From Niveibacterium microcysteis (lineage in GTDB: Bacteria > Pseudomonadota > Gammaproteobacteria > Burkholderiales > Rhodocyclaceae), in the NCBI RefSeq assembly GCF_017161445.1, contig NZ_CP071060.1, positions 2,790,001-2,854,000 of the forward strand: a stretch of DNA of 64,000 bases, given 5' to 3'. The position numbers and the translations under genes are program-made. A model generated the notes under the pieces. That model made no database searches and was not told the origin of the DNA. It worked only from the letters and a program-made list of their open reading frames with translations. The number at the start of each line of letters is the position of its first letter. Position 1 is the stretch's first letter. Positions 1 through 64,000 of the stretch are shown piece after piece.

Positions 1-521
1 GCCTACCCACTTGCCAAGCGGTGCTAGAGCAGAATGAACAACTCGATGGTCGATTCCTTTCTCCAGTCTATCTGCCTCGATTTGACTGGCTTCGTCATGA
101 TCATCGCGAGGAATTCATCGCAATTCTGGGCGCTTTCCATGACTCGCTAAGCCGCCACTTCGATCTACCGATTCTGGATGGCGAAGAAATGGCATTCCGC
201 TGCTATTGCGGTACTGGCGGCCTGATGGGATATCTGTCTAAGTTCCTTCGGCAGATGGTCTGGAATGCATTGGATGCCAAAAAGAACTCTATTAGCCTTC
301 AGGATCTAGCTCAAGCACATGATGAGGCTGTTTGGGCTAAATCCGGGCCACGTGGAATTCCAAACCCCTTCACCAAGGCGTTTTCCCACGCACCTACGGA
401 GGATATAGTTGCCCGCGTTCAAAGGATGGGAGTGCCCAAGGAGCCACAACCAAGTACTAGAACCAGGCCACCCGAAAGAAACGAAGGGTTCACTGTTCGG
501 CAGATCTTGAGCGCAACCTAA
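1..521 (+). CDS. TnsC/TniB-family transposition ATPase, 3' part only
   Basis: The frame is open through the left edge; GTG at 21 is an internal Val codon, not a start. About 173 C-terminal residues are visible, including LEQNEQL, LPRFDW and an IPNPF motif near the end, which fit the C-terminal half of the TnsC/TniB AAA+ proteins. Walker A and B motifs would lie upstream, outside the window. In Tn7-like elements this protein links the target selector (TnsD/TniQ) to the DDE transposase. Its TAA (519-521) shares one base with the ATG of the next gene, indicating translational coupling. The family call rests on motif recognition only. Confidence 0.8.
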   Translation, partial: LPTCQAVLEQNEQLDGRFLSPVYLPRFDWLRHDHREEFIAILGAFHDSLSRHFDLPILDGEEMAFRCYCGTGGLMGYLSKFLRQMVWNALDAKKNSISLQDLAQAHDEAVWAKSGPRGIPNPFTKAFSHAPTEDIVARVQRMGVPKEPQPSTRTRPPERNEGFTVRQILSAT

Positions 522-2695
522 TGTTGGTCCGCACTCCCAAGCCAGCCGACACGGAGAGCTTCCTGGGCTATTTGCTTCGTGTATCAGAATCCAACGGATA
601 CGACACGCCTTGGCGTATTTTGAAGTTAGCGGGAATATGCCAATCAGAAATGACCAAGGTAAGCTTTCCCGTCAGCAAAGTTTGCAAAATTCTGGGGGTG
701 AGCGCCGAATCTCTTAGTCATATTTCCTATAGGCATCCAGGCCACTATCCCGATGAATACAAAATACTCGGGCACGGACTAGGTTCGAGCATTAACCAAC
801 CTATTCTCCGGCTTGCTACTCCTGCCTTATGCCCTGAATGTGTCAGAGCAAACGGCTACATTGACGCATTCTATGATCTTAAGCTGGCGGTTGCCTGCCC
901 GGTACATAAGCGAGCCGTCATTACAAATTGTCCGACATGCGGGGAAATTCTAAGGTTCTTTCGTCCTGGCCTATTAACTTGTAGATGTGGCGCCTCGCTG
1001 GAAGATGCTGCGCCCGTGCCGGTCCCCGCCGCCGTAACTGATTTGATGAAAGTTATCGCAGCAAAGTTACATTCCGGCCCCCTCGACCAGGCTTCCGTTA
1101 TTCGCCAGTTGCCAATAGAAAGTCTGATGGCTATGCCTCTGCGTGCGTTGATAACAAAATTGCCAACCTTGTTACACCTCCACGGAACAAGCACATGCGA
1201 GCGCCCAATCGACGTGGTCGAACTTCTCGCAGAAGCTCTCTCTGACTGGCCCAAGGGATTGCACAGGTTTCTGGCCAAGGCTGAGGAGTTACATCGCGAC
1301 GACCCTATGTCGCATCTGATTCGTTCAAAACAGCTTTCCGCCTCCTTCTTCAGAAAGGAGATCCGTGAAAGCTTCGCCTGGCTGCAACAGGAACTCACTC
1401 AACATAGCCAGCACTCGCGTGGCAAGAGCATCCATTCACGCAGAAAGCTCCATGCGGAAGCACAGCGGCGCTTCCATTTGAGTGAAGAACTCGAGAGCGC
1501 CGATGTTGGCCTGCGCGCGGAGCCCCTATCGCATGCAACGCCCAATCACAAACTCCAAAAACGGGATGCAGCTGCTTATCTCGGTCTACCAGTGAGCGTC
1601 TTAGCAGCGCTTCAAGCTACGAGTCACTTTGCACAAAAGTATCGCACCGGTCCAAAGAGTGGATATCAACTGGCCGAATTAGATCTATTTTATTCACGAT
1701 TGCTTAAATCATCTCCACGCATACACCCGTCTAGAGTGGGAACAACGGCTACGGTCAGCATGAGCCACGCCTTGGGCAAATACCGTATGCACGATTCAAA
1801 GCAGAAGGCCGCGCTTGTCATGGCCTATCTTTCGGGCAGCCTTGCCTCTATCGGCAGGGTAGGCAACTCGACGAATGACATCCTTTTTAGAATTCGGGAT
1901 GTATCCGCTTTTGTAGCGTCAAGTCGCACGCATGCAGCGGGCGGAACACTGACTCAGCAACAGGCAGCTCAAACCCTCGGGTGCGATCTGCAAGCCATAC
2001 CAATTCTGGTATCAAACGGCTATCTAACTGCACGCTCCGCAAGAGAAGGAACGCGCATTACTCGAGCATCATTCGAGGGTTTTCTACAGAAATACATCCC
2101 CCTTTCGAAGATTGCAAAAGAGAATGCGACCAACTCACGTCGGCTAAAGTCGCTCTGCTCCAAAGCGGGAATTCCCATGCTTTTGACGCCAAGGCCGACT
2201 GGGAGCGAGGTGCCGTTCATACAGCGTTCAAGCCTAGAACTGTTGCTTGTTACAGCCACCCTTTATCCGAATAGAAAACAGGCGCAATTAGTTGCGTCTC
2301 ACACTCGCCATTCAGTAGTCGCTATCCTCAAGAGCTATTTGAGTGAGCTGACGAACCGTAAGGAACCGCTTCCAGTCCGCGCGGGGAGGCCTAATAAAGT
2401 GGCGATCGCCAGAACTTGTGGTTTCAGCCGGAACGTGCTTTACGACAACAACGAAGCACTCGAGCTCCTCGATAACTTCGTCGCCCAAGCGTCCATGCCA
2501 AGCACACCATTAGTTGCACTGCAGCGCTACCTGGAGGAGCTGCAGACGCGTCGAGAACAACTCCCTCTCCGTGCCGGAAAACCAAACAAACTTGCGATCG
2601 CCCGAGCCTGCGGATTCAATCGGAACGTGCTCTACGTCAACGCTGAAGTAGTTTCCCTTCTCAACACGTTTTCGTCCCAACAATCTACTCTTTGA
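521..2695 (+). CDS. TniQ/TnsD-family target-selection protein with duplicated C-terminal module
   Basis: This 724-residue protein opens with a TniQ-type N-terminus (ESFLGYLLRVSESNGY). Cys/His pairs follow that can bind zinc: C104/C107, C126/H129, C137/C140 and C154/C156. TniQ/TnsD proteins choose the insertion site and recruit TnsC. E. coli TnsD is 508 aa, so this one is long. The extra length includes two tandem modules at about residues 602-653 and 665-717. They match at 32 of 53 positions, each with an RAGxPNKxAIARxCGF core followed by RNVLY, and look like helix-turn-helix units. The start overlaps the preceding stop by one base. The family call is firm; the DNA-binding role of the repeats is inferred. 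Confidence 0.85.
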   Translation: MLVRTPKPADTESFLGYLLRVSESNGYDTPWRILKLAGICQSEMTKVSFPVSKVCKILGVSAESLSHISYRHPGHYPDEYKILGHGLGSSINQPILRLATPALCPECVRANGYIDAFYDLKLAVACPVHKRAVITNCPTCGEILRFFRPGLLTCRCGASLEDAAPVPVPAAVTDLMKVIAAKLHSGPLDQASVIRQLPIESLMAMPLRALITKLPTLLHLHGTSTCERPIDVVELLAEALSDWPKGLHRFLAKAEELHRDDPMSHLIRSKQLSASFFRKEIRESFAWLQQELTQHSQHSRGKSIHSRRKLHAEAQRRFHLSEELESADVGLRAEPLSHATPNHKLQKRDAAAYLGLPVSVLAALQATSHFAQKYRTGPKSGYQLAELDLFYSRLLKSSPRIHPSRVGTTATVSMSHALGKYRMHDSKQKAALVMAYLSGSLASIGRVGNSTNDILFRIRDVSAFVASSRTHAAGGTLTQQQAAQTLGCDLQAIPILVSNGYLTARSAREGTRITRASFEGFLQKYIPLSKIAKENATNSRRLKSLCSKAGIPMLLTPRPTGSEVPFIQRSSLELLLVTATLYPNRKQAQLVASHTRHSVVAILKSYLSELTNRKEPLPVRAGRPNKVAIARTCGFSRNVLYDNNEALELLDNFVAQASMPSTPLVALQRYLEELQTRREQLPLRAGKPNKLAIARACGFNRNVLYVNAEVVSLLNTFSSQQSTL

Positions 2696-2733
2696 TTCAG
2701 TATCAGACGCCGCTTTGCACGGCTATAAGACAA

Positions 2734-3121
2734 TGTCCGAATCGCCCCGGTCTTTTGGTGAGGCTCCAACTCTTGAGAAGTCGGAGCCATGAAGAATTCC
2801 CCGAAGTTTTACCCTGAGGTTGTGTGCGAGCGCGCAGCAGTATGGATTGTGTAAGAGCACCGAGGGGAGACCCCATCGAGGTGGGCATCTATCGAGTCCA
2901 TCTCTAGAAAGATTGGTTGCGCGCCACAGATGCTGCAGGCGTGGGTCCACCAGTACGAGGTCGACACAGGTGTGCGCGATGGCGTTAAGACTGTCGAGGC
3001 AGTGCGCCTGGCAGGCCAACCTCGAGGTCTATGGGGCAGAACGGGCTTGGCGCGAACCCAATCGCGAATCGGCTGAAGCGTCCGCAAGGGTACGTCCCTC
3101 ATACGGAGGTCGAAGCCGATG
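2734..3121 (+). pseudogene. Decayed IS3-family insertion sequence (orfA/orfB fragments)
   Basis: An orfA-like reading starts at ATG 2789 (MKNSPKFYPEV) and is broken by an in-frame TAA at 2852-2854. It then continues as [18 protein letters not shown] and [11 protein letters not shown], the signature of IS3-family (IS51-like) OrfA. From about 3020 another frame reads [15 protein letters not shown], matching the YGARxVWRxLNRE segment of the OrfB integrase. Most of orfB, including its DDE catalytic core, is missing. TGTCCGAATCGCCCC at 2734 may be the left inverted repeat. No right repeat was found. It has at least one stop, a frame change and a large deletion, so it is inactive. Confidence 0.8.
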
Positions 3122-3216
3122 AGCGTCGTCAACGCGCTGTTAGGCCGCGACGTCTGACTAAAACCAAATGGCGTCCTAATAATCTGGGGCGATTCAGCCC
3201 TTGAAGAAACCTGCGT

Positions 3217-3344
3217 CTTATGCATCAACAACGGAGTGGAATTGCAGCTTATGCGTAGTTTCTCTTGCAAGTTATCCCGTGCCGCGACGCTGCAAGCCTA
3301 TGATTATATTAGCCTACAGAACGCACCTTATGCGTTAACGGACA
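3217..3344 (-). repeat. Three spaced repeats at the predicted Tn7-like element end
   Basis: The core CTTATGCRT occurs at 3217, 3248 and 3327, always in the same orientation and extended by a conserved GC two bases before the core in at least two copies. Read inward from the end (minus strand), the copies share YGCATAAG followed by NYGC. The outermost begins TGTCCGTTAACGCATAAG at 3344. The layout resembles the spaced TnsB-binding sites of the Tn7 left end, which span about 150 bp. If correct, a 5-bp target duplication would be AAAGG (3345-3349), but the other end is not in the window. Function is inferred. Confidence 0.6.
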
Positions 3345-3346
3345 AA

Positions 3347-3377
3347 AGGCCACCTGATTTCAGGTGGCCTTTTTTTA
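3347..3377. terminator. Strong intrinsic terminator at the end of the nuo operon
   Basis: A perfect 11-bp stem (AGGCCACCTGA, 3347-3357, with 3360-3370) has a two-base apparent loop. It is followed by a T run on the plus strand and by TTTT on the minus strand. It lies 64 bp past the stop of the last minus-strand gene of the complex I cluster, so it probably ends that operon. It also insulates the cluster from the transposon. Confidence 0.85.
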
Positions 3378-3440
3378 TTCGAGCAGAAGTCAGAAGCGAG
3401 TCTCGACCTCTGGCTTCGGCGGACCGGCCCCTATTGGTCT

Positions 3441-3989
3441 CTAGCGCAATACCTTGGCCGCCCAGAACAGACAGGCGATGGTCTTTCCATCGGTGATACG
3501 TCCGTCGAGCACGGCCGCTTCCGCATCTTCCAGGCTGATTTCAAACACTTCGACGTACTCGCCATGATCCAGTGCTGTGCCCTGCTGCGTCAGCTCTTTG
3601 GCAAGAAAGATCTCGATCCGTTCGTCGGAGTAGCCAACGCAGGGATGAACTGTCCCAAGATGCGTCCAATCCCGCGCTTCGAAACCCGTCTCTTCGCGAA
3701 GTTCTCGCCGCGCGCAAACCTCGATCGACTCATTCGGGTCAATCTTTCCTGCAGGCATCTCCCAGCAGATTCGTCCAAGCGGATAGCGGAACTGGCGCTC
3801 CATCAACAGCTTTCCCGACTCGGCCACTGCGATGATCACCGTCGCGCCAGGATGACGAATGTATTCCCTATTCCATTCACCCGACTCGGTTTGCCGTCCG
3901 ACCTTGTCTCGCCATACCTTGAGCAAGCCTCCATCGAAGACCTGCTCCGAGGAGATCGTATATTCAACAAACGGATCGGGGGTCGGCAT
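3441..3989 (-). CDS. Nudix hydrolase, ADP-ribose pyrophosphatase type
   Basis: This 182-residue protein has a perfect Nudix box at residues 81-103: G81, E87, then RELREETGF ending at 103, which fits GX5EX7REUXEEXGU. The N-terminal part (VWRD, GATVII) and the CVGYSDERIEIF segment after the box resemble NudF-type ADP-ribose pyrophosphatases, which split ADP-ribose to AMP and ribose-5-phosphate using divalent metal. It is the last gene of the minus-strand complex I cluster, 15 bp after the DUF2818 gene, a placement common in betaproteobacteria. Substrate specificity is not proven by the sequence. Confidence 0.85.
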   Translation of the reverse strand: MPTPDPFVEYTISSEQVFDGGLLKVWRDKVGRQTESGEWNREYIRHPGATVIIAVAESGKLLMERQFRYPLGRICWEMPAGKIDPNESIEVCARRELREETGFEARDWTHLGTVHPCVGYSDERIEIFLAKELTQQGTALDHGEYVEVFEISLEDAEAAVLDGRITDGKTIACLFWAAKVLR

Positions 3990-4004
3990 GCTAAGACGGC
4001 TGGT

Positions 4005-4313
4005 TCAATGTTTACGCCAGAGATAGCGATAGACAAAACCGGGAAATGCGAAGACGGCAAACAGCGCCACCGTGACGACGTAGAACTCCCACCCTTGTGA
4101 ATAGGCGGTACCGTGAGAATGGCTCTCCAGGGCCAACGCGAGTCCGCCAACCACCAAATAGCCCGCTGCGACCTCTGCGAGACAGATCGCAAAGGGCTTC
4201 GAGCAGGTTGGGAAGAGGCAGAACACGCGGTCGGAGACGAAGGGAAGGTTCGCCAGCAGCAGGCTCGCGGCAACGAGCACCAAGGCGCCGACGGTGCCCG
4301 TCATCTCCGACAC
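4005..4313 (-). CDS. DUF2818 family membrane protein
   Basis: This is a hydrophobic protein of 102 aa (GTG start) or 99 aa from ATG at 4304. It has about three membrane segments (VGALVLVAASLLLANLPF, an internal AEVAAGYLVVGGLALAL, and a C-terminal VVTVALFAVFAFPGFVY). Its length, its ANLPF motif and its place right after nuoN match DUF2818, which recurs at the end of betaproteobacterial nuo operons. Its function is unknown; an accessory or assembly role for complex I is a guess from context. Only 7 bp separate it from the nuoN stop. Confidence 0.8.
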   Translation of the reverse strand: MSEMTGTVGALVLVAASLLLANLPFVSDRVFCLFPTCSKPFAICLAEVAAGYLVVGGLALALESHSHGTAYSQGWEFYVVTVALFAVFAFPGFVYRYLWRKH

Positions 4314-4320
4314 AACCCGA

Positions 4321-5811
4321 TTAATGCAGCAGCGTAAATGCGCAAATCTGCATCAGCCAGTTCGGCAGCAGGCCAACGATCGCGATCGACAGCGCGTTGG
4401 CCGACAACAGGGTGCGCATCCCAAGCGTCGCAACGATCGGCGACTGATCCGTCGCGTCGTCGAAGTACATAACCTTCACCACGCGAAGGTAGTAGAACGC
4501 ACCAACCACCGACATCATCACGGCAATAACCGCCAGCCAGTAATAGTGCGGTTGGTTGGAAATGTTGCCTGCAGCGATAACGGCTTGAAGGACCGACAAC
4601 TTCGCGAAGAACCCGACGAAGAACGGGATACCGGCCATCGAGAACATCACGATCAACATCATGCCCGCGAACCAAGGACTGCGCTGATTCAGGCCTTTGA
4701 AATCGTCGACGTTCTCCGCTTCGAATCCCGCTCGCGACAGCAAGATCACCATGCCGAACGAGGCCAGCGTCATCATCACATACGCGACCGCGTAGAACAT
4801 GGCAGAGCTGTAGGCGTTAACCGCGTAAGTTCCGCCTTCGCCCTTCACAACACCGGACAACAATCCCAGCAGCATGAAACCCATGTGCGAAATGCCCGAG
4901 AACGCCAGCATCCGCTTGATGTTCGTTTGCGCAACGGCTGCAAGGTTGCCCAGAATGATCGATGCCATGGCGAGCAGCATCAACATGCTCTGCCAGTGCT
5001 CGGCGAGATCAAACAGACCCAGAACCAGAACGCGAAATGCCATTGCAAACGCCGCAAGCTTCGGCGCCGACGACACCAGAAGCGTCACAGCAGTCGGTGC
5101 GCCGTGATACACGTCGGGAACCCACATATGGAACGGCACCACGCCGAGCTTGAACGCAATACCGACCAGTACGAACACCAAACCGAACACGACCACGAGA
5201 TCATTCGCCGAACGCTCGTAGATACGCTGAGCGATTTCATGGATCTCAAGCGTACCGGTCGCGCCATACAGCATTGACATGCCATACAGCAGCAGGCCAC
5301 TCGCCAAGGCGCCGAGCACAAAGTACTTCATGCCCGCTTCCGTTGAGCGCGGATTGTCGCGGTCGATCGCGACCAAGCCGTAAAGCGACAGCGACATGAG
5401 CTCCAGGCCCATGTACATGCTGACGAAATGGCTCGCGGAGATCAGCACCATCATGCCCAGGGTTGCAAACAGCACCATCAGGTAGTACTCGGGGCTGTCG
5501 ATCTTGCGGTCGGCCATGTACGCACGGCCGTACTGCAACACGATGGCGACCGACAAGCACACGAGAATCTTCAGGAAACTCCCGAAGAGATCCGACATGT
5601 ACATACCGCTAAAGGTCAGCGAGCGCTGTACATCACCCGAGAAGAGCGTCAAAAGCAAGGCGCCCAAGAGCGCAAGCTCACATAGCCAGAACGCAGCCGA
5701 GCGGGCGCGCGTCGTCGCAAAGGAGGTCACCATCAGAATGACCAAAGACATTCCGGCGACAAAGAGTTCCGGCGCTGCAAGCCGGAAATCCGGCATCACG
5801 AAATCCATCAT
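4321..5811 (-). CDS. nuoN: NADH-quinone oxidoreductase subunit N
   Basis: This 496-residue polytopic membrane protein (about 14 helices) is one of the three antiporter-like proton-pumping subunits of complex I. The core stretch PFHMWVPDVYHGAPT followed by SSAPKLAAF is the NuoN version of the antiporter motif, with the buried Lys that carries protons. The ATG at 5811 is followed by another Met, so the exact start may be a few codons later. It is the last core subunit gene of the operon and follows nuoM closely. Confidence 0.97.
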   Translation of the reverse strand: MMDFVMPDFRLAAPELFVAGMSLVILMVTSFATTRARSAAFWLCELALLGALLLTLFSGDVQRSLTFSGMYMSDLFGSFLKILVCLSVAIVLQYGRAYMADRKIDSPEYYLMVLFATLGMMVLISASHFVSMYMGLELMSLSLYGLVAIDRDNPRSTEAGMKYFVLGALASGLLLYGMSMLYGATGTLEIHEIAQRIYERSANDLVVVFGLVFVLVGIAFKLGVVPFHMWVPDVYHGAPTAVTLLVSSAPKLAAFAMAFRVLVLGLFDLAEHWQSMLMLLAMASIILGNLAAVAQTNIKRMLAFSGISHMGFMLLGLLSGVVKGEGGTYAVNAYSSAMFYAVAYVMMTLASFGMVILLSRAGFEAENVDDFKGLNQRSPWFAGMMLIVMFSMAGIPFFVGFFAKLSVLQAVIAAGNISNQPHYYWLAVIAVMMSVVGAFYYLRVVKVMYFDDATDQSPIVATLGMRTLLSANALSIAIVGLLPNWLMQICAFTLLH

Positions 5812-5839
5812 CTGATCCTGGATGCTTTCTGGTTATCCG

Positions 5840-7321
5840 TTAGAGCTTGCTCACAGCGATGTGCTGAAGCAGACCATTCACGCTGGCGTGCATAACTTCG
5901 GTAACTGGCTGCGGATAGACACCCATGACCAATACACAGGCCGCCAGCACGGCCAGGAAGAAGAACTCGCGCCGATTGATATCGGTCAGGGCCTTGACGT
6001 GCTCGTTTGCGACCTCGCCGAAGACCACACGCTTGTACATCCAGAGCGTGTAGGCAGCGCCGAGTATCAGCGTCGTCGCCGCAATGAACGCTACCCAGAA
6101 ATTGAACTTCACTGCGCCGAGCACCACCATGAATTCGCCAACAAAGCCCGATGTCGCAGGAAGTCCTGCATTTGCCATTGCGAAGAGCAGGAAGAACGCC
6201 GCGAATTTCGGCATCGTATTCACAACGCCACCGTAATCTGCGATCTGGCGACTATGAACACGGTCGTAGAGAACGCCGATACAGAGGAACATCGCGCCGG
6301 ACACGAAACCGTGCGAGATCATCTGAACCAACGCGCCCTCGATCGCGACGGCGTTGAACATGAAAAACCCAAGTGTCACGAACCCCATGTGCGAAATCGA
6401 AGAGTAGGCAACCAGCTTCTTCATGTCCGCCTGCACCAGCGCAACAAACCCAATGTATACGACAGCAATCAGCGAGAGGGTCAGGATCAACGGGGCGTAT
6501 TGGTGCGCCGCGTCCGGAACGATAGGCAGTGAAAACCGCAGGAAGCCATATGCACCAAGCTTCAAGGCGATGGCCGCAAGCACGACCGAACCGCCAGTAG
6601 GAGCCTCAACGTGAGCGTCTGGCAACCAAGTATGCACCGGCCACATTGGCACCTTCACAGCAAACGATGCGAGGAATGCAAAGAAGATCAACGACTGCGC
6701 CGTCATGCCGATCTTCAGGTTGTGCCACGCAAGAATATCGAAACTACCGCCCGCCTCCATGAACAACCAGAGAATGGCGACCAGCATCAGCAACGAGCCA
6801 AGAAGCGTATAGAGGAAGAACTTGATTGCCGCATATACGCGGTTCGGACCACCCCAGATACCGATGATCAGATAGAGAGGGATCAGGCTCGCTTCAAAGA
6901 ACACGTAAAACAGGATGCCGTCCAACGACGAGAAGATCCCGTTCAGCAACCCGGACATGATAAGAAAGCCGGCGTTGTACTGAGCCACCTTTCTATCGAT
7001 CACCTCCCACCCGGCGATCACTACGATAATCGTAATAAAGCTGTTCAGCAGTACGAACGGCATCGAAATGCCATCCACGCCGAGATAGTACTCAATCGAG
7101 AAACGCGTCACCCACGGAGCGCGTTCGACAAACTGCATCGAGGCAGTCGTTGTGTCAAAGCCGGCGTAAAGCGGGAGGGTTACAAAGAAACCTGCGAGCG
7201 CAGTCACCAGCGCAATAAGTCTTGCGACCGGCGCATTCCGGTCTGATCCCGCCGTTAGCGCCAACAGGCCACCAACGATAGGCACCCAGATCGCAAGGCT
7301 TAGATAAGGTACACCCGTCAT
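5840..7321 (-). CDS. nuoM: NADH-quinone oxidoreductase subunit M
   Basis: This 493-residue polytopic protein is an antiporter-like proton-pumping subunit of complex I. Diagnostic segments are HTWLPDAHVEAPTGGSV and the following ALKLGAYG with the conserved Lys. It is the usual length for the family (about 490-510). It sits between nuoL and nuoN, with a 69-bp gap to nuoL that contains a small palindrome (7340-7355). Confidence 0.97.
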   Translation of the reverse strand: MTGVPYLSLAIWVPIVGGLLALTAGSDRNAPVARLIALVTALAGFFVTLPLYAGFDTTTASMQFVERAPWVTRFSIEYYLGVDGISMPFVLLNSFITIIVVIAGWEVIDRKVAQYNAGFLIMSGLLNGIFSSLDGILFYVFFEASLIPLYLIIGIWGGPNRVYAAIKFFLYTLLGSLLMLVAILWLFMEAGGSFDILAWHNLKIGMTAQSLIFFAFLASFAVKVPMWPVHTWLPDAHVEAPTGGSVVLAAIALKLGAYGFLRFSLPIVPDAAHQYAPLILTLSLIAVVYIGFVALVQADMKKLVAYSSISHMGFVTLGFFMFNAVAIEGALVQMISHGFVSGAMFLCIGVLYDRVHSRQIADYGGVVNTMPKFAAFFLLFAMANAGLPATSGFVGEFMVVLGAVKFNFWVAFIAATTLILGAAYTLWMYKRVVFGEVANEHVKALTDINRREFFFLAVLAACVLVMGVYPQPVTEVMHASVNGLLQHIAVSKL

Positions 7322-7339
7322 CTCTTGTTATCCGTTGTT

Positions 7340-7355
7340 CACGCCTCGAGGCGTG
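7340..7355. repeat. Perfect 16-bp palindrome between nuoL and nuoM
   Basis: CACGCCTCGAGGCGTG lies in the 69-bp nuoL-nuoM gap. In the minus-strand transcript it could form a short hairpin, but only AAC follows it, not a T run. It may act in mRNA processing or stability rather than termination. Confidence 0.4.
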
Positions 7356-7390
7356 TTTTCAAATCGCTCTGTCAAGCCCACGCGCTGGTC

Positions 7391-9403
7391 TCAGCCGCGG
7401 CTACCCCAGAAAGTCAGAAGCACGACGACGCCGATGATGATTACAAACGCGTACTGGTAAATGTGTCCCGTCTGCAACAGCCTGGTCAGCCGAGCGACAG
7501 CACCAACGGCGCTCGCAGTTCCATTGACCATGACGCCATCGATAAGCATCTGATCTCCGCCCTTCCAGAGCCCACGTCCGAGGAGACGAGCACCGCCGGC
7601 AAAAACTATCTCGTTAAAGCGATCAAAGTAATACTTGTTCTCGAGCAGGCGATAGACGGGCGCGAAGGTCTTCGCGAACCATGCTGGAATCTCCGGCTTG
7701 AAGAGATAGAACAGAGCAGCCATCGCAACGCCAGACATCGCTAGCACGAAGGGCAAAGACATGAAACCGTGCTGAGCCATCGCCGAGGCACCGTGGAACT
7801 CTTCAGCCAAGTGACCGAGCACGTCATTTGCCTCGTTAACCACAACCGCGGAACCGAACCAGCCCTTGAAGAGCATCGGTTCAATGGCCACAAAACCGAT
7901 CACCACCGACGGAATTGCAAGCAGAACGAGCGGCACCCAAACGACCCAAGGCGACTCGTGAGGCTCAAGCGGACCATGGTGGCCGTGATCATCGTCATGA
8001 TGCGCATCGTCGGATCCATGCGAATCGTGAGAGCCGCCGAAGCGCTCCTTGCCATGGAAAACGAGGAAATACATCCGGAATGAGTAGAACGCCGTCACGA
8101 AGACGCCAGCAATCACGCAGAAATATGCGTAACCCGCGCCAGGAATATGGCTGAGTGCCACCGCCTCAATAATGGCGTCTTTCGAGAAGAACCCCGCAAA
8201 GAACGGGAAACCAATCAGCGCCAACGAACCCACAAGCGAAGTAACCCAAGTGATCGGCATCCGCTTCCAAAGACCGCCCATGTTGCGGATGTCTTGATCG
8301 TGATGCATGCCAATGATTACGGAGCCTGCAGCAAGGAAGAGCAATGCCTTGAAGAACGCGTGCGTCATCAGGTGAAACACTGCAGCGGAATACGCCGACA
8401 CGCCGAGAGCAACCGTCATGTATCCCAACTGCGACAAGGTCGAGTATGCAACGACACGCTTGATATCGTTCTGGATGATGCCGAGGAACCCCATGAACAG
8501 GGCCGTGGTTGCACCGATAACCAGTACGAAGGCGCGGGCACTCTCCGACACTTCGAAGAGTGGCGACATGCGCGTAACCATGAAAATGCCCGCGGTCACC
8601 ATCGTCGCCGCGTGGATAAGCGCCGAAATTGGGGTCGGGCCCTCCATCGAGTCGGGCAGCCAAACGTGCAGCGGCACCTGTGCGGATTTACCCATCGCAC
8701 CGATGAATAGACAGATACAAATCACCGACATCAACAGCCAGGAGCTGCCGGGCAAAAGCTCGACGGTCTGCGGAGCCAACGCCGGAATCTTTGCAAACAC
8801 TTCTGCGTAATTCAGCGAGCCCGTATAGGCGGCGATTAAACCGATACCAAGCAAAAAGCCGAAGTCGCCGACGCGATTGACCAAGAACGCCTTCAAATTG
8901 GCATAAATGGCGGTCGGCTTCGTGTACCAAAAGCCGATCAACAGATACGAGACGAGACCGACCGCCTCCCAACCGAAGAATAGCTGAACGAAGTTATTGC
9001 TCATGACAAGCATGAGCATCGAGAACGTGAACAGCGAAATGTAGCTAAAGAAGCGCTGATAACCAGGATCATCGTGCATGTAGCCAATGGTGTAGACGTG
9101 CACCATCAGCGACACGAAGGTCACGACCAGCATCATCATGACCGTGAGCTTGTCGATCAGGAAACCCACTTCGAACCGAAGATCACCTGCCGTTGCCCAC
9201 GTGTAAAGGGCGCCGTCAAAGACATTGCCAGCCTGAACGTCCTGGAAAATCAAAAGAGAGGCAACAAAGGCAACCGCTACGCCAAGAATCGTCACCACGT
9301 GCGAAGCCGTCCGACCAATGGCTCGACCGAAGAGTCCAGCCAAAACTGCACCCACAAGCGGCGCTAACGGCACGAGTAAGTAGAGCTTTTGCATGTCCGT
9401 CAT
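7391..9403 (-). CDS. nuoL: NADH-quinone oxidoreductase subunit L
   Basis: This 670-residue protein is the distal antiporter-like pumping subunit with the lateral helix. It has HVWLPDSMEGPTPISALIHA and the following MVTAGIFMV, both typical. A His/Asp-rich cytoplasmic or periplasmic loop (SHGSDDAHHDDDHGHHG) occurs near the C-terminal third, as in many proteobacterial NuoL proteins. The frame extends to a TTG at 9418 that overlaps the nuoK stop. ATG at 9403 (MTDMQKLYLL) is preferred because the hydrophobic N-terminus begins there. Confidence 0.97.
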   Translation of the reverse strand: MTDMQKLYLLVPLAPLVGAVLAGLFGRAIGRTASHVVTILGVAVAFVASLLIFQDVQAGNVFDGALYTWATAGDLRFEVGFLIDKLTVMMMLVVTFVSLMVHVYTIGYMHDDPGYQRFFSYISLFTFSMLMLVMSNNFVQLFFGWEAVGLVSYLLIGFWYTKPTAIYANLKAFLVNRVGDFGFLLGIGLIAAYTGSLNYAEVFAKIPALAPQTVELLPGSSWLLMSVICICLFIGAMGKSAQVPLHVWLPDSMEGPTPISALIHAATMVTAGIFMVTRMSPLFEVSESARAFVLVIGATTALFMGFLGIIQNDIKRVVAYSTLSQLGYMTVALGVSAYSAAVFHLMTHAFFKALLFLAAGSVIIGMHHDQDIRNMGGLWKRMPITWVTSLVGSLALIGFPFFAGFFSKDAIIEAVALSHIPGAGYAYFCVIAGVFVTAFYSFRMYFLVFHGKERFGGSHDSHGSDDAHHDDDHGHHGPLEPHESPWVVWVPLVLLAIPSVVIGFVAIEPMLFKGWFGSAVVVNEANDVLGHLAEEFHGASAMAQHGFMSLPFVLAMSGVAMAALFYLFKPEIPAWFAKTFAPVYRLLENKYYFDRFNEIVFAGGARLLGRGLWKGGDQMLIDGVMVNGTASAVGAVARLTRLLQTGHIYQYAFVIIIGVVVLLTFWGSRG

Positions 9404-9414
9404 TGTTGTAGGCC

Positions 9415-9720
9415 TCAACCCTTCAGACTGTCGAGGTCGTCGACATGAATCGTGCGCATGTTACGGAACATCGCCACCAGAATAGCCAGACCGATCGCCG
9501 CCTCGGCAGCAGCAACCGTCAGGATGAAGAATACGAATAGCTGGCCCGAACGGTCGCCAAGGAACGACGAGAACGCGATGAAGTTCATATTCACAGCGAG
9601 CAGCATCAATTCGATCGACATCAGCAAAATGATCAGATTCTTCCGATTAAGAAAAATCCCGACAACGCTGATCGCAAACAGGACCGCGCTTAGCGTAAGG
9701 ACATGGGACAGCGAGAGCAT
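9415..9720 (-). CDS. nuoK: NADH-quinone oxidoreductase subunit K
   Basis: This small subunit has 101 residues and three membrane helices. [38 protein letters not shown] and the conserved Glu residues in helices 2 and 3 ([19 protein letters not shown]) match NuoK, where they form part of the proton pathway. It lies between nuoJ and nuoL, 32 bp after nuoJ. Confidence 0.97.
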
Positions 9721-9752
9721 TGTTTCCCCTGGGCCGAATCTATCTTGCCGTA

Positions 9753-10358
9753 TTAATCGTTTGTGTCAGCCGGCATCGACACGATGCGGATGCGGTCTTC
9801 GCGCTTCACGGCGATCTGCTTGGCTGGATCAATTGCCTTGTTACCCGGCCGGCTGCGCAGCGTCAAAGAAATCGCCGCAATCATTGCCACGAGCAGAATG
9901 AATGACGCGAGCTCGAACGGATACACAAAATCAGTGAACATCAACCATGCAAGAGACTTGGTGTTGCTGTACGGACCGGCAGCTTCAGCGGGCATCGGCA
10001 TCGCATCGACACCAAACCACTTTCCGCCGACGACCACCGCCATCTCAACCACCAACACAGCCGCAATCACCAAACCCAACGGCAGATAACTCCAGAAACC
10101 CTGCCGTATGCGTTCGAGGTTGATGTCGAGCATCATCACAACGAACAAGAAGAGCACCATTACGGCGCCGACATAAACGAGCACCAATGCAATGGCAAGG
10201 AACTCTGCGCGCAAAACCATCCAGATCCCTGCGGCATTGAAAAACGCTAGGACTAGATAGAGTGCTGCATGTACCGGATTGCGAGAGGTAATGACGCGTA
10301 GCCCGGCCACGACCATTACCGCTGCAAACATGTAGAAGAGAAAAGTCGAAAATTCCAT
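9753..10358 (-). CDS. nuoJ: NADH-quinone oxidoreductase subunit J
   Basis: This 201-residue protein has about five membrane helices. [22 protein letters not shown] and the [20 protein letters not shown] segment (helix 3, with the pi-bulge-region residues [11 protein letters not shown]) are typical of NuoJ, which couples quinone chemistry to pumping. It has a polar C-terminal tail ([19 protein letters not shown]). It stands between nuoI and nuoK. Confidence 0.96.
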
Positions 10359-10387
10359 AAGTCAGCTTCCCGAGAACTCGACAAGAG

Positions 10388-10876
10388 TTAACGGTACTTG
10401 GCCTCCTCTGCGCGATCCTTGGCAATCTGCGACTCATAACGATCGCCGACAGCAAGCAGCATCTGCTTCGTGTAGTAGAGATCGCCGCGCTTCTCGCCGT
10501 GATAGTCGAACACACGAGTCTCCACAATCGCATCGACCGGGCACGCTTCTTCGCAAAATCCGCAGAAGATACATTTGGTCAAATCGATATCGTAACGTGT
10601 CGTCCGACGCGTACCGTCGTCCCGTTGGTCCGACTCGATGGTGATCGCCATAGCCGGGCAAACCGCCTCGCAAAGCTTACAGGCGATGCACCGCTCCTCC
10701 CCGTTCGGATAGCGCCGCAAGGCGTGTAGGCCACGGAAGCGCGCGCTCTGAGGCGTACGCTCTTCCGGATACTGGATCGTGATTTTCCGAAGAAAGAAGT
10801 GGCGTCCGGTGACGGACAGGCCCTTCACCAACTCTTTCAAGAGCAGGCTGACAAACAATTCCTTAACGGCGCCCAT
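10388..10876 (-). CDS. nuoI: NADH-quinone oxidoreductase subunit I (two 4Fe-4S clusters)
   Basis: This 162-residue peripheral-arm subunit has two ferredoxin motifs that hold clusters N6a and N6b. The first is C63/C66/C69/C73 ([12 protein letters not shown]) and the second C102/C105/C108/C112 ([12 protein letters not shown]). These pass electrons toward N2 in NuoB. Its length is typical for the betaproteobacterial type. It follows nuoH by 6 bp. Confidence 0.97.
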
Positions 10877-10882
10877 CGCCAG

Positions 10883-11932
10883 TTACCTCCAGATCGACCA
10901 AGGCGACATCATCCAGATCCCGACAACAAGGATCCATGCGAGCGTAAGCGGAATGAAAACCTTCCAGCCCAGACGCATGATCTGGTCATAGCGGAACCGT
11001 GGAAATGTGGCCCGAAACCAGAGGAACAGGAAAAGGACAAAACCGATCTTCAACACCAGCCACGGGAAACCATCCGGGATGAACCCGACCGGCGACAACC
11101 ACCCACCCAGGAAGAAGACCGACGTCAAAGCCGACACCAAAATCATGTTCGCGTATTCAGCCAGGAAGAACAGCGCGAATGCCATGCCCGAATACTCGAC
11201 CATATGGCCAGCGACAATTTCCGACTCACCCTCGACGACGTCGAATGGTGCGCGATTCGTCTCCGCGATACCCGAAATCAGATAGACCACGAAGAGAGGA
11301 AGCAACGGCAACCAGTTCCAGCTGAGGAAGCCCAAGCCATGACTGGCAAAAACACCTTTGCTCTGACCGATCACGATCTCGGACAGGTTGAGCGAACCAG
11401 CCACCATGAGAACCCCGACCAAGGAGAATCCCATTGCGAGTTCATAGGAAACCATCTGAGCGGTTGCGCGTATCCCTCCGAGGAACGCGTATTTCGAATT
11501 GGACGCCCAGCCGGCGATGATCACCCCGTACACCCCAACCGACGTGATGGACATCAGGTAGAGCATTCCCGCGTCGATGTTGGCCAAAACCAGATTCGGC
11601 GCAAAAGGCACCACAGCCCACGCAGCAAGGGCCGGCGCCATAACCATCATCGGACCGATCACAAACAGCGCCTTACTCGCGCTGCTCGGAACGATGATTT
11701 CCTTAAACATCAGCTTCAACGCGTCGGCAATTGGCTGTAGCCAACCTTTTGGCCCCACCCGGTTCGGCCCGATCCGAACCTGCATGTAGCCAATCACCTT
11801 CCGCTCAGCAAACGTCAGATAGGCGACACTGAGGATCAATGGCAGAACGATCGCCACGATCTTGACCAAAGTCCAAACGACCGGCCAAAGCGGCCCAAAA
11901 AGTGCGGCAACGGGTTGCAGCAGCGCTTCCAT
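10883..11932 (-). CDS. nuoH: NADH-quinone oxidoreductase subunit H
   Basis: This 349-residue membrane subunit helps form the quinone chamber at the junction of the arms. Recognisable segments are [20 protein letters not shown], the [19 protein letters not shown] loop with its run of acidic residues, and [14 protein letters not shown]. Its ATG shares one base with the nuoG stop. Confidence 0.97.
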
Positions 11933-14253
11933 CAGGCACGCTCCACGGTGAGTTCGCCAAACATAGCGCCCAAGGCAACAGTTTCGGGGCGAGCCGCTGC
12001 GACACGCACACAGTCATCTGCGACAGCATCATCCCTTTTCGCGGAAATAACGATCGCGCCAGACCTAGACGACACTTTTACCGAACTACCGTCAGCGACA
12101 CCAAGCTTAGCCAACGTCGCTGCAGACATCCGGGCGACAGGCGCTGCAGCATCACGTGTGCGCTGCAATGAAGGTGCGCGCCGAACAAGCACGTCAGCGG
12201 AATAGATCGGAACATCCGACACACGTTGCAACCCAGACGCTGATGAAACGTTTACATCCGGAGTTCCAACCAATTCATTTGTCAAAGGTGGCGCCATACG
12301 CAAAGCGTCATCGCGAACAGCCTCAGAGCTCTCGTACTCAAAACCGTCAAGACCCAGCGCTCCACCCAAAACACGCAGAACCTTCCAGCCCGGTCGAGTC
12401 TCACCAAGAGGTTTGACCGCGGCGTTGAAGCTCTGGACCGCGCCCTCGCAGTTCACAAAGGTGCCGGAGGTTTCCGAGAATGGCGCAAGCGGCAACATGA
12501 GATCTGCCACATCCTCAACTGCGGATCGGAACGCCGTGAGGGCAATCACCGTCTCAGCACCACTAAGCGCAGCAGTAGCGAGCGCGCCGTTCGCAAAATC
12601 GAGCGCCGGCTCGACCCCGACCAAGACTACAGCCTTGAGCGGATCTGCAAGCATCGTTCCAACATTGTGCTTGGTGCTCAACGAGCCAGTCTGATAACCG
12701 CCGACGGTATTCGTTGCCTCACCGAGGAATCCCAACTTGGCACCACATAGTCTTTCGATTTCAACACCGATCGCCCAGATGGCGCCGAACGCGGGATGCT
12801 GGACAACCGCATTGCCGAGGAAGAGTGCCGCCCGCTCTCCACCGCACAAGCTTTTTGCGATGGCAACCGCATCAAACGGCAGGCTCGAATCAACCTTGGC
12901 CATGACCGACTCGCCAAGCGTCGTGCCCTTCTTACGTGCGATAGCGGCGGCAACATTTGCCAATGCGCCGACCATCGCGTCTGGAGCGACGATCGCCGCA
13001 TGCGCGAGTTTGAACAGTGGGTCATCGATCGCCGATGCAATAACCGATACCTCGGCTCCGCGCTTTGCCGCCTGCCGCAAACGTTGGGTAAGCAGCGGAT
13101 GATCCTTGCGAAGCGCGCTACCAATCACCAGCACGCGGTCCAGTTGCGAAACATCCCGCATGGGCATGCCGAGCCATGGCGCTCCGCTCCGAACGCCATC
13201 CGCCGAAAAATCCGACTGCCGAAGGCGGAAATCCACCTTCTCCGAACCCATCGCACGAACAAGTCGTTGGGTCAGGAACATTTCCTCAAGCGTCGAGTGA
13301 GGCGAAACAAACGCGCCAAATGCCGCCGCGCCATGCTCGGCGACAACGCCCTGGATGGCTTTGGTGGCGTAGTTCAGCGCGTCTTGCCATGAAATCTCGA
13401 TCCACTTCCCGCCCTGCTTAACCATGGGCTTCGTCAAGCGGTCTTCAGCGTTCAGGCCCTCGTACGAAAAGCGGTCTTTGTCTGACAGCCAGCATTCGTT
13501 GATGGCTTCGTTTTCGAGCGGGAGAACCCGCATCACACGGTCGTGCTTCACTTGCACAACGAGATTCGCGCCTAGCGAATCGTGCGGACTCACCGAACGA
13601 CGACGCGACATCTCCCACGTTCTCGCGGAAAAGCGGAACGGCTTGGAGGTCAATGCGCCCACGGGGCAAAGGTCGATCGAGTTGCCGGACAATTCTGAGT
13701 CAACGGTGCGATCGACAAACGCCATGATCTCAGAGCGTTCGCCACGATTGGCAACACCAAGTTCCATGATCCCGGCAATCTCTTGACCGAAACGCACACA
13801 ACGCGTGCAGTGAATGCAGCGTGTCATGTCAGTCGAAATCAGCGGCCCTAGATTCTTGTTTACGACGACACGCTTCTCTTCTTGATATCGGGAAGTGTTA
13901 CCGCCATAGCCGACAGCGAGATCCTGAAGCTGACATTCGCCGCCTTGATCGCAGATCGGACAATCCAGCGGGTGATTGATCAACAGAAACTCCATCACGC
14001 CCTTCTGAGCCTTGACGGCCTTATCAGAATGGGTCGTGACTTTCATGCCGTTCGTTACTGGCGTCGCGCAGGCGGGAAGAGGCTTTGGCGCCTTTTCAAC
14101 GTCAACCAGACACATGCGGCAATTCGCCGCAATCGACAGTTTCTTGTGATAACAAAAATGCGGGATGTAAGTACCAACTTTATTGGCAGCATCCATTACG
14201 GTGCTGCCGTCAGCCACTTCAACCTTTTTGCCGTCGATTTCGATCTCTAGCAT
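11932..14253 (-). CDS. nuoG: NADH-quinone oxidoreductase subunit G
   Basis: This 773-residue Fe-S subunit begins with a 2Fe-2S ferredoxin domain ([16 protein letters not shown] then LPACATPV). The His-Cys motif region ([18 protein letters not shown]) and the [10 protein letters not shown] motif follow, and then a molybdopterin-oxidoreductase-like domain that no longer binds cofactor. It carries several clusters between NuoF/E and NuoI. The C-terminal part ends in a domain like the molybdopterin dinucleotide-binding fold. It starts 2 bp after the nuoF stop. Confidence 0.96.
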
Positions 14254-14255
14254 GT

Positions 14256-15566
14256 TCAGCCTACGTAGATCTTGCTGCCTTCACGCTGAACCTCAACAGG
14301 CACCAGACAGCGCTTGTTGTCAACGTGATACTGGAACTCGCTACGGAAATGCTTGATGAAACTCTTGACCGGCATAGCAGCCGCATCACCTAGCGCGCAA
14401 ATAGTCCGACCCATGATGTTGTCGGAAACGCTGTCGAGCAAATCGATATCTTCTTGCCGACCTTGACCGTGTTCAATTCGATGAATGACGCGGTAAAGCC
14501 ATCCGGTTCCTTCCCGGCACGGCGTGCATTGGCCACACGACTCTTCGTGATAGAAGTACGACAAGCGCTCCAGCGCCTTGACCATGCAGGTGCTTTCGTC
14601 CATCACGATAACCGCGCCGGATCCAAGCATGGAGCCCGCTTTCGCAATACAGTCGTAATCCATCGTCGAGTCCATCATGATGGATGCCGGCAGCACCGGT
14701 GCTGACGAGCCACCGGGAATCACAGCCTTAAGCCTACGACCGCCGCGCATACCCCCCGCCATCTCCAACAATTCCGGGAATGGGGTACCGAGCGGAACTT
14801 CATAGTTGCCAGGACGATTTACATGTCCGGAAACCGAAAACAACTTGGTCCCACCGTTGTTTGGCTTCCCCAATGCCAGGAACGCCTCGCCGCCGTTATT
14901 AATGATGTACGGAATCGACGCAAAGGTCTCGGTGTTGTTAATCGTCGTCGGCTTGCCATAGAGCCCGAAGCTTGCAGGAAACGGCGGCTTGAATCGCGGC
15001 TGTCCTTTCTTGCCTTCGATTGACTCAAGCAATGCGGTCTCTTCTCCGCAGATGTACGCGCCGTATCCATGATGCGCAAACAAGTCAAAAGAAAACGACG
15101 ATCCAAGAATATTCTTGCCGAGGAATCCGGCCTCACGAGCTTCGGCAAGAGCCGCCTCGAAACGCTCGTAGATCTCGAATATCTCACCGTGGATGTAGTT
15201 ATATCCGCGTTCGCAGCCCATCGCGAACCCGGCAATGATCATGCCCTCGATGACCATATGCGGGTTATAGCGTAGAAGATCGCGGTCTTTGAACGTACCA
15301 GGTTCGCCTTCGTCCGAATTGCAGCAAACATACTTCGCACCAGGAAACTGGCGCGGCATGAAACTCCACTTCAGCCCCGTCGGGAAACCGGCTCCGCCAC
15401 GCCCCCGAAGCGCGGACTTCTTGACCTCAGCGATGACCACATCTGGAGTGATGCCATCGCTGATGATCTTTTTTAATGCTGCATAGCCCCCGCGCTTGAG
15501 ATAGTGCGAAAGGCTCCAAGTGTTGTCGCCATCGAGACCGGCGAGGAGAAACGCCTTTTCACTCAT
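14256..15566 (-). CDS. nuoF: NADH-quinone oxidoreductase subunit F (FMN, NADH site)
   Basis: This 436-residue subunit is where NADH is oxidised. [15 protein letters not shown] is the NADH/FMN-binding motif, and [12 protein letters not shown] holds the N3 4Fe-4S cluster with a fourth Cys near ICALGDAAA. The frame reaches up to 15620, but ATG at 15566 ([10 protein letters not shown]) overlaps the nuoE stop as ATGA and gives the normal length. This argues for coupled translation of E and F. Confidence 0.97.
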
Positions 15567-16039
15567 TTGCGTAGCTCGCTGATGAGTTGATCCATCTGCG
15601 TCTCGGTCATACGGCAGCACATCCGATGGTTATTCACAAGCAAAACGGGCGCGTCGCCACAAGCCCCCATGCATTCACCCTCTTTCAGGGTGAACTGGCC
15701 ATCCGGCGTCGTCTGATTGAATTCGATCCCAAGCTTGTGCTTGAGATACTCACCCGCATCGGCGCCACCAGAAAGCGCACACGGCAAATTGGTGCAGACC
15801 GTCAGTTTGTGCTTGCCGACCGGCTGAAGGTCATACATGTTGTAGAAACTGGCAACTTCGTACGCGGCCATCGCTGGCATGCAAAGATAGGCGGCCACGT
15901 ACTCGATCGTTTCAGCGGCGAGCCAGCCTTTTTCCTGCTGGGCGATGCGCAACGCAGCGATTACCGCCGACTGTTTCTGGTCCGCGGGATACTTGGCGAC
16001 TTCTTGGTCGATCTTGCCTAATGATTCCGAGTTCAACAT
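15563..16039 (-). CDS. nuoE: NADH-quinone oxidoreductase subunit E (2Fe-2S)
   Basis: This 158-residue thioredoxin-like subunit binds the N1a 2Fe-2S cluster through C82, C87, C123 and C127 (VCTNLPC and CMGAC). It forms the NADH module with NuoF and NuoG. The four-base overlap ATGA with nuoF indicates translational coupling. There are 36 bp to the nuoD stop upstream. Confidence 0.97.
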
Positions 16040-16075
16040 GACTCGTTCATCTCTCTTCTGAACGTCGGACTGCAG

Positions 16076-17329
16076 TTAACGGTCGATCTCGCCGAACACG
16101 ATATCCATCGTGCCAATAATCGCGACAACGTCCGCAATCATGTGGCCACGGGCAATAGCATCCATCGCGGCCAAATGCGCGAATCCCGGCGCGCGAAGCT
16201 TCACACGGTAAGGCTTGTTTGCACCGTCGGAAATCGCATACACCCCAAACTCCCCCTTTGGATGTTCAACAGCGGCATACGCTTCGCCTTCTGGAACATG
16301 CATCCCTTCGGTGAACAGTTTGAAGTGGTGAATCAACTCCTCCATGTTCTCCTTCATGGCCGAACGAGAGGGAGGTGCAACTTTATGGTTATCGCAAATC
16401 ACCGGACCCGGATTCTTGCGCAACCAGTCAATACATTGCCGAATAATTCGGTTGGACTGCCGCATCTCTTCCATGCGAACGAGGTAGCGATCGTAGCAGT
16501 CGCCATTCACACCGACCGGAATGTCGAAATCAACACGGTCGTAAACCTCGTAAGGCTGCTTTTTGCGCAAATCCCATTCGACGCCCGACCCACGCAGCAT
16601 TGCCCCGGTGAACCCATGAGCCAGCGCTTCTTCCGGCGACACCACGCCGATCCCGACAGTACGTTGCTTCCAGATGCGATTATCCGTCAGCAGCGTCTCA
16701 TACTCGTCGACATAACCAGGGAAACGACGCGTGAAGTCATCCAGAAAGTCGAGTAAAGATCCTTGTCTGGCTTCGTTCAACTGCGCGACCGTTGCCGAAT
16801 TGCGGTACTTCGACACCTCGTATTTGGGCATCTGGTCCGGCAAATCACGATAAACGCCGCCGGGCCTGTAGTACGCCGCGTGCATACGAGCGCCCGATAC
16901 CGCCTCGTAGGCGTCCATCAGATCTTCGCGTTCGCGGAATGTATAGAGAACCATCGTCATCGCACCAATATCCAGCGCGTGCGTGCCGATGTTCAGGAGG
17001 TGATTCAGGATGCGCGTAATCTCATCGAACATCACTCGGATGTATTGAGCGCGAAGCGGCACTTCCAAGCCGAGCAATCGTTCAATGGACATGCAATAAG
17101 CATGTTCATTGCACATCATCGAGACATAGTCCAGCCGATCCATGTACGGAACAGACTGGATCCAGGTGCGCGTCTCAGCGAGCTTCTCGGTGCCGCGGTG
17201 AAGCAACCCGATATGCGGATCGGCGCGCTCTACAACCTCGCCATCCAGCTCGAGAACCAGACGCAAAACGCCGTGAGCGGCGGGGTGCTGCGGCCCGAAA
17301 TTGATTGTGTAATTACGAATCTCAGCCAT
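16076..17329 (-). CDS. nuoD: NADH-quinone oxidoreductase subunit D (49-kDa type)
   Basis: This 417-residue subunit forms the quinone pocket with Nuo[15 protein letters not shown] is the conserved loop with the quinone-contacting His, and [14 protein letters not shown] follows. It is separate from nuoC here, unlike the fused NuoCD of E. coli. ATG at 17329 overlaps the end of nuoC by 8 bp. A TTG two codons earlier is a less likely start. Confidence 0.97.
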
Positions 17330-17927
17330 GCCCAACCTGCCCGTAGGTTTCTTCGCGAACGATTCGTGGCGTTACTTCACGCGGTTCAATAGTGACGGGT
17401 TGATAGACCACTCGCCCCTGTTCCGCGTCGTAGCGCATTTCGACAAAGCCAGAAATCGGGAAATCCTTGCGGAATGGATGTCCGACGAAACCGTAGTCAG
17501 TCAGGATTCGACGCAGATCAGGATGCCCCTCAAACATCAGGCCAAACAGATCGAACGCTTCACGCTCAAACCAGTTCGCACTTGGCCAAACGCCAACTAC
17601 TGACGCTACCACTGGGAATTCGGCAGATTCCGCAAACACCCGCAGACGCAAACGCCAGTTATTCCGCACCGACAGCAAATGAGAGACGCCGGCAAACCGT
17701 GCCACAGACGACGAACGCGTCGAGTGCGTTGAGTAATCAACGCCGCACAAATCGATCAGCTGTTCAAACCCAAGACTTGGGTCATCTCTCAACGCAAACG
17801 CCACAGCAAGGTAGTCCTTCGCGGAAACCTCAATGGTGACCTCTCCGCGATCGCAGACGATTGTCTGGATCCGCGGACCGAGGACAGCATGTAGCGCCTC
17901 TTGCAGTTTTTCGAGCTTTGCACTCAT
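17322..17927 (-). CDS. nuoC: NADH-quinone oxidoreductase subunit C (30-kDa type)
   Basis: This 201-residue hydrophilic subunit of the connecting arm has the signature [39 protein letters not shown], given here only for orientation by its parts EREAFDLFG and HPFRKDFP. It begins 14 bp after the nuoB stop and overlaps nuoD at its 3' end. Length and order fit the separate C and D arrangement of betaproteobacteria. Confidence 0.96.
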
Positions 17928-17941
17928 GAGGGCTCTTTGCC

Positions 17942-18418
17942 TTATCGAGCGATCGTGTTGGTTCTCTTGATCTTGTTCTGCAACTGGATGATCCCGTACA
18001 GAAGCGCCTCAGCGGTCGGAGGACAGCCAGGAACGTAAACGTCCACCGGCACAATACGATCACATCCCCGGACAACCGAATAGGAATAGTGGTAGTAGCC
18101 GCCACCGTTGGCACACGACCCCATCGAAATCACCCAACGCGGCTCGGCCATCTGGTCATAGACTTTGCGAAGGGCTGGCGCCATCTTGTTGCAGAGCGTT
18201 CCAGCAACGATCATGACATCAGACTGACGAGGGCTCGGTCGGAATACAACCCCAAAACGATCAAGGTCGTAACGCGAGCACCCCGCGTGGATCATTTCGA
18301 CGGCACAACACGCAAGACCGAAGGTCATTGGCCACAGCGAGCCCGTTCGCGTCCAATTCAGAACGCTATCCAAGGTCGTGGTAACAAAACCCTCGCGGAA
18401 TACACCTTCAACACTCAT
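17942..18418 (-). CDS. nuoB: NADH-quinone oxidoreductase subunit B (cluster N2)
   Basis: This 158-residue subunit carries the terminal cluster N2. The ligands are C37, C38 (the adjacent pair in GLACCAVEM), C102 (GSCANGGG) and C132 (PGCPP). ATG at 18418 ([11 protein letters not shown]) is chosen over 18430 because homologues start there. It hands electrons to quinone at the NuoD interface. It follows nuoA by about 40 bp. Confidence 0.97.
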
Positions 18419-18457
18419 TGCGTCCCCCAACGCCTCGCCCCAACGCGAAACGTACGG

Positions 18458-18832
18458 TTATTCCCAGTCCAGCGCGCCGCGCTTGCGCACGTAGATATAG
18501 CCAACAATCAAGACACCCAGAAACACAAGCATCTCGAAGAAGCCAAATAGACGAATCGACTCGTTGCCCGCAATTTCCTTGAGAATTGATGCCCAAGGAA
18601 TCAGAAAGGCAACCTCGATATCAAAGAGGATGAAAAGAATTGCAATCAGGTAATAACGCACATCAAATTTGATGCGCGCATCCTCGAACGCCTCAAAGCC
18701 ACACTCATAGGGAGAGAGCTTTTCTGGCTCGGGATTGTGGCGCCCAAGAATGCGCCCAGCGAGCAGCATCACGCCGCCTACCGCAATACCGACAAGGATG
18801 AAAATCAATACCGGGAAATAGTTCTCGAGCAT
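18458..18832 (-). CDS. nuoA: NADH-quinone oxidoreductase subunit A
   Basis: This 124-residue protein has three membrane helices and is the first gene of the complex I operon. The loop YECGFEAF contains the conserved Cys of the quinone-access region, and [21 protein letters not shown] is the typical second helix with its acidic residues. The tRNA-Leu gene lies 64 bp upstream with a hairpin between them, so nuo may have its own promoter or use read-through. Confidence 0.96.
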
Positions 18833-18864
18833 GATCGTAGAGTCGGGAATTGCATCAGATGGAG

Positions 18865-18888
18865 AAACGCCCGCTTACGCGGGCGTTT
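18865..18888 (-). terminator. Hairpin between tRNA-Leu and nuoA
   Basis: AAACGCCCGC (18865-18874) pairs with 18879-18888 around a four-base loop. The minus transcript lacks a long T run after the stem (CTCC follows), so termination may be partial. It would let tRNA 3' processing and some read-through into nuoA coexist. Confidence 0.5.
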
Positions 18889-18896
18889 CGAATTAT

Positions 18897-18981
18897 TGGT
18901 GCCGACGGTGAGACTCGAACTCACACGGCTTGCGCCACCACCCCCTCAAGATGGCGTGTCTACCAATTTCACCACGTCGGC
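18897..18981 (-). tRNA. tRNA-Leu (anticodon GAG)
   Basis: The 85-nt class II tRNA has acceptor stem GCCGACG/CGTCGGC, discriminator A and an encoded CCA. The D-loop region is AATTGGTAGACACGC, the anticodon loop TTGAGGG gives GAG, there is a long variable arm, and the T arm is GTTCGAGTC. Its position between secG and nuoA is conserved in betaproteobacteria and resembles the secG-leuU pair of E. coli. Confidence 0.97.
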
Positions 18982-19037
18982 ACGCTTACAACAGAAAAGA
19001 ATTATATATAAACAATTCAGCCTTGCCAAGAATTTCT

Positions 19038-19391
19038 TTACTTCGGAATCTCTTGGGCCGCACCCGGGGCACTCGCAGGTTTCTCGGCCGTTGCCGGCTG
19101 CGATTGCACTGCTGGCGCGCCCTCCATGACACTCTTTGCGGGGCCAGCGCGATGGCTTGCCAAGTAGGTCAGCGCCAAACTCGTGACGAAGAAGACCGTA
19201 GCCAAGACCGCGGTCGTTCGGCTCAGAAAATTCGCCGAACCCGACGCACCAAAAAGACTGCCAGATGCGCCACCGCCAAATGACGCACCCATGTCCGCGC
19301 CTTTGCCGTGCTGCACCAACACCAAGCCGATCACTGCAACGCCCACGAGAACGTGAACCGTCAGGACAAGGCCGAAGAATATTCCGCTCAC
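19038..19391 (-). CDS. secG: Preprotein translocase subunit SecG
   Basis: The 117-residue protein from GTG at 19391 ([18 protein letters not shown]) has two membrane helices separated by a Gly/Ser-rich loop ([22 protein letters not shown]), the SecG signature. It assists SecYEG export. A Pro/Ala/Gln C-terminal tail is usual. The frame extends to 19454, but the GTG fits homologue starts. It lies directly after glmM, with no tpiA gene between them. Confidence 0.93.
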
Positions 19392-19462
19392 GCGATACCC
19401 CAGTTTAATTACTACAAAACCCGGCAGTGTAGTCCAGCCTCGCGCCAGGCACAAGCCACGCC

Positions 19463-20818
19463 CTACTCCAACGCTTGGCGAACCGTCTCGGCAAGCCGTT
19501 GGGCGACCGCTTCAACCTGCGTGGGATCTTCGCCCTCAACCATTACGCGAAGCAGCGGTTCGGTGCCGGACGCGCGAAGCAAGACGCGGCCGCGGTCACC
19601 CAGTTCCAGCTCTGCCGCGGTTACCGCATCCTGAATGCTCCGATCGGATTTCCAGTCGAAACCGCCGGCGGTGCGAACGTTCACAAGCCGCTGAGGAAAG
19701 AACTTGAGCGCACCACAGGCGTCGGCAAGGGTCTCACCCGCATCGCGCAACGCTGCAAGGACCTGCAAGGCGGCAACAATACCGTCGCCGGTGGAGTGGC
19801 GGTCCAGGCAGATGATATGGCCCGAATTCTCGCCACCTAACTTCCATCCGCGCTGCTCAAGCAACTCAAGCACATAGCGGTCACCAACCTTGGCGCGCAC
19901 GAATTCAACGCCTAGCGCCTCGATCGCGCGCTGAAATCCAAGGTTGCTCATCAACGTACCAACGACGCCGGGCAGTCGGCCCTGAGCCTTCTGCATGCGC
20001 GCGATTACATAGATCAACATATCGCCGTCATAGATGCGACCGGCGCGGTCCACCATCATGAGGCGATCGCCATCGCCATCAAGCGAGATACCGATATCGG
20101 CGCCTTGCGCCAAGGTAAAAGCGCGGATCGCCTCAGGGACGGTGGCACCTACCTGATCGTTGATGTTGAAGCCATTAGGCTCCTTGCCGATCGCAACGAC
20201 CTCTGCACCGAGTTCATGAAATACACGTGGCGCAATGTGATATGCGGCGCCATGAGCACAATCCACTGCAATCTTCAGACCACGCAGATCAAGGTCATTC
20301 GGAAACGTGCTCTTGCAGAATTCGATATACCTGCCGGCAGCATCATCGATACGGCGCGCACGCCCCATGGATGCGGAATCCGCACAACCAATGGGCTGAT
20401 CGAGCCGCTCCTCAATGGCGGTCTCTGTCGCGTCCGGAAGTTTTGCGCCGCGAGCCGAAAAGAACTTAATACCGTTGTCGTAATAAGGGTTGTGAGAGGC
20501 GGAAATCACGACCCCTGCATCAAGACGAAGCGCCCGCGTCAAATACGCGACCCCAGGGGTAGGAATCGGTCCAGCCAACACCACGTCAACACCAGCCGCA
20601 GCGAAGCCGGCCTCCAAAGCGGCCTCAAGCATATAGCCGGAGACGCGAGTATCCTTGCCAATCAGCACCGTTGGCCGCTCATGCCCGCGTGTCCCCTGCT
20701 GTTCGGCACACAGTGTTCGACCCGCCGCGTACCCCAGTCGCATCACAAAGTCAGGCGTGATCGGAGCATTGCCTACACGTCCCCGCACTCCATCCGTGCC
20801 GAAATACTTGCGCGCCAT
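19463..20818 (-). CDS. glmM: Phosphoglucosamine mutase
   Basis: This 451-residue enzyme converts glucosamine-6-phosphate to glucosamine-1-phosphate for UDP-GlcNAc and peptidoglycan synthesis. It starts [13 protein letters not shown] at ATG 20818. The active-site Ser is S108 in ISASHNP, and the metal loop is DGDGDR. It has a C-terminal phosphate-binding [12 protein letters not shown]. Upstream in-frame codons back to 20884 overlap the folP end and are not needed. It is grouped with folP and ftsH as in E. coli. Confidence 0.97.
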
Positions 20819-20855
20819 TGCAGTCTCCGTAGTGTTTCGCAGGTCAATGAATAGG

Positions 20856-21689
20856 CTAGCCGTTGGCCTCAAGCCCAAGTTCACGCCAAAGATTTAGCGC
20901 AGCCACCGTCTCAGCAACGTCGTGGACCCGCAAGATCGCAGCGCCGCGAGCGGCCGCCGCCACAGCAGCTACCGCGCTCGCCGTGACACGTTGATCGACC
21001 GGAAAGCCAGTGAGTTGCCCGAGCATCGTCTTGCGCGAGACACCGACAAGGACAGGCCTTATCGCTCGAAACGATTCGAGCGCGCGGAATAGCGCCAGAT
21101 TGTGTTCGAGTGTCTTGCCAAAGCCAAAGCCCGGGTCAACGACAATACGATTCTGGTCAATACCTGATTGTCGAAGCGCATCGAACCGATCGCTCAAGAA
21201 CGCATACACCTCGCCGACGACATCGGCGTAGACCGGTGATGTCTGCATACTTCTCGGTTGGCCCTGCATGTGCATGACGCACACGGCGCAGTTGCTTTCG
21301 GCAATCGCGTCGATCGCCCCCGGCTCGCGCAACCCGTTGATGTCATTGATCATGGACGCGCCAGCTCTGATTACAGCCTGCATGACCGACGGTTTAACCG
21401 TATCGACCGAGACTGGACAGCCGAGGGTTGCGAGGGCCTCGACAACAGGCACAACCCGGGCCAACTCCTCGTCGACCGACACTCCCAAAGACCCAGGACG
21501 GGACGATTCGCCACCAACATCCAGAATGTGAGCCCCGGCATCAATCGCGCGCTTTGCCTTGTCGACGAGCGCATCCAGCCGACCCGCCAGCCCGTCGCCG
21601 CTGAAGGAGTCTGGCGTCGCATTGATAATCGCCATCACCAGCGGACGCGCGACCGATAAGCGATAGGATCCGAGACGAATTTCGTTCAT
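20856..21689 (-). CDS. folP: Dihydropteroate synthase
   Basis: This 277-residue TIM-barrel enzyme joins para-aminobenzoate to dihydropterin pyrophosphate in folate synthesis; sulfonamides target this site. Motifs are INATPDSFS near the N-terminus, [11 protein letters not shown], and DPGFGFGKT in the middle. The start at 21689 fits homologues. No Shine-Dalgarno sequence is visible because a terminator hairpin ends about 10 bp upstream. Confidence 0.96.
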
Positions 21690-21691
21690 GC

Positions 21692-21721
21692 AAAAACTAA
21701 GGGCCGGCTTAGCCGGCCCTT
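21692..21721 (-). terminator. Intrinsic terminator between ftsH and folP
   Basis: An 11-bp inverted repeat (AAGGGCCGGCT and its complement, 21699-21721) is followed in the minus transcript by AG and TTTTT (21692-21696). It ends 19 bp after the ftsH stop and stops just before the folP start codon at 21689, so it occupies the place of a ribosome-binding site. Confidence 0.85.
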
Positions 21722-21739
21722 TTCACTGTGGAATTCTTC

Positions 21740-23626
21740 TCAGGCAGGAGCCGTTGCGCTAGGTGTCGAATCGGCAGGGCCATCGGACACCGGGGGTTTC
21801 GGCTGCCCACTGGCGTGGGGCGGACGCGGCGGGCGGCCCGCCATGATGTCAGCGATCTGGTCGGAATCAATAGTCTCCCACTCCAGCAAAGCCGCCGTCA
21901 TTGCCTCAACCTTATCGCGGTTGTCTTCGAGGATCTTTCTCGCCAAAGCGTACTGTTCATCGACGATCCGGCGGATCTCGGTATCCACTTTCTGAAGTGT
22001 CGCTTCCGAGAGATTCTTGTGTGTCGTGATCGACCTTCCAAGGAAGACTTCACCCTCGTTCTCGGCATAAACCATCGGTCCAAGCGCCTCGGACATCCCG
22101 TAGCGCGTCACCATGTCGCGAGCGATGCTGGTCGCACGCTCAAAATCGTTTGATGCACCAGTTGAGACGTTGCCGACGAAGATTTCTTCTGCCACGCGAC
22201 CGCCAAACAGCATGCAGATCTGCGCCAGCATCTGGTCTTGATAGAGACTGAAACGGTCCATCTCCGGCAGTGACCACGTCACACCCAGTGCCCGTCCGCG
22301 TGGAATCACCGTGACTTTGTGAACCGGGTCGCAACCCGGGAGGACTGAGCCAATAATCGCGTGACCTGACTCATGGTAAGCGGTCTTCTTCTTTTCCTCC
22401 GGCAGGATCACCATGGACTTCCGTTCGGCGCCCATGAAGATCTTGTCCTTGGCGCGCTCAAAGTCATCCATGTCGACCAGGCGCTTGTTCGAGCGAGCGG
22501 CGAACAGTGCAGCCTCGTTGACAAGGTTGGCCAGATCCGCGCCCGACATGCCCGGCGTGCCCCGCGCAAGAATGTTCGCATCGACGTCAGGTGACACAGG
22601 CACCTTGCGCATGTGCACCTTGATGATCTGCTCGCGACCGCGAATGTCCGGCAGTGGAACGACGACTTGCCGGTCGAAGCGGCCTGGACGCAGCAACGCT
22701 GGATCCAGTACATCCGGACGGTTCGTTGCGGCAATCACGATGACGCCGGTCTGACCCTCAAAACCGTCCATTTCGACCAGCAACTGGTTCAGCGTCTGCT
22801 CGCGTTCATCGTTTCCGCCGCCAAGGCCCGCGCCACGCTGGCGACCAACGGCGTCGATCTCATCAATGAAGACGATGCAAGGCGCCTGCTTCTTGGCATT
22901 CTCGAACATGTCGCGAACGCGTGCGGCACCAACGCCAACAAACATTTCAACGAAGTCAGAACCGGAAATGGAGAAGAACGGCACCTTCGCCTCACCGGCG
23001 ATGGCCTTGGCAAGCAGCGTCTTACCTGTACCCGGCGAACCGACCATCAGCACGCCTTTGGGAATCCGGCCACCAAGCTTTTGGAATTTCGACGGATCGC
23101 GCAGGAAGTCGACCAACTCGGCGACCTCCTCTTTTGCCTCGTCGCATCCCGCGACGTCCGCAAAGGTGATCGAATTGGTCGACTCGTCCAGCATCCGAGC
23201 GCGACTCTTGCCGAACGAGAAGGCGCCGCCTCGGCCACCGCCCTGCATCTGACGCATGAAGAAGATCCAGACGCCGATCAACAGCAGCATCGGGAACCAC
23301 GAGACGAAGATGCTCATCAGGAGCGATTGCTCCTCTTCGGGCTTGGCCGTGATCTTGACGCCGTAGCGCATCAGATCGCTAACCATCCAGAGGTCCTGCG
23401 TACCCGGCGTAAAAACCGTGATCTGCTTGTTGTCCTGGGTCGTTGCACGCAGTGTGCGGCCTTCAATGGTGACCTTGGCGATCCGCCCCTGCTTGGCTTC
23501 CTCCATGAACTGGGAGTATTCCATCTGGCTTTGCGCGGTCTGCCGGCTATTGAACTGGTTGAACACGGTCATCAGCACGATGCCAATCACCAACCAGATC
23601 GCAAGATTCTTGAAAAGATTGTTCAA
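21740..23626 (-). CDS. ftsH: ATP-dependent zinc metalloprotease FtsH
   Basis: This 628-residue inner-membrane AAA+ protease has two membrane helices (about 7-24 and 105-124), Walker A GSPGTGKT (196-203), Walker B FIDEID, and the second-region motif [16 protein letters not shown]. The zinc site is HESGH (418-422). It degrades misfolded membrane proteins, sigma-32 and LpxC in E. coli. The start is TTG at 23626, supported by the SD GAAGGAAG and by the need for the first helix. The C-terminal tail is Pro/Ser rich. Confidence 0.97.
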
Positions 23627-23732
23627 GTCGCTTCCTTCTCAGGCCCGAACGGGGCCACTCCCCACAGTAGACCGGATCATTCTATGACCGTTCAACGGCT
23701 GACGCCAACGCAGCCCCTGCCCGGCCGTGCAA

Positions 23733-24353
23733 TCAGAGACGTTTCGTCTGACCAAGCAAGTACACTTCCGAGCTTCGGTCGCGTGATGCAGCCGGCTTGC
23801 GAACCTGCACCTGCGAAAAAACGCGCCCCATCGCCTTGCGGTACTCGTCGAACCCAGACCCCTGAAAGACCTTCACCAACATGTTGCCACCCGCCACCAG
23901 GTGCCGTTCGGCAAAATCAAGCGCCAGCTCGCAGAGGTAGATCGAACGCCCTTGGTCAATCGTCGCAATACCCGAGATATTGGGTGCCATGTCGGAAAGC
24001 ACAAGGTCCACATGTCGACCGTTCAGACGACGAACCAGTTCGTCGAGTATCGCCTCTTCAGTAAAATCCCCCTGAATGAAGTCAACACCGCTGATGGGCT
24101 CGAAATCCAGCAAATCGAGTGCGATCACCGCGCCACCTGGCAGCACCTTGCGCGCAACCACCTGAGTCCAGCTACCCGGTGCCGCGCCGAGTTCGACCAC
24201 GACTTGTCCCCGCGACAGCAGGCGATCCTTCTGATCGATCTCGGTCAGCTTAAACGCCGCACGCGAGCGAAAGCCCTCGGCCTTGGCGCGCTGCACCCAA
24301 GGGTCGTTGACATGCTCCTGCATCCATTGTTTGCTGGTCTTGGTTCGCTTCAT
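23733..24353 (-). CDS. rlmE: 23S rRNA 2'-O-methyltransferase RlmE (FtsJ)
   Basis: This 206-residue Rossmann methyltransferase modifies U2552 in the ribosomal A loop. Motifs are [16 protein letters not shown] (SAM binding) and [11 protein letters not shown], with Lys, Asp, Lys and Glu positions of the FtsJ family. ATG at 24353 ([11 protein letters not shown]) is preferred to the longer frame. It is upstream of ftsH, as in E. coli, and divergent from yhbY. Confidence 0.95.
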
Positions 24354-24388
24354 CGCACTAAAATGCAGGTTTGCACAAGAAATTCCAT

Positions 24389-24865
24389 ATGAACACACTC
24401 ACCGCAGCACAGCGTCGCGATCTTCGCGCCAAAGCGCACGGGCTCGACCCGGTCGTAAGTATTGCCGAAAAAGGGCTTGCGCCTACGGTACTCAAGGAGA
24501 TCGACCGTTCGCTGACCGCGCACGAGCTGATCAAGATCCGCGTCTACGGCGACGACCGCGAGGCGCGTCAGCAATACATGGACACCATCTGCAACGAGCT
24601 TGGGTGCGCTGCCGTGCAGATGATCGGCAAGCTCCTGGTCGTCTATCGGCCGTCGCCCGAGCTCGCAGAAAAGGCAAAGACAGCAGTCAAAGCACCGGCA
24701 ATTAGCCCACGCGTCACGCCACGATCCGCCGCACGCGGTGATGCTCGCACGCTTGCTCGGCCTGCGACCCGCCTGAAGAGCGGCACCATCGCGCGCAACA
24801 TTGCGGGTCCGCGCGGTGGTTTGGCGCCGCGAAGTGGCGGCCGCAAACCCGGCGGCGGACGCTAA
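24389..24865 (+). CDS. yhbY: CRM-domain RNA-binding protein YhbY, with basic tail
   Basis: The 158-residue protein starts [19 protein letters not shown] at ATG 24389. The first 95 residues are the CRS1/YhbY (CRM) domain, with [20 protein letters not shown] and HELIKIRV. E. coli YhbY (97 aa) associates with pre-50S particles. The remaining ~60 residues form a disordered-looking Arg/Ala/Pro/Gly tail not found in the short E. coli protein. The gene is divergent from rlmE and likely shares the promoter gap. Confidence 0.92.
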
Positions 24866-24875
24866 AGCGAAGTAT

Positions 24876-24898
24876 CGCTGAGGCCTACCGCCTCAGCG
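24876..24898. terminator. Possible weak bidirectional hairpin
   Basis: CGCTGAGG and CCTCAGCG form an 8-bp stem between the convergent yhbY and DUF4149 genes, overlapping the stop of the latter. No T run follows on either strand, so termination by this hairpin alone is uncertain. Confidence 0.35.
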
Positions 24899-25357
24899 AC
24901 GCCCGCTTGCGGTTTCAAGCACCACCAAGGCGCCGCCAAGCGCACACTGGATCAGGTAAAGGATGCTGGATACGCCGTGCCATGCGGCGAAGCGATCGCG
25001 AACCAAGCTCTCCATCACTTCGCGCGGCATCGCCTCTGCCTTGAGCTGGGCCAGCAGAGGCTGGATACCGAAAAGACTGGCCAAGGTCAGTACCAGCATC
25101 AGCACCACCACCCAGAGCGATGCACGTTTGAAGGCCTGCCCCCCGGCATCAATGATCTGAAAGATGATCAAGAAGCAGGCGCTACCGACGCCGAGCCATG
25201 CCGCAATCGAAAACAGTCGCCCGGCAATTGCCCCGGCAATGCTGCGATCCTGCAGCGCAGAAAAGAGCGTCGGCGCAACGATGCCGCCGATGGTCCAAAG
25301 GGCACCGACCCACAGCGTCAGTGCCAGGAAGTACAGCGGCCGCCCGATCTGGTTCAT
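24893..25357 (-). CDS. DUF4149 family membrane protein
   Basis: This 154-residue protein has four membrane helices, starting LYFLALTLWVGALWTIGG and ending ILYLIQCALGGALVVLE. The pattern and its neighbourhood (greA on one side, yhbY-rlmE on the other) match the DUF4149 proteins found there in many betaproteobacteria. Its function is unknown. It starts 3 bp after the greA stop, so the two are co-transcribed. Confidence 0.85.
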   Translation of the reverse strand: MNQIGRPLYFLALTLWVGALWTIGGIVAPTLFSALQDRSIAGAIAGRLFSIAAWLGVGSACFLIIFQIIDAGGQAFKRASLWVVVLMLVLTLASLFGIQPLLAQLKAEAMPREVMESLVRDRFAAWHGVSSILYLIQCALGGALVVLETASGRR

Positions 25358-25360
25358 GAA

Positions 25361-25837
25361 TCAGATGTATTTGACGTCGAGGATCTCGTATTCGCGCACA
25401 CCACCGGGCGCCTGGACCTCAGCCACATCGCCAGCGTACTTGCCGATCAGCGCACGCGCGATAGGCGAAGAAACCGAGATCTTGCCGCACTTAAGGTCGG
25501 CCTCGTCCTCGCCGACGATCTGGTAAGTCACCGAATCGCCGGACTCGAGGTCCTCCAGATCCACCGTTGCACCAAAAACACAACGGCCGTCGGCATCCAG
25601 CAACTTCGGATCAATGATCTGGGCCGATGAAAGCTTGCCTTCGACCTCTTTGATGCGGCCTTCGATGAAGCCTTGGCGTTCCTTGGCTGCATCGTATTCG
25701 GCGTTTTCCGACAGATCGCCATGTGAACGCGCCTCGGCGATTGCCTCGATCACGGCCGGGCGATCCACCGTTTTAAGACGCTGCAGTTCGGCGCGGAGCA
25801 TTTCCGCGCCGTTAATGGTCAGTGGAACCTTGTTCAT
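25361..25837 (-). CDS. greA: Transcription elongation factor GreA
   Basis: This 158-residue factor rescues backtracked RNA polymerase by stimulating transcript cleavage. It has an N-terminal coiled coil ([20 protein letters not shown] through [19 protein letters not shown]), with the acidic tip residues DLSENAEY, and a C-terminal FKBP-like domain ending [13 protein letters not shown]. It is 12 bp after carB in the same direction. Confidence 0.96.
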
Positions 25838-25849
25838 TTACGTTGCCAT

Positions 25850-29068
<3,219 letters not shown>

Positions 29069-29121
29069 GTCTCTTCACCACCGGGGCGAGGCGCGCAGCT
29101 CAGGGCTGCGCGCCGGGATAA

Positions 29122-30267
29122 TTACTTCTTGGCTTGCTCGAGGAAGCCAACGAAACGGTCGAACAGGTAGGCCACGTCGTGCGGGCCGGGGCTCGCTTCC
29201 GGGTGCCCCTGGAAGCACAGCGCGGGACGATCCGTCCAGGCCATGCCCTGCAGGCTGCCGTCAAACAAGGACACATGGGTCACCTTGACGTTGGCCGGCA
29301 GCGTGGCCGGGTCGGCAGCAAACCCATGGTTCTGACTGGTGATCAGCACACGGCCTGAATCAAGATCCTTGACCGGATGGTTCGCGCCGTGGTGGCCGAA
29401 CTTCATCTTCATGGTCTTCGCGCCGGCAGCCAACGCCATCAGCTGATGACCAAGGCAGATACCGAAGGTGGGAATCTTGCGATCGAGGAACTCACGGATC
29501 GCAGCGATGGCGTAGTCGCAAGGCTCCGGATCACCAGGGCCGTTGGAGAGGAACACACCATCCGGATTGAGGGCCAGTACCTCTGCCGCAGAGGTCTTGG
29601 CAGGCACCACGGTCAGCTTGCAGCCGCGCTCAGCGAGCATGTGCAGGATGTTGCGCTTGACGCCAAAGTCGTATGCCACGACATGGAACCGGGCCGCAGC
29701 CTGCTCGCGAAAACCTTCGCCCAGCCGCCACTCGCCGCTCGTCCATTGATAAGCCTTGTCGGTGGTCACGACCTGGGCCAGATCCATCCCAGCGAGGCCA
29801 GCAAAGGCCCGCGCCTCGGCGATAGCGGCTTCCACATCGATCGTCTCGCCTACAGCGGCGGTAACGATGCAGCCCGACTGCGCGCCCTTTTCGCGAAGAA
29901 TCCGCGTGAGCTTACGGGTGTCAATCCCCGCGATCGCGACGACGCCTTCCTCCTTGAGGAAGACATCGAGCGAACGCTCGGCACGGAAGCTGGAGACACG
30001 CAGTGGCAGATCGCGCACGACCAGCCCGGCGGCATAGGTGCGACCGGCTTCGCAGTCTTCACTGTTGGCACCCGTATTGCCGATGTGCGGATGTGTCAGC
30101 GTCACGATCTGGCGGGTGTAGGAAGGGTCGGTCAGGATTTCCTGGTACCCCGTAATGGCGGTATTGAAAACCACTTCACCGACGGACTTGCCGGCGGCGC
30201 CGATCCCCTTGCCGTGAAACACCGTACCATCGGCGAGCGCGAGCAAGGCTGGGGGAAATGCTGTCAC
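29122..30267 (-). CDS. carA: Carbamoyl-phosphate synthase small (glutaminase) subunit
   Basis: This 381-residue class I glutamine amidotransferase feeds ammonia to CarB. The nucleophile is C271 in FGICLGHQ, and the catalytic His-Glu pair lies in HPEASPG. The frame continues to 30393, but GTG at 30267 ([14 protein letters not shown]) has an AGGGAG ribosome-binding site 7 bases upstream and gives the normal length. A promoter and terminator-like hairpin lie just upstream. Confidence 0.96.
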
Positions 30268-30336
30268 AGCGGACTCCCTGAAACTATCGCTAAATTCCGG
30301 AATTCTGAGCGGACGCCGGAACCGGCGCCGGACATG

Positions 30337-30367
30337 AAAAACGGGATTCGCCACATGGCGCATCCCG
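30337..30367 (-). terminator. Terminator-like hairpin in the carA leader (candidate attenuator)
   Basis: On the minus strand CGGGAT-G-CGCC (30367-30357) pairs with GGCG-A-ATCCCG (ending 30342) with one mismatch and loop ATGT, followed by TTTTT (30341-30337). It begins about 10 nt after the predicted carA transcription start and ends 70 nt before the carA GTG. It could end transcription early, or also stop read-through from the kinase gene upstream. Confidence 0.7.
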
Positions 30368-30383
30368 CTTTCAAGATCGAGAA

Positions 30384-30412
30384 ATTGTAGCAATTACCGC
30401 CGCTTACGGCAA
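30384..30412 (-). promoter_or_regulatory. Sigma-70-type promoter for carAB
   Basis: On the minus strand TTGCCG (30412-30407), a 17-bp spacer and TACAAT (30389-30384) form a near-consensus promoter, with TG one base before the -10 box. The start site should fall near 30377, immediately before the leader hairpin. It lies 32 bp past the stop of the histidine kinase gene. Confidence 0.75.
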
Positions 30413-30443
30413 ATCGAGCGTGCTGTCCCTAATCCAGATCAGA

Positions 30444-33308
30444 TCACTTGGCCTGTTCGCGCCGTAGATAATTGGCCAAGCGGTCCAGCTCGGGGATCAA
30501 ATCCGCCAAGCGGGCGAGCGCCTCCGGCCCTTTCGCATTACGCGCAGCAATCTCCAGCTTCAAGGCACAGTCAGCTGCCGCGGACGCACCGAAGATGCCC
30601 GCCGAGGCCTTGAGCGAATGGGCACCACGCGACAAGGCCTCCCAGTCGGATCGTTCTGCTGCACGCAGTAGTTCCGACCTGGAACGGCCATAGTCCTGCA
30701 GAAACACACCAATCAGCATCTGCACGGCGGATTCATCGCCGTCGAGCGTATCGCGTGTCTGGTTCAGATCGGCCACATCGCCGCTCGTCACGAAAGGATC
30801 CCCCTCGATCTCGGTGCGCGACCCGTCATAGTACTCGTCGCTCACCGTTTCCTGACGCACCACTCGCTTGAGCGCAGCAAACAGTTCGGCCGGCTTGAGT
30901 GGCTTGACGACATAGTCATCCATGCCGGCCTCCAGGCACCGGTTCTTGTCGGCAGGCATGGCGTGCGCCGTCATCGCGATGATCGGAATCGACTCAAGCA
31001 GCCCGGTGCCCGCCCAACTCCTGCGCGCCTCACGTGCCCGGATCGCGCGGGTCGCTTCAATTCCACCCATGACGGGCATTTGCACATCCATCAGGATGAC
31101 GTCAAAGCGCCCATCGCGATCGAAGTACTCGACCGCCTCGGCGCCGTTGTTCGCCAGCACCACCCTGTGCCCTGCCCGCTCCAGCACTTTCTGCGCAACC
31201 GCCTGATTGACCGGGTTATCCTCGACCAGCAAGACATCCAGCGGCTCGGCGATCGCCTCGGTTGCAGCACGCGCCGCAACAAGATCGAACTCTGCCAGCG
31301 AGAAGCCGCTACCAGCATCCACCCCGAACGCGAGCAACGCGGCATCAACTAGATCGCGGCGCGAGAACGGTTTGACGAGGTGGGCCCGCGTGCCTAACCG
31401 CCGGCAACGGTCGGCATCCTCACGCTGATTGGGCGTATTGAGGAGCATGACGATGCGCTCACACGACGCACCAAGGTCGAAGAATCGCGAAGGCAGCGAA
31501 AACCCGCCGGGCTCTCCCAAGCCTGCATCGACCAGCAGCAGGTCGTAGTAGCCCCCCGCCTCGGCGGCCGCTTTCAATGCAGCCTCAGCCGACTCGACGG
31601 AATCGACCCAAACCACCGGCAAGCCGGCCGCACCCAGCCAGCCATGTATCCGCTGCGCCAAGGTCCGATTTTCAAGCGCCAGCAGCGCGCGACGGCCTGC
31701 AAACTCGGGCCGGCAGGTAAGAGGCGCCGGGTCTTCGAGCACCTCGGCGCGTAGCGTGAATCGGAAGCAGCTCCCCTTCTCGGGGGTACTTTCGACCCAG
31801 ATTCGCCCGTCCATCAACTCGACGAGGCGTCGGCAGATTGCCAGACCGAGGCCGGTCCCCCCGAAGCGACGGGTGGTCGACGTATCAGCCTGCGAGAAGA
31901 CGTCAAAGATGGCGCCATGTTTTTCGGCAGGAATACCGATACCCGTATCCCGGACAGAAAACTCGATCCGCGCAAAAGCGCCGTCGCGCTCAAGCACTCG
32001 GACGCCGACCTCGACTTCGCCGTGCTCGGTAAATTTGACGGCGTTGCCGATCAGGTTCAGCAACACCTGCCGCACACGCCCCGGATCACCCTTGAGCCGC
32101 ACGGGCACGTCGTCGTCGATGCTGGCGATCAGCTCCAGGCCCTTCTGGTGGGCGCGTAGCGCAAGCGCCTTGATCGAATCCGCCACGGTGTTGAACAGCG
32201 CGTAGTCGATCAGCTCCAGATCCATCCGCCCAGCCTCGATCTTGGAGAAGTCGAGGATGTCGTTGATGATTGTCAGCAGGGCCTCGCCAGAGGACTTCAC
32301 CGTTTCAAGGTAGCCGCGCTGCTCGGAATCGAGGTCGGTATCGAGCGCTAGCTCCGTCATGCCGATGATGCCGTTCATCGGCGTGCGGATCTCATGGCTC
32401 ATGTTGGCCAGAAAATCGCTCTTTGCGCGATTGGCCGCCTCTGCCGCTTCTTTGGCATTCAGCAGTTCGAGCTCGAAACGTTTGCGCTCGGTGATGTCGC
32501 GATGGGTACCGACCAGACGCAAGGCCTTGCCCTGCGCATCGCGCTTGACCACCTTGCCACGGGCGAGAATCCATTTCCAGTCGCCGCGCTGCGTCCGCAT
32601 GCGGAACTCGCAATCGTAGTCCGTGGCGACGCCTGTCACGTTGTCGTCCAAACGCGCCCGCATCAGCGGAAGATCGTCGGGATGTACCAATGACTGCCAT
32701 CCTTCGACGGTCGGAGATACATCGTCGAGCGACAGACCCAGCATCGCGGCCCACTGCGCACTGAAATGCACCGCCCCGGCGGCGACATCCCAATCCCATA
32801 TGCCGTCTTCGGAACTGTCCAGCGCGAGCTTCAACCGCTCTTCGCTGACACCGACCAGCAAGGAGGATTCGCGACGTTCGCTGACGAGCGCCGACAAGGA
32901 CTGCGACAGCTCGTCGGCCGCCAGGCGCTCAACCGCCTCTTCGCCGCGTCGATCACCCAGGCCGCGCAGCGCATCCCGCAGGGCATTCAAGACCGCCTGC
33001 TGGGCGTCGCATTGCTTGCGTAATCGGGCGTTCTCGTTCGACAACGTCGAGCCCGCCCCCACCTCGGAGACCGGCTGCGCGGTGAGCCTTTGTTCGTAGC
33101 GGCGGTAAGCACCACCAACCATCGACAGCAGATCCGCCAGCGCTACCGCAAGCTGATCCGGCCGCCAAGGCTGCCTTGCGATGGCCGTGAGCAAACCGGC
33201 GGGAGAGTCAACGCCGAAAGCGCGTTTCAGTTGGTCGGCCAGCAATTCGCCAGCCGGGAGCTCGGTGGAACTGGAGTTACGATCGTCGCCAGGTTGTGTG
33301 GCTTGCAT
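30444..33308 (-). CDS. Hybrid sensor histidine kinase with PAS, two receiver domains and HPt
   Basis: This 954-residue protein shows no obvious membrane segments. In order: an N-terminal helical region (1-150), a PAS domain (158-275, ending [14 protein letters not shown]), a HisKA domain with H305 in [13 protein letters not shown], and an ATPase domain with [13 protein letters not shown] and [15 protein letters not shown] degenerate receiver (540-660) keeps D594 and K646 but lacks the acidic pair. A full receiver has D741 in [12 protein letters not shown], and the HPt domain has H897 in [11 protein letters not shown]. It is a complete phosphorelay of the BarA type. No partner regulator is adjacent. 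It interrupts the common dapB-carA order. Confidence 0.93.
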
Positions 33309-33422
33309 TCGGTCGTACCGTAGGAAGAGCTTGGGCCAGAGTTAGCACATCACCCGCACAGCGTACCTGAAGCGTCGACCCGATCGCCAATGGCTTTTGC
33401 TAAGCCATAGTTAGCGAACGCC

Positions 33423-34277
<855 letters not shown>

Positions 34278-34673
34278 TTACTTCTTGCGCGGCTCGATTT
34301 CGATCAGGCGATTCTGTCCGTCATCGTTGGGCGGCGCCGGCTGGATGTCGCCATCCCAGCGGGCAAGCTTTCCGTCGACGAAGTAAACCGAGAACACCTT
34401 GCGATCAACCGACGAGCTGCGACCGGAGCGGAACTCATACGGATAGTCCCAGCGATCCGCATGGAACGGATCATTCAGCAACGGGGTGCCAAGAATGAAA
34501 CGCACTTGCTCAGGCGTCATGCCGGTCTTCAGACGACCGACCATTTCGCCGGTGATGGACATGCCTTGCCGGACGTCGACCCGATACGGGCGCAGCCATT
34601 CGCAACCGCTCGTCAAGGGGATCAGGCAAAACAGGGAGAGCAGTACGGCAGAGCGAAAACTCAAGCGCGGCAT
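34278..34673 (-). CDS. bamE: Outer-membrane assembly lipoprotein BamE
   Basis: This 131-residue lipoprotein has a signal peptide ending LTSGC, giving lipidated C24. The SmpA/OmlA domain is recognised from [18 protein letters not shown] and [13 protein letters not shown]. It is an accessory of the BAM complex that inserts beta-barrels. It is divergent from fur, an arrangement conserved in betaproteobacteria. Confidence 0.93.
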
Positions 34674-34695
34674 GGATTCGACGGAGCGAGTCGCG

Positions 34696-34724
34696 TTTTC
34701 AAATGGAGCGTCAGACTATATCAT
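34696..34724 (+). promoter_or_regulatory. Candidate promoter for fur
   Basis: TTTTCA (34696-34701), a 17-bp spacer and TATCAT (34719-34724) lie 34 bp before the fur ATG in the gap between divergent bamE and fur. The match is moderate and no clear Fur box was seen. Confidence 0.4.
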
Positions 34725-34757
34725 AAGGGTCTGAACCGACCCCCGTGCCAGGCCTCC

Positions 34758-35219
34758 ATGACCAATTCCCAAAGTCTCAAGAGCATGGGTCTCAAAGCCA
34801 CTCTGCCCCGGCTCAAGATCCTGGAACTCTTTCAGCGTACCGATCAGCGTCACCTCACCGCGGAGGACGTCTATCGCATGCTGATGGCCGAGAACATGGA
34901 TATCGGGCTTGCGACGGTGTATCGCGTTCTGACGCAGTTCGAACAGGCGGGTTTGCTCGAGCGCCATCACTTTGAATCCGCGAAAGCGGTATTTGAACTG
35001 AACCACGGCCAGCATCACGACCATCTTGTCTGCATGCAATGCGGACGCGTCGAAGAGTTCTACGATGCCGACATCGAAGAGAAGCAGAACCGCATCGCCA
35101 GCGACCGCGGTTTCAAGGTGCGTGAGCATGCGCTTCACCTGTATGTCGACTGCCTCAAGGACGATTGTCCGCACAAGCGGAACATGCCGCCCGCGTTCCC
35201 GCTGAACGCCAACGAGTAA
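34758..35219 (+). CDS. fur: Ferric uptake regulator Fur
   Basis: This 153-residue iron-responsive repressor has a winged-helix N-terminus ([42 protein letters not shown]) and metal-binding [16 protein letters not shown] with C-terminal [12 protein letters not shown] at 34758 ([15 protein letters not shown]) matches the family start. The open frame runs far upstream by chance over bamE and dapB. It is convergent with recN over a strong terminator. Confidence 0.97.
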
Positions 35220-35221
35220 AG

Positions 35222-35249
35222 AAAAACGGCGCCCTCGGGCGCCGTTTTT
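35222..35249. terminator. Bidirectional terminator between fur and recN
   Basis: A perfect 13-bp stem (AAAAACGGCGCCC with its complement, loop TC) has A and T runs on both sides. It lies just after the fur stop and before the recN stop, serving both convergent genes. Confidence 0.9.
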
Positions 35250-35274
35250 ATTCAGGCTGTGCTCGGCGACGCGA

Positions 35275-36942
35275 TCACCCCGTCGTTGCCTCGAAGCCCA
35301 GCATCTCAGCCGCATGGGTTCGCGTCGTTTCGGTAATCCGCTCACCGCCCAGCATTCGGGCGATTTCATCGATACGGGCGGCGGCATCCAGCACTTGAAC
35401 GCGGGAGTATGTCGCCCCGTCGCGCGACTCCTTGGAAATCTGCCACTGCCAATCCGCCCGCGCGGCAACCTGTGGCAGGTGGGTCACACACAGCACCTGG
35501 CAACGCCTGCCAAGCTCGCTGAGGCGCCGCCCGACCACCTCGGCGACACGCCCGCCGATACCGACATCCACTTCGTCGAAAACGAGCGTCGGCACCGCTT
35601 GCGCCTCACTGGCGATCACCTGGATCGCCAGCCCGATCCGGGAAAGCTCGCCACCCGACGCCACTTTCGCAAGCGGGCGGGGTTCCTGATGCGGATTTGC
35701 CGCAACCAGGAACTCAACCACTTCCTGACCGTGCGCACCGCCGGACGGCGCTTCAGCAAGCCGAATCTCGAACCGGCCTCCGGCCATCGCAAGATCTTGC
35801 ATCGCTTCGGTGACGCTTGAGCCAAGCGACGCGGCCGCGACGCGCCGGCGCTCACTGAGCTCGGCAGCCAGCGTGTGGTATGCAGTGCGCGCATCCGACT
35901 CTGCCAACGCGAGCGCATCGAGGTCGCTCGCCCGTTCAATCAGGGCAAGGCGTTCGCCCCATTCCGCCTCAAGAGCAGGGATCCCCTCCGGCGCCACGCG
36001 ATACTTGCGCGCAAACTGCGTGACCGCCGCAATGCGCCGCTCGCATTCGGCCAGCGCTTCCGGATCGAGCTCCATTCGGTCGCGATAGCGTCGAAGCTCG
36101 GCCACCGCCTCACCAAGTGCGATACCCGCGCCATCAAGCAATTCGGCGACCGGCGTGAGATGGCCGTCAAACCGGGCCAACTCCGCCATGCGGGCGGCGA
36201 GCCGTTCGACCTCGGTCGCGATCGCCAGCTCACCCTCGTCCAAGGCGTCCAGCGCAGCGCCCGCACCCTCGATCAAGCCCGCGGCGTGCGACAAGCGTTG
36301 ATGGTCCGCATTGGTTTGCTGCCATTCGGCTTGGACGAATGCGAGCGTGCGCGCTTCACTCAATTGCCATTCGAGCATCTCGCGCTCGCGCGCGGTAGCC
36401 TCGCCTTCGGCTTCAGCAGTTTCGAGCGCACGAACCGCCGCTTGCCAGGCCCGCCAGGCCGCCGACACCTCCTTGGCCAAGGCCGTTGCGCCGGCATGCG
36501 TATCGAGCAGCTCTCGCTGCGCGTCGCCTCGCAGCAAGGCATGGTGCGCGTGCTGACCGTGAATATCGGCCAGCAGTTCGCCAAGCGATTTGAGCTGCGC
36601 CGCCGTGACGGGCGATCCGTTCACATAGCAACGCGAACGGCCCCCTCCATCGACTACGCGACGGACCAGAACCTCGGTATCGGCCTCAAGGTCGTTCTCG
36701 TTTAGCCAGGCAGCAACCGGGCCCACCGGTGCGCAATCGAACATGCCTGAGATTTCGGCGCGCTCACAGCCCGCCCGAACCATGGCGCTATCGGCGCGAT
36801 CGCCAAGCAGCAGCGACAGCGCATCCAGCAGAATCGATTTGCCCGCCCCGGTTTCGCCTGTGAGCACACCGAAGCCGGGCGCGAATTCGAGGTCGAGTTG
36901 ATCGACCAGGACAAAGTCTCGGATCGTCAGACGACGTAACAC
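35275..36942 (-). CDS. recN: DNA repair protein RecN
   Basis: This 555-residue SMC-like ATPase acts in double-strand-break repair. It has Walker A GETGAGKS at residues 29-36 and, in the C-terminal part, the signature KVASGGELSRIGLAIQ and Walker B TLVFDEVDVGIGG. The middle is a coiled coil. Length and domain order are normal. It follows nadK by 10 bp, so the two are co-transcribed. Confidence 0.96.
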   Translation of the reverse strand: MLRRLTIRDFVLVDQLDLEFAPGFGVLTGETGAGKSILLDALSLLLGDRADSAMVRAGCERAEISGMFDCAPVGPVAAWLNENDLEADTEVLVRRVVDGGGRSRCYVNGSPVTAAQLKSLGELLADIHGQHAHHALLRGDAQRELLDTHAGATALAKEVSAAWRAWQAAVRALETAEAEGEATAREREMLEWQLSEARTLAFVQAEWQQTNADHQRLSHAAGLIEGAGAALDALDEGELAIATEVERLAARMAELARFDGHLTPVAELLDGAGIALGEAVAELRRYRDRMELDPEALAECERRIAAVTQFARKYRVAPEGIPALEAEWGERLALIERASDLDALALAESDARTAYHTLAAELSERRRVAAASLGSSVTEAMQDLAMAGGRFEIRLAEAPSGGAHGQEVVEFLVAANPHQEPRPLAKVASGGELSRIGLAIQVIASEAQAVPTLVFDEVDVGIGGRVAEVVGRRLSELGRRCQVLCVTHLPQVAARADWQWQISKESRDGATYSRVQVLDAAARIDEIARMLGGERITETTRTHAAEMLGFEATTG

Positions 36943-36952
36943 GGTAAGTCCT

Positions 36953-37837
36953 TCAGGGAAGTCGTGGCGCAGCGCTCCAGTGGAGCTTTTGGCGCAGGAT
37001 GGAGTAGTAGCTGTAACCGGGCGGGTGCAACAGGGTCACGACGTGATCTGAACGCCAGATGCGTATCCGATCGCCGGCGCGGGCATCGAAGCGCGCCTGC
37101 CCATCGAAATGCACGCGCGCGTCATGCGGTGGCTGCACCACGATTTCGATTCGGCAATCGTCCGACACGGTAATCGGCCGGTGAGTCAGCGCATGCGGAC
37201 ACAAAGGAACCAGGGCGATACCCGTCACGCCCGGGTGAAGAATGGGGCCGTTGGCAGACATGGCATATGCCGTGGACCCGGTGGGTGTACACACGATGAT
37301 GCCATCTGATCTCTGGTGATAGACAAACTCGCCGTCGAGATGCAGTTCGAACTCGATCATGCGACCGATCTCGCCCTTGCTGACCACCGCATCGTTCAGC
37401 GCCATGGTGTGGAACACGCGATCGCCCGCGCGCACGACTTCTGCCTCAAGCAGCATCCGGGTGTCGTGCCGCGCACGGCCAGCGAGGATCGCGCCGACGT
37501 GCTCGAACATGTCTTCGCGCGGAATATCGGTGAGAAAGCCGAGGCGCCCCTGGTTGACACCGACCAGCGGCACAGCATGGCTCGCGAGTCGCCGCGCCGC
37601 GGTCAGCAGCGTTCCGTCGCCGCCCAGCACGATGGCAAGATCTGCCTTGGCACCGATCTCGTCAAACGCCGCAACGCGGAATTCACCGCCAATGCCGGTA
37701 GCGCTCGCGGTACCCTGTTCAATCAGCACTTCACAGGCGCGCTCGCGCAGGAACAGCGCAAGGCGAAGCACCGCGTCCGACACTTCCGGACTCTGGTACT
37801 TTCCAATGAGCGCGATCGTCTTGAAACCGTTCTGCAT
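36953..37837 (-). CDS. nadK: NAD kinase
   Basis: This 294-residue enzyme phosphorylates NAD to NADP. It has GGDGT at residues 72-76, NQGRLGFLTD shortly after, and the GSTAYAMSANGPILHP motif of the NAD-kinase fold. ATG at 37837 (MQNGFKTIALIGKYQ) is preferred; another ATG lies three codons upstream. It is divergent from hrcA. Confidence 0.95.
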   Translation of the reverse strand: MQNGFKTIALIGKYQSPEVSDAVLRLALFLRERACEVLIEQGTASATGIGGEFRVAAFDEIGAKADLAIVLGGDGTLLTAARRLASHAVPLVGVNQGRLGFLTDIPREDMFEHVGAILAGRARHDTRMLLEAEVVRAGDRVFHTMALNDAVVSKGEIGRMIEFELHLDGEFVYHQRSDGIIVCTPTGSTAYAMSANGPILHPGVTGIALVPLCPHALTHRPITVSDDCRIEIVVQPPHDARVHFDGQARFDARAGDRIRIWRSDHVVTLLHPPGYSYYSILRQKLHWSAAPRLP

Positions 37838-37912
37838 GGCACCCATTTAACCACAAGGCGCACTGCGGCTGCCGCAAGCACGGCGCGCCTCCGGATCGAT
37901 AGCGCCGACGCG

Positions 37913-37940
37913 TTGCGATCGTGCTTTTTTTCCCTAGAAT
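37913..37940 (+). promoter_or_regulatory. Candidate hrcA promoter abutting the start codon
   Basis: TTGCGA (37913-37918), a 16-bp spacer and TAGAAT (37935-37940) form a plausible sigma-70 promoter. Transcription would begin near 37947-37948, exactly at an ATG, implying a leaderless message. No CIRCE repeat was seen here. Confidence 0.5.
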
Positions 37941-37947
37941 GGCCGAC

Positions 37948-38997
37948 ATGGAATCACGCCCCGCCAATCAGCCACTCGACCAGCGTGCGCAGATCCTGTT
38001 GAAGACGCTGGTCGAGCGGTACATTGCAGACGGCCAGCCGGTCGGCTCGCGCGCATTGTCGCGCTCGTCGGGGCTTGAGCTATCGCCCGCCACGATCCGC
38101 AACGTCATGGCCGACCTCGAAGAGTTCGGCCTCGTTACGTCGCCGCATACCTCCGCCGGCCGGGTGCCAACCGCCAAGGGCTATCGCCTGTTTGTGGACA
38201 GCCTGCTCACGGTGCAACCGCTGCAGCAAGCGCAACTGCTTGAGCTGGAACACCATTTACAGCCCGACCAGCCGCAGCGAGTGATCAGCACCGCGTCACA
38301 CCTGCTATCCGAACTCACCCGCTTTGCTGGCGTGGTGGTGACGGCCCGCAAGGAAGCCACGCGCATCCGGCAATTGGAGTTTGTCGGCCTGTCGGAACGC
38401 CGCATCCTGCTGATCATCGTGACGCAGAACGGGGATGTGCAGAACCGCATCCTGATGACGCAGCGGCCTTACACCGGCGATGAACTAGTGCGCGCCACCA
38501 ACTTCCTCAACCAGAACTTCGCCGGCCTCGAATTCGACGAGATTCGCGAGCGTGTGCGCGCCGAGCTGGTCCAGTTGCGTGAGGACATGTCGGAGCTGAT
38601 GTCCGCAGCGATCACCGCGGGGCAGGATGCAATCTCCGAGACGAACGCGTCCTCCTATGTGCTGAGCGGCGAGCGCAACCTGCTGGAAGTCGAGGACCTG
38701 TCGTCCAACATGGCGCGTCTGCGCGACCTGTTCCGGCTGTTCGAACACAAGACCGGGCTGCTGCAGCTGCTTGAGGTGTCGCGCGATGCACAGGGTGTTC
38801 AGATTTTCATTGGCGGCGAATCCGGCATTGCATCGCTCGACGATTGCACCGTCGTCACCGCCCCCTACAAGGTCGATGGGCAGGTGGTCGGCTCACTCGG
38901 CGTAATCGGCCCGACCCGGATGGCCTATGAGCGCGTGATCCCGATCGTCGACATCACCGCGCGCCTGCTCTCGAGCGCCCTCACCCCGCAGAACTGA
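37948..38997 (+). CDS. hrcA: Heat-inducible transcription repressor HrcA
   Basis: This ~349-residue repressor binds the CIRCE element before chaperone genes and is activated by GroEL. The N-terminal winged helix includes [21 protein letters not shown] and [13 protein letters not shown]; the C-terminal regulatory domain has GGESGI and [19 protein letters not shown]. Two ATGs (37939 and 37948) are possible. Neither has a Shine-Dalgarno sequence, and the second coincides with the predicted transcription start, so it is preferred. Confidence 0.92.
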
Positions 38998-39005
38998 GCC
39001 CATTG

Positions 39006-40103
39006 ATGCCCCGCTTCAAACCCGAACCGCCCTTCCGGCATGGCACGGCCCCGAAGGTCGGCGTACTGCTGGTCAACCTCGGCACGCCGGATGCGCCGAC
39101 GCCGAGCGCCCTACGTCGCTACCTGAAGGAGTTCCTGTCGGATCCGCGTGTCGTTGAAATTCCGCGTCTGGTTTGGTGGCCGATCCTCAACGGCATCATT
39201 CTGAATACGCGACCAAAGAAGTCAGCACTGAAGTATGCAAGTGTGTGGGACCGCGATGGCTCACCGCTGGCGGTGCACACGCAGCGCCAGGCAAAGCTGC
39301 TGCGTGGCTACCTTGGCCAGAATCGGCAGCAGCCGATCGAAGTGTTGCATGCGATGCGCTACGGCAACCCGTCGATGCCTGCACAGCTCGATGCCATGCG
39401 CGCCGCCGGCTGTACCCGCATCCTCGTTGTGCCGCTCTACCCGCAATACGCCGGCAGCACCACCGGGTCGGTCGCAGACGCCCTCGCGAGCTGGATGCAG
39501 GGCTGTCGCAACTTGCCTGAGCTACGGCTCGTGCGCGCCTTCGCGGACGACGACGCCTATGTCGCCGCGCTGGCTGCCAGCGTGCGAGAGCACTGGCAGC
39601 GCAGTGGCCGGGCTGAACGGTTGGTCATGAGTTTTCATGGCGTGCCGCGCTACACGCTCGATCGCGGCGACCCGTATCACTGCGAATGCCACAAGACGGC
39701 TCGGCGCCTCGCAGAAGCCCTCGCACTCAAGCCAGAGGACTACGTGCTGACCTTCCAGTCACGCTTTGGTCGCGCCGAGTGGCTGCAGCCTTACACCGAG
39801 CCAACGCTTCAAGCGCTGGCAAAAGCCGGCGTCAAGAAGGTGGATGTAATCTGCCCCGGCTTTGTTTCCGACTGCCTTGAAACACTCGAAGAGATCGCGA
39901 TGGAATGCAAACACGCGTTCATCGCGGCGGGGGGCGAGCAATTTGGCTATGTGCCCTGCCTTAACGAACGGGACGACTGGATCCGAGCGCTGGTCGCCCT
40001 CGTAGAGCGTCAGGCCGGCGACTGGCTGGCCGCACCCGCTACCGACCCGACGCAACTGGCGTTAGCCGCGCAACGCGCGGCCAAACTTGGAGCGCAAAAC
40101 TGA
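39006..40103 (+). CDS. hemH: Ferrochelatase
   Basis: This 365-residue enzyme inserts Fe(II) into protoporphyrin IX, the last step of protoheme synthesis. Motifs are GVLLVNLGTPDAP, VVPLYPQYAGSTTGSV, and FHGVP with the catalytic His (about residue 211). CPGFVSDCLETLEEI contains the conserved Glu. ATG at 39006 is used; a TTG one codon earlier is not needed. It follows hrcA closely and overlaps the next start by one base. Confidence 0.97.
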   Translation: MPRFKPEPPFRHGTAPKVGVLLVNLGTPDAPTPSALRRYLKEFLSDPRVVEIPRLVWWPILNGIILNTRPKKSALKYASVWDRDGSPLAVHTQRQAKLLRGYLGQNRQQPIEVLHAMRYGNPSMPAQLDAMRAAGCTRILVVPLYPQYAGSTTGSVADALASWMQGCRNLPELRLVRAFADDDAYVAALAASVREHWQRSGRAERLVMSFHGVPRYTLDRGDPYHCECHKTARRLAEALALKPEDYVLTFQSRFGRAEWLQPYTEPTLQALAKAGVKKVDVICPGFVSDCLETLEEIAMECKHAFIAAGGEQFGYVPCLNERDDWIRALVALVERQAGDWLAAPATDPTQLALAAQRAAKLGAQN

Positions 40104-40453
40104 TGCTGAATCGACTTGCCATCTGGGCTCTGAACACCGTTGCGCTGATGCTCGTGCCCGAAGTGGTCACCAGCATTACCGTGAGCAGTTGGACAGCCGC
40201 CCTGCTCTTCGCGCTGCTGCTCGGCCTGGTGAACGCTTCAATCAAACCCTTGTTGCTGCTGATCACGCTTCCGATCAGCGTGCTTACACTCGGGATCTTT
40301 GCGCTGATCATCAACGCGCTGGCTTTCTGGGCCGTCGCGGGGCTGATCGGCGGCATCGTGGTACCCACATTCTGGTCGGCCTTCTGGGGCGCACTGCTCT
40401 ACAGCGTGCTGTGCACCTTGGTCAGCATGGCGGTTTCCGAACCTCGCCGCTGA
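40103..40453 (+). CDS. Phage holin family 4 / YvlD-type membrane protein
   Basis: This 116-residue protein has about four hydrophobic helices (LAIWALNTVALMLVPEVV, ALLFALLLGLVNASIKPLLL, VLTLGIFALIINALAFW, FWGALLYSVLCTLVSM). The pattern matches the YvlD family, annotated as phage holin family 4, which is chromosomal and not phage-specific. Its function is unknown. ATG shares one base with the hemH stop, so translation is coupled. Confidence 0.85.
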   Translation: MLNRLAIWALNTVALMLVPEVVTSITVSSWTAALLFALLLGLVNASIKPLLLLITLPISVLTLGIFALIINALAFWAVAGLIGGIVVPTFWSAFWGALLYSVLCTLVSMAVSEPRR

Positions 40454-40471
40454 TCGTCCCCCAAAAAAAGA

Positions 40472-40502
40472 GAACGCCCGCATCTGCGGGCGTTCTTGTT
40501 TT
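40472..40502. terminator. Bidirectional terminator
   Basis: GAACGCCCGC (40472-40481) pairs with 40486-40495 around ATCT. TTGTTTT follows on the plus strand and a T run on the minus strand (from AAAAAAAGA). It separates the hemH unit from the convergent AP2 gene. Confidence 0.9.
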
Positions 40503-40520
40503 GCACTAACTGCGACTGAA

Positions 40521-41048
40521 TCAGGCGCCGCGGCGGGCCCCTTCGCTCGCTGCAGCACGGCGACGAGCGGGTTTGCGCCGCACGGCGCCCGGGTCGAACT
40601 CCCCTTCCAGCTTCTTCAGGGCGTCCTTGCGTGCTTTCAGCGCCATCTTGAAAGCACCGTCCTCGCCGTATTTCTTCACTGAGAACTTCACCCGTTTGCG
40701 ACGCCCGTCCGGCAGTGGCCAGGAGGCCACCCAGAACCAACGTTGCTTCTCTTCCGGCATATCACGCGTTTCCGAGGCGCAGTATCGGCAGACGCCGACC
40801 ACGCCAGATCGGTTGTTTTTCTTGACGATGTTTGAGTATTCACGCATCGAGAACGGCGGGTGCTTGGCGATCACCTCGTCGCGATACGCCTTTGCGGCAT
40901 TGAAGGACTTGGTCTTGCCGCCGTGCACGCCATCGCTGAAGTGCTTGCGGTAGATCACCCCTCGCCGCTGGATGGTCACCAGCCAGCCATGGGTGCGGCT
41001 GACCTCGTTGTCCACCCGGCTGATCCCATAAACGCTGCTTCGGGCCAC
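40521..41048 (-). CDS. AP2/ERF-like DNA-binding domain protein
   Basis: This 175-residue basic protein has two segments resembling AP2 folds. Residues 20-63 read GWLVTIQRRGVIYRKHFSD followed by SFNAAKAYRDEVI. Residues 81-147 read SGVVGVCRY, WVASWPLPDGRRKRVKFSV and AFKMALKARKDAL. Both show the GV..W.v.i...g....f....AA..R pattern. A Lys/Arg-rich tail follows (153-175). Bacterial AP2 domains are known in homing endonucleases, but no nuclease domain is visible. It is a single gene, convergent with the hemH unit. DNA binding is an inference. Confidence 0.75.
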   Translation of the reverse strand: MARSSVYGISRVDNEVSRTHGWLVTIQRRGVIYRKHFSDGVHGGKTKSFNAAKAYRDEVIAKHPPFSMREYSNIVKKNNRSGVVGVCRYCASETRDMPEEKQRWFWVASWPLPDGRRKRVKFSVKKYGEDGAFKMALKARKDALKKLEGEFDPGAVRRKPARRRAAASEGARRGA

Positions 41049-41261
41049 GACATTCCTCCATTGGGTTGCATCTACTACGGCGGCGATAAGAGCATTTTCG
41101 GCCTAGTTTCAAAAAACTTTAGCGTGTCAACATGTATCTGCCCGTACCACGCCGGGCGTCGTCCCCCCGTCTGGCCTTCAAGGAAAAACAAGGACTTGCC
41201 GCTACAACCTTCAGGCGACACAGCCTGGCCGGACAGCCGGACCCGACGGAAGGAGCGACAA
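41049..41261. other. Intergenic gap between AP2 gene and calcium-binding-type gene
   Basis: The 213 bp hold the start region of the AP2 gene and the leader of the next gene. An AAGGAGCGACAA ribosome-binding site precedes ATG 41262. No convincing promoter, terminator or repeat was seen. Confidence 0.5.
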
Positions 41262-42410
41262 ATGAAGATCACATCATCGGATGTGGCGCTTGCCTCATCC
41301 CACGAGGCATGGCGCGCGCAGGAAACCAATACACGGATGCGGGTCTGGGCCGACTCGAATGCCGGCGGACGCACGGCACCGGGCTTCGGCCTGGAATTCA
41401 ACCAGCACAGCCGCGTCGAATTCTCCGAGGCCGCGCGAGCGCAACTCGCCTTCAGTCAGCGCAATGAGCGTGTGCCGCAGCGTTCTGCGGCACCGCAAGG
41501 CCAGGTTGCCGACACCGAAGCGAGTAGCGGTACGGATGAAGCACAACGTGGCGGAGGCCTGCCCGCGCGCCTGCAACTGCTCAAGGACATTGTCGAAGCC
41601 CTGACTGGTCGCGAGGTCCGCTTCGTGACGCCGGGGCAACTGCAAGGCAGCGACACCAGCAGCACTTCGGACACAGCTCCAGCGAACCCGACGACGCAGA
41701 CCGGCAGCACTCAGTCAGGCGCAAGCGAGGCACCGCAGCGGGCCGGTTGGGGGTTGGAGTTCGACTCCCGTGAAGTACGCGAGGAGTACGAACGCACGAG
41801 TTTCTCGGCAAGCGGTTCCGCGACCACCGCAGACGGCCAGAAGATCAACTTCTCGCTGAATCTCTCGATGGAGCGCTACGAGCGGCAGGAAACCAGTGTC
41901 TCGGTCAGGGCCGGCGATGCATTGTTGAAGGATCCGCTGGTGCTCAGTCTGGATGGAAACGCCGTCTCGACCACCGGAGACACGATCCGCTTTGATTTGA
42001 GCGGTCAGGGGTCTACCGACAAACTCCCCGTACTCCGCGGCGCCGCGTATTTGGCCTTGGACAAGAACGGCAACGGCCGCATCGACAACGGCACCGAGTT
42101 GTTCGGGCCGCAAAGCGGCGACGGCTATGCGGATCTGGCCAAGCTTGATTCCGACGGCAATGGCTGGATCGATGAGTCTGACCCGGCGTTCGCAAACCTC
42201 AAGCTTTGGCGTCCAACAAGCGACGGGGCCGGCACATTGACTTCGATCGCCAGCGCGGGCGTCGGCGCGCTCTACCTGGGGCACGTCGACACGCCCTTCA
42301 CCCTGAAGGATGGCCAGAACGCCGATTTGGGCGCCGTGCGTGCAAGCGGGATCTACCTGAAGGAGAGTGGCGAGGTCGGCGCCATGCAGCAGATCGACGT
42401 CGCAGTCTGA
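41262..42410 (+). CDS. Protein with tandem EF-hand-like calcium-binding loops
   Basis: This 382-residue protein starts MKITSSDVALASSHEAW. The N-terminal half is Ser/Thr/Gln/Ala rich and looks disordered around residues 60-150. Two EF-hand-like loops occur at 267-278 (DKNGNGRIDNGT) and 296-307 (DSDGNGWIDESD). No signal peptide or membrane segment is visible. The closest recognisable type is the conserved proteobacterial hypothetical with GNGRIDNGTELFG near a C-terminal calcium-binding region, also seen in RTX-associated proteins. Secretion, if any, would not be through Sec. Confidence 0.65.
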   Translation: MKITSSDVALASSHEAWRAQETNTRMRVWADSNAGGRTAPGFGLEFNQHSRVEFSEAARAQLAFSQRNERVPQRSAAPQGQVADTEASSGTDEAQRGGGLPARLQLLKDIVEALTGREVRFVTPGQLQGSDTSSTSDTAPANPTTQTGSTQSGASEAPQRAGWGLEFDSREVREEYERTSFSASGSATTADGQKINFSLNLSMERYERQETSVSVRAGDALLKDPLVLSLDGNAVSTTGDTIRFDLSGQGSTDKLPVLRGAAYLALDKNGNGRIDNGTELFGPQSGDGYADLAKLDSDGNGWIDESDPAFANLKLWRPTSDGAGTLTSIASAGVGALYLGHVDTPFTLKDGQNADLGAVRASGIYLKESGEVGAMQQIDVAV

Positions 42411-42433
42411 CCGCCGCCAGGCGGCCTTGCGCC

Positions 42434-43801
42434 TCAGCTGTTGACGAGCTGAAGCTCCAGGCCGCCGCTTGGCGCGCCGTCGTTGCCGCGGGTGGCGGGT
42501 TCGCCAGACTTCGCGCAGACGCGCAGTGCGGCAGACAGGCGCCGCATCGCCACGGTCGACAGTCGAGAACGGAAGTGGTCAGTACACTCCTCCGACGCAA
42601 GAACCAGCGCCGCAGGGTTGATCTCCAGATAGCTCACTGGAGTCAGCGTTACGACGGTCGCAAACTGCTTGCGCTCCTGCTCGTCGAGGAACGCACTCTC
42701 GCCGAAAACCTCACCCGGGCCGTACTCTGCAACCTTGCGGCCATCGAGCGATACTTCAACGCGCCCCTCGATCAGGATGCAGAAACGCGCATCGCTGCTG
42801 CCTTCCTTGATCAGCGTCGTCAGCTCGCCACATTGGCGCCATTTGCCGATCCGGAACGCTTCCCAGACCTCAACATCGTCGAATTCGGTGAAGAACGGCA
42901 ATCGCCGCAGCTGGCCGAAGTGCGAGTTGTCTTCGAGGTGCTCGTTCTCGTCGTAGATCTTGTAGCGGACGGCAGACAGGTCTTTCGCAAATTCCGCGCC
43001 GTTCTTGTAGCGGGAATACAGATCCTTCTCGAGCGCCTTGCGGATGACCGGATCCATCGTCTCCGGCACAGCCGGATTGAGCAGCACCACTGAGGGCGGA
43101 TCGGCATTGATGATGCGATACACCAGCTGCGCAGGGTTCTTCGCGCGGAACGGCAGCCGCCCGGTCAACATGTGGAACAGCACCACGCCGAGCGAGTAGA
43201 GGTCAGTCTTCTGGTTCAGCGGGTAGGACTTCACCTGCTCGGGCGACATGTAGGCCGGCGAGCCGACGCCCATGATGAAGGTCGAATCCTCGTCGCTCTG
43301 CTTCTTGATGTTCAGCGCAAGCCCGAAGTCAGTGATCTTCACGTTGTCCTGATCATCGATCAGGATGTTCGCCGGCTTGATATCGCGGTGGATGATGCCG
43401 TTCTTGTAGGCGTAATCCAGCGCCATGCAACATTTGAAGATGATGCTGACGACACGGTGGATCGGCAGCAGATTCTCAAAGGTGCAGTAGCGCTCGAGCG
43501 AATAACCCTCGAAATACTCCATCACGACATAGGCCTGATCAGCCTCGATGACGGTCTCGAAGATGCGGATGATGTTGGGGTGGTTGAGGCGCTTGGAGAC
43601 AGCTTCTTCAGCCCGCAAGAGCTTGAGCAGGCGGCGGTTCCACTTGGCCTGATCCTTCGCCTTGTCGTTGAAGCTGATGTGCTTGAGGGCAATCGGCTCC
43701 GGATAGAACGGGTTCTCCGCAAGATAGACGATGGCCGTAGCCCCTCGCCCGATCTCGCGAATGATGCGGTACTTCCCGATTCTCTCCGGCTGCGCAGCCA
43801 T
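42434..43801 (-). CDS. Ser/Thr protein kinase fused to a cyclic-nucleotide-binding-like domain
   Basis: In this 455-residue protein, residues 10-275 form a Hanks-type kinase: glycine loop GRGATAIVY (18-26), K40, HRDIKPAN with D140, DFG with D158, and the SPAYMSPEQ activation end. Residues about 302-410 form a CRP-like cNMP-binding fold with YGPGEVFGESAFLDE. The usual Arg of the phosphate cassette is replaced (KQFATV), so canonical cAMP binding is doubtful. There is no transmembrane helix, so it is predicted cytosolic. It is divergent from grpE, with 119 bp between. The substrate is unknown; the AP2 and calcium-loop proteins are the nearest lineage-specific neighbours. Confidence 0.9.
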   Translation of the reverse strand: MAAQPERIGKYRIIREIGRGATAIVYLAENPFYPEPIALKHISFNDKAKDQAKWNRRLLKLLRAEEAVSKRLNHPNIIRIFETVIEADQAYVVMEYFEGYSLERYCTFENLLPIHRVVSIIFKCCMALDYAYKNGIIHRDIKPANILIDDQDNVKITDFGLALNIKKQSDEDSTFIMGVGSPAYMSPEQVKSYPLNQKTDLYSLGVVLFHMLTGRLPFRAKNPAQLVYRIINADPPSVVLLNPAVPETMDPVIRKALEKDLYSRYKNGAEFAKDLSAVRYKIYDENEHLEDNSHFGQLRRLPFFTEFDDVEVWEAFRIGKWRQCGELTTLIKEGSSDARFCILIEGRVEVSLDGRKVAEYGPGEVFGESAFLDEQERKQFATVVTLTPVSYLEINPAALVLASEECTDHFRSRLSTVAMRRLSAALRVCAKSGEPATRGNDGAPSGGLELQLVNS

Positions 43802-43859
43802 GTATTCCCCCGTGAACAGTCGGCATGTTAGCGCTCGCGCGCTTTTGCCACAAACAGGG

Positions 43860-43887
43860 CTTGAAATTCCCGGAACCCGCCCCAGAT
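43860..43887 (+). promoter_or_regulatory. Sigma-32 (heat-shock) promoter of grpE
   Basis: CTTGAAA (43860-43866) and CCCCAGAT (43880-43887) are 13 bp apart after the heptamer, a near-perfect RpoH promoter (consensus CTTGAAA and CCCCATNT). It lies 33 bp before the grpE ATG at 43921, in the gap shared with the kinase gene. Confidence 0.85.
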
Positions 43888-43920
43888 GGAAGCAAAGTTG
43901 CCATCAGGGAGTTCATTGTC

Positions 43921-44493
43921 ATGCAGGAAAACCAGTCCAGTCCGCAGCCCGAGGTCGAACTGACCTCCGCCGCCGAAGCTTCGCCGGAAGCCGCTAGCGC
44001 CGAGAACCCGGAAACGGCGTCGGTCGACACCCTGCCCAGCCTCGAAGAGCAGCTGCGCCAGGCTGAGTTGAAGAGCGCCGAGCACTACGACGCATGGCTG
44101 CGTGCGAAGGCCGAAACCGAAAACGTCCGCCGTCGTGCTGCAGAAGACATCCAGAAAGCCTCCAAGTTCGCGATCGAAAAGTTCGCTACGGAGCTTCTGC
44201 CGGTCAAGGACAGCCTTGAGCAAACGCTCGCGGTGGCCAACCCGACGCTCGAATCGATCCGCGAGGGTGTGGAACTGACGCTGCGCAACCTGGCGCGCGC
44301 TTTTGAACGCGGCAACCTGACCGAACTCGATCCGGTTGGCGCGAAGTTCGACCCGCACCAGCATCAGGCGATGAGCATGGTCGAGTCGGACCAGCCCGCA
44401 AATACCGTCGTCCAGGTTTTCCAGAAGGGTTATCTGATCGAAGGTCGCGTTGTACGCCCGGCGATGGTCGCCGTATCAAAGGCGAAGGACTGA
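43921..44493 (+). CDS. grpE: Nucleotide exchange factor GrpE
   Basis: This 190-residue cofactor releases ADP from DnaK. It has an acidic disordered N-terminus, a long coiled coil ([36 protein letters not shown]), and the C-terminal beta domain with PEHHQA-type [12 protein letters not shown] and [21 protein letters not shown] at 43921 (MQENQSS) is preferred over the longer frame because the heat-shock promoter overlaps the upstream codons. Confidence 0.95.
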
Positions 44494-44535
44494 TATCGCC
44501 GCAAGTGCGGTCTTGCAGCGTGAGCCGCCCGGGCC

Positions 44536-44563
44536 CTTGAAAGCCCGTGACAAGACCCCACTT
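44536..44563 (+). promoter_or_regulatory. Sigma-32 promoter of dnaK
   Basis: CTTGAAA (44536-44542), 13 bp and CCCCACTT (44556-44563) match the RpoH consensus well. It lies 48 bp before the dnaK ATG, inside the grpE-dnaK gap, so dnaKJ can be induced separately from grpE. Confidence 0.8.
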
Positions 44564-44611
44564 CGGTAACAGGTTTGCATCACCACAGAATTCGGAAAGG
44601 ACAATACAGAC

Positions 44612-46537
44612 ATGGGCAAGATCATCGGTATCGACCTCGGCACCACCAACAGCTGCGTCGCCATCATGGAAGGCGGCACGCCGAAGGTCATCGAGAACTC
44701 CGAAGGCGCGCGCACCACGCCGTCAATCGTCGCCTACATGGAAGACGGCGAGATTCTCTGCGGCGCACCCGCCAAGCGTCAGGCTGTCACCAACGCAAAG
44801 AACACCCTCTACGCGGTCAAGCGCCTGATCGGCCGCCGCTTCGAGGAGCGGGAAGTCCAGAAGGACATCTCGCTGATGCCCTACTCCATCACCAAGGCCG
44901 ATAACGGTGACGCCTGGGTGGAAGTGCGTGGCAAGAAGATGGCCCCGCCCCAGATCTCTGCCGAAGTCCTGCGCAAGATGAAGAAGACCGCCGAGGACTA
45001 CCTTGGCGAAGAAGTGACGGAAGCGGTCATCACCGTGCCGGCCTACTTCAACGACAGCCAGCGCCAGGCCACCAAGGACGCAGGCCGCATCGCCGGCCTT
45101 GAAGTCAAGCGCATCATCAACGAGCCGACCGCGGCTGCGCTCGCCTTCGGCATGGACAAGGTTTCCGGCAAGGACAAGAAGATTGCCGTGTTCGACCTTG
45201 GCGGCGGCACCTTCGACATTTCGATCATCGAGATCGCAGACGTCGACGGCGACAAGCAATTTGAAGTGCTCGCCACGAACGGCGATACCTTCCTCGGCGG
45301 TGAGGACTTCGACCAGCGCGTGATCGACTACATCGTCGAAGAGTTCAAGAAGCAGAACGGCATCGACCTGTCGAAGGATGCGATTGCGCTGCAACGCATC
45401 AAGGCCGCGGCTGAACGCGCCAAGATCGAGCTGTCGTCCGGCCAGCAAACCGAAATCAACGAGCCGTACATCACGATGGCCAACGGCGCGCCGTGCCACC
45501 TCGCGATGAAGATCACACGCGCCAAGTTCGAATCGCTGGTCGAAGAGCTCGTCGAAGCCACCATCGAACCGTGCCGCAAGGCGCTGAAGGATGCGGGCCT
45601 GAAGGTCACCGACATCGACGACGTGATCCTCGTCGGCGGTCAGACCCGCATGCCCAAGGTGCAGGAGAAGGTGCGCGAGTTCTTCGGCAAGGAGCCGCGC
45701 AAGGATGTGAACCCGGACGAAGCCGTGGCTGTGGGTGCTGCGATTCAGGGTGGCGTGCTGCAAGGCGAGGTGAAGGACGTGCTGCTGCTGGACGTCTGCC
45801 CGCTCACCCTGGGTATCGAAACCCTGGGCGGCGTGATGACCCCGCTGATCAAGCGCAACACGACGATCCCGACCAAGGCGCAGCAGGTATTCTCGACCGC
45901 GGACGACAACCAGACCGCAGTGACGATCCACGTGCTGCAGGGCGAACGCGAAATGGCCTCGGCCAACAAGAGCCTCGGCCAGTTCAACCTGTCGGACATT
46001 CCGCCGGCGCCGCGCGGCATGCCGCAGATCGAAGTGACCTTCGACATCGACGCCAACGGCATCCTGCATGTGTCGGCCAAGGACAAGGCCACCAACAAGG
46101 AAGCCAAGATCACCATCAAGGCCAACTCCGGCCTGTCGGATGAAGAAGTCCAGAAGATGGTGAACGACGCTGCCGCGCACGCTGAAGACGACCGCAAGGC
46201 ACGTGAGCTGATCGACGCACGCAACCAGTGCGACGCGCTGATCCACACCGCCAAGAAGGCGATCCAGGAGCACGGTGACAAGGTTTCGGCCGACGAAAAG
46301 GCCAAGATCGAAACTGCGATCAAGGAAGCCGAGGAAGCGATCAAGGGCACCGACAAGGAAGACATCGAAGCCAAGGCCCAGGCCCTGGCGCTCGCCAGCC
46401 AGACGCTGGGCGAGAAGATGTACTCCCAAACCGCGGGGGCCGATGCCGGCGCCACCGCGGGTGCCGGAGCGAGCGCCAAGCCGGCTGACGATAACGTCGT
46501 CGATGCCGAGTTCACCGAGGTCAAGGACAAGAAGTAA
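44612..46537 (+). CDS. dnaK: Chaperone DnaK (Hsp70)
   Basis: This 641-residue Hsp70 has an ATPase domain with [30 protein letters not shown] and [14 protein letters not shown] substrate-binding domain follows the linker [18 protein letters not shown], and the lid ends in an Ala/Gly-rich tail with [11 protein letters not shown]. It folds new and heat-damaged proteins with DnaJ and GrpE. An AGGAC-type ribosome-binding site (GGAAAGGACAA) precedes the ATG. Confidence 0.98.
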
Positions 46538-46562
46538 GCCGGAACAACGCGAAGGCGTGAAG

Positions 46563-46594
46563 GGCGCAAAGGATCGCATCGCGTCCTTTGCGCC
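46563..46594. repeat. Inverted repeat between dnaK and dnaJ
   Basis: GGCGCAAAGGA and TCCTTTGCGCC (11 bp each) flank a 10-base centre in the 80-bp dnaK-dnaJ gap. GCGTGAAGGGCGCAAAGG-type sequence resembles short intergenic GCAAAGG repeats. No T run follows, so mRNA stabilisation or processing is more likely than termination. Confidence 0.5.
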
Positions 46595-46617
46595 TTTGCG
46601 TTAGAGGAAAAGAGCAG

Positions 46618-47763
46618 ATGGCCAAAAGGGATTACTACGACGTACTGGGGGTCAATCGCGACGCCAGCGACGAGGACATCAAGAAGTCCTATCGCAAGCT
46701 CGCGATGAAGTTCCACCCGGACCGCAACCCCGACGACAAGAGCGCCGAAGAGAAATTCAAGGAGGCCAAAGAGGCCTACGAAGTGCTCTCCGACGGCAAC
46801 AAACGCGCCGCCTACGACCGCTACGGTCATGCTGGCGTGGATCCGTCTGCGGCCGGCGGGCCCGGCGGTTTTGGTGGCGGCGCGGGCTTCGAAGGCTTCT
46901 CGGATGCCTTCGGTGGCATCTTCGACGAGATCTTTGGCGGCGGCCGAGGTGGTGGCGGCGGTGGGCGTTCCAACGTCTATCGTGGTGCCGACCTGCGCTA
47001 CAACCTTGAGATCACGTTGGAAGAAGCTGCGCGCGGCGCCGAGAAGACGATCCGCATCCCGCTCATGGAAGAGTGCGAGATCTGTCACGGCTCCGGCGCC
47101 AAGCCGGGCACGCAGCCCAAGACCTGCCCCACCTGTGGTGGCGCCGGTCAGGTGCGCATGCAGCAAGGCTTCTTCTCGATCCAGCAGACCTGCCCGAAGT
47201 GCCATGGCTCCGGCCGGCACATCTCCGACCCCTGTGGCAGTTGCCACGGCGCCGGCCGGGTCAAGAAGCAGAAGACGCTGGAAGTGAAGATCCCCGCCGG
47301 CATCGACGACGGCATGCGCCTGCGTCACGCCGGGTACGGCGAGCCGGGCGTCAACGGCGGGCCTCCAGGGGATCTGTACGTGGAAATCCACGTCCGCGAG
47401 CACCAGGTCTTCCAGCGCGACCATGACGACCTGCATTGCGAGATGCCGATCGGTTTTGCCACCGCGGCACTGGGCGGCGAGATTGCGATCCCGACGCTGG
47501 ACGGCGCAGCCAACCTGAAGATTCCGGCCGAAACGCAGAGCGGCAAGGTCTTCCGTCTGCGCGGCAAGGGCATCCGCAACGTGCGCTCTGGCCATCCGGG
47601 CGACCTGCTGTGTCACGTCGTCGTCGAGACACCCGTCAACCTCAACGAGCGCCAGAAGGAACTGCTGCGCGAGTTCGAGGAGCTGGCGCAAAAAGACGCC
47701 GCCAAGCAGACGCCGCGTGCCAAGGGCTGGATGGACAAGGTTCGCGAGTTCTTCAGCGACTGA
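46618..47763 (+). CDS. dnaJ: Chaperone DnaJ (Hsp40)
   Basis: This 381-residue co-chaperone has a J domain ([17 protein letters not shown] motif in [10 protein letters not shown]), a Gly/Phe-rich linker ([22 protein letters not shown]), and four CxxCxGxG zinc motifs ([32 protein letters not shown]). C-terminal substrate domains follow. ATG at 46618 has GAGGAAAAGAG before it. It stimulates DnaK ATPase. The operon ends at a terminator 70 bp downstream. Confidence 0.97.
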
Positions 47764-47830
47764 ACGCGCCGAGACCAAGCCGCGTGTCGCAGCGGCATCC
47801 GCCACCTGGCGGCCCAGGCAGCCCCCGACA

Positions 47831-47856
47831 AAAGAGCTCCAGTTGGAGCTCTTTTT
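47831..47856 (+). terminator. Terminator after dnaJ
   Basis: AAAGAGCTCCA (47831-47841) pairs with TGGAGCTCTTT (47844-47854) and is followed by TTATTTTT, a clear intrinsic terminator for the dnaKJ operon. Confidence 0.88.
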
Positions 47857-48252
47857 ATTTTTGCTTGATCAAAATTGACATTGATTGCTGCGCGGCACGA
47901 TTGCCAAGCCACAAACAAAGATTTAGGGTTAACCCGCTCGGGGTTTTCCCGTAGCACCAAAACAAGCACGGCGCACACAACAAGCGACCGGCAGCACAGA
48001 GACAACAAAGGAGATTTCGGTGAACGCCGAAAAGTATCTTGAACGGCCACGCGCGGCCCGCATTCGCCCCTTGCACCACCCACCGCCCGCGGTGCGGCAC
48101 CGACCCTAGTCGGCCCCTCGGCACGACGCTGGGCCACCACTGAAATTCCATCAATCCTGTACCCGACGCATGGGCTTCCGTTTGCGGAAACCTCTGTGCG
48201 ATGCGCTGTCGCGCGCCGCCTCCGCCGGACACTGAAGGACACACGCACAATC
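47857..48252. other. Long leader/promoter region before the sugar-binding protein gene
   Basis: About 400 bp without a firm gene. It holds TTGACA at 47875, the palindrome GGGTTAACCC at 47926-47935 followed by CGGGGTTTTCCCG (possible operator sites), an AAAGGAG site at 48007, and a TTTCGG/CCGAAA hairpin. A further CCGA/TCGG hairpin lies near 48100. A metabolite-controlled leader is possible, but no known riboswitch class was recognised. Confidence 0.4.
48020..48109 (+). CDS. Possible 29-residue leader peptide
   Basis: GTG at 48020 has an AAAGGAG Shine-Dalgarno 6 bases upstream and opens a 29-codon frame (MNAEKYLERPRAARI then a Pro/His/Arg-rich tail) ending TAG at 48109. A hairpin spans the start codon. 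It resembles no family I know. It could be a leader peptide or chance. Confidence 0.25.
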   Translation: MNAEKYLERPRAARIRPLHHPPPAVRHRP

Positions 48253-49518
48253 ATGAAACCCATCCAGACGACGAAGACCATGCTCGCGCTCGGGTTGGCG
48301 CTGGGCGCAGTCGCCAGCCACGCAGCGGACATCGAAGTCCTGCATTGGTGGACTTCGGGCGGCGAAGCACGCGCCCTGGCCGAACTGACCAAGAAACTCG
48401 AAGCCAGCGGCCACCGCTGGCGCGATTTCTCGGTCGCCGGGGGCGGCGGCGATAACGCGATGCTGCTGCTGAAGACCCGCGTGGTCTCCGGTTACCCCCC
48501 GATGGCCGCGCAAATCAAGGGGCCGGAAATCCGGGAATGGGCGGAAGACGGCCTGCTCGCCGATATCGGTGACGTGGCGAGCGCCGGCAACTGGGACGCG
48601 ACGCTGCCAGCCGTCGTTGCCAACGCAATGAAGTACGAAGGTCGCTACGTCGCCGCGCCGGTGAACGTGCACCGCGTCAACTGGATGTGGATCAACCCGG
48701 AAGTACTGAAGAAGGCCGGCGTCGAGCCCCCCACCAGCTGGGACGCGTTGATCGCCTCGGCCGACAGCATCCGCAAGGCCGGCTTCACGCCGATCGCTCA
48801 CGGCGGTCAGCCCTGGCAAGACTTCACACTGTTCGAATCTGTCGCGCTCGGCGTCGGCGGTGCCGACTTCTACAAGAAGGCCTTCGTTTCGCTCGATAGC
48901 GCAACCCTGCAGGGCGCCACGATGACCAAGGCGCTGGATACCTTCAAGTCGTTGCGCAAGCTGATCGACGCAGGCGCGCCAAATCGTGAGTGGAGTGCGG
49001 CCACGGCGATGGTGATCAGCGGCAAGGCAGCCGTGCAGTTCATGGGCGACTGGGCGAAGGGCGAATTCGCGCGTGCCGGCAAGCAGCCGGGCCGCGATTA
49101 CCTCTGCCTGCCGGCGCCCGGCACCGACAAGGCCTACACCTACAACATCGACAGCTTCGCCTTCTTCCGCCAGCGCCACGACGAAGCGCGGAAGGCGCAG
49201 GCAGATCTGGCGAACGCCCTGATGGGTGCGGAGTTCCAGGAGAACTTCAACCTCGCAAAGGGTTCGATCCCGGCCCGCACCAACGCGCGTATGGACCGCT
49301 TTGACGACTGCGCCAAGCGCTCTGCGGAAGCCTTCCGCGCAACCGCGCAGAGCGGTGGTCTCGTGCCATCCGTGGCACACCGCATGGCCGCACCCGAAGC
49401 CGTTCAGGCCGCCATGCAAGCCGCTGTCTCAGCCTATTTCAATGACGCCAACATGAGCACGCGCGACGCGCAGGCGCGCCTTGTCCAGGCCGTTGCCGCC
49501 GGCAATGTGCAGCGCTGA
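48253..49518 (+). CDS. Periplasmic sugar-binding protein of an ABC transporter
   Basis: The 421-residue protein starts MKPIQTTKTMLALGLALGAV, with a signal peptide cleaved near SHA-ADIEVLHWW. It belongs to the solute-binding family 1 (carbohydrate type): EVLHWWTSGGEARAL, an AAPVNVHRVNWMWINPEVLKKAG stretch near residue 130 and a WPLTDSFA-like C-terminal region. Glucose/mannose-type binding proteins are the closest match by eye. No permease or ATPase gene is adjacent, so it is an orphan component. The start is at ATG 48253. Confidence 0.88.
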   Translation: MKPIQTTKTMLALGLALGAVASHAADIEVLHWWTSGGEARALAELTKKLEASGHRWRDFSVAGGGGDNAMLLLKTRVVSGYPPMAAQIKGPEIREWAEDGLLADIGDVASAGNWDATLPAVVANAMKYEGRYVAAPVNVHRVNWMWINPEVLKKAGVEPPTSWDALIASADSIRKAGFTPIAHGGQPWQDFTLFESVALGVGGADFYKKAFVSLDSATLQGATMTKALDTFKSLRKLIDAGAPNREWSAATAMVISGKAAVQFMGDWAKGEFARAGKQPGRDYLCLPAPGTDKAYTYNIDSFAFFRQRHDEARKAQADLANALMGAEFQENFNLAKGSIPARTNARMDRFDDCAKRSAEAFRATAQSGGLVPSVAHRMAAPEAVQAAMQAAVSAYFNDANMSTRDAQARLVQAVAAGNVQR

Positions 49519-49543
49519 GTTGTCGCCACCAAGGATCATCGAC

Positions 49544-50668
49544 ATGAACACACTTCGTCATTCGCGCCTGCTCAAGACATTGGCCGCCCTCGTCGTTTGC
49601 GCCGCGGCTCCTATCGCTTCGGCAGATATCACTGTACTGCAGATGGCCCCGCTCACCGGGCCCTACGGCGGGATTGGCTGGCACATGCAAGTCGGCGCCC
49701 AGGTTGCCGTGGCTGACCTCAACGCGCGCGGCGGCATCGCCGGGCAAAAGGTGAAGCTCGTGACCGCCAGCCAGGAGCCGGGCGATGTCAGCAAACAGCT
49801 GCGCCCGCTGATCGACAAGAACGCCCCGGCCGCCCTGCTCGGCCTGATGGGTGAAGACAGCGTTCAGCAACTGCTGGACAGCCGTTTGCTCGACGATACC
49901 GGCCTCGCGCTGGTCGGCCCCCGCGTCGGCGCCTCCAGTCTCGCGAGCGGGTCCAAGCAACTGTTCCTCACGCGGCCGAGCTTCAGCTTCGAGGTGGCAC
50001 GGGTACTCAAGCATCTATCCACCAGCGGCATGAAGAACGTCGGCGTGGTGTACGAGGACAACGGCTTCGGCCGCGAGGCATGGACCGCCGCGTCGAGCGA
50101 GGCTGGCGTTCTCGGCATCAAGCTCAATGGCGTCAGCTACCTCGCAGGCTCGGCACAGGTCGATCAGGCGGTGTCAAAGATGCTCGCAAGCGGGCCCCAA
50201 GCGATCGTGCTGGCATCTCAAACGGCAGGCGCTGCGGCGTTCATCCAGCGCTATCGCGCCCAGGGCGGCACCGCTCAGCTCGCCACGTTGTCGTACGTGG
50301 AAGGCAGCCATCTGGCCCGCATCATCGGCAAGAAGGCATCGCATGGCGTCGCGGTGCTGGAAGCTGCGCCCAACACACTGAACGAATCCGTGCCCTTGGT
50401 GCGCGAGTTCCGCACCATCTACAAGAAGTACGGCCCGAATGACGTCGAGCCCACGCAGGCAATGATGGAGTCTTACGTGGCTGCCCGCACGCTGTTCGAG
50501 GGCCTGCGCCGTGCCGGCGGTGCCCGCGCGAAGCTGCCTGCCGCAATGGCAAGCATCGACCGCTTTGACCTCGGCGGCATCAACGTCAGTTTCGCCGGCA
50601 CCCGGCGTACCGGCGTGGAGTTTGCCGAAATGGCGGTGATCGACCGTCAGGGTCGCGTCATCCGATAA
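49544..50668 (+). CDS. Periplasmic binding protein, branched-chain amino acid (type I) family
   Basis: The 374-residue protein has a signal peptide ending IASA-DITVLQMAPLTGP. The type I fold is shown by APLTGPYGGIGWHMQVGAQVAVADLNARGGI near the N-terminus, VGVVYEDNGFGREAW and SYVEGSHLARIIG, as in LivJ/K-type ABC receptors. The ligand is unknown. An AAGGATC site precedes ATG 49544. Only 25 bp separate it from the sugar-binding gene, so they may be co-transcribed although of different families. No permease genes lie nearby. Confidence 0.88.
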   Translation: MNTLRHSRLLKTLAALVVCAAAPIASADITVLQMAPLTGPYGGIGWHMQVGAQVAVADLNARGGIAGQKVKLVTASQEPGDVSKQLRPLIDKNAPAALLGLMGEDSVQQLLDSRLLDDTGLALVGPRVGASSLASGSKQLFLTRPSFSFEVARVLKHLSTSGMKNVGVVYEDNGFGREAWTAASSEAGVLGIKLNGVSYLAGSAQVDQAVSKMLASGPQAIVLASQTAGAAAFIQRYRAQGGTAQLATLSYVEGSHLARIIGKKASHGVAVLEAAPNTLNESVPLVREFRTIYKKYGPNDVEPTQAMMESYVAARTLFEGLRRAGGARAKLPAAMASIDRFDLGGINVSFAGTRRTGVEFAEMAVIDRQGRVIR

Positions 50669-50675
50669 GCCCCCG

Positions 50676-50702
50676 GAGCGGCCCGCACAAGTCGGGCCGC
50701 TC
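50676..50702 (+). terminator. Probable terminator after the binding-protein pair
   Basis: GAGCGGCCCG (50676-50685) pairs with CGGGCCGCTC (50693-50702); a weak TGTTCCT tract follows. Plausible end of the two-gene unit. Confidence 0.55.
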
Positions 50703-50840
50703 TGTTCCTCGCCTGGTTTCCGCGCACAAAGGCGCTGTCGCCTTCTCACAAGTCATCGGCAAGTAACCTCCCCACCATACGCTTGCGTATTTTCCGGCGC
50801 GCATAAGTGCCGCCGCCTAGCGAATTGGGATGGGGAACGA

Positions 50841-53345
50841 ATGACGATGAATCGACGCGCATTCCTGCGCAATACCGGCTTCTGGACGGCTTCAATCGCT
50901 GCGGGCGGGCTCGCCGCCTGCGGCAGCGATAGCAGCACTGCGCCGGCATCGCCGCTGGCAAAGGCCACCGGCAAGAACTGGCAATTCCCGCAGAGCATCG
51001 CCTCAGGTGACCCACGTCCCGACGGCGTCATGCTTTGGACCCGCGTCACCCCGACAAACGTGGATGCGGTCGCCAGCGCGCCGGAGGCCGGCGATTTTTC
51101 GATCCGCGTGCTCGTCACGGCCGTGGACAACACTGCCAAGCTCGGCACATCCGATGCGCTGGCCGGTCAGTTGGTAGTCGATAACACGATCCCGGTTTTC
51201 GCTCGCTACGACCACACCGTCCGCAACAAGCTCACCGGGTTGCAAGCGAACACCGTGTATTTCTACCAGTTCGCGGCCGGCGACGTGCGCTCGCGCGTCG
51301 GTCGCTTCAAGACCGCACCCGCAAAAGATGCTGATGTCGCAGAACTGAAGTTCGCGTTCATTTCCTGCCAGGACTGGAGCGTGAATCACTGGGCGGGCTT
51401 CGAGAGCCTTGCGCAAGAAGACATCGATTTCGTCGTGCACCTTGGCGACTACATCTACGAAACCGTCGGCGAGGCATTCCAGACCGGCGCCGTCGAGGCT
51501 CGCCACGACGCGCTCGTGCTGCCCGACGGTAGCTTCAAGTCCGGCAACAGCGGCGCCAAGTACGCCACCACGCTTGCCGACTACCGCTACCTCTACAAAA
51601 AGTACCGTACCGATCCACGCCTGCAAGCCCTGCATGAGCGCCTGCCCTTCATTGCGACCTGGGACGATCACGAGTTCTCCGACGACTGCTGGCAGGACGC
51701 CGAGACTTACGACAACGGCAGCTATGACGCAACGACGGGCGTGGGCGACAACGCCCATCAGAGCACGCGCCGGCGAGGCGCCAACCAGGCCTGGTTCGAA
51801 TTCATGCCGGCGGACGTCAGCTACGACGGTACGACCACGAGCTTCAAGAACGTACGCATCTATCGCGATCTGCCCTTCGGCAAGCTTGCCCACTTCGTCG
51901 TGACCGACGAGCGGCTCTACCGTGCCGATCACATCGTCCCGGAGGCCGCGCCCAACCCGGCGACGGGCGCCGCGCTCGGCTCGGTGGGATCGCGCTATTT
52001 CGTGCCGGCCGATGTGCGGGAGAGCATTGAAGCGGCAAAGATGCGGGCAGTACCAAGTGGCGGCGATACGTTGGCGCCGGTGTCCATCTTCGGCACCACG
52101 CAACGCGATTGGTGGAAGCACACGATGGGCAGTTCCACAGCCACTTGGAAGTTGTGGTGTAACGAGGTGTCGCTACTGCGAATGGGGCTGGACGGCACCG
52201 CAGCCGTCGCCACACTGCTTGCGCTGCAGTCGGTCAGCACGGTGGCCGGCAGCATCGCCGGCGCCGCTGCAAGCACAAGTGGCAATGTTGCTGCCGCCGC
52301 CGCACTGGTGGCCGCCGCTACGGCCGGTGCCGACCAGGCTACGGCGGGCGCGGCAGCGATGGCAATCGCGACCGCCGTCGCCAGTTCCGCCGATCCGGTT
52401 GCCGCCGCGGTCGCCAAGGGCCTGAGTGCCTCGCAAGCGACACTGGCAGCCGCGGCTTACCGCGCCGCCGCGGCAGTGAGCGGTGCCACGGCGCAGGCAG
52501 GCGCTGGTGCGCAAGTCATCGCATTCGGCTACATCAAGCCGGACATCATCGCCAAGGGTGCCGCCTCAGGCTTCGTTGGCAGCGTCGCCGCCTCGCTTGC
52601 GCCGTACTTCACACGCTTTCTGCTCAACTGCGACCAATGGGATGGTTACAACGCCGAGCGCAAGCACCTGATGGCGCACCTGAAGGACAACGGCATCCGG
52701 AATGTAGTCGCGCTGACCGGCGACCTGCACTCCTTCCATGCGGGTACCGTCAATGACGACTACGACGCCACCGGTACCGGCACGCCGGTGATGGTGGACT
52801 TCGTCACCGCCGGCATCAGTTCGGATTCGTGGTTCAAGTACTTCGCCGATGCCACCTCCGGTTCGCTGCTGTCGAACCTCGTCTTCGCGCCAATCTCGGT
52901 GCCGGTCGACGGAATCGGCACCCTCGATCTGCGCTTCAACCTGTTCGATTTCACCCTGCAGCGCACCGCGCCAACACTCGATGAATTGGCCGAGCAAGTG
53001 CGCCTGCCGGTACGCCGCGCGCTCGGCGCAAAAGGCGTCAGCGAGGCCGCGCTCGACGCCACCACCTCGGCCGTGCTTTCAGCGCTGAAAGCGACGCCGG
53101 CATTCTCCACATCGCTTCTCGGGCTCGCGGGGCAACTCGCCAGCCTCAACAGCAACCCGTGGATCCGCCACATGGTCAGCGACGCACAAGGCTACGCGGT
53201 GGTATCGCTTAAACCGGACGGCATGCGCTGCAGCTTCCGCCAGCTCAACCCGCTGGTGGGCAACACGGCGCCGAGCGCACCCATCGCCTCAACCATGGCG
53301 TTCGCCGTGGCGCGCGATGTGGCCGCGGTCACCCGGCTGAGCTAA
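50841..53345 (+). CDS. PhoD-like alkaline phosphatase with large Ala-rich insertions
   Basis: This 834-residue protein starts with a twin-arginine-type signal (RRAFLR at residues 5-10) and a lipobox LAAC (C27), so it is probably a Tat-exported lipoprotein. The PhoD core follows: FISCQDWSVNHW, VVHLGDYIYE, TWDDHEFSDDCW, and in the C-terminal part DQWDGYNAER and ALTGDLHSFHAG, with metal-binding Asp/His. About residues 450-590 are extremely Ala-rich and interrupt the core between NEVSLLRM and LLNCDQWDGY. A second insertion lies near 690-780. Most PhoD proteins are 500-600 aa. It hydrolyses phosphate mono- or diesters in the family; the substrate is unknown here. It is a single gene; no pho genes are beside it. 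Confidence 0.88.
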   Translation: MTMNRRAFLRNTGFWTASIAAGGLAACGSDSSTAPASPLAKATGKNWQFPQSIASGDPRPDGVMLWTRVTPTNVDAVASAPEAGDFSIRVLVTAVDNTAKLGTSDALAGQLVVDNTIPVFARYDHTVRNKLTGLQANTVYFYQFAAGDVRSRVGRFKTAPAKDADVAELKFAFISCQDWSVNHWAGFESLAQEDIDFVVHLGDYIYETVGEAFQTGAVEARHDALVLPDGSFKSGNSGAKYATTLADYRYLYKKYRTDPRLQALHERLPFIATWDDHEFSDDCWQDAETYDNGSYDATTGVGDNAHQSTRRRGANQAWFEFMPADVSYDGTTTSFKNVRIYRDLPFGKLAHFVVTDERLYRADHIVPEAAPNPATGAALGSVGSRYFVPADVRESIEAAKMRAVPSGGDTLAPVSIFGTTQRDWWKHTMGSSTATWKLWCNEVSLLRMGLDGTAAVATLLALQSVSTVAGSIAGAAASTSGNVAAAAALVAAATAGADQATAGAAAMAIATAVASSADPVAAAVAKGLSASQATLAAAAYRAAAAVSGATAQAGAGAQVIAFGYIKPDIIAKGAASGFVGSVAASLAPYFTRFLLNCDQWDGYNAERKHLMAHLKDNGIRNVVALTGDLHSFHAGTVNDDYDATGTGTPVMVDFVTAGISSDSWFKYFADATSGSLLSNLVFAPISVPVDGIGTLDLRFNLFDFTLQRTAPTLDELAEQVRLPVRRALGAKGVSEAALDATTSAVLSALKATPAFSTSLLGLAGQLASLNSNPWIRHMVSDAQGYAVVSLKPDGMRCSFRQLNPLVGNTAPSAPIASTMAFAVARDVAAVTRLS

Positions 53346-53450
53346 CCCAAGTCCGGATGTCGCCGGGCAAGCGCCTTGCCTTGTCCGGCGACAGGACCAT
53401 ACGCCTGCGAATGTGCTACCTTCCCGCAACTTTTCGGTAAAGGTAGCTTC

Positions 53451-54566
53451 ATGACCGACGTCGTCATCCGCGCGACCGGGCTGTTCACGCCGTCGCAATC
53501 GATCAGCAACGAAGAGCTCGTTGCCGCCTTCAACACCTACGTTGCCAAGTACAACGCCGCGCACGCTGCCGAGATCGCTGCCGGCGAATTGACCGCGCTT
53601 ACGGAATCAAGCGCGGAGTTCATCGAGAAGGCATCCGGCATCAAGCAGCGCTTCGTGCTCGACAAGTCCGGCGTGCTCGACCCCACGCGCATGTACCCAC
53701 GCTTTGCGCCGCGGCCGGATGACGCGCTGTCGCTGGAAGCCGAGATCGGCGTCGCGGCCGCTCGCGACGCACTGGCCCGCGCCGGGCGCGATGCGGCCGA
53801 TGTCGACGCGGTGATTTGTGCAGCGTCCAATATGCAGCGCCCTTACCCGGCGATGGCGGTCGAGATCCAGCACGCGCTGGGCATCAAGGGTTTTGCGTTC
53901 GACATGAACGTCGCCTGCTCCTCCGCCACCTTCGGCATCGAACAAGCCGCTAATGCGGTGCGGAGTGGTAGCGCGCGCTCGGTGCTAGTCGTGAATCCGG
54001 AAATTTGCTCAGCACACCTGGAATGGCGTGATCGTGACTGCCACTTCATCTTCGGCGACGTGGCAACCGCGATTCTCGTCGAGCGCGCCGACATGGGCGA
54101 ACGCGGCTGGGCCATCCTCGGCACCAAGCTGGCGACCAGCTTCTCGAACAATATCCGCAACAACGCCGGCTTCCTGAACCGTTGTGAGGACACCGACCCC
54201 GACGCACGCGACAAGCTGTTCCGCCAGGAGGGTCGCAAGGTGTTCAAGGAAGTCTGCCCGATGGCAGCAGAACACATCAGCACCCATCTGTCGGCACTCG
54301 GCCGCGCACCGGCCGGCGTACGCCGTTTCTGGCTGCACCAGGCCAACCTGTCGATGAACCAGTTGATCGCGCGCCGCCTGCTTGAGCGCGACGCCACGTT
54401 CGACGAGGCGCCGGTGATTCTCGACCAGTATGCAAACACGGCTTCGGCCGGTTCGATCATTGCGTTCCACCTGCATCACGAGGATCTGGCGCAGGGTGAT
54501 CTGGGCGTAATCTGCTCGTTCGGTGCTGGCTACTCAATCGGCAGCGTGGTGATCCAGCGGCGCTAG
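53451..54566 (+). CDS. Beta-ketoacyl-ACP synthase III family protein
   Basis: This 371-residue thiolase-fold protein has catalytic C156 in DMNVACSSATFG, the His region FWLHQANLSMNQLI and the Asn region QYANTASAGSI, the Cys-His-Asn triad of KAS III. It is longer than FabH (about 320) by an N-terminal insert around residues 30-55. Primary FabH is normally in a fab cluster; this copy stands alone, so it may start special fatty acids or another polyketide-like chain. A GTAAAGGTAGC ribosome-binding region precedes ATG 53451. A terminator follows. Confidence 0.85.
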   Translation: MTDVVIRATGLFTPSQSISNEELVAAFNTYVAKYNAAHAAEIAAGELTALTESSAEFIEKASGIKQRFVLDKSGVLDPTRMYPRFAPRPDDALSLEAEIGVAAARDALARAGRDAADVDAVICAASNMQRPYPAMAVEIQHALGIKGFAFDMNVACSSATFGIEQAANAVRSGSARSVLVVNPEICSAHLEWRDRDCHFIFGDVATAILVERADMGERGWAILGTKLATSFSNNIRNNAGFLNRCEDTDPDARDKLFRQEGRKVFKEVCPMAAEHISTHLSALGRAPAGVRRFWLHQANLSMNQLIARRLLERDATFDEAPVILDQYANTASAGSIIAFHLHHEDLAQGDLGVICSFGAGYSIGSVVIQRR

Positions 54567-54586
54567 CGAAGCCTTCAGGCAACAAA

Positions 54587-54613
54587 AAAGGGCGGCCCGG
54601 CGCCGCCCTTTTT
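54587..54613. terminator. Bidirectional terminator between the KAS III gene and cysS
   Basis: AAAGGGCGGC (54587-54596) pairs with 54602-54611 around a five-base loop, with A and T runs on both sides. It serves both convergent genes. Confidence 0.88.
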
Positions 54614-54629
54614 CATTCCCGCAGCCGAA

Positions 54630-56009
54630 CTAGGCGCGACGCCAAGTAGTGCCCTGCGCGGAATCCTCCAACACTACGCCGGCGGCCTTGAGTTCGTCGC
54701 GAATCCGGTCAGATTCTGCGAAGTTCTTCGCCTTCTTCGCGGCAGCACGATCGGCGATGAGTTGCTCAATGCCCTCGGCGCTCAGACCATCCGACGAGGT
54801 CGCGCCCTGCAGGAAGGCGACTGGATCACGCTGCAGAAGCCCCAACACGCCGGCCAAGGCCTTGAGCAAACCCGCAACCTTGGGGTCGCGCCCGCGCTGC
54901 GCCTCGCCCGCCAGTTCGAACAGCACTGCCACCGCTTCGGATGTATTGAAGTCGTCATCCATTGCCGCCTTGAAGCGCGCCGCGTGCGCATCATTCCAGT
55001 CGATCGTGACATCCGCGGCGGGCACATCGCGCAAGGCGGTGTAGAGCCGCGTCAAAGCGTGCTTGGCGTCCGCCAGCAGATCCGGCGAATAGTTGATCTG
55101 GCTGCGGTAGTGCGAGCGGACCACGAGGAAGCGGATCACTTCGCCGTCGTACTGCTTCAGCGCTTCACGGATGGTGAAGAAGTTGCCGAGCGATTTCGAC
55201 ATCTTCTCGTTGTCCACGCGCAGCGCACCGGCATGCATCCAGACGTTGGCCAGCGTGCAGTTGTGCGCCCCCTCACTCTGCGCAATCTCGTTCTCGTGAT
55301 GCGGGAACGGAAGATCCGGGCCGCCTCCATGGATATCCAGCGTCTTGCCAAGGATCGCGCTGCTCATCGCCGAGCATTCGATATGCCAGCCCGGACGGCC
55401 CTTGCCCCAACGCGAGGCCCATTTGGTATCGGCCGGCTCGGTCTCTTTCGCTGCCTTCCATAAAACGAAATCGAGTGGATCACGCTTGGACGAGTCGACC
55501 GCAACACGCTCACCAGCCCGCAGGTCGTCGAGCGACTTGCCAGAAAGCTTGCCGTAGCCTGGAAACTTGCGCACAGCGAAGTTCACATCGCCATCGTCGG
55601 CCTGATATGCGAGGCCCTTGGTCTCCAGTTCGCCGATGATCTCGAGCATCTGCGGCACATAGTCGGTTGCGCGCGGCTCGATATCCGGCCGTTCGATGCC
55701 CAATGCGCCGAAGTCGGCGTTCATCTCGGCGACCATGCGCTCGGTCAGTGCGGCAATCGGCTCACCGTTTTCCTGCGCACGGCGGATGATCTTGTCGTCG
55801 ATATCGGTGATGTTGCGCACATAGGTCAGTTCATAACCCGACGCCCGCAACCAGCGCTGCACCACGTCAAAGCCAAGGAAGCAGCGCGCATGCCCCAGGT
55901 GACACAGGTCGTACACCGTCATGCCGCATACATACATGCGGACCTTGCCGGGTTCGATCGGGGTAAATTGCTGCTTCTGGCGGGTGAGCGAGTTGTAGAT
56001 CGTGAGCAT
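54630..56009 (-). CDS. cysS: Cysteinyl-tRNA synthetase
   Basis: This 459-residue class I synthetase starts [12 protein letters not shown] at ATG 56009. The zinc and active-site motifs are [20 protein letters not shown] (HLGHA is the HIGH equivalent) and KMSKSLGNF (KMSKS), with GWHIECSAM. It charges tRNA-Cys. The codons upstream to 56030 are not needed. It is divergent from the TPR gene. Confidence 0.97.
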
Positions 56010-56028
56010 GAATGGTGTCCGTGCATGC

Positions 56029-56046
56029 ACCGCCGGATCCGGCGGT
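56029..56046. repeat. Perfect 18-bp palindrome upstream of cysS
   Basis: ACCGCCGGATCCGGCGGT lies in the 124-bp gap between divergent cysS and the TPR-protein gene. It could be a regulator site or an RNA hairpin in the cysS leader. No known operator matches it in my reading. Confidence 0.35.
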
Positions 56047-56133
56047 CGCCGCGGCCCCCGCGTTGCGGGGCTTGTTGATAGAATGATGGGCTAGAACAGG
56101 CGCGTCGCGCCTTGCTCGCAGGATGTTAGCACA

Positions 56134-57273
56134 ATGACTTTTCGCCCCTTTCGCACGACCTTGAACGCCTTGGCAGCCGCCATGCTGCTGGCGTGCGCCT
56201 TGCCCGCCGCCGCGGAGCCGACGCTCACGGAGGTTCAAGCGCACATGAAGCAGGGCCAATTGCCGGCTGCACTGGAAAAAGTCGACCAGATCCTTGCTGT
56301 ACGCCCCAAGGATGCTCAGGCGCGCTTCACGAAGGGTGTAATCCTGACCGAGATGAACCGTCTCAACGACGCGGCGGTTGTGTATCAGAAGCTCTCCGAG
56401 GACTACCCCGAGCTGCCCGAGCCTTACAACAACCTCGCGGTGATCTACGCCTCGCAGCGTCAGTATGAAAAGGCGAAGGCTGCGCTGGAACTCGCGATCC
56501 GCACACATCCGGCGTATGCCACCGCGCACGAGAACCTTGGCGACGTGTACGCAAAGCTAGCGAGCCAGGCCTACGACAAGGCCCTGCAACTTGACTCGGC
56601 CAACACCCAGGCGCAGACCAAGCTCGCCATGATTCGTGACCTGATGGGCGGCACCACGCGCAACGCACGCACGGCGCCGACCACCAGCAAACCAGTTCAG
56701 GTCGCTGCGGCCAGCCCTGCGCCTGTCGCTACGGCGCCCGTCGCCACCGCCCAGGCGAAACCGACGCCGCCGGTTGCGAAGGCCCCGGAGCCTGCACCTA
56801 AGCCTGTCGAGGCCCCAGCCAAGCCAGCTCCAGTCGCAAAGGTGGAAGCACCCAAACCTGCGGCCACCCCTGCCCCGGTTGCAGCCGCGAAGACCGAGCC
56901 TCCTGCAGCCAAGAAACCGGCCGCAAACGACAAGGCAGAAGCCGACATCCGCAAGATGGTAAACAACTGGGCGAGCGCCTGGTCGCGCAAGGACGTCAAA
57001 GGCTATCTGAGCCACTATGCGCGCGACTTCAAGACGCCGGGCGGCGTGCCACGCAAGGCTTGGGAGAGCGAACGCGAGTCGCGCCTGACCAAGCCCGGTC
57101 CGATCAGCGTCAGCGCCGACAACCTCGTGATCCGCCTGTCCGACGACGAAGCTACAGTTCGCTTCCGCCAGTCGTACGACTCGGCGAACCTGAAGTCCGC
57201 CGCCACGAAGACGCTGGTGCTCGTGCACCGCGATGGCCGCTGGCAAATCCAGCAGGAACGGGTCGGCGGCTGA
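56134..57273 (+). CDS. Exported TPR protein with C-terminal NTF2-like (Cds6-type) domain
   Basis: This 379-residue protein has a signal peptide ending in AAA-EPTLTEV (about residue 27). TPR repeats cover about 28-165 (LPAALEKVDQILAVRPKDAQ, LPEPYNNLAVIYASQRQYEKA, TAHENLGDVYAKLA). A Pro/Ala/Lys linker covers 175-265. Residues about 270-379 form an NTF2-like domain (NNWASAWSRKDVKGYLSHYARDF, ending DGRWQIQQERVGG), which is the type found at the end of some L,D-transpeptidases. The next gene carries the same domain and begins one base later. A periplasmic scaffold for cell-wall enzymes is the inferred role. Confidence 0.82.
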   Translation: MTFRPFRTTLNALAAAMLLACALPAAAEPTLTEVQAHMKQGQLPAALEKVDQILAVRPKDAQARFTKGVILTEMNRLNDAAVVYQKLSEDYPELPEPYNNLAVIYASQRQYEKAKAALELAIRTHPAYATAHENLGDVYAKLASQAYDKALQLDSANTQAQTKLAMIRDLMGGTTRNARTAPTTSKPVQVAAASPAPVATAPVATAQAKPTPPVAKAPEPAPKPVEAPAKPAPVAKVEAPKPAATPAPVAAAKTEPPAAKKPAANDKAEADIRKMVNNWASAWSRKDVKGYLSHYARDFKTPGGVPRKAWESERESRLTKPGPISVSADNLVIRLSDDEATVRFRQSYDSANLKSAATKTLVLVHRDGRWQIQQERVGG

Positions 57274-58472
57274 TGCGTAAGGTATTCCGCCACGCGGCGC
57301 GATTTGCGCTGGTCGTTGGCGCCTGCTGTGCAGGCTTGTCCGCTGCCCAGCCGATGAGGGGCCCGATCTCCGACAGCGGCCCCGAAGCTTCGCTGTCGAA
57401 GGTCTTCGACGACATCGAACATCGCAAGCTCGACAGCGCGCTGGAGCGAACGGAGTCACTGCTGCGGGTGTATCCGAACTTCCGGCTTGCACACCTGATC
57501 CGGGGCGATCTGCTGCTCGCGCGCAGCCGCCCGATCGCAGGCTTCGGCAATGCACCCTCGGCACCACCCGAAAAGGTGAGCGAACTGCGTGAAGAGGCGA
57601 TCGCTCGACTCAAGGCCTATCGGAACCGCCCGCAGAACAACTACGTGCCGCGCTACCTGCTGCAGATGCGGCCAGACCAGAAGTACGCGATCGTCGTCGA
57701 CACACAGAAGTCACGCCTCTACCTCTACGCCAACGAGGGGGGGCGCCCGCGCTTCGTGGCCGACTACTACATCACCCACGGCAAGGAAGGCGCGCAGAAG
57801 GCGCGCGAAGGCGACAAGCGGACCCCGCTAGGCGTCTATCACGTCGTATCCGAAGTGCCCAAGAAGCGGCTCACCGACTTCTACGGATCAGGTGCCTTCC
57901 CGATCAACTACCCGAACGAGTACGACCGCCTGCAAGGTCGCGCGGGCCACGGCATCTGGCTGCACGGTGTGCCCAGCGACACCTTGTCGCGCCCGCCGAA
58001 GGCCTCGGACGGCTGCGTCGTGCTCGCCAACGCAGATCTTCAAGCGGTTGCGTCGCGCCTGCAACTGGGTCTGACCCCCGTAATTATCAGCAACGACGTG
58101 GAATGGCTCAGCCTGGACGACTGGCAGCAAGAACGCTCGGCGCTGCAAAAGCAGATCGAGACGTGGCGGCGTGATTGGGAAAGCGGCGATACCGAACGCT
58201 ACCTGCAGCATTACGCCGACAAGTTCGCGAGTGATGATGCAACCCGCACGCAGTGGTCGGCGCGCAAACGCGCCATTGCCAAGGACAAGACCTGGGTGCA
58301 GGTGCGGCTCAAGAACATCAGCATGTTCCGCAGCCCGGGCAAGGAAGATATGGTCGTCGTGACTTTCGATCAGGACTATCGCAGCAACAACCTCAAGCAA
58401 CAGGCAAGCAAACGCCAGTACTGGGTCAAAGAAGGCGGGAAATGGAAAATCGTGTACGAGGGACAGGCGTGA
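57273..58472 (+). CDS. L,D-transpeptidase with C-terminal NTF2-like domain
   Basis: The 399-residue exported enzyme has a signal peptide in the first ~25 residues (FALVVGACCAGLSAAQ). The YkuD domain runs from K137 to about 276, with H231 (IWLHGVPSD) and the nucleophile C248 (ASDGCVVLAN). This matches enzymes that cut the third-residue bond and attach or cross-link peptidoglycan stems. Residues about 290-399 form an NTF2-like domain (WRRDWESGDTERYLQHYADKF). The start shares one base with the stop of the TPR gene, and the end overlaps the next start by four bases. It is the second gene of an envelope operon. Confidence 0.88.
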   Translation: MRKVFRHAARFALVVGACCAGLSAAQPMRGPISDSGPEASLSKVFDDIEHRKLDSALERTESLLRVYPNFRLAHLIRGDLLLARSRPIAGFGNAPSAPPEKVSELREEAIARLKAYRNRPQNNYVPRYLLQMRPDQKYAIVVDTQKSRLYLYANEGGRPRFVADYYITHGKEGAQKAREGDKRTPLGVYHVVSEVPKKRLTDFYGSGAFPINYPNEYDRLQGRAGHGIWLHGVPSDTLSRPPKASDGCVVLANADLQAVASRLQLGLTPVIISNDVEWLSLDDWQQERSALQKQIETWRRDWESGDTERYLQHYADKFASDDATRTQWSARKRAIAKDKTWVQVRLKNISMFRSPGKEDMVVVTFDQDYRSNNLKQQASKRQYWVKEGGKWKIVYEGQA

Positions 58473-59071
58473 ACATCGTCCGACGCGCGTTGGCGTGCGC
58501 ACTGCTCGCCGGGCTTTCGCTCGGTTTCGCCACTCAAACAGTTGCCGCCGAAATCGGCGATCCGAAGGTGCGGATCGAGACCAGCGTCGGCACCTTCGTC
58601 GTCGAGCTATATCCGGCCAAAGCGCCGAAATCGGTGGCGAACTTCCTGAGCTACGTGGACTCAGGCCATTACGACAACACGATCTTCCACCGCATCATCC
58701 GCGGGTTTGTCGTGCAAGGCGGCGGCGTAACCGCCGACATGCGCGAAAAGCCCACGCGGGCACCAATCGAGAACGAAGCAAAGAACGGCCTGAAGAACGA
58801 GACCGCGACGCTGGCCATGGCCCGCACGCAAGACCCGAATTCGGCGACATCGCAGTTCTACATCAACCTCAAGCACAACGCTTCGCTCGACTATCCGTCC
58901 TTCGACGGTTGGGGCTACGCTGTGTTCGGCAAGGTCGTCGAAGGCATGGAGACCGTCCGCAAGATGGAAGCGGTTGAGACTGGTATTGTCGCCGGCCAAC
59001 GTGACGTGCCGCTCAAGCCCGTTGTAATCAAGTCGGCTCGCCGGGTGACTCCCGCGGCAGCCAAGCAGTAA
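58469..59071 (+). CDS. ppiA: Periplasmic cyclophilin-type peptidyl-prolyl isomerase
   Basis: The 200-residue protein from GTG 58469 has a signal peptide ending [11 protein letters not shown]. The cyclophilin core includes [39 protein letters not shown] and [16 protein letters not shown], with the catalytic-Arg region in FHRII. It catalyses proline cis-trans isomerisation of exported proteins. GTGA overlaps the preceding stop, giving coupled translation. It is a close paralogue of the next gene. Confidence 0.92.
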
Positions 59072-59106
59072 CCCGGCCCACAGGTCGGCCCAACAGGAAA
59101 TCCAAC

Positions 59107-59598
59107 ATGATCAAACTGCATACCTCGCTCGGCGTTATCGCGCTCGAACTCGACGCCGAGAAGGCGCCGAAGACCGTCAAGAATTTCATCGAGTACGTCG
59201 AGTCCGGCCACTACAACGGCACGATCTTCCACCGCGTCATCGATGGCTTCATGGTGCAAGGCGGCGGAATGACCCCGGACATGCAGCAGAAGCCGACGCG
59301 CGACACGATCGAGAACGAAGCCAATAACGGCCTCAAGAACGAGCGCGGCACCATCGCCATGGCTCGCACCCAGGCGCCGCATTCGGCCTCCGCCCAGTTC
59401 TTCATCAACGTTGCCGACAACGAATTCCTGAACTACCGCTCTCCGGACCTGCAAGGCTGGGGCTACTGCGTGTTCGGTAAAGTCGTCGAAGGCATGGACG
59501 TCGTGGACAAGATCCGCGCCGTCAAGACTGGCCGTCGCGGCTTCTTCCAGGACGTGCCGAACGAAGACGTCGTCATCGAACGCGCTGAAGTCGTCTGA
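59107..59598 (+). CDS. ppiB: Cytoplasmic cyclophilin-type peptidyl-prolyl isomerase
   Basis: The 163-residue protein lacks a signal peptide ([20 protein letters not shown]) and has [37 protein letters not shown] and [17 protein letters not shown]. It is the cytosolic PpiB type and matches ppiA closely, so the pair may be a local duplication with different targeting. It is followed by lpxH 18 bp later. Confidence 0.94.
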
Positions 59599-59616
59599 CA
59601 GCGAACGGTTGCCAGC

Positions 59617-60336
59617 ATGATTCACTTCATCTCGGACCTCCACCTGAGTCCGAAGCACCCCCAGGTTGCGGCCGCCTTCTTGCGCTACATCGGCGGCCCA
59701 GCGCGCGGGATCGATGCGCTGTATATCCTCGGGGATCTTTTCGACGCCTGGCCAGGTGACGACGCTCTGGTCGATCCCGCCGCGCGTGGCATTGCGCAGG
59801 CACTCGCCGCGCTGGCAGGTAGCGGAACGAAGATCTACATCATGCAAGGCAACCGCGATTTCATGCTCGATCGCGGTTTCGCCGAGGCCGCAGGTGCGAC
59901 CCTGATCGAGGAGCCCTACGCGCTGTCGTTGGGCGACACCCGCTACTTCCTGATGCACGGCGACGCGCTGTGCACCGACGACGTCGCGTATCAGCAGTTC
60001 CGTGCGATGGTGCGCAACCCGCAATGGCGGGCCGCGGTACTAGCGAAGACCCTTGAGGAGCGACTCGCGCTCGCTGCGGAAATCCGCATGAAGAGTGAGC
60101 ACGCCAAGCAGGACAAGGACATCGAGATTATGGATGTGAACCTCGGTGCGGTTGAGACGGCGATTCGCGCAGCGGGCCAGATCGACCTCATTCACGGCCA
60201 CACCCATCGCCCCGCCTGCCACACGCACGTGGTGGACGGCAAAACGTGCAAACGATGGGTGCTGCACGATTGGCACGACAAGGCCGAGTGGCTGGAATGG
60301 ACGCCTGAGCACGGGCTCGCATTCCGCTCCTGCTGA
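59617..60336 (+). CDS. lpxH: UDP-2,3-diacylglucosamine hydrolase
   Basis: This 239-residue metallophosphoesterase makes lipid X in lipid A synthesis. Metal motifs are FISDLHLS, GDLFDAWPGDD, GNRDFM, HGDALCTDD and HGHTHRPA. It acts peripherally at the inner membrane. A placement next to ppiB is common in proteobacteria. Its TGA shares one base with the next ATG. Confidence 0.95.
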   Translation: MIHFISDLHLSPKHPQVAAAFLRYIGGPARGIDALYILGDLFDAWPGDDALVDPAARGIAQALAALAGSGTKIYIMQGNRDFMLDRGFAEAAGATLIEEPYALSLGDTRYFLMHGDALCTDDVAYQQFRAMVRNPQWRAAVLAKTLEERLALAAEIRMKSEHAKQDKDIEIMDVNLGAVETAIRAAGQIDLIHGHTHRPACHTHVVDGKTCKRWVLHDWHDKAEWLEWTPEHGLAFRSC

Positions 60337-60698
60337 TGAACAAGGCGCTCATCGTTGACGACAGCGAGCCGAATCGTCGGCTCCCTGCGCTGATTCTGGG
60401 CCAGCTTGGCTGGGCCACGACGGAAGTCGCGGATGGCAGTTCAGCGCTCGACGTCGCCCGCCTGGATCACTTCGACTGCATCCTGCTTGACCTCCATCTG
60501 CCCGATCTTCGAGGCGATGAAGTCTGTCGACGCTTGCGCTCAAACGCCGCTTACCCTGCCACCTGGATCGTTGCTTACACCGGCGAGAGCGCCGAGCATA
60601 TCGCCCAGATTACCCAAGACGCGCCCTTCGACGCTGTGCTGACCAAACCGATCACGCGTACGAGCCTGCTCAGGGCATTGCCGCCTCAGGAACGCTGA
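60336..60698 (+). CDS. Single-domain response regulator
   Basis: This 120-residue lone receiver domain has acidic pair D8/D9 (LIVDDSEPNRR), phosphorylation site D52 (ILLDLHLP), a Thr near 81 (VAYTGES) and K in LTKPI, a complete phosphorylation set. No output domain is present. Its ATG overlaps the lpxH stop, so it is translated with lipid A enzyme LpxH. It may act in a phosphorelay with a distant kinase. Its link to lpxH could be regulatory or incidental. Confidence 0.85.
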   Translation: MNKALIVDDSEPNRRLPALILGQLGWATTEVADGSSALDVARLDHFDCILLDLHLPDLRGDEVCRRLRSNAAYPATWIVAYTGESAEHIAQITQDAPFDAVLTKPITRTSLLRALPPQER

Positions 60699-60712
60699 GC
60701 GTCGCAGCAAAA

Positions 60713-60749
60713 ACAAACGCCGCGGGGGCGACCCCGCGGCGTTTGTTTT
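60713..60749. terminator. Bidirectional terminator
   Basis: ACAAACGCCGCGGGG (60713-60727) pairs with 60732-60746 around GCGA and is followed by TTT; A residues precede it. It separates the receiver gene from the convergent purF. Confidence 0.9.
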
Positions 60750-60791
60750 CTTGGGGCCCCACTCAAGGCTGTGGGCGCGAACGAGTGCCGG

Positions 60792-62342
60792 TCAGCGCTC
60801 CTCGTGAGACACGAGGTTCAGATCCATCTGGCCGCCGTCGCCTTCTTCATCGCCCTCATCATCACGACCATTCGAGGCTGGCGCATCCGTGTTGCGCGCA
60901 TCTTCAATCTCGTTCAGATAAGCCGCAGTGATGTCGCCCGTGACGTAGACGCCGTCGAAACACGAGGTCTCGAACACTTCAATCGCGGGGTTGAGCTCCT
61001 TGACTGCCTTCTTCAGATCTTCGAGATCCTGATAGATTAGGGCGTCTGCGCCAATCTCGTGTGCAATCTCATCCTCCGAACGAAACGCGCCGATCAGCTC
61101 GTTACGGCTCGGCATGTCGATGCCGTACACGTTGGCAAATCGCACCGGCGGCGCCGCCGAAGCCATGAACACCTGGGTGGCGCCTGCTTCGCGCGCCATA
61201 TTGATGATTTCGCGGCTCGTCGTGCCGCGCACGATGGAGTCATCAACCAGCAGCACGTTCTTGCCCGCGAACTCCTGGTGGATTGCGTTGAGCTTCTGGC
61301 GCACCGACTTACGGCGCACTGCCTGCCCCGGCATGATGAACGTGCGGCCGATATAGCGATTCTTGACGAAGCCTTCCCGGTACGGCACGCCGAGTCGATT
61401 CGAAAGCTCCATCGCCGCAGGCCGGCTCGAATCCGGAATCGGCACAACAACGTCGATCTTCAGATCCGGGTATTTCTTGAGAATGCGCGCCGCGAGGTAC
61501 TCACCCATTTTGACGCGGCTGTCGTAGACGGAAATACCGTCGATCAGCGAATCCGGGCGTGCGAGATACACATACTCGAACATGCACGGCGCATGCGGCA
61601 GGCCCGACGCGCACTGGCGACTCTCGAGCAGCCCCTGCGTATTGATCAGCACGGCTTCACCCGGTGCGATATCGCGCAGCAGCTTGAAACCGAGCACATC
61701 CACGGCGACGCTCTCCGAGGCAACCATGTACTCGGTGCCACCAAGCGCTTCGTTGCTGCCGATCACCAGTGGGCGAATGCCGTGCGGATCGCGGAACGCC
61801 AGCAGACCATAGCCAGCAATCATCACGACGGCTGCGTAGGCGCCCTTGACGCGACGCATCACCCCCGCCACCGCCTTGAAGATCTGCTCCGACTCCAGAC
61901 GGGGGCCCTTGGCATGCTCCTGGAGCTCGTGTGCAAGAACGTTCAACAGCACCTCGGAATCCGAGCTGGTGTTGATATGCCGAAGATCGGCAAGGAACAT
62001 CTCGCGCTTGAGTTCGTCCGCGTTGGTCAGGTTGCCGTTATGCGCAAGCATCAGACCAAACGGCGAGTTCACGTAGAACGGCTGCGCCTCGGCCGGGTTG
62101 TAGGCCGAACCGGCAGTGGGATAGCGGCAATGCCCGATTCCCCAGTTGCCGGTTAGGTTACGCATGTTGCGCGTGCGGAACACATCGCGCACCAGCCCCG
62201 AGCCCTTGTGCATGTGAAACTTGCCGGCCTGCGCCGTCGCAATGCCGGCCGCGTCCTGCCCACGGTGCTGCAACACCTGGAGCCCGTCATACAACAGCTG
62301 GTTGACCGGCGTAGTCGCTACTACACCCAGAATCCCGCACAT
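60792..62342 (-). CDS. purF: Amidophosphoribosyltransferase
   Basis: This 516-residue enzyme starts purine synthesis by making phosphoribosylamine from PRPP and glutamine. It begins MCGILGVV, so C2 is the N-terminal nucleophile after Met removal. The PRPP site is [17 protein letters not shown]. The phosphoribosyltransferase domain forms the C-terminal half. Its C-terminal tail is acidic ([16 protein letters not shown]). It follows cvpA by 10 bp, as in E. coli. Confidence 0.97.
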
Positions 62343-62352
62343 CGTCGATCAC

Positions 62353-62844
62353 CTATCTGAATTGAATCCGTTTAGCGAGCGGCTCCGGCATCCACGGCGC
62401 CACCGCTAGCACCACCGCCTCAAGCGGGGGCGCCAATACCGCGTCACGCCACCAAGCCTGACGCGGAAGATTTGTCAGCCCGCCGACCATTACCAGTGCG
62501 AGCACCAGCAACAACCCGCGCGCCAACCCGAACAGTGCGCCAAAGGCTCGGTCCGCCAGACCAAGCCCAACCGCATGAAGCAACTCGCGCAACAACAAGC
62601 GCAGCAAACCAAGCACGAGCAGGCTCGCAATGAACAACAGTGCGAACGCCCCTGCCTGCTGCAATAACGGCTCGCTCGTAAGGCCACTGAACAGCGGCAC
62701 GACGAGCGGCGAAAAATGTTTGGCGACGAAGAACGCAATCACCCACGCCAGAAGCGCCAGGACCTCGCTGACCAACCCGCGCCAAGCGCCAAGCGCCAGC
62801 GAAATCAGCGTAACCGCGATGACCGCGTAGTCAAAACCGCTCAT
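62353..62844 (-). CDS. cvpA: CvpA family protein
   Basis: This 163-residue inner-membrane protein has about four helices. MSGFDYAVIAVTLISLALGAWRGLVSEV and AFGALFGLARGLLLVLALV match the CvpA family. E. coli CvpA was found through colicin V production; its present role in envelope stress is still being worked out. It is fixed upstream of purF. Confidence 0.92.
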   Translation of the reverse strand: MSGFDYAVIAVTLISLALGAWRGLVSEVLALLAWVIAFFVAKHFSPLVVPLFSGLTSEPLLQQAGAFALLFIASLLVLGLLRLLLRELLHAVGLGLADRAFGALFGLARGLLLVLALVMVGGLTNLPRQAWWRDAVLAPPLEAVVLAVAPWMPEPLAKRIQFR

Positions 62845-62848
62845 CGAG

Positions 62849-63559
62849 TCACGAACGAGGTGCTACAACGCCGGCCAGCCCCGCCTTTCGCAACTTCGCT
62901 GCCGCAGCGTCGGCCGCATCACGCGTCGCGAACGGGCCTGCACGCACTCGCGTCTTGTCCCCCAGCACCTCGGTGTAGGAATTGTAGCCTTGTGCCTTGA
63001 CCTTGCTCCGGACCGACGAGACGTTGCTCGCGTCCTTGAATGCGCCGAGCTGCACGACGTAGGCCCCGCCCGTTTCAACGGCTGCACTCTTGTCGCCACT
63101 CAGGATCGCCGCGGCACGCTCCGCCTCGGATCGCTTCGCGGCTGGCTCTGCAGACTTGGTCGCTGCTGGCTTTTCGGTCTTCGCAACATGGGGCTCTTCG
63201 GGCGCCGTTGGCTTGGGCGCGCTTTGCGCGGGCGCCGGCTCAGGTGCCTTCGGCGCCGGGCCGGAAGCGGTCGCACCTTCGCTCGGCGACGGCACGTTTC
63301 CACCAGATGGAATCTTGTCGTCCTCAACCGGCACTGCAGGCTTGCTCGGCGCTGGAGCGGTTCCCTGGATCACGCGCGACGCGAAATTCGCGCCCTCCTG
63401 GCTCGGAATGCGGATCTGGATGTCCTGACCGGCCTGCTTTGGCTCATGCTCCATCACAAGGGGCAAGACAATCGCCGCGACAAGCGCTAGTGCGCCTGCG
63501 CCGACCAAGCGTCGGCGCGCGCGCTTCTTCAGTTCGAGTTGGGTGTCGTTCTCGGCCAT
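62849..63559 (-). CDS. SPOR domain membrane protein (DedD type)
   Basis: This 236-residue protein has a single N-terminal membrane helix (LVGAGALALVAAIVLPLVM), a long Pro/Ala/Ser/Glu periplasmic linker, and a C-terminal SPOR domain (GGAYVVQLGAFKDASNVSSVRSKVKAQ then AGPFATRDAADAAAAKL). SPOR domains bind denuded septal peptidoglycan, so a cell-division role is likely. It sits between folC and cvpA, where E. coli has dedD. Confidence 0.9.
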   Translation of the reverse strand: MAENDTQLELKKRARRRLVGAGALALVAAIVLPLVMEHEPKQAGQDIQIRIPSQEGANFASRVIQGTAPAPSKPAVPVEDDKIPSGGNVPSPSEGATASGPAPKAPEPAPAQSAPKPTAPEEPHVAKTEKPAATKSAEPAAKRSEAERAAAILSGDKSAAVETGGAYVVQLGAFKDASNVSSVRSKVKAQGYNSYTEVLGDKTRVRAGPFATRDAADAAAAKLRKAGLAGVVAPRS

Positions 63560-63577
63560 TGCAGCAGCGCGCGGGTC

Positions 63578-64000
63578 TCAATGACGCCCCGACGATTGGA
63601 GCACGTCGGAGACAGTAAGGAATGATCCAAAGACTGCGATTCTATCATCCGGCTGAGCGCGCTCCTTGGCGCGATTGAGCCCGGCCGTCGGCCCGTCGCA
63701 GACCTCGATATCGCCCGCCACGCCCGCCTCACGAAGCTTGGCCGCGAGCGCGTCGCCCGATAAACCCCGCGGCCCCGGCAGCGAGCAAGCCAGCCAGTGA
63801 TCGACGCGACGGGCGATCAAGGAGATCGAACCGACCACATCCTTGTCCGACAACATCCCCACAACCGCATAGGTCTCAGGCGCGTAGCCGAGATTGGAGA
63901 TGTTCTCCGCCAACACGCCGATCGACTGTGGATTGTGGGCGACATCAAGAATCACGGTCGGTCGCCCCGGCAGAACCTGGAATCGCCCTGTCAGCTCCAC
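63578..64000 (-). CDS. folC: Dihydrofolate/folylpolyglutamate synthase, 3' part only
   Basis: The visible 140 residues are the C-terminal (MurC/D-type) domain, including TVILDVAHNPQS and GMLSDKDV, ending ALL-type VFGSFLTVSDVLQS. The frame is open at the right edge; GTG at 64000 is internal. FolC adds glutamate to dihydropteroate and folates. The next gene to the right is out of view. Confidence 0.93.
   Translation of the reverse strand: MELTGRFQVLPGRPTVILDVAHNPQSIGVLAENISNLGYAPETYAVVGMLSDKDVVGSISLIARRVDHWLACSLPGPRGLSGDALAAKLREAGVAGDIEVCDGPTAGLNRAKERAQPDDRIAVFGSFLTVSDVLQSSGRH

Follow-up and report, generated by a model that had tools for sequence, protein, structure and literature searches.

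The 64,000-nucleotide stretch of contig C1 analysed here (the window, C1:2790001-2854000; a window coordinate is the C1 coordinate minus 2790000) opens with the last 3,344 bp of a complete Tn7-like transposon. When the sequence was read leftward from the window, the element was found to occupy C1:2766138-2793344 (27,207 bp) of the 4.85-Mb host genome, with its remaining 23,863 bp lying left of the window. By the features tested, it is a Tn7-like transposon, and it is set apart by its target. We consider, with a probability of about 0.83, that it is a protein-guided element homing to the 3′ end of the class II (adenosylcobalamin-dependent) ribonucleotide reductase gene, nrdJ.

The right-hand part of the element (window 1..3344, + strand) is delimited by its terminus, its TnsB-type sites, and the flanking AAAGG. 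On the tniQ side the sequence stops with ...GGACA, whose last base is window 3344 and which is followed directly by AAAGG; this is the TGT-type terminus named in a preliminary description of the window. The three same-orientation CTTATGCRT repeats reported there are found at 3217, 3248, and 3327, on the + strand only and with no further copy in the 64 kb, where chance predicts 0.48 copies per window and three copies were reached in 1 of 100 shuffles. They fall within TnsB-type sites located by matrix scan and motif on the − strand, namely an inner (3208..3226), a middle (3239..3257), and an outer site (3318..3336). The far terminus, TGTGAGTTACAGCATAAG, has its first base at C1:2766138, 23.9 kb left of the window, and is the matching end with inverted GCATAAG repeats that had been anticipated. 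Its sites (C1:2766146, 2766167, and 2766189) are spaced by 21 to 22 bp, and the tniQ-side sites (C1:2793208, 2793239, and 2793318) are inverted relative to them. Both ends of the element conform to the TGT/ACA type, and each bears several TnsB-type sites in an orientation opposite to that at the other end. The tniQ-side end, with three spaced sites, is of the left type as proposed and the far end is of the right type.

In a 40-kb matrix scan the six end sites score 18.4 to 24.1 and the next best match 13.4, a gap that arises partly by construction because the matrix was built from those same six sites. A matrix derived from the far end only placed one of the three window sites among its top ten in 99 kb, and thus the sites of the two ends are similar, not identical. 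The motif count is the stronger control: a wider motif, GCATAAGNYGCR, occurs eight times in the whole genome, with five copies at the two ends of the element, and the same pattern reversed occurs 13 times. On this count, the alternative that the repeats are scattered genome-wide was rejected.

The two termini are flanked by copies of AAAGG, the 5-bp target duplication that had been predicted. The left copy is at C1:2766133-2766137 (junction ...ACAAAAAAGG/TGTGAG) and the right copy at window 3345..3349 (junction ...GGACA/AAAGGCC). The target duplication of Tn7 is likewise 5 bp. Upstream lies the adenosylcobalamin-dependent ribonucleotide reductase gene nrdJ (NrdJ_Z, 611 bits with a cut-off of 400), which is intact, encodes a C terminus reading ...KDGCDFCTACGAVGTCG before the stop codon, and ends 23 bp before the element starts. 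A genome of the same genus, G207, carries the corresponding empty site (L070), ...CAAACAAGAAGGCCACC..., where the element is absent and the flanks are 95% identical over 997 bp and 93% identical over 1,507 bp. The nrdJ end is present in all seven genomes of the genus sample, our own included, and no element was seen by eye at L072, L074, or L075.

The genes expected of a Tn7-like element are encoded at the tniQ-side end. The tnsA gene (C1:2786745-2787473) matches Pfam Tn7_TnsA-like_N with 36.5 bits (cut-off 26.5) and NCBIfam TnsA_like with 51.7 bits, below the cut-off of 110. The DDE transposase gene that had been sought lies directly left of the window as a tnsB in two overlapping frames, C1:2787474-2787803 and 2787731-2789515 (L003:12474-14515). 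The second frame matches Mu-transpos_C with 30.4 bits (cut-off 21.7), whereas an rve match of 23.9 bits is under the cut-off of 32.6; residues D174, D184, D259, and E295 are invariant among five TnsBs. The TnsC-type and TniQ-type genes noticed in the window are also borne out by family matches. The tnsC gene (337 aa, C1:2789508-2790521, + strand, with its 3′ part at window 1..521) matches Pfam TniB with 111 bits and AAA_22 with 56 bits. The tniQ gene (724 aa, C1:2790521-2792695, window 521..2695, + strand) matches Pfam TniQ with 36.4 bits (cut-off 27). According to model and fold matches, its product consists of a TniQ domain followed by a long C-terminal extension that contains winged-helix domains and a short repeat present twice, and TniQ structures were matched both by profile and by fold. 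This predicted layout is consistent with a TnsD-like target selector. Elsewhere in the genome, a second TniQ-type ORF is present at L001 (C1:1762979), beside an opposite-strand ORF that we take to resemble an IS21 transposase.

Whether the present copy still transposes is a separate matter, which concerns its state and not the kind of element it is, and we give even odds that it is a decayed, immobile relic. Because tnsB is split over two frames here and is a single frame in the relatives L036, L037, L038, and L068, this copy may be inactive. In addition, an IS remnant, suspected previously, lies between tniQ and the terminus: window ~2736 to 3010 is ~70% identical to plasmid stretches found by blastn, most of the six matches listed being named IS3 family transposase. 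Against decay, neither the ends nor the duplication are damaged, and tnsA, tnsC, and tniQ are all open. The frames of tnsB overlap, and so the frame change could be programmed; an assembly error could also have produced it.

The cargo, suspected to lie left of the window, is indeed found left of tnsA, between tnsA and the nrdJ-side end. With the tns genes at the far end, this arrangement differs from that of Tn7, in which tnsA adjoins the glmS-side end. The cargo includes an anti-phage 6A-MBL pair (C1:2782338-2785585, L003:7338-10585), whose MBL-fold protein scores 336 bits against a cut-off of 220 and whose E2-E1-JAB fusion scores 672 against 320, followed by a patatin-like gene; our literature search found no paper for the name 6A-MBL. 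Also present are a HAD_SAK_2 ORF, an MFS transporter (Pfam, 93 bits, but below NCBIfam cut-offs), a TPR-CHAT protein, a TPR protein, an Xre/MbcA/ParS-type ORF, and a YgjP-like domain to which a piece resembling the terminal part of a type I restriction subunit is fused. No family match was obtained for the ORFs at L003:4088-5152 and L004:13925-14641, 15448-17124, 17167-18786, 18654-19334, and 19363-19761. Start codons of the cargo genes are uncertain in this GC-rich DNA.

Five relatives in other genomes begin 2 to 31 bp downstream of nrdJ or, in one case, of a split nrdJb. These are found in Mitsuaria sp. WAJ17 (L038/G781; TnsB 53% identical, 31 bp behind nrdJ), a Rhodocyclaceae MAG (L036/G782; 59%, 11 bp), G384 (47%, 29 bp), G464 (32%, 30 bp behind the split nrdJb), and G1165 (50.5% over 370 residues, 2 bp), the last of which was found by further search after the clade had been recognised. 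Thus, in all six elements with readable context, our own included, the element adjoins nrdJ and its closely spaced sites face that gene. A further member of the clade, L037, is on a 5-kb contig whose context is not readable. Two relatives are complete elements, each flanked by its own 5-bp duplication. The G384 element is contained on one contig (~31.1 kb, running from TGTGGGAACC to ...CCCACA between two copies of CGAAA), and in G782 the nrdJ-facing end is on contig C18 and the opposite one on C37, both bordered by ACGCT. In G781 the opposite end was not found within 36 kb. The Mitsuaria locus also has a degenerate extra site (L038:7337-7376), 29 bp outside three good sites, that carries a separate TGT at 2 bp from the nrdJ stop codon. 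This site may be the true end or a trace of an older insertion.

In a 40-row TnsB tree, in which our tnsB is represented by its second frame, the five nrdJ rows group with L037 on a single branch with support of 95/95 (99/98 without the long branch of G464), and no nrdJ row falls outside it. The tree leaves out G1165, duplicate loci, and rows aligned over fewer than 350 residues. In a TniQ-domain tree of 35 rows, the five nrdJ rows also group together (81/62), a result equalled in 50 of 500 label shuffles. Because related elements sit behind nrdJ and the TnsBs of those in the tree form one clade, it is probable that this TniQ recognises the nrdJ 3′ end in the way that TnsD recognises glmS.

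We infer from the sequences that insertion proceeds by cut-and-paste transposition in the following way. The long TniQ would bind the conserved last codons of nrdJ through its C-terminal extension, and its TniQ domain would recruit TnsC. TnsA and TnsB, acting on the GCATAAG sites at both ends, would excise the element, which would be pasted in 2 to ~30 bp past the stop codon, the end bearing the closely spaced sites invariably facing nrdJ. In this manner nrdJ would be kept intact, and its lost terminator would be replaced by one within the transposon end.

The variable insertion point (2-31 bp), together with the position of our element at the foot of a terminator stem, leaves some room for a Tn7-like element whose TniQ recognises another feature near nrdJ, for instance the downstream terminator hairpin. 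We regard this as unlikely, because the spacer between stop codon and element varies freely among the six elements whereas the coding end of nrdJ is conserved, and because an insertion at 2 or 11 bp would split a downstream binding site from nrdJ. A far less probable explanation is that the position was inherited by common descent in related hosts and does not reflect homing at all. Several hosts are indeed related betaproteobacteria, and our genome and G782 share an nrdJ-Nudix neighbourhood, wherein the Nudix protein encoded beyond the G782 element is 58.6% identical to that beside our own. However, the distances from the stop codon and the 5-bp duplications differ between elements, and a genome of the same genus retains the empty site. 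Common descent is therefore largely contradicted by the independent insertion points.

The nrdJ clade is uncommon. Among 369 class-level genomes, the TnsB profile reaches E 1e-100 in one besides our own, at a locus behind nrdB. A level of E 1e-120 is reached by 14 of the 394 genomes around G782, with G782 itself among the 14 and some of them already represented under other handles. Nine of ten further stretches were tested (L131 was below the length filter), and nrdJ was found in one, G1165; the other eight, with TnsB identities of 33 to 37%, have no reductase within the 19 to 20 kb read. A TnsB scan of the whole collection gave three loci, and a TniQ pattern scan of it gave 26 matches with no relatives among them. 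There were likewise no relatives among 61 matches in viral contigs, and nine plasmid records are partly similar to TniQ, none of them over 80% of its length. In total, 55 TniQ homologues besides our own were collected, a set of selectors from which the recognition of DNA by TniQ extensions could be studied.

Insertion separates nrdJ from its original terminator-like hairpin and T run, which are now found beyond the element's far end (window 3348..3376, + strand). In the empty site, the same hairpin directly follows nrdJ. A hairpin with a T-rich run begins 76 to 134 bases inside the nrdJ-facing end in all five ends computed, with energies of -10.3 to -27.8 kcal/mol. When the same rule was applied to 300 random 200-bp windows of our region, 13 reached -10.3 and two reached -19.6. 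Five of the six nrdJ-facing ends thus carry a terminator-like hairpin by the criterion applied; G1165 fails it, with a GC-rich hairpin visible by eye. We infer that the element supplies a replacement terminator for nrdJ, and a hairpin inside the gene-facing end suggests a way for such elements to remain harmless to the target gene. Tn7 reportedly enters the glmS terminator, to judge from the title of a paper cited in PMC2918618.

Our element resembles Tn7 in having the genes tnsA, tnsB, and tnsC together with a selector of the TniQ family that is extended at its C terminus. It differs in its target, nrdJ in place of glmS, in the variable distance from it, and apparently in having one selector, with no TnsE or second selector among the family matches of the ORFs scanned. 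Further features common to both are the TGT/ACA ends, asymmetric TnsB sites, a target duplication, and insertion shortly behind an intact conserved gene with the closely spaced sites towards it (PMC2918618, PMC11406308). As described in PMC10293859, Tn6022 (TniQ and TnsF) is likewise Tn7-like and has a fixed target in the chromosome, but it inserts inside comM and needs TnsF, whereas nrdJ remains whole. CASTs of types I-B and I-D use a large TniQ/TnsD for homing to glmS or tRNA genes (PMC10293859, PMC11406308), as is proposed here for nrdJ, but the ORFs scanned in our element showed no cas gene. The protein-read homing sites named for Tn7-like elements in the available text of PMC11406308 are few, namely glmS, yhiN, comM, parE, and tRNA genes. 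That text mentions neither ‘nrd’ nor ‘reductase’, and the available text of PMC10293859 and PMC8649781 does not mention ‘nrd’. More broadly, neither nrdJ nor nrdB was found as a Tn7-like target in the literature searched; supplements and most subscription papers lie outside it, so they may be listed there. A clade homing to nrdJ would add a Tn7-like target in a DNA-precursor gene, with possible use as a site-specific insertion tool for bacteria having nrdJ.

A second reductase gene appears in an order-level sample of 45 genomes, with 55 TnsB places and 49 typed reductase rows. Eleven of the 55 are within 70 kb of a reductase match and every one is downstream of it, one at nrdJ (G464) and ten at nrdA, where rough reckoning gives ~2 by chance. 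This count excludes, by eye, reductase rows on contigs other than those of the TnsB places; the reductase search ran without G737 and gave no match in G653 or G732. From the sequences, nrdB looks like another homing site of a separate TnsB clade. We lean towards a wider view in which ribonucleotide reductase genes generally offer, at their 3′ ends, a place where Tn7-like transposons can land safely. The nrdJ or nrdJb end (class II) would be read by one TnsB clade and the nrdB end (class I) by at least one other, with insertion behind the hardly changeable codons of the enzyme tail and a spare terminator in the gene-facing end keeping the host gene properly ended.

Ten loci near nrdA were fetched, a set that leaves out G609, G463, and three same-genus genomes. 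In nine of them, as judged by eye (L100-L108), tandem 21- to 22-bp repeats resembling a transposon end lie directly behind the nrdB stop codon, with a TGT at +5 to +9 in four loci. Nine of these TnsBs form a branch of their own (94/89). G940 stands apart from it, and its gene order is nrdA-nrdB-tnsA (L114:14245-15466).
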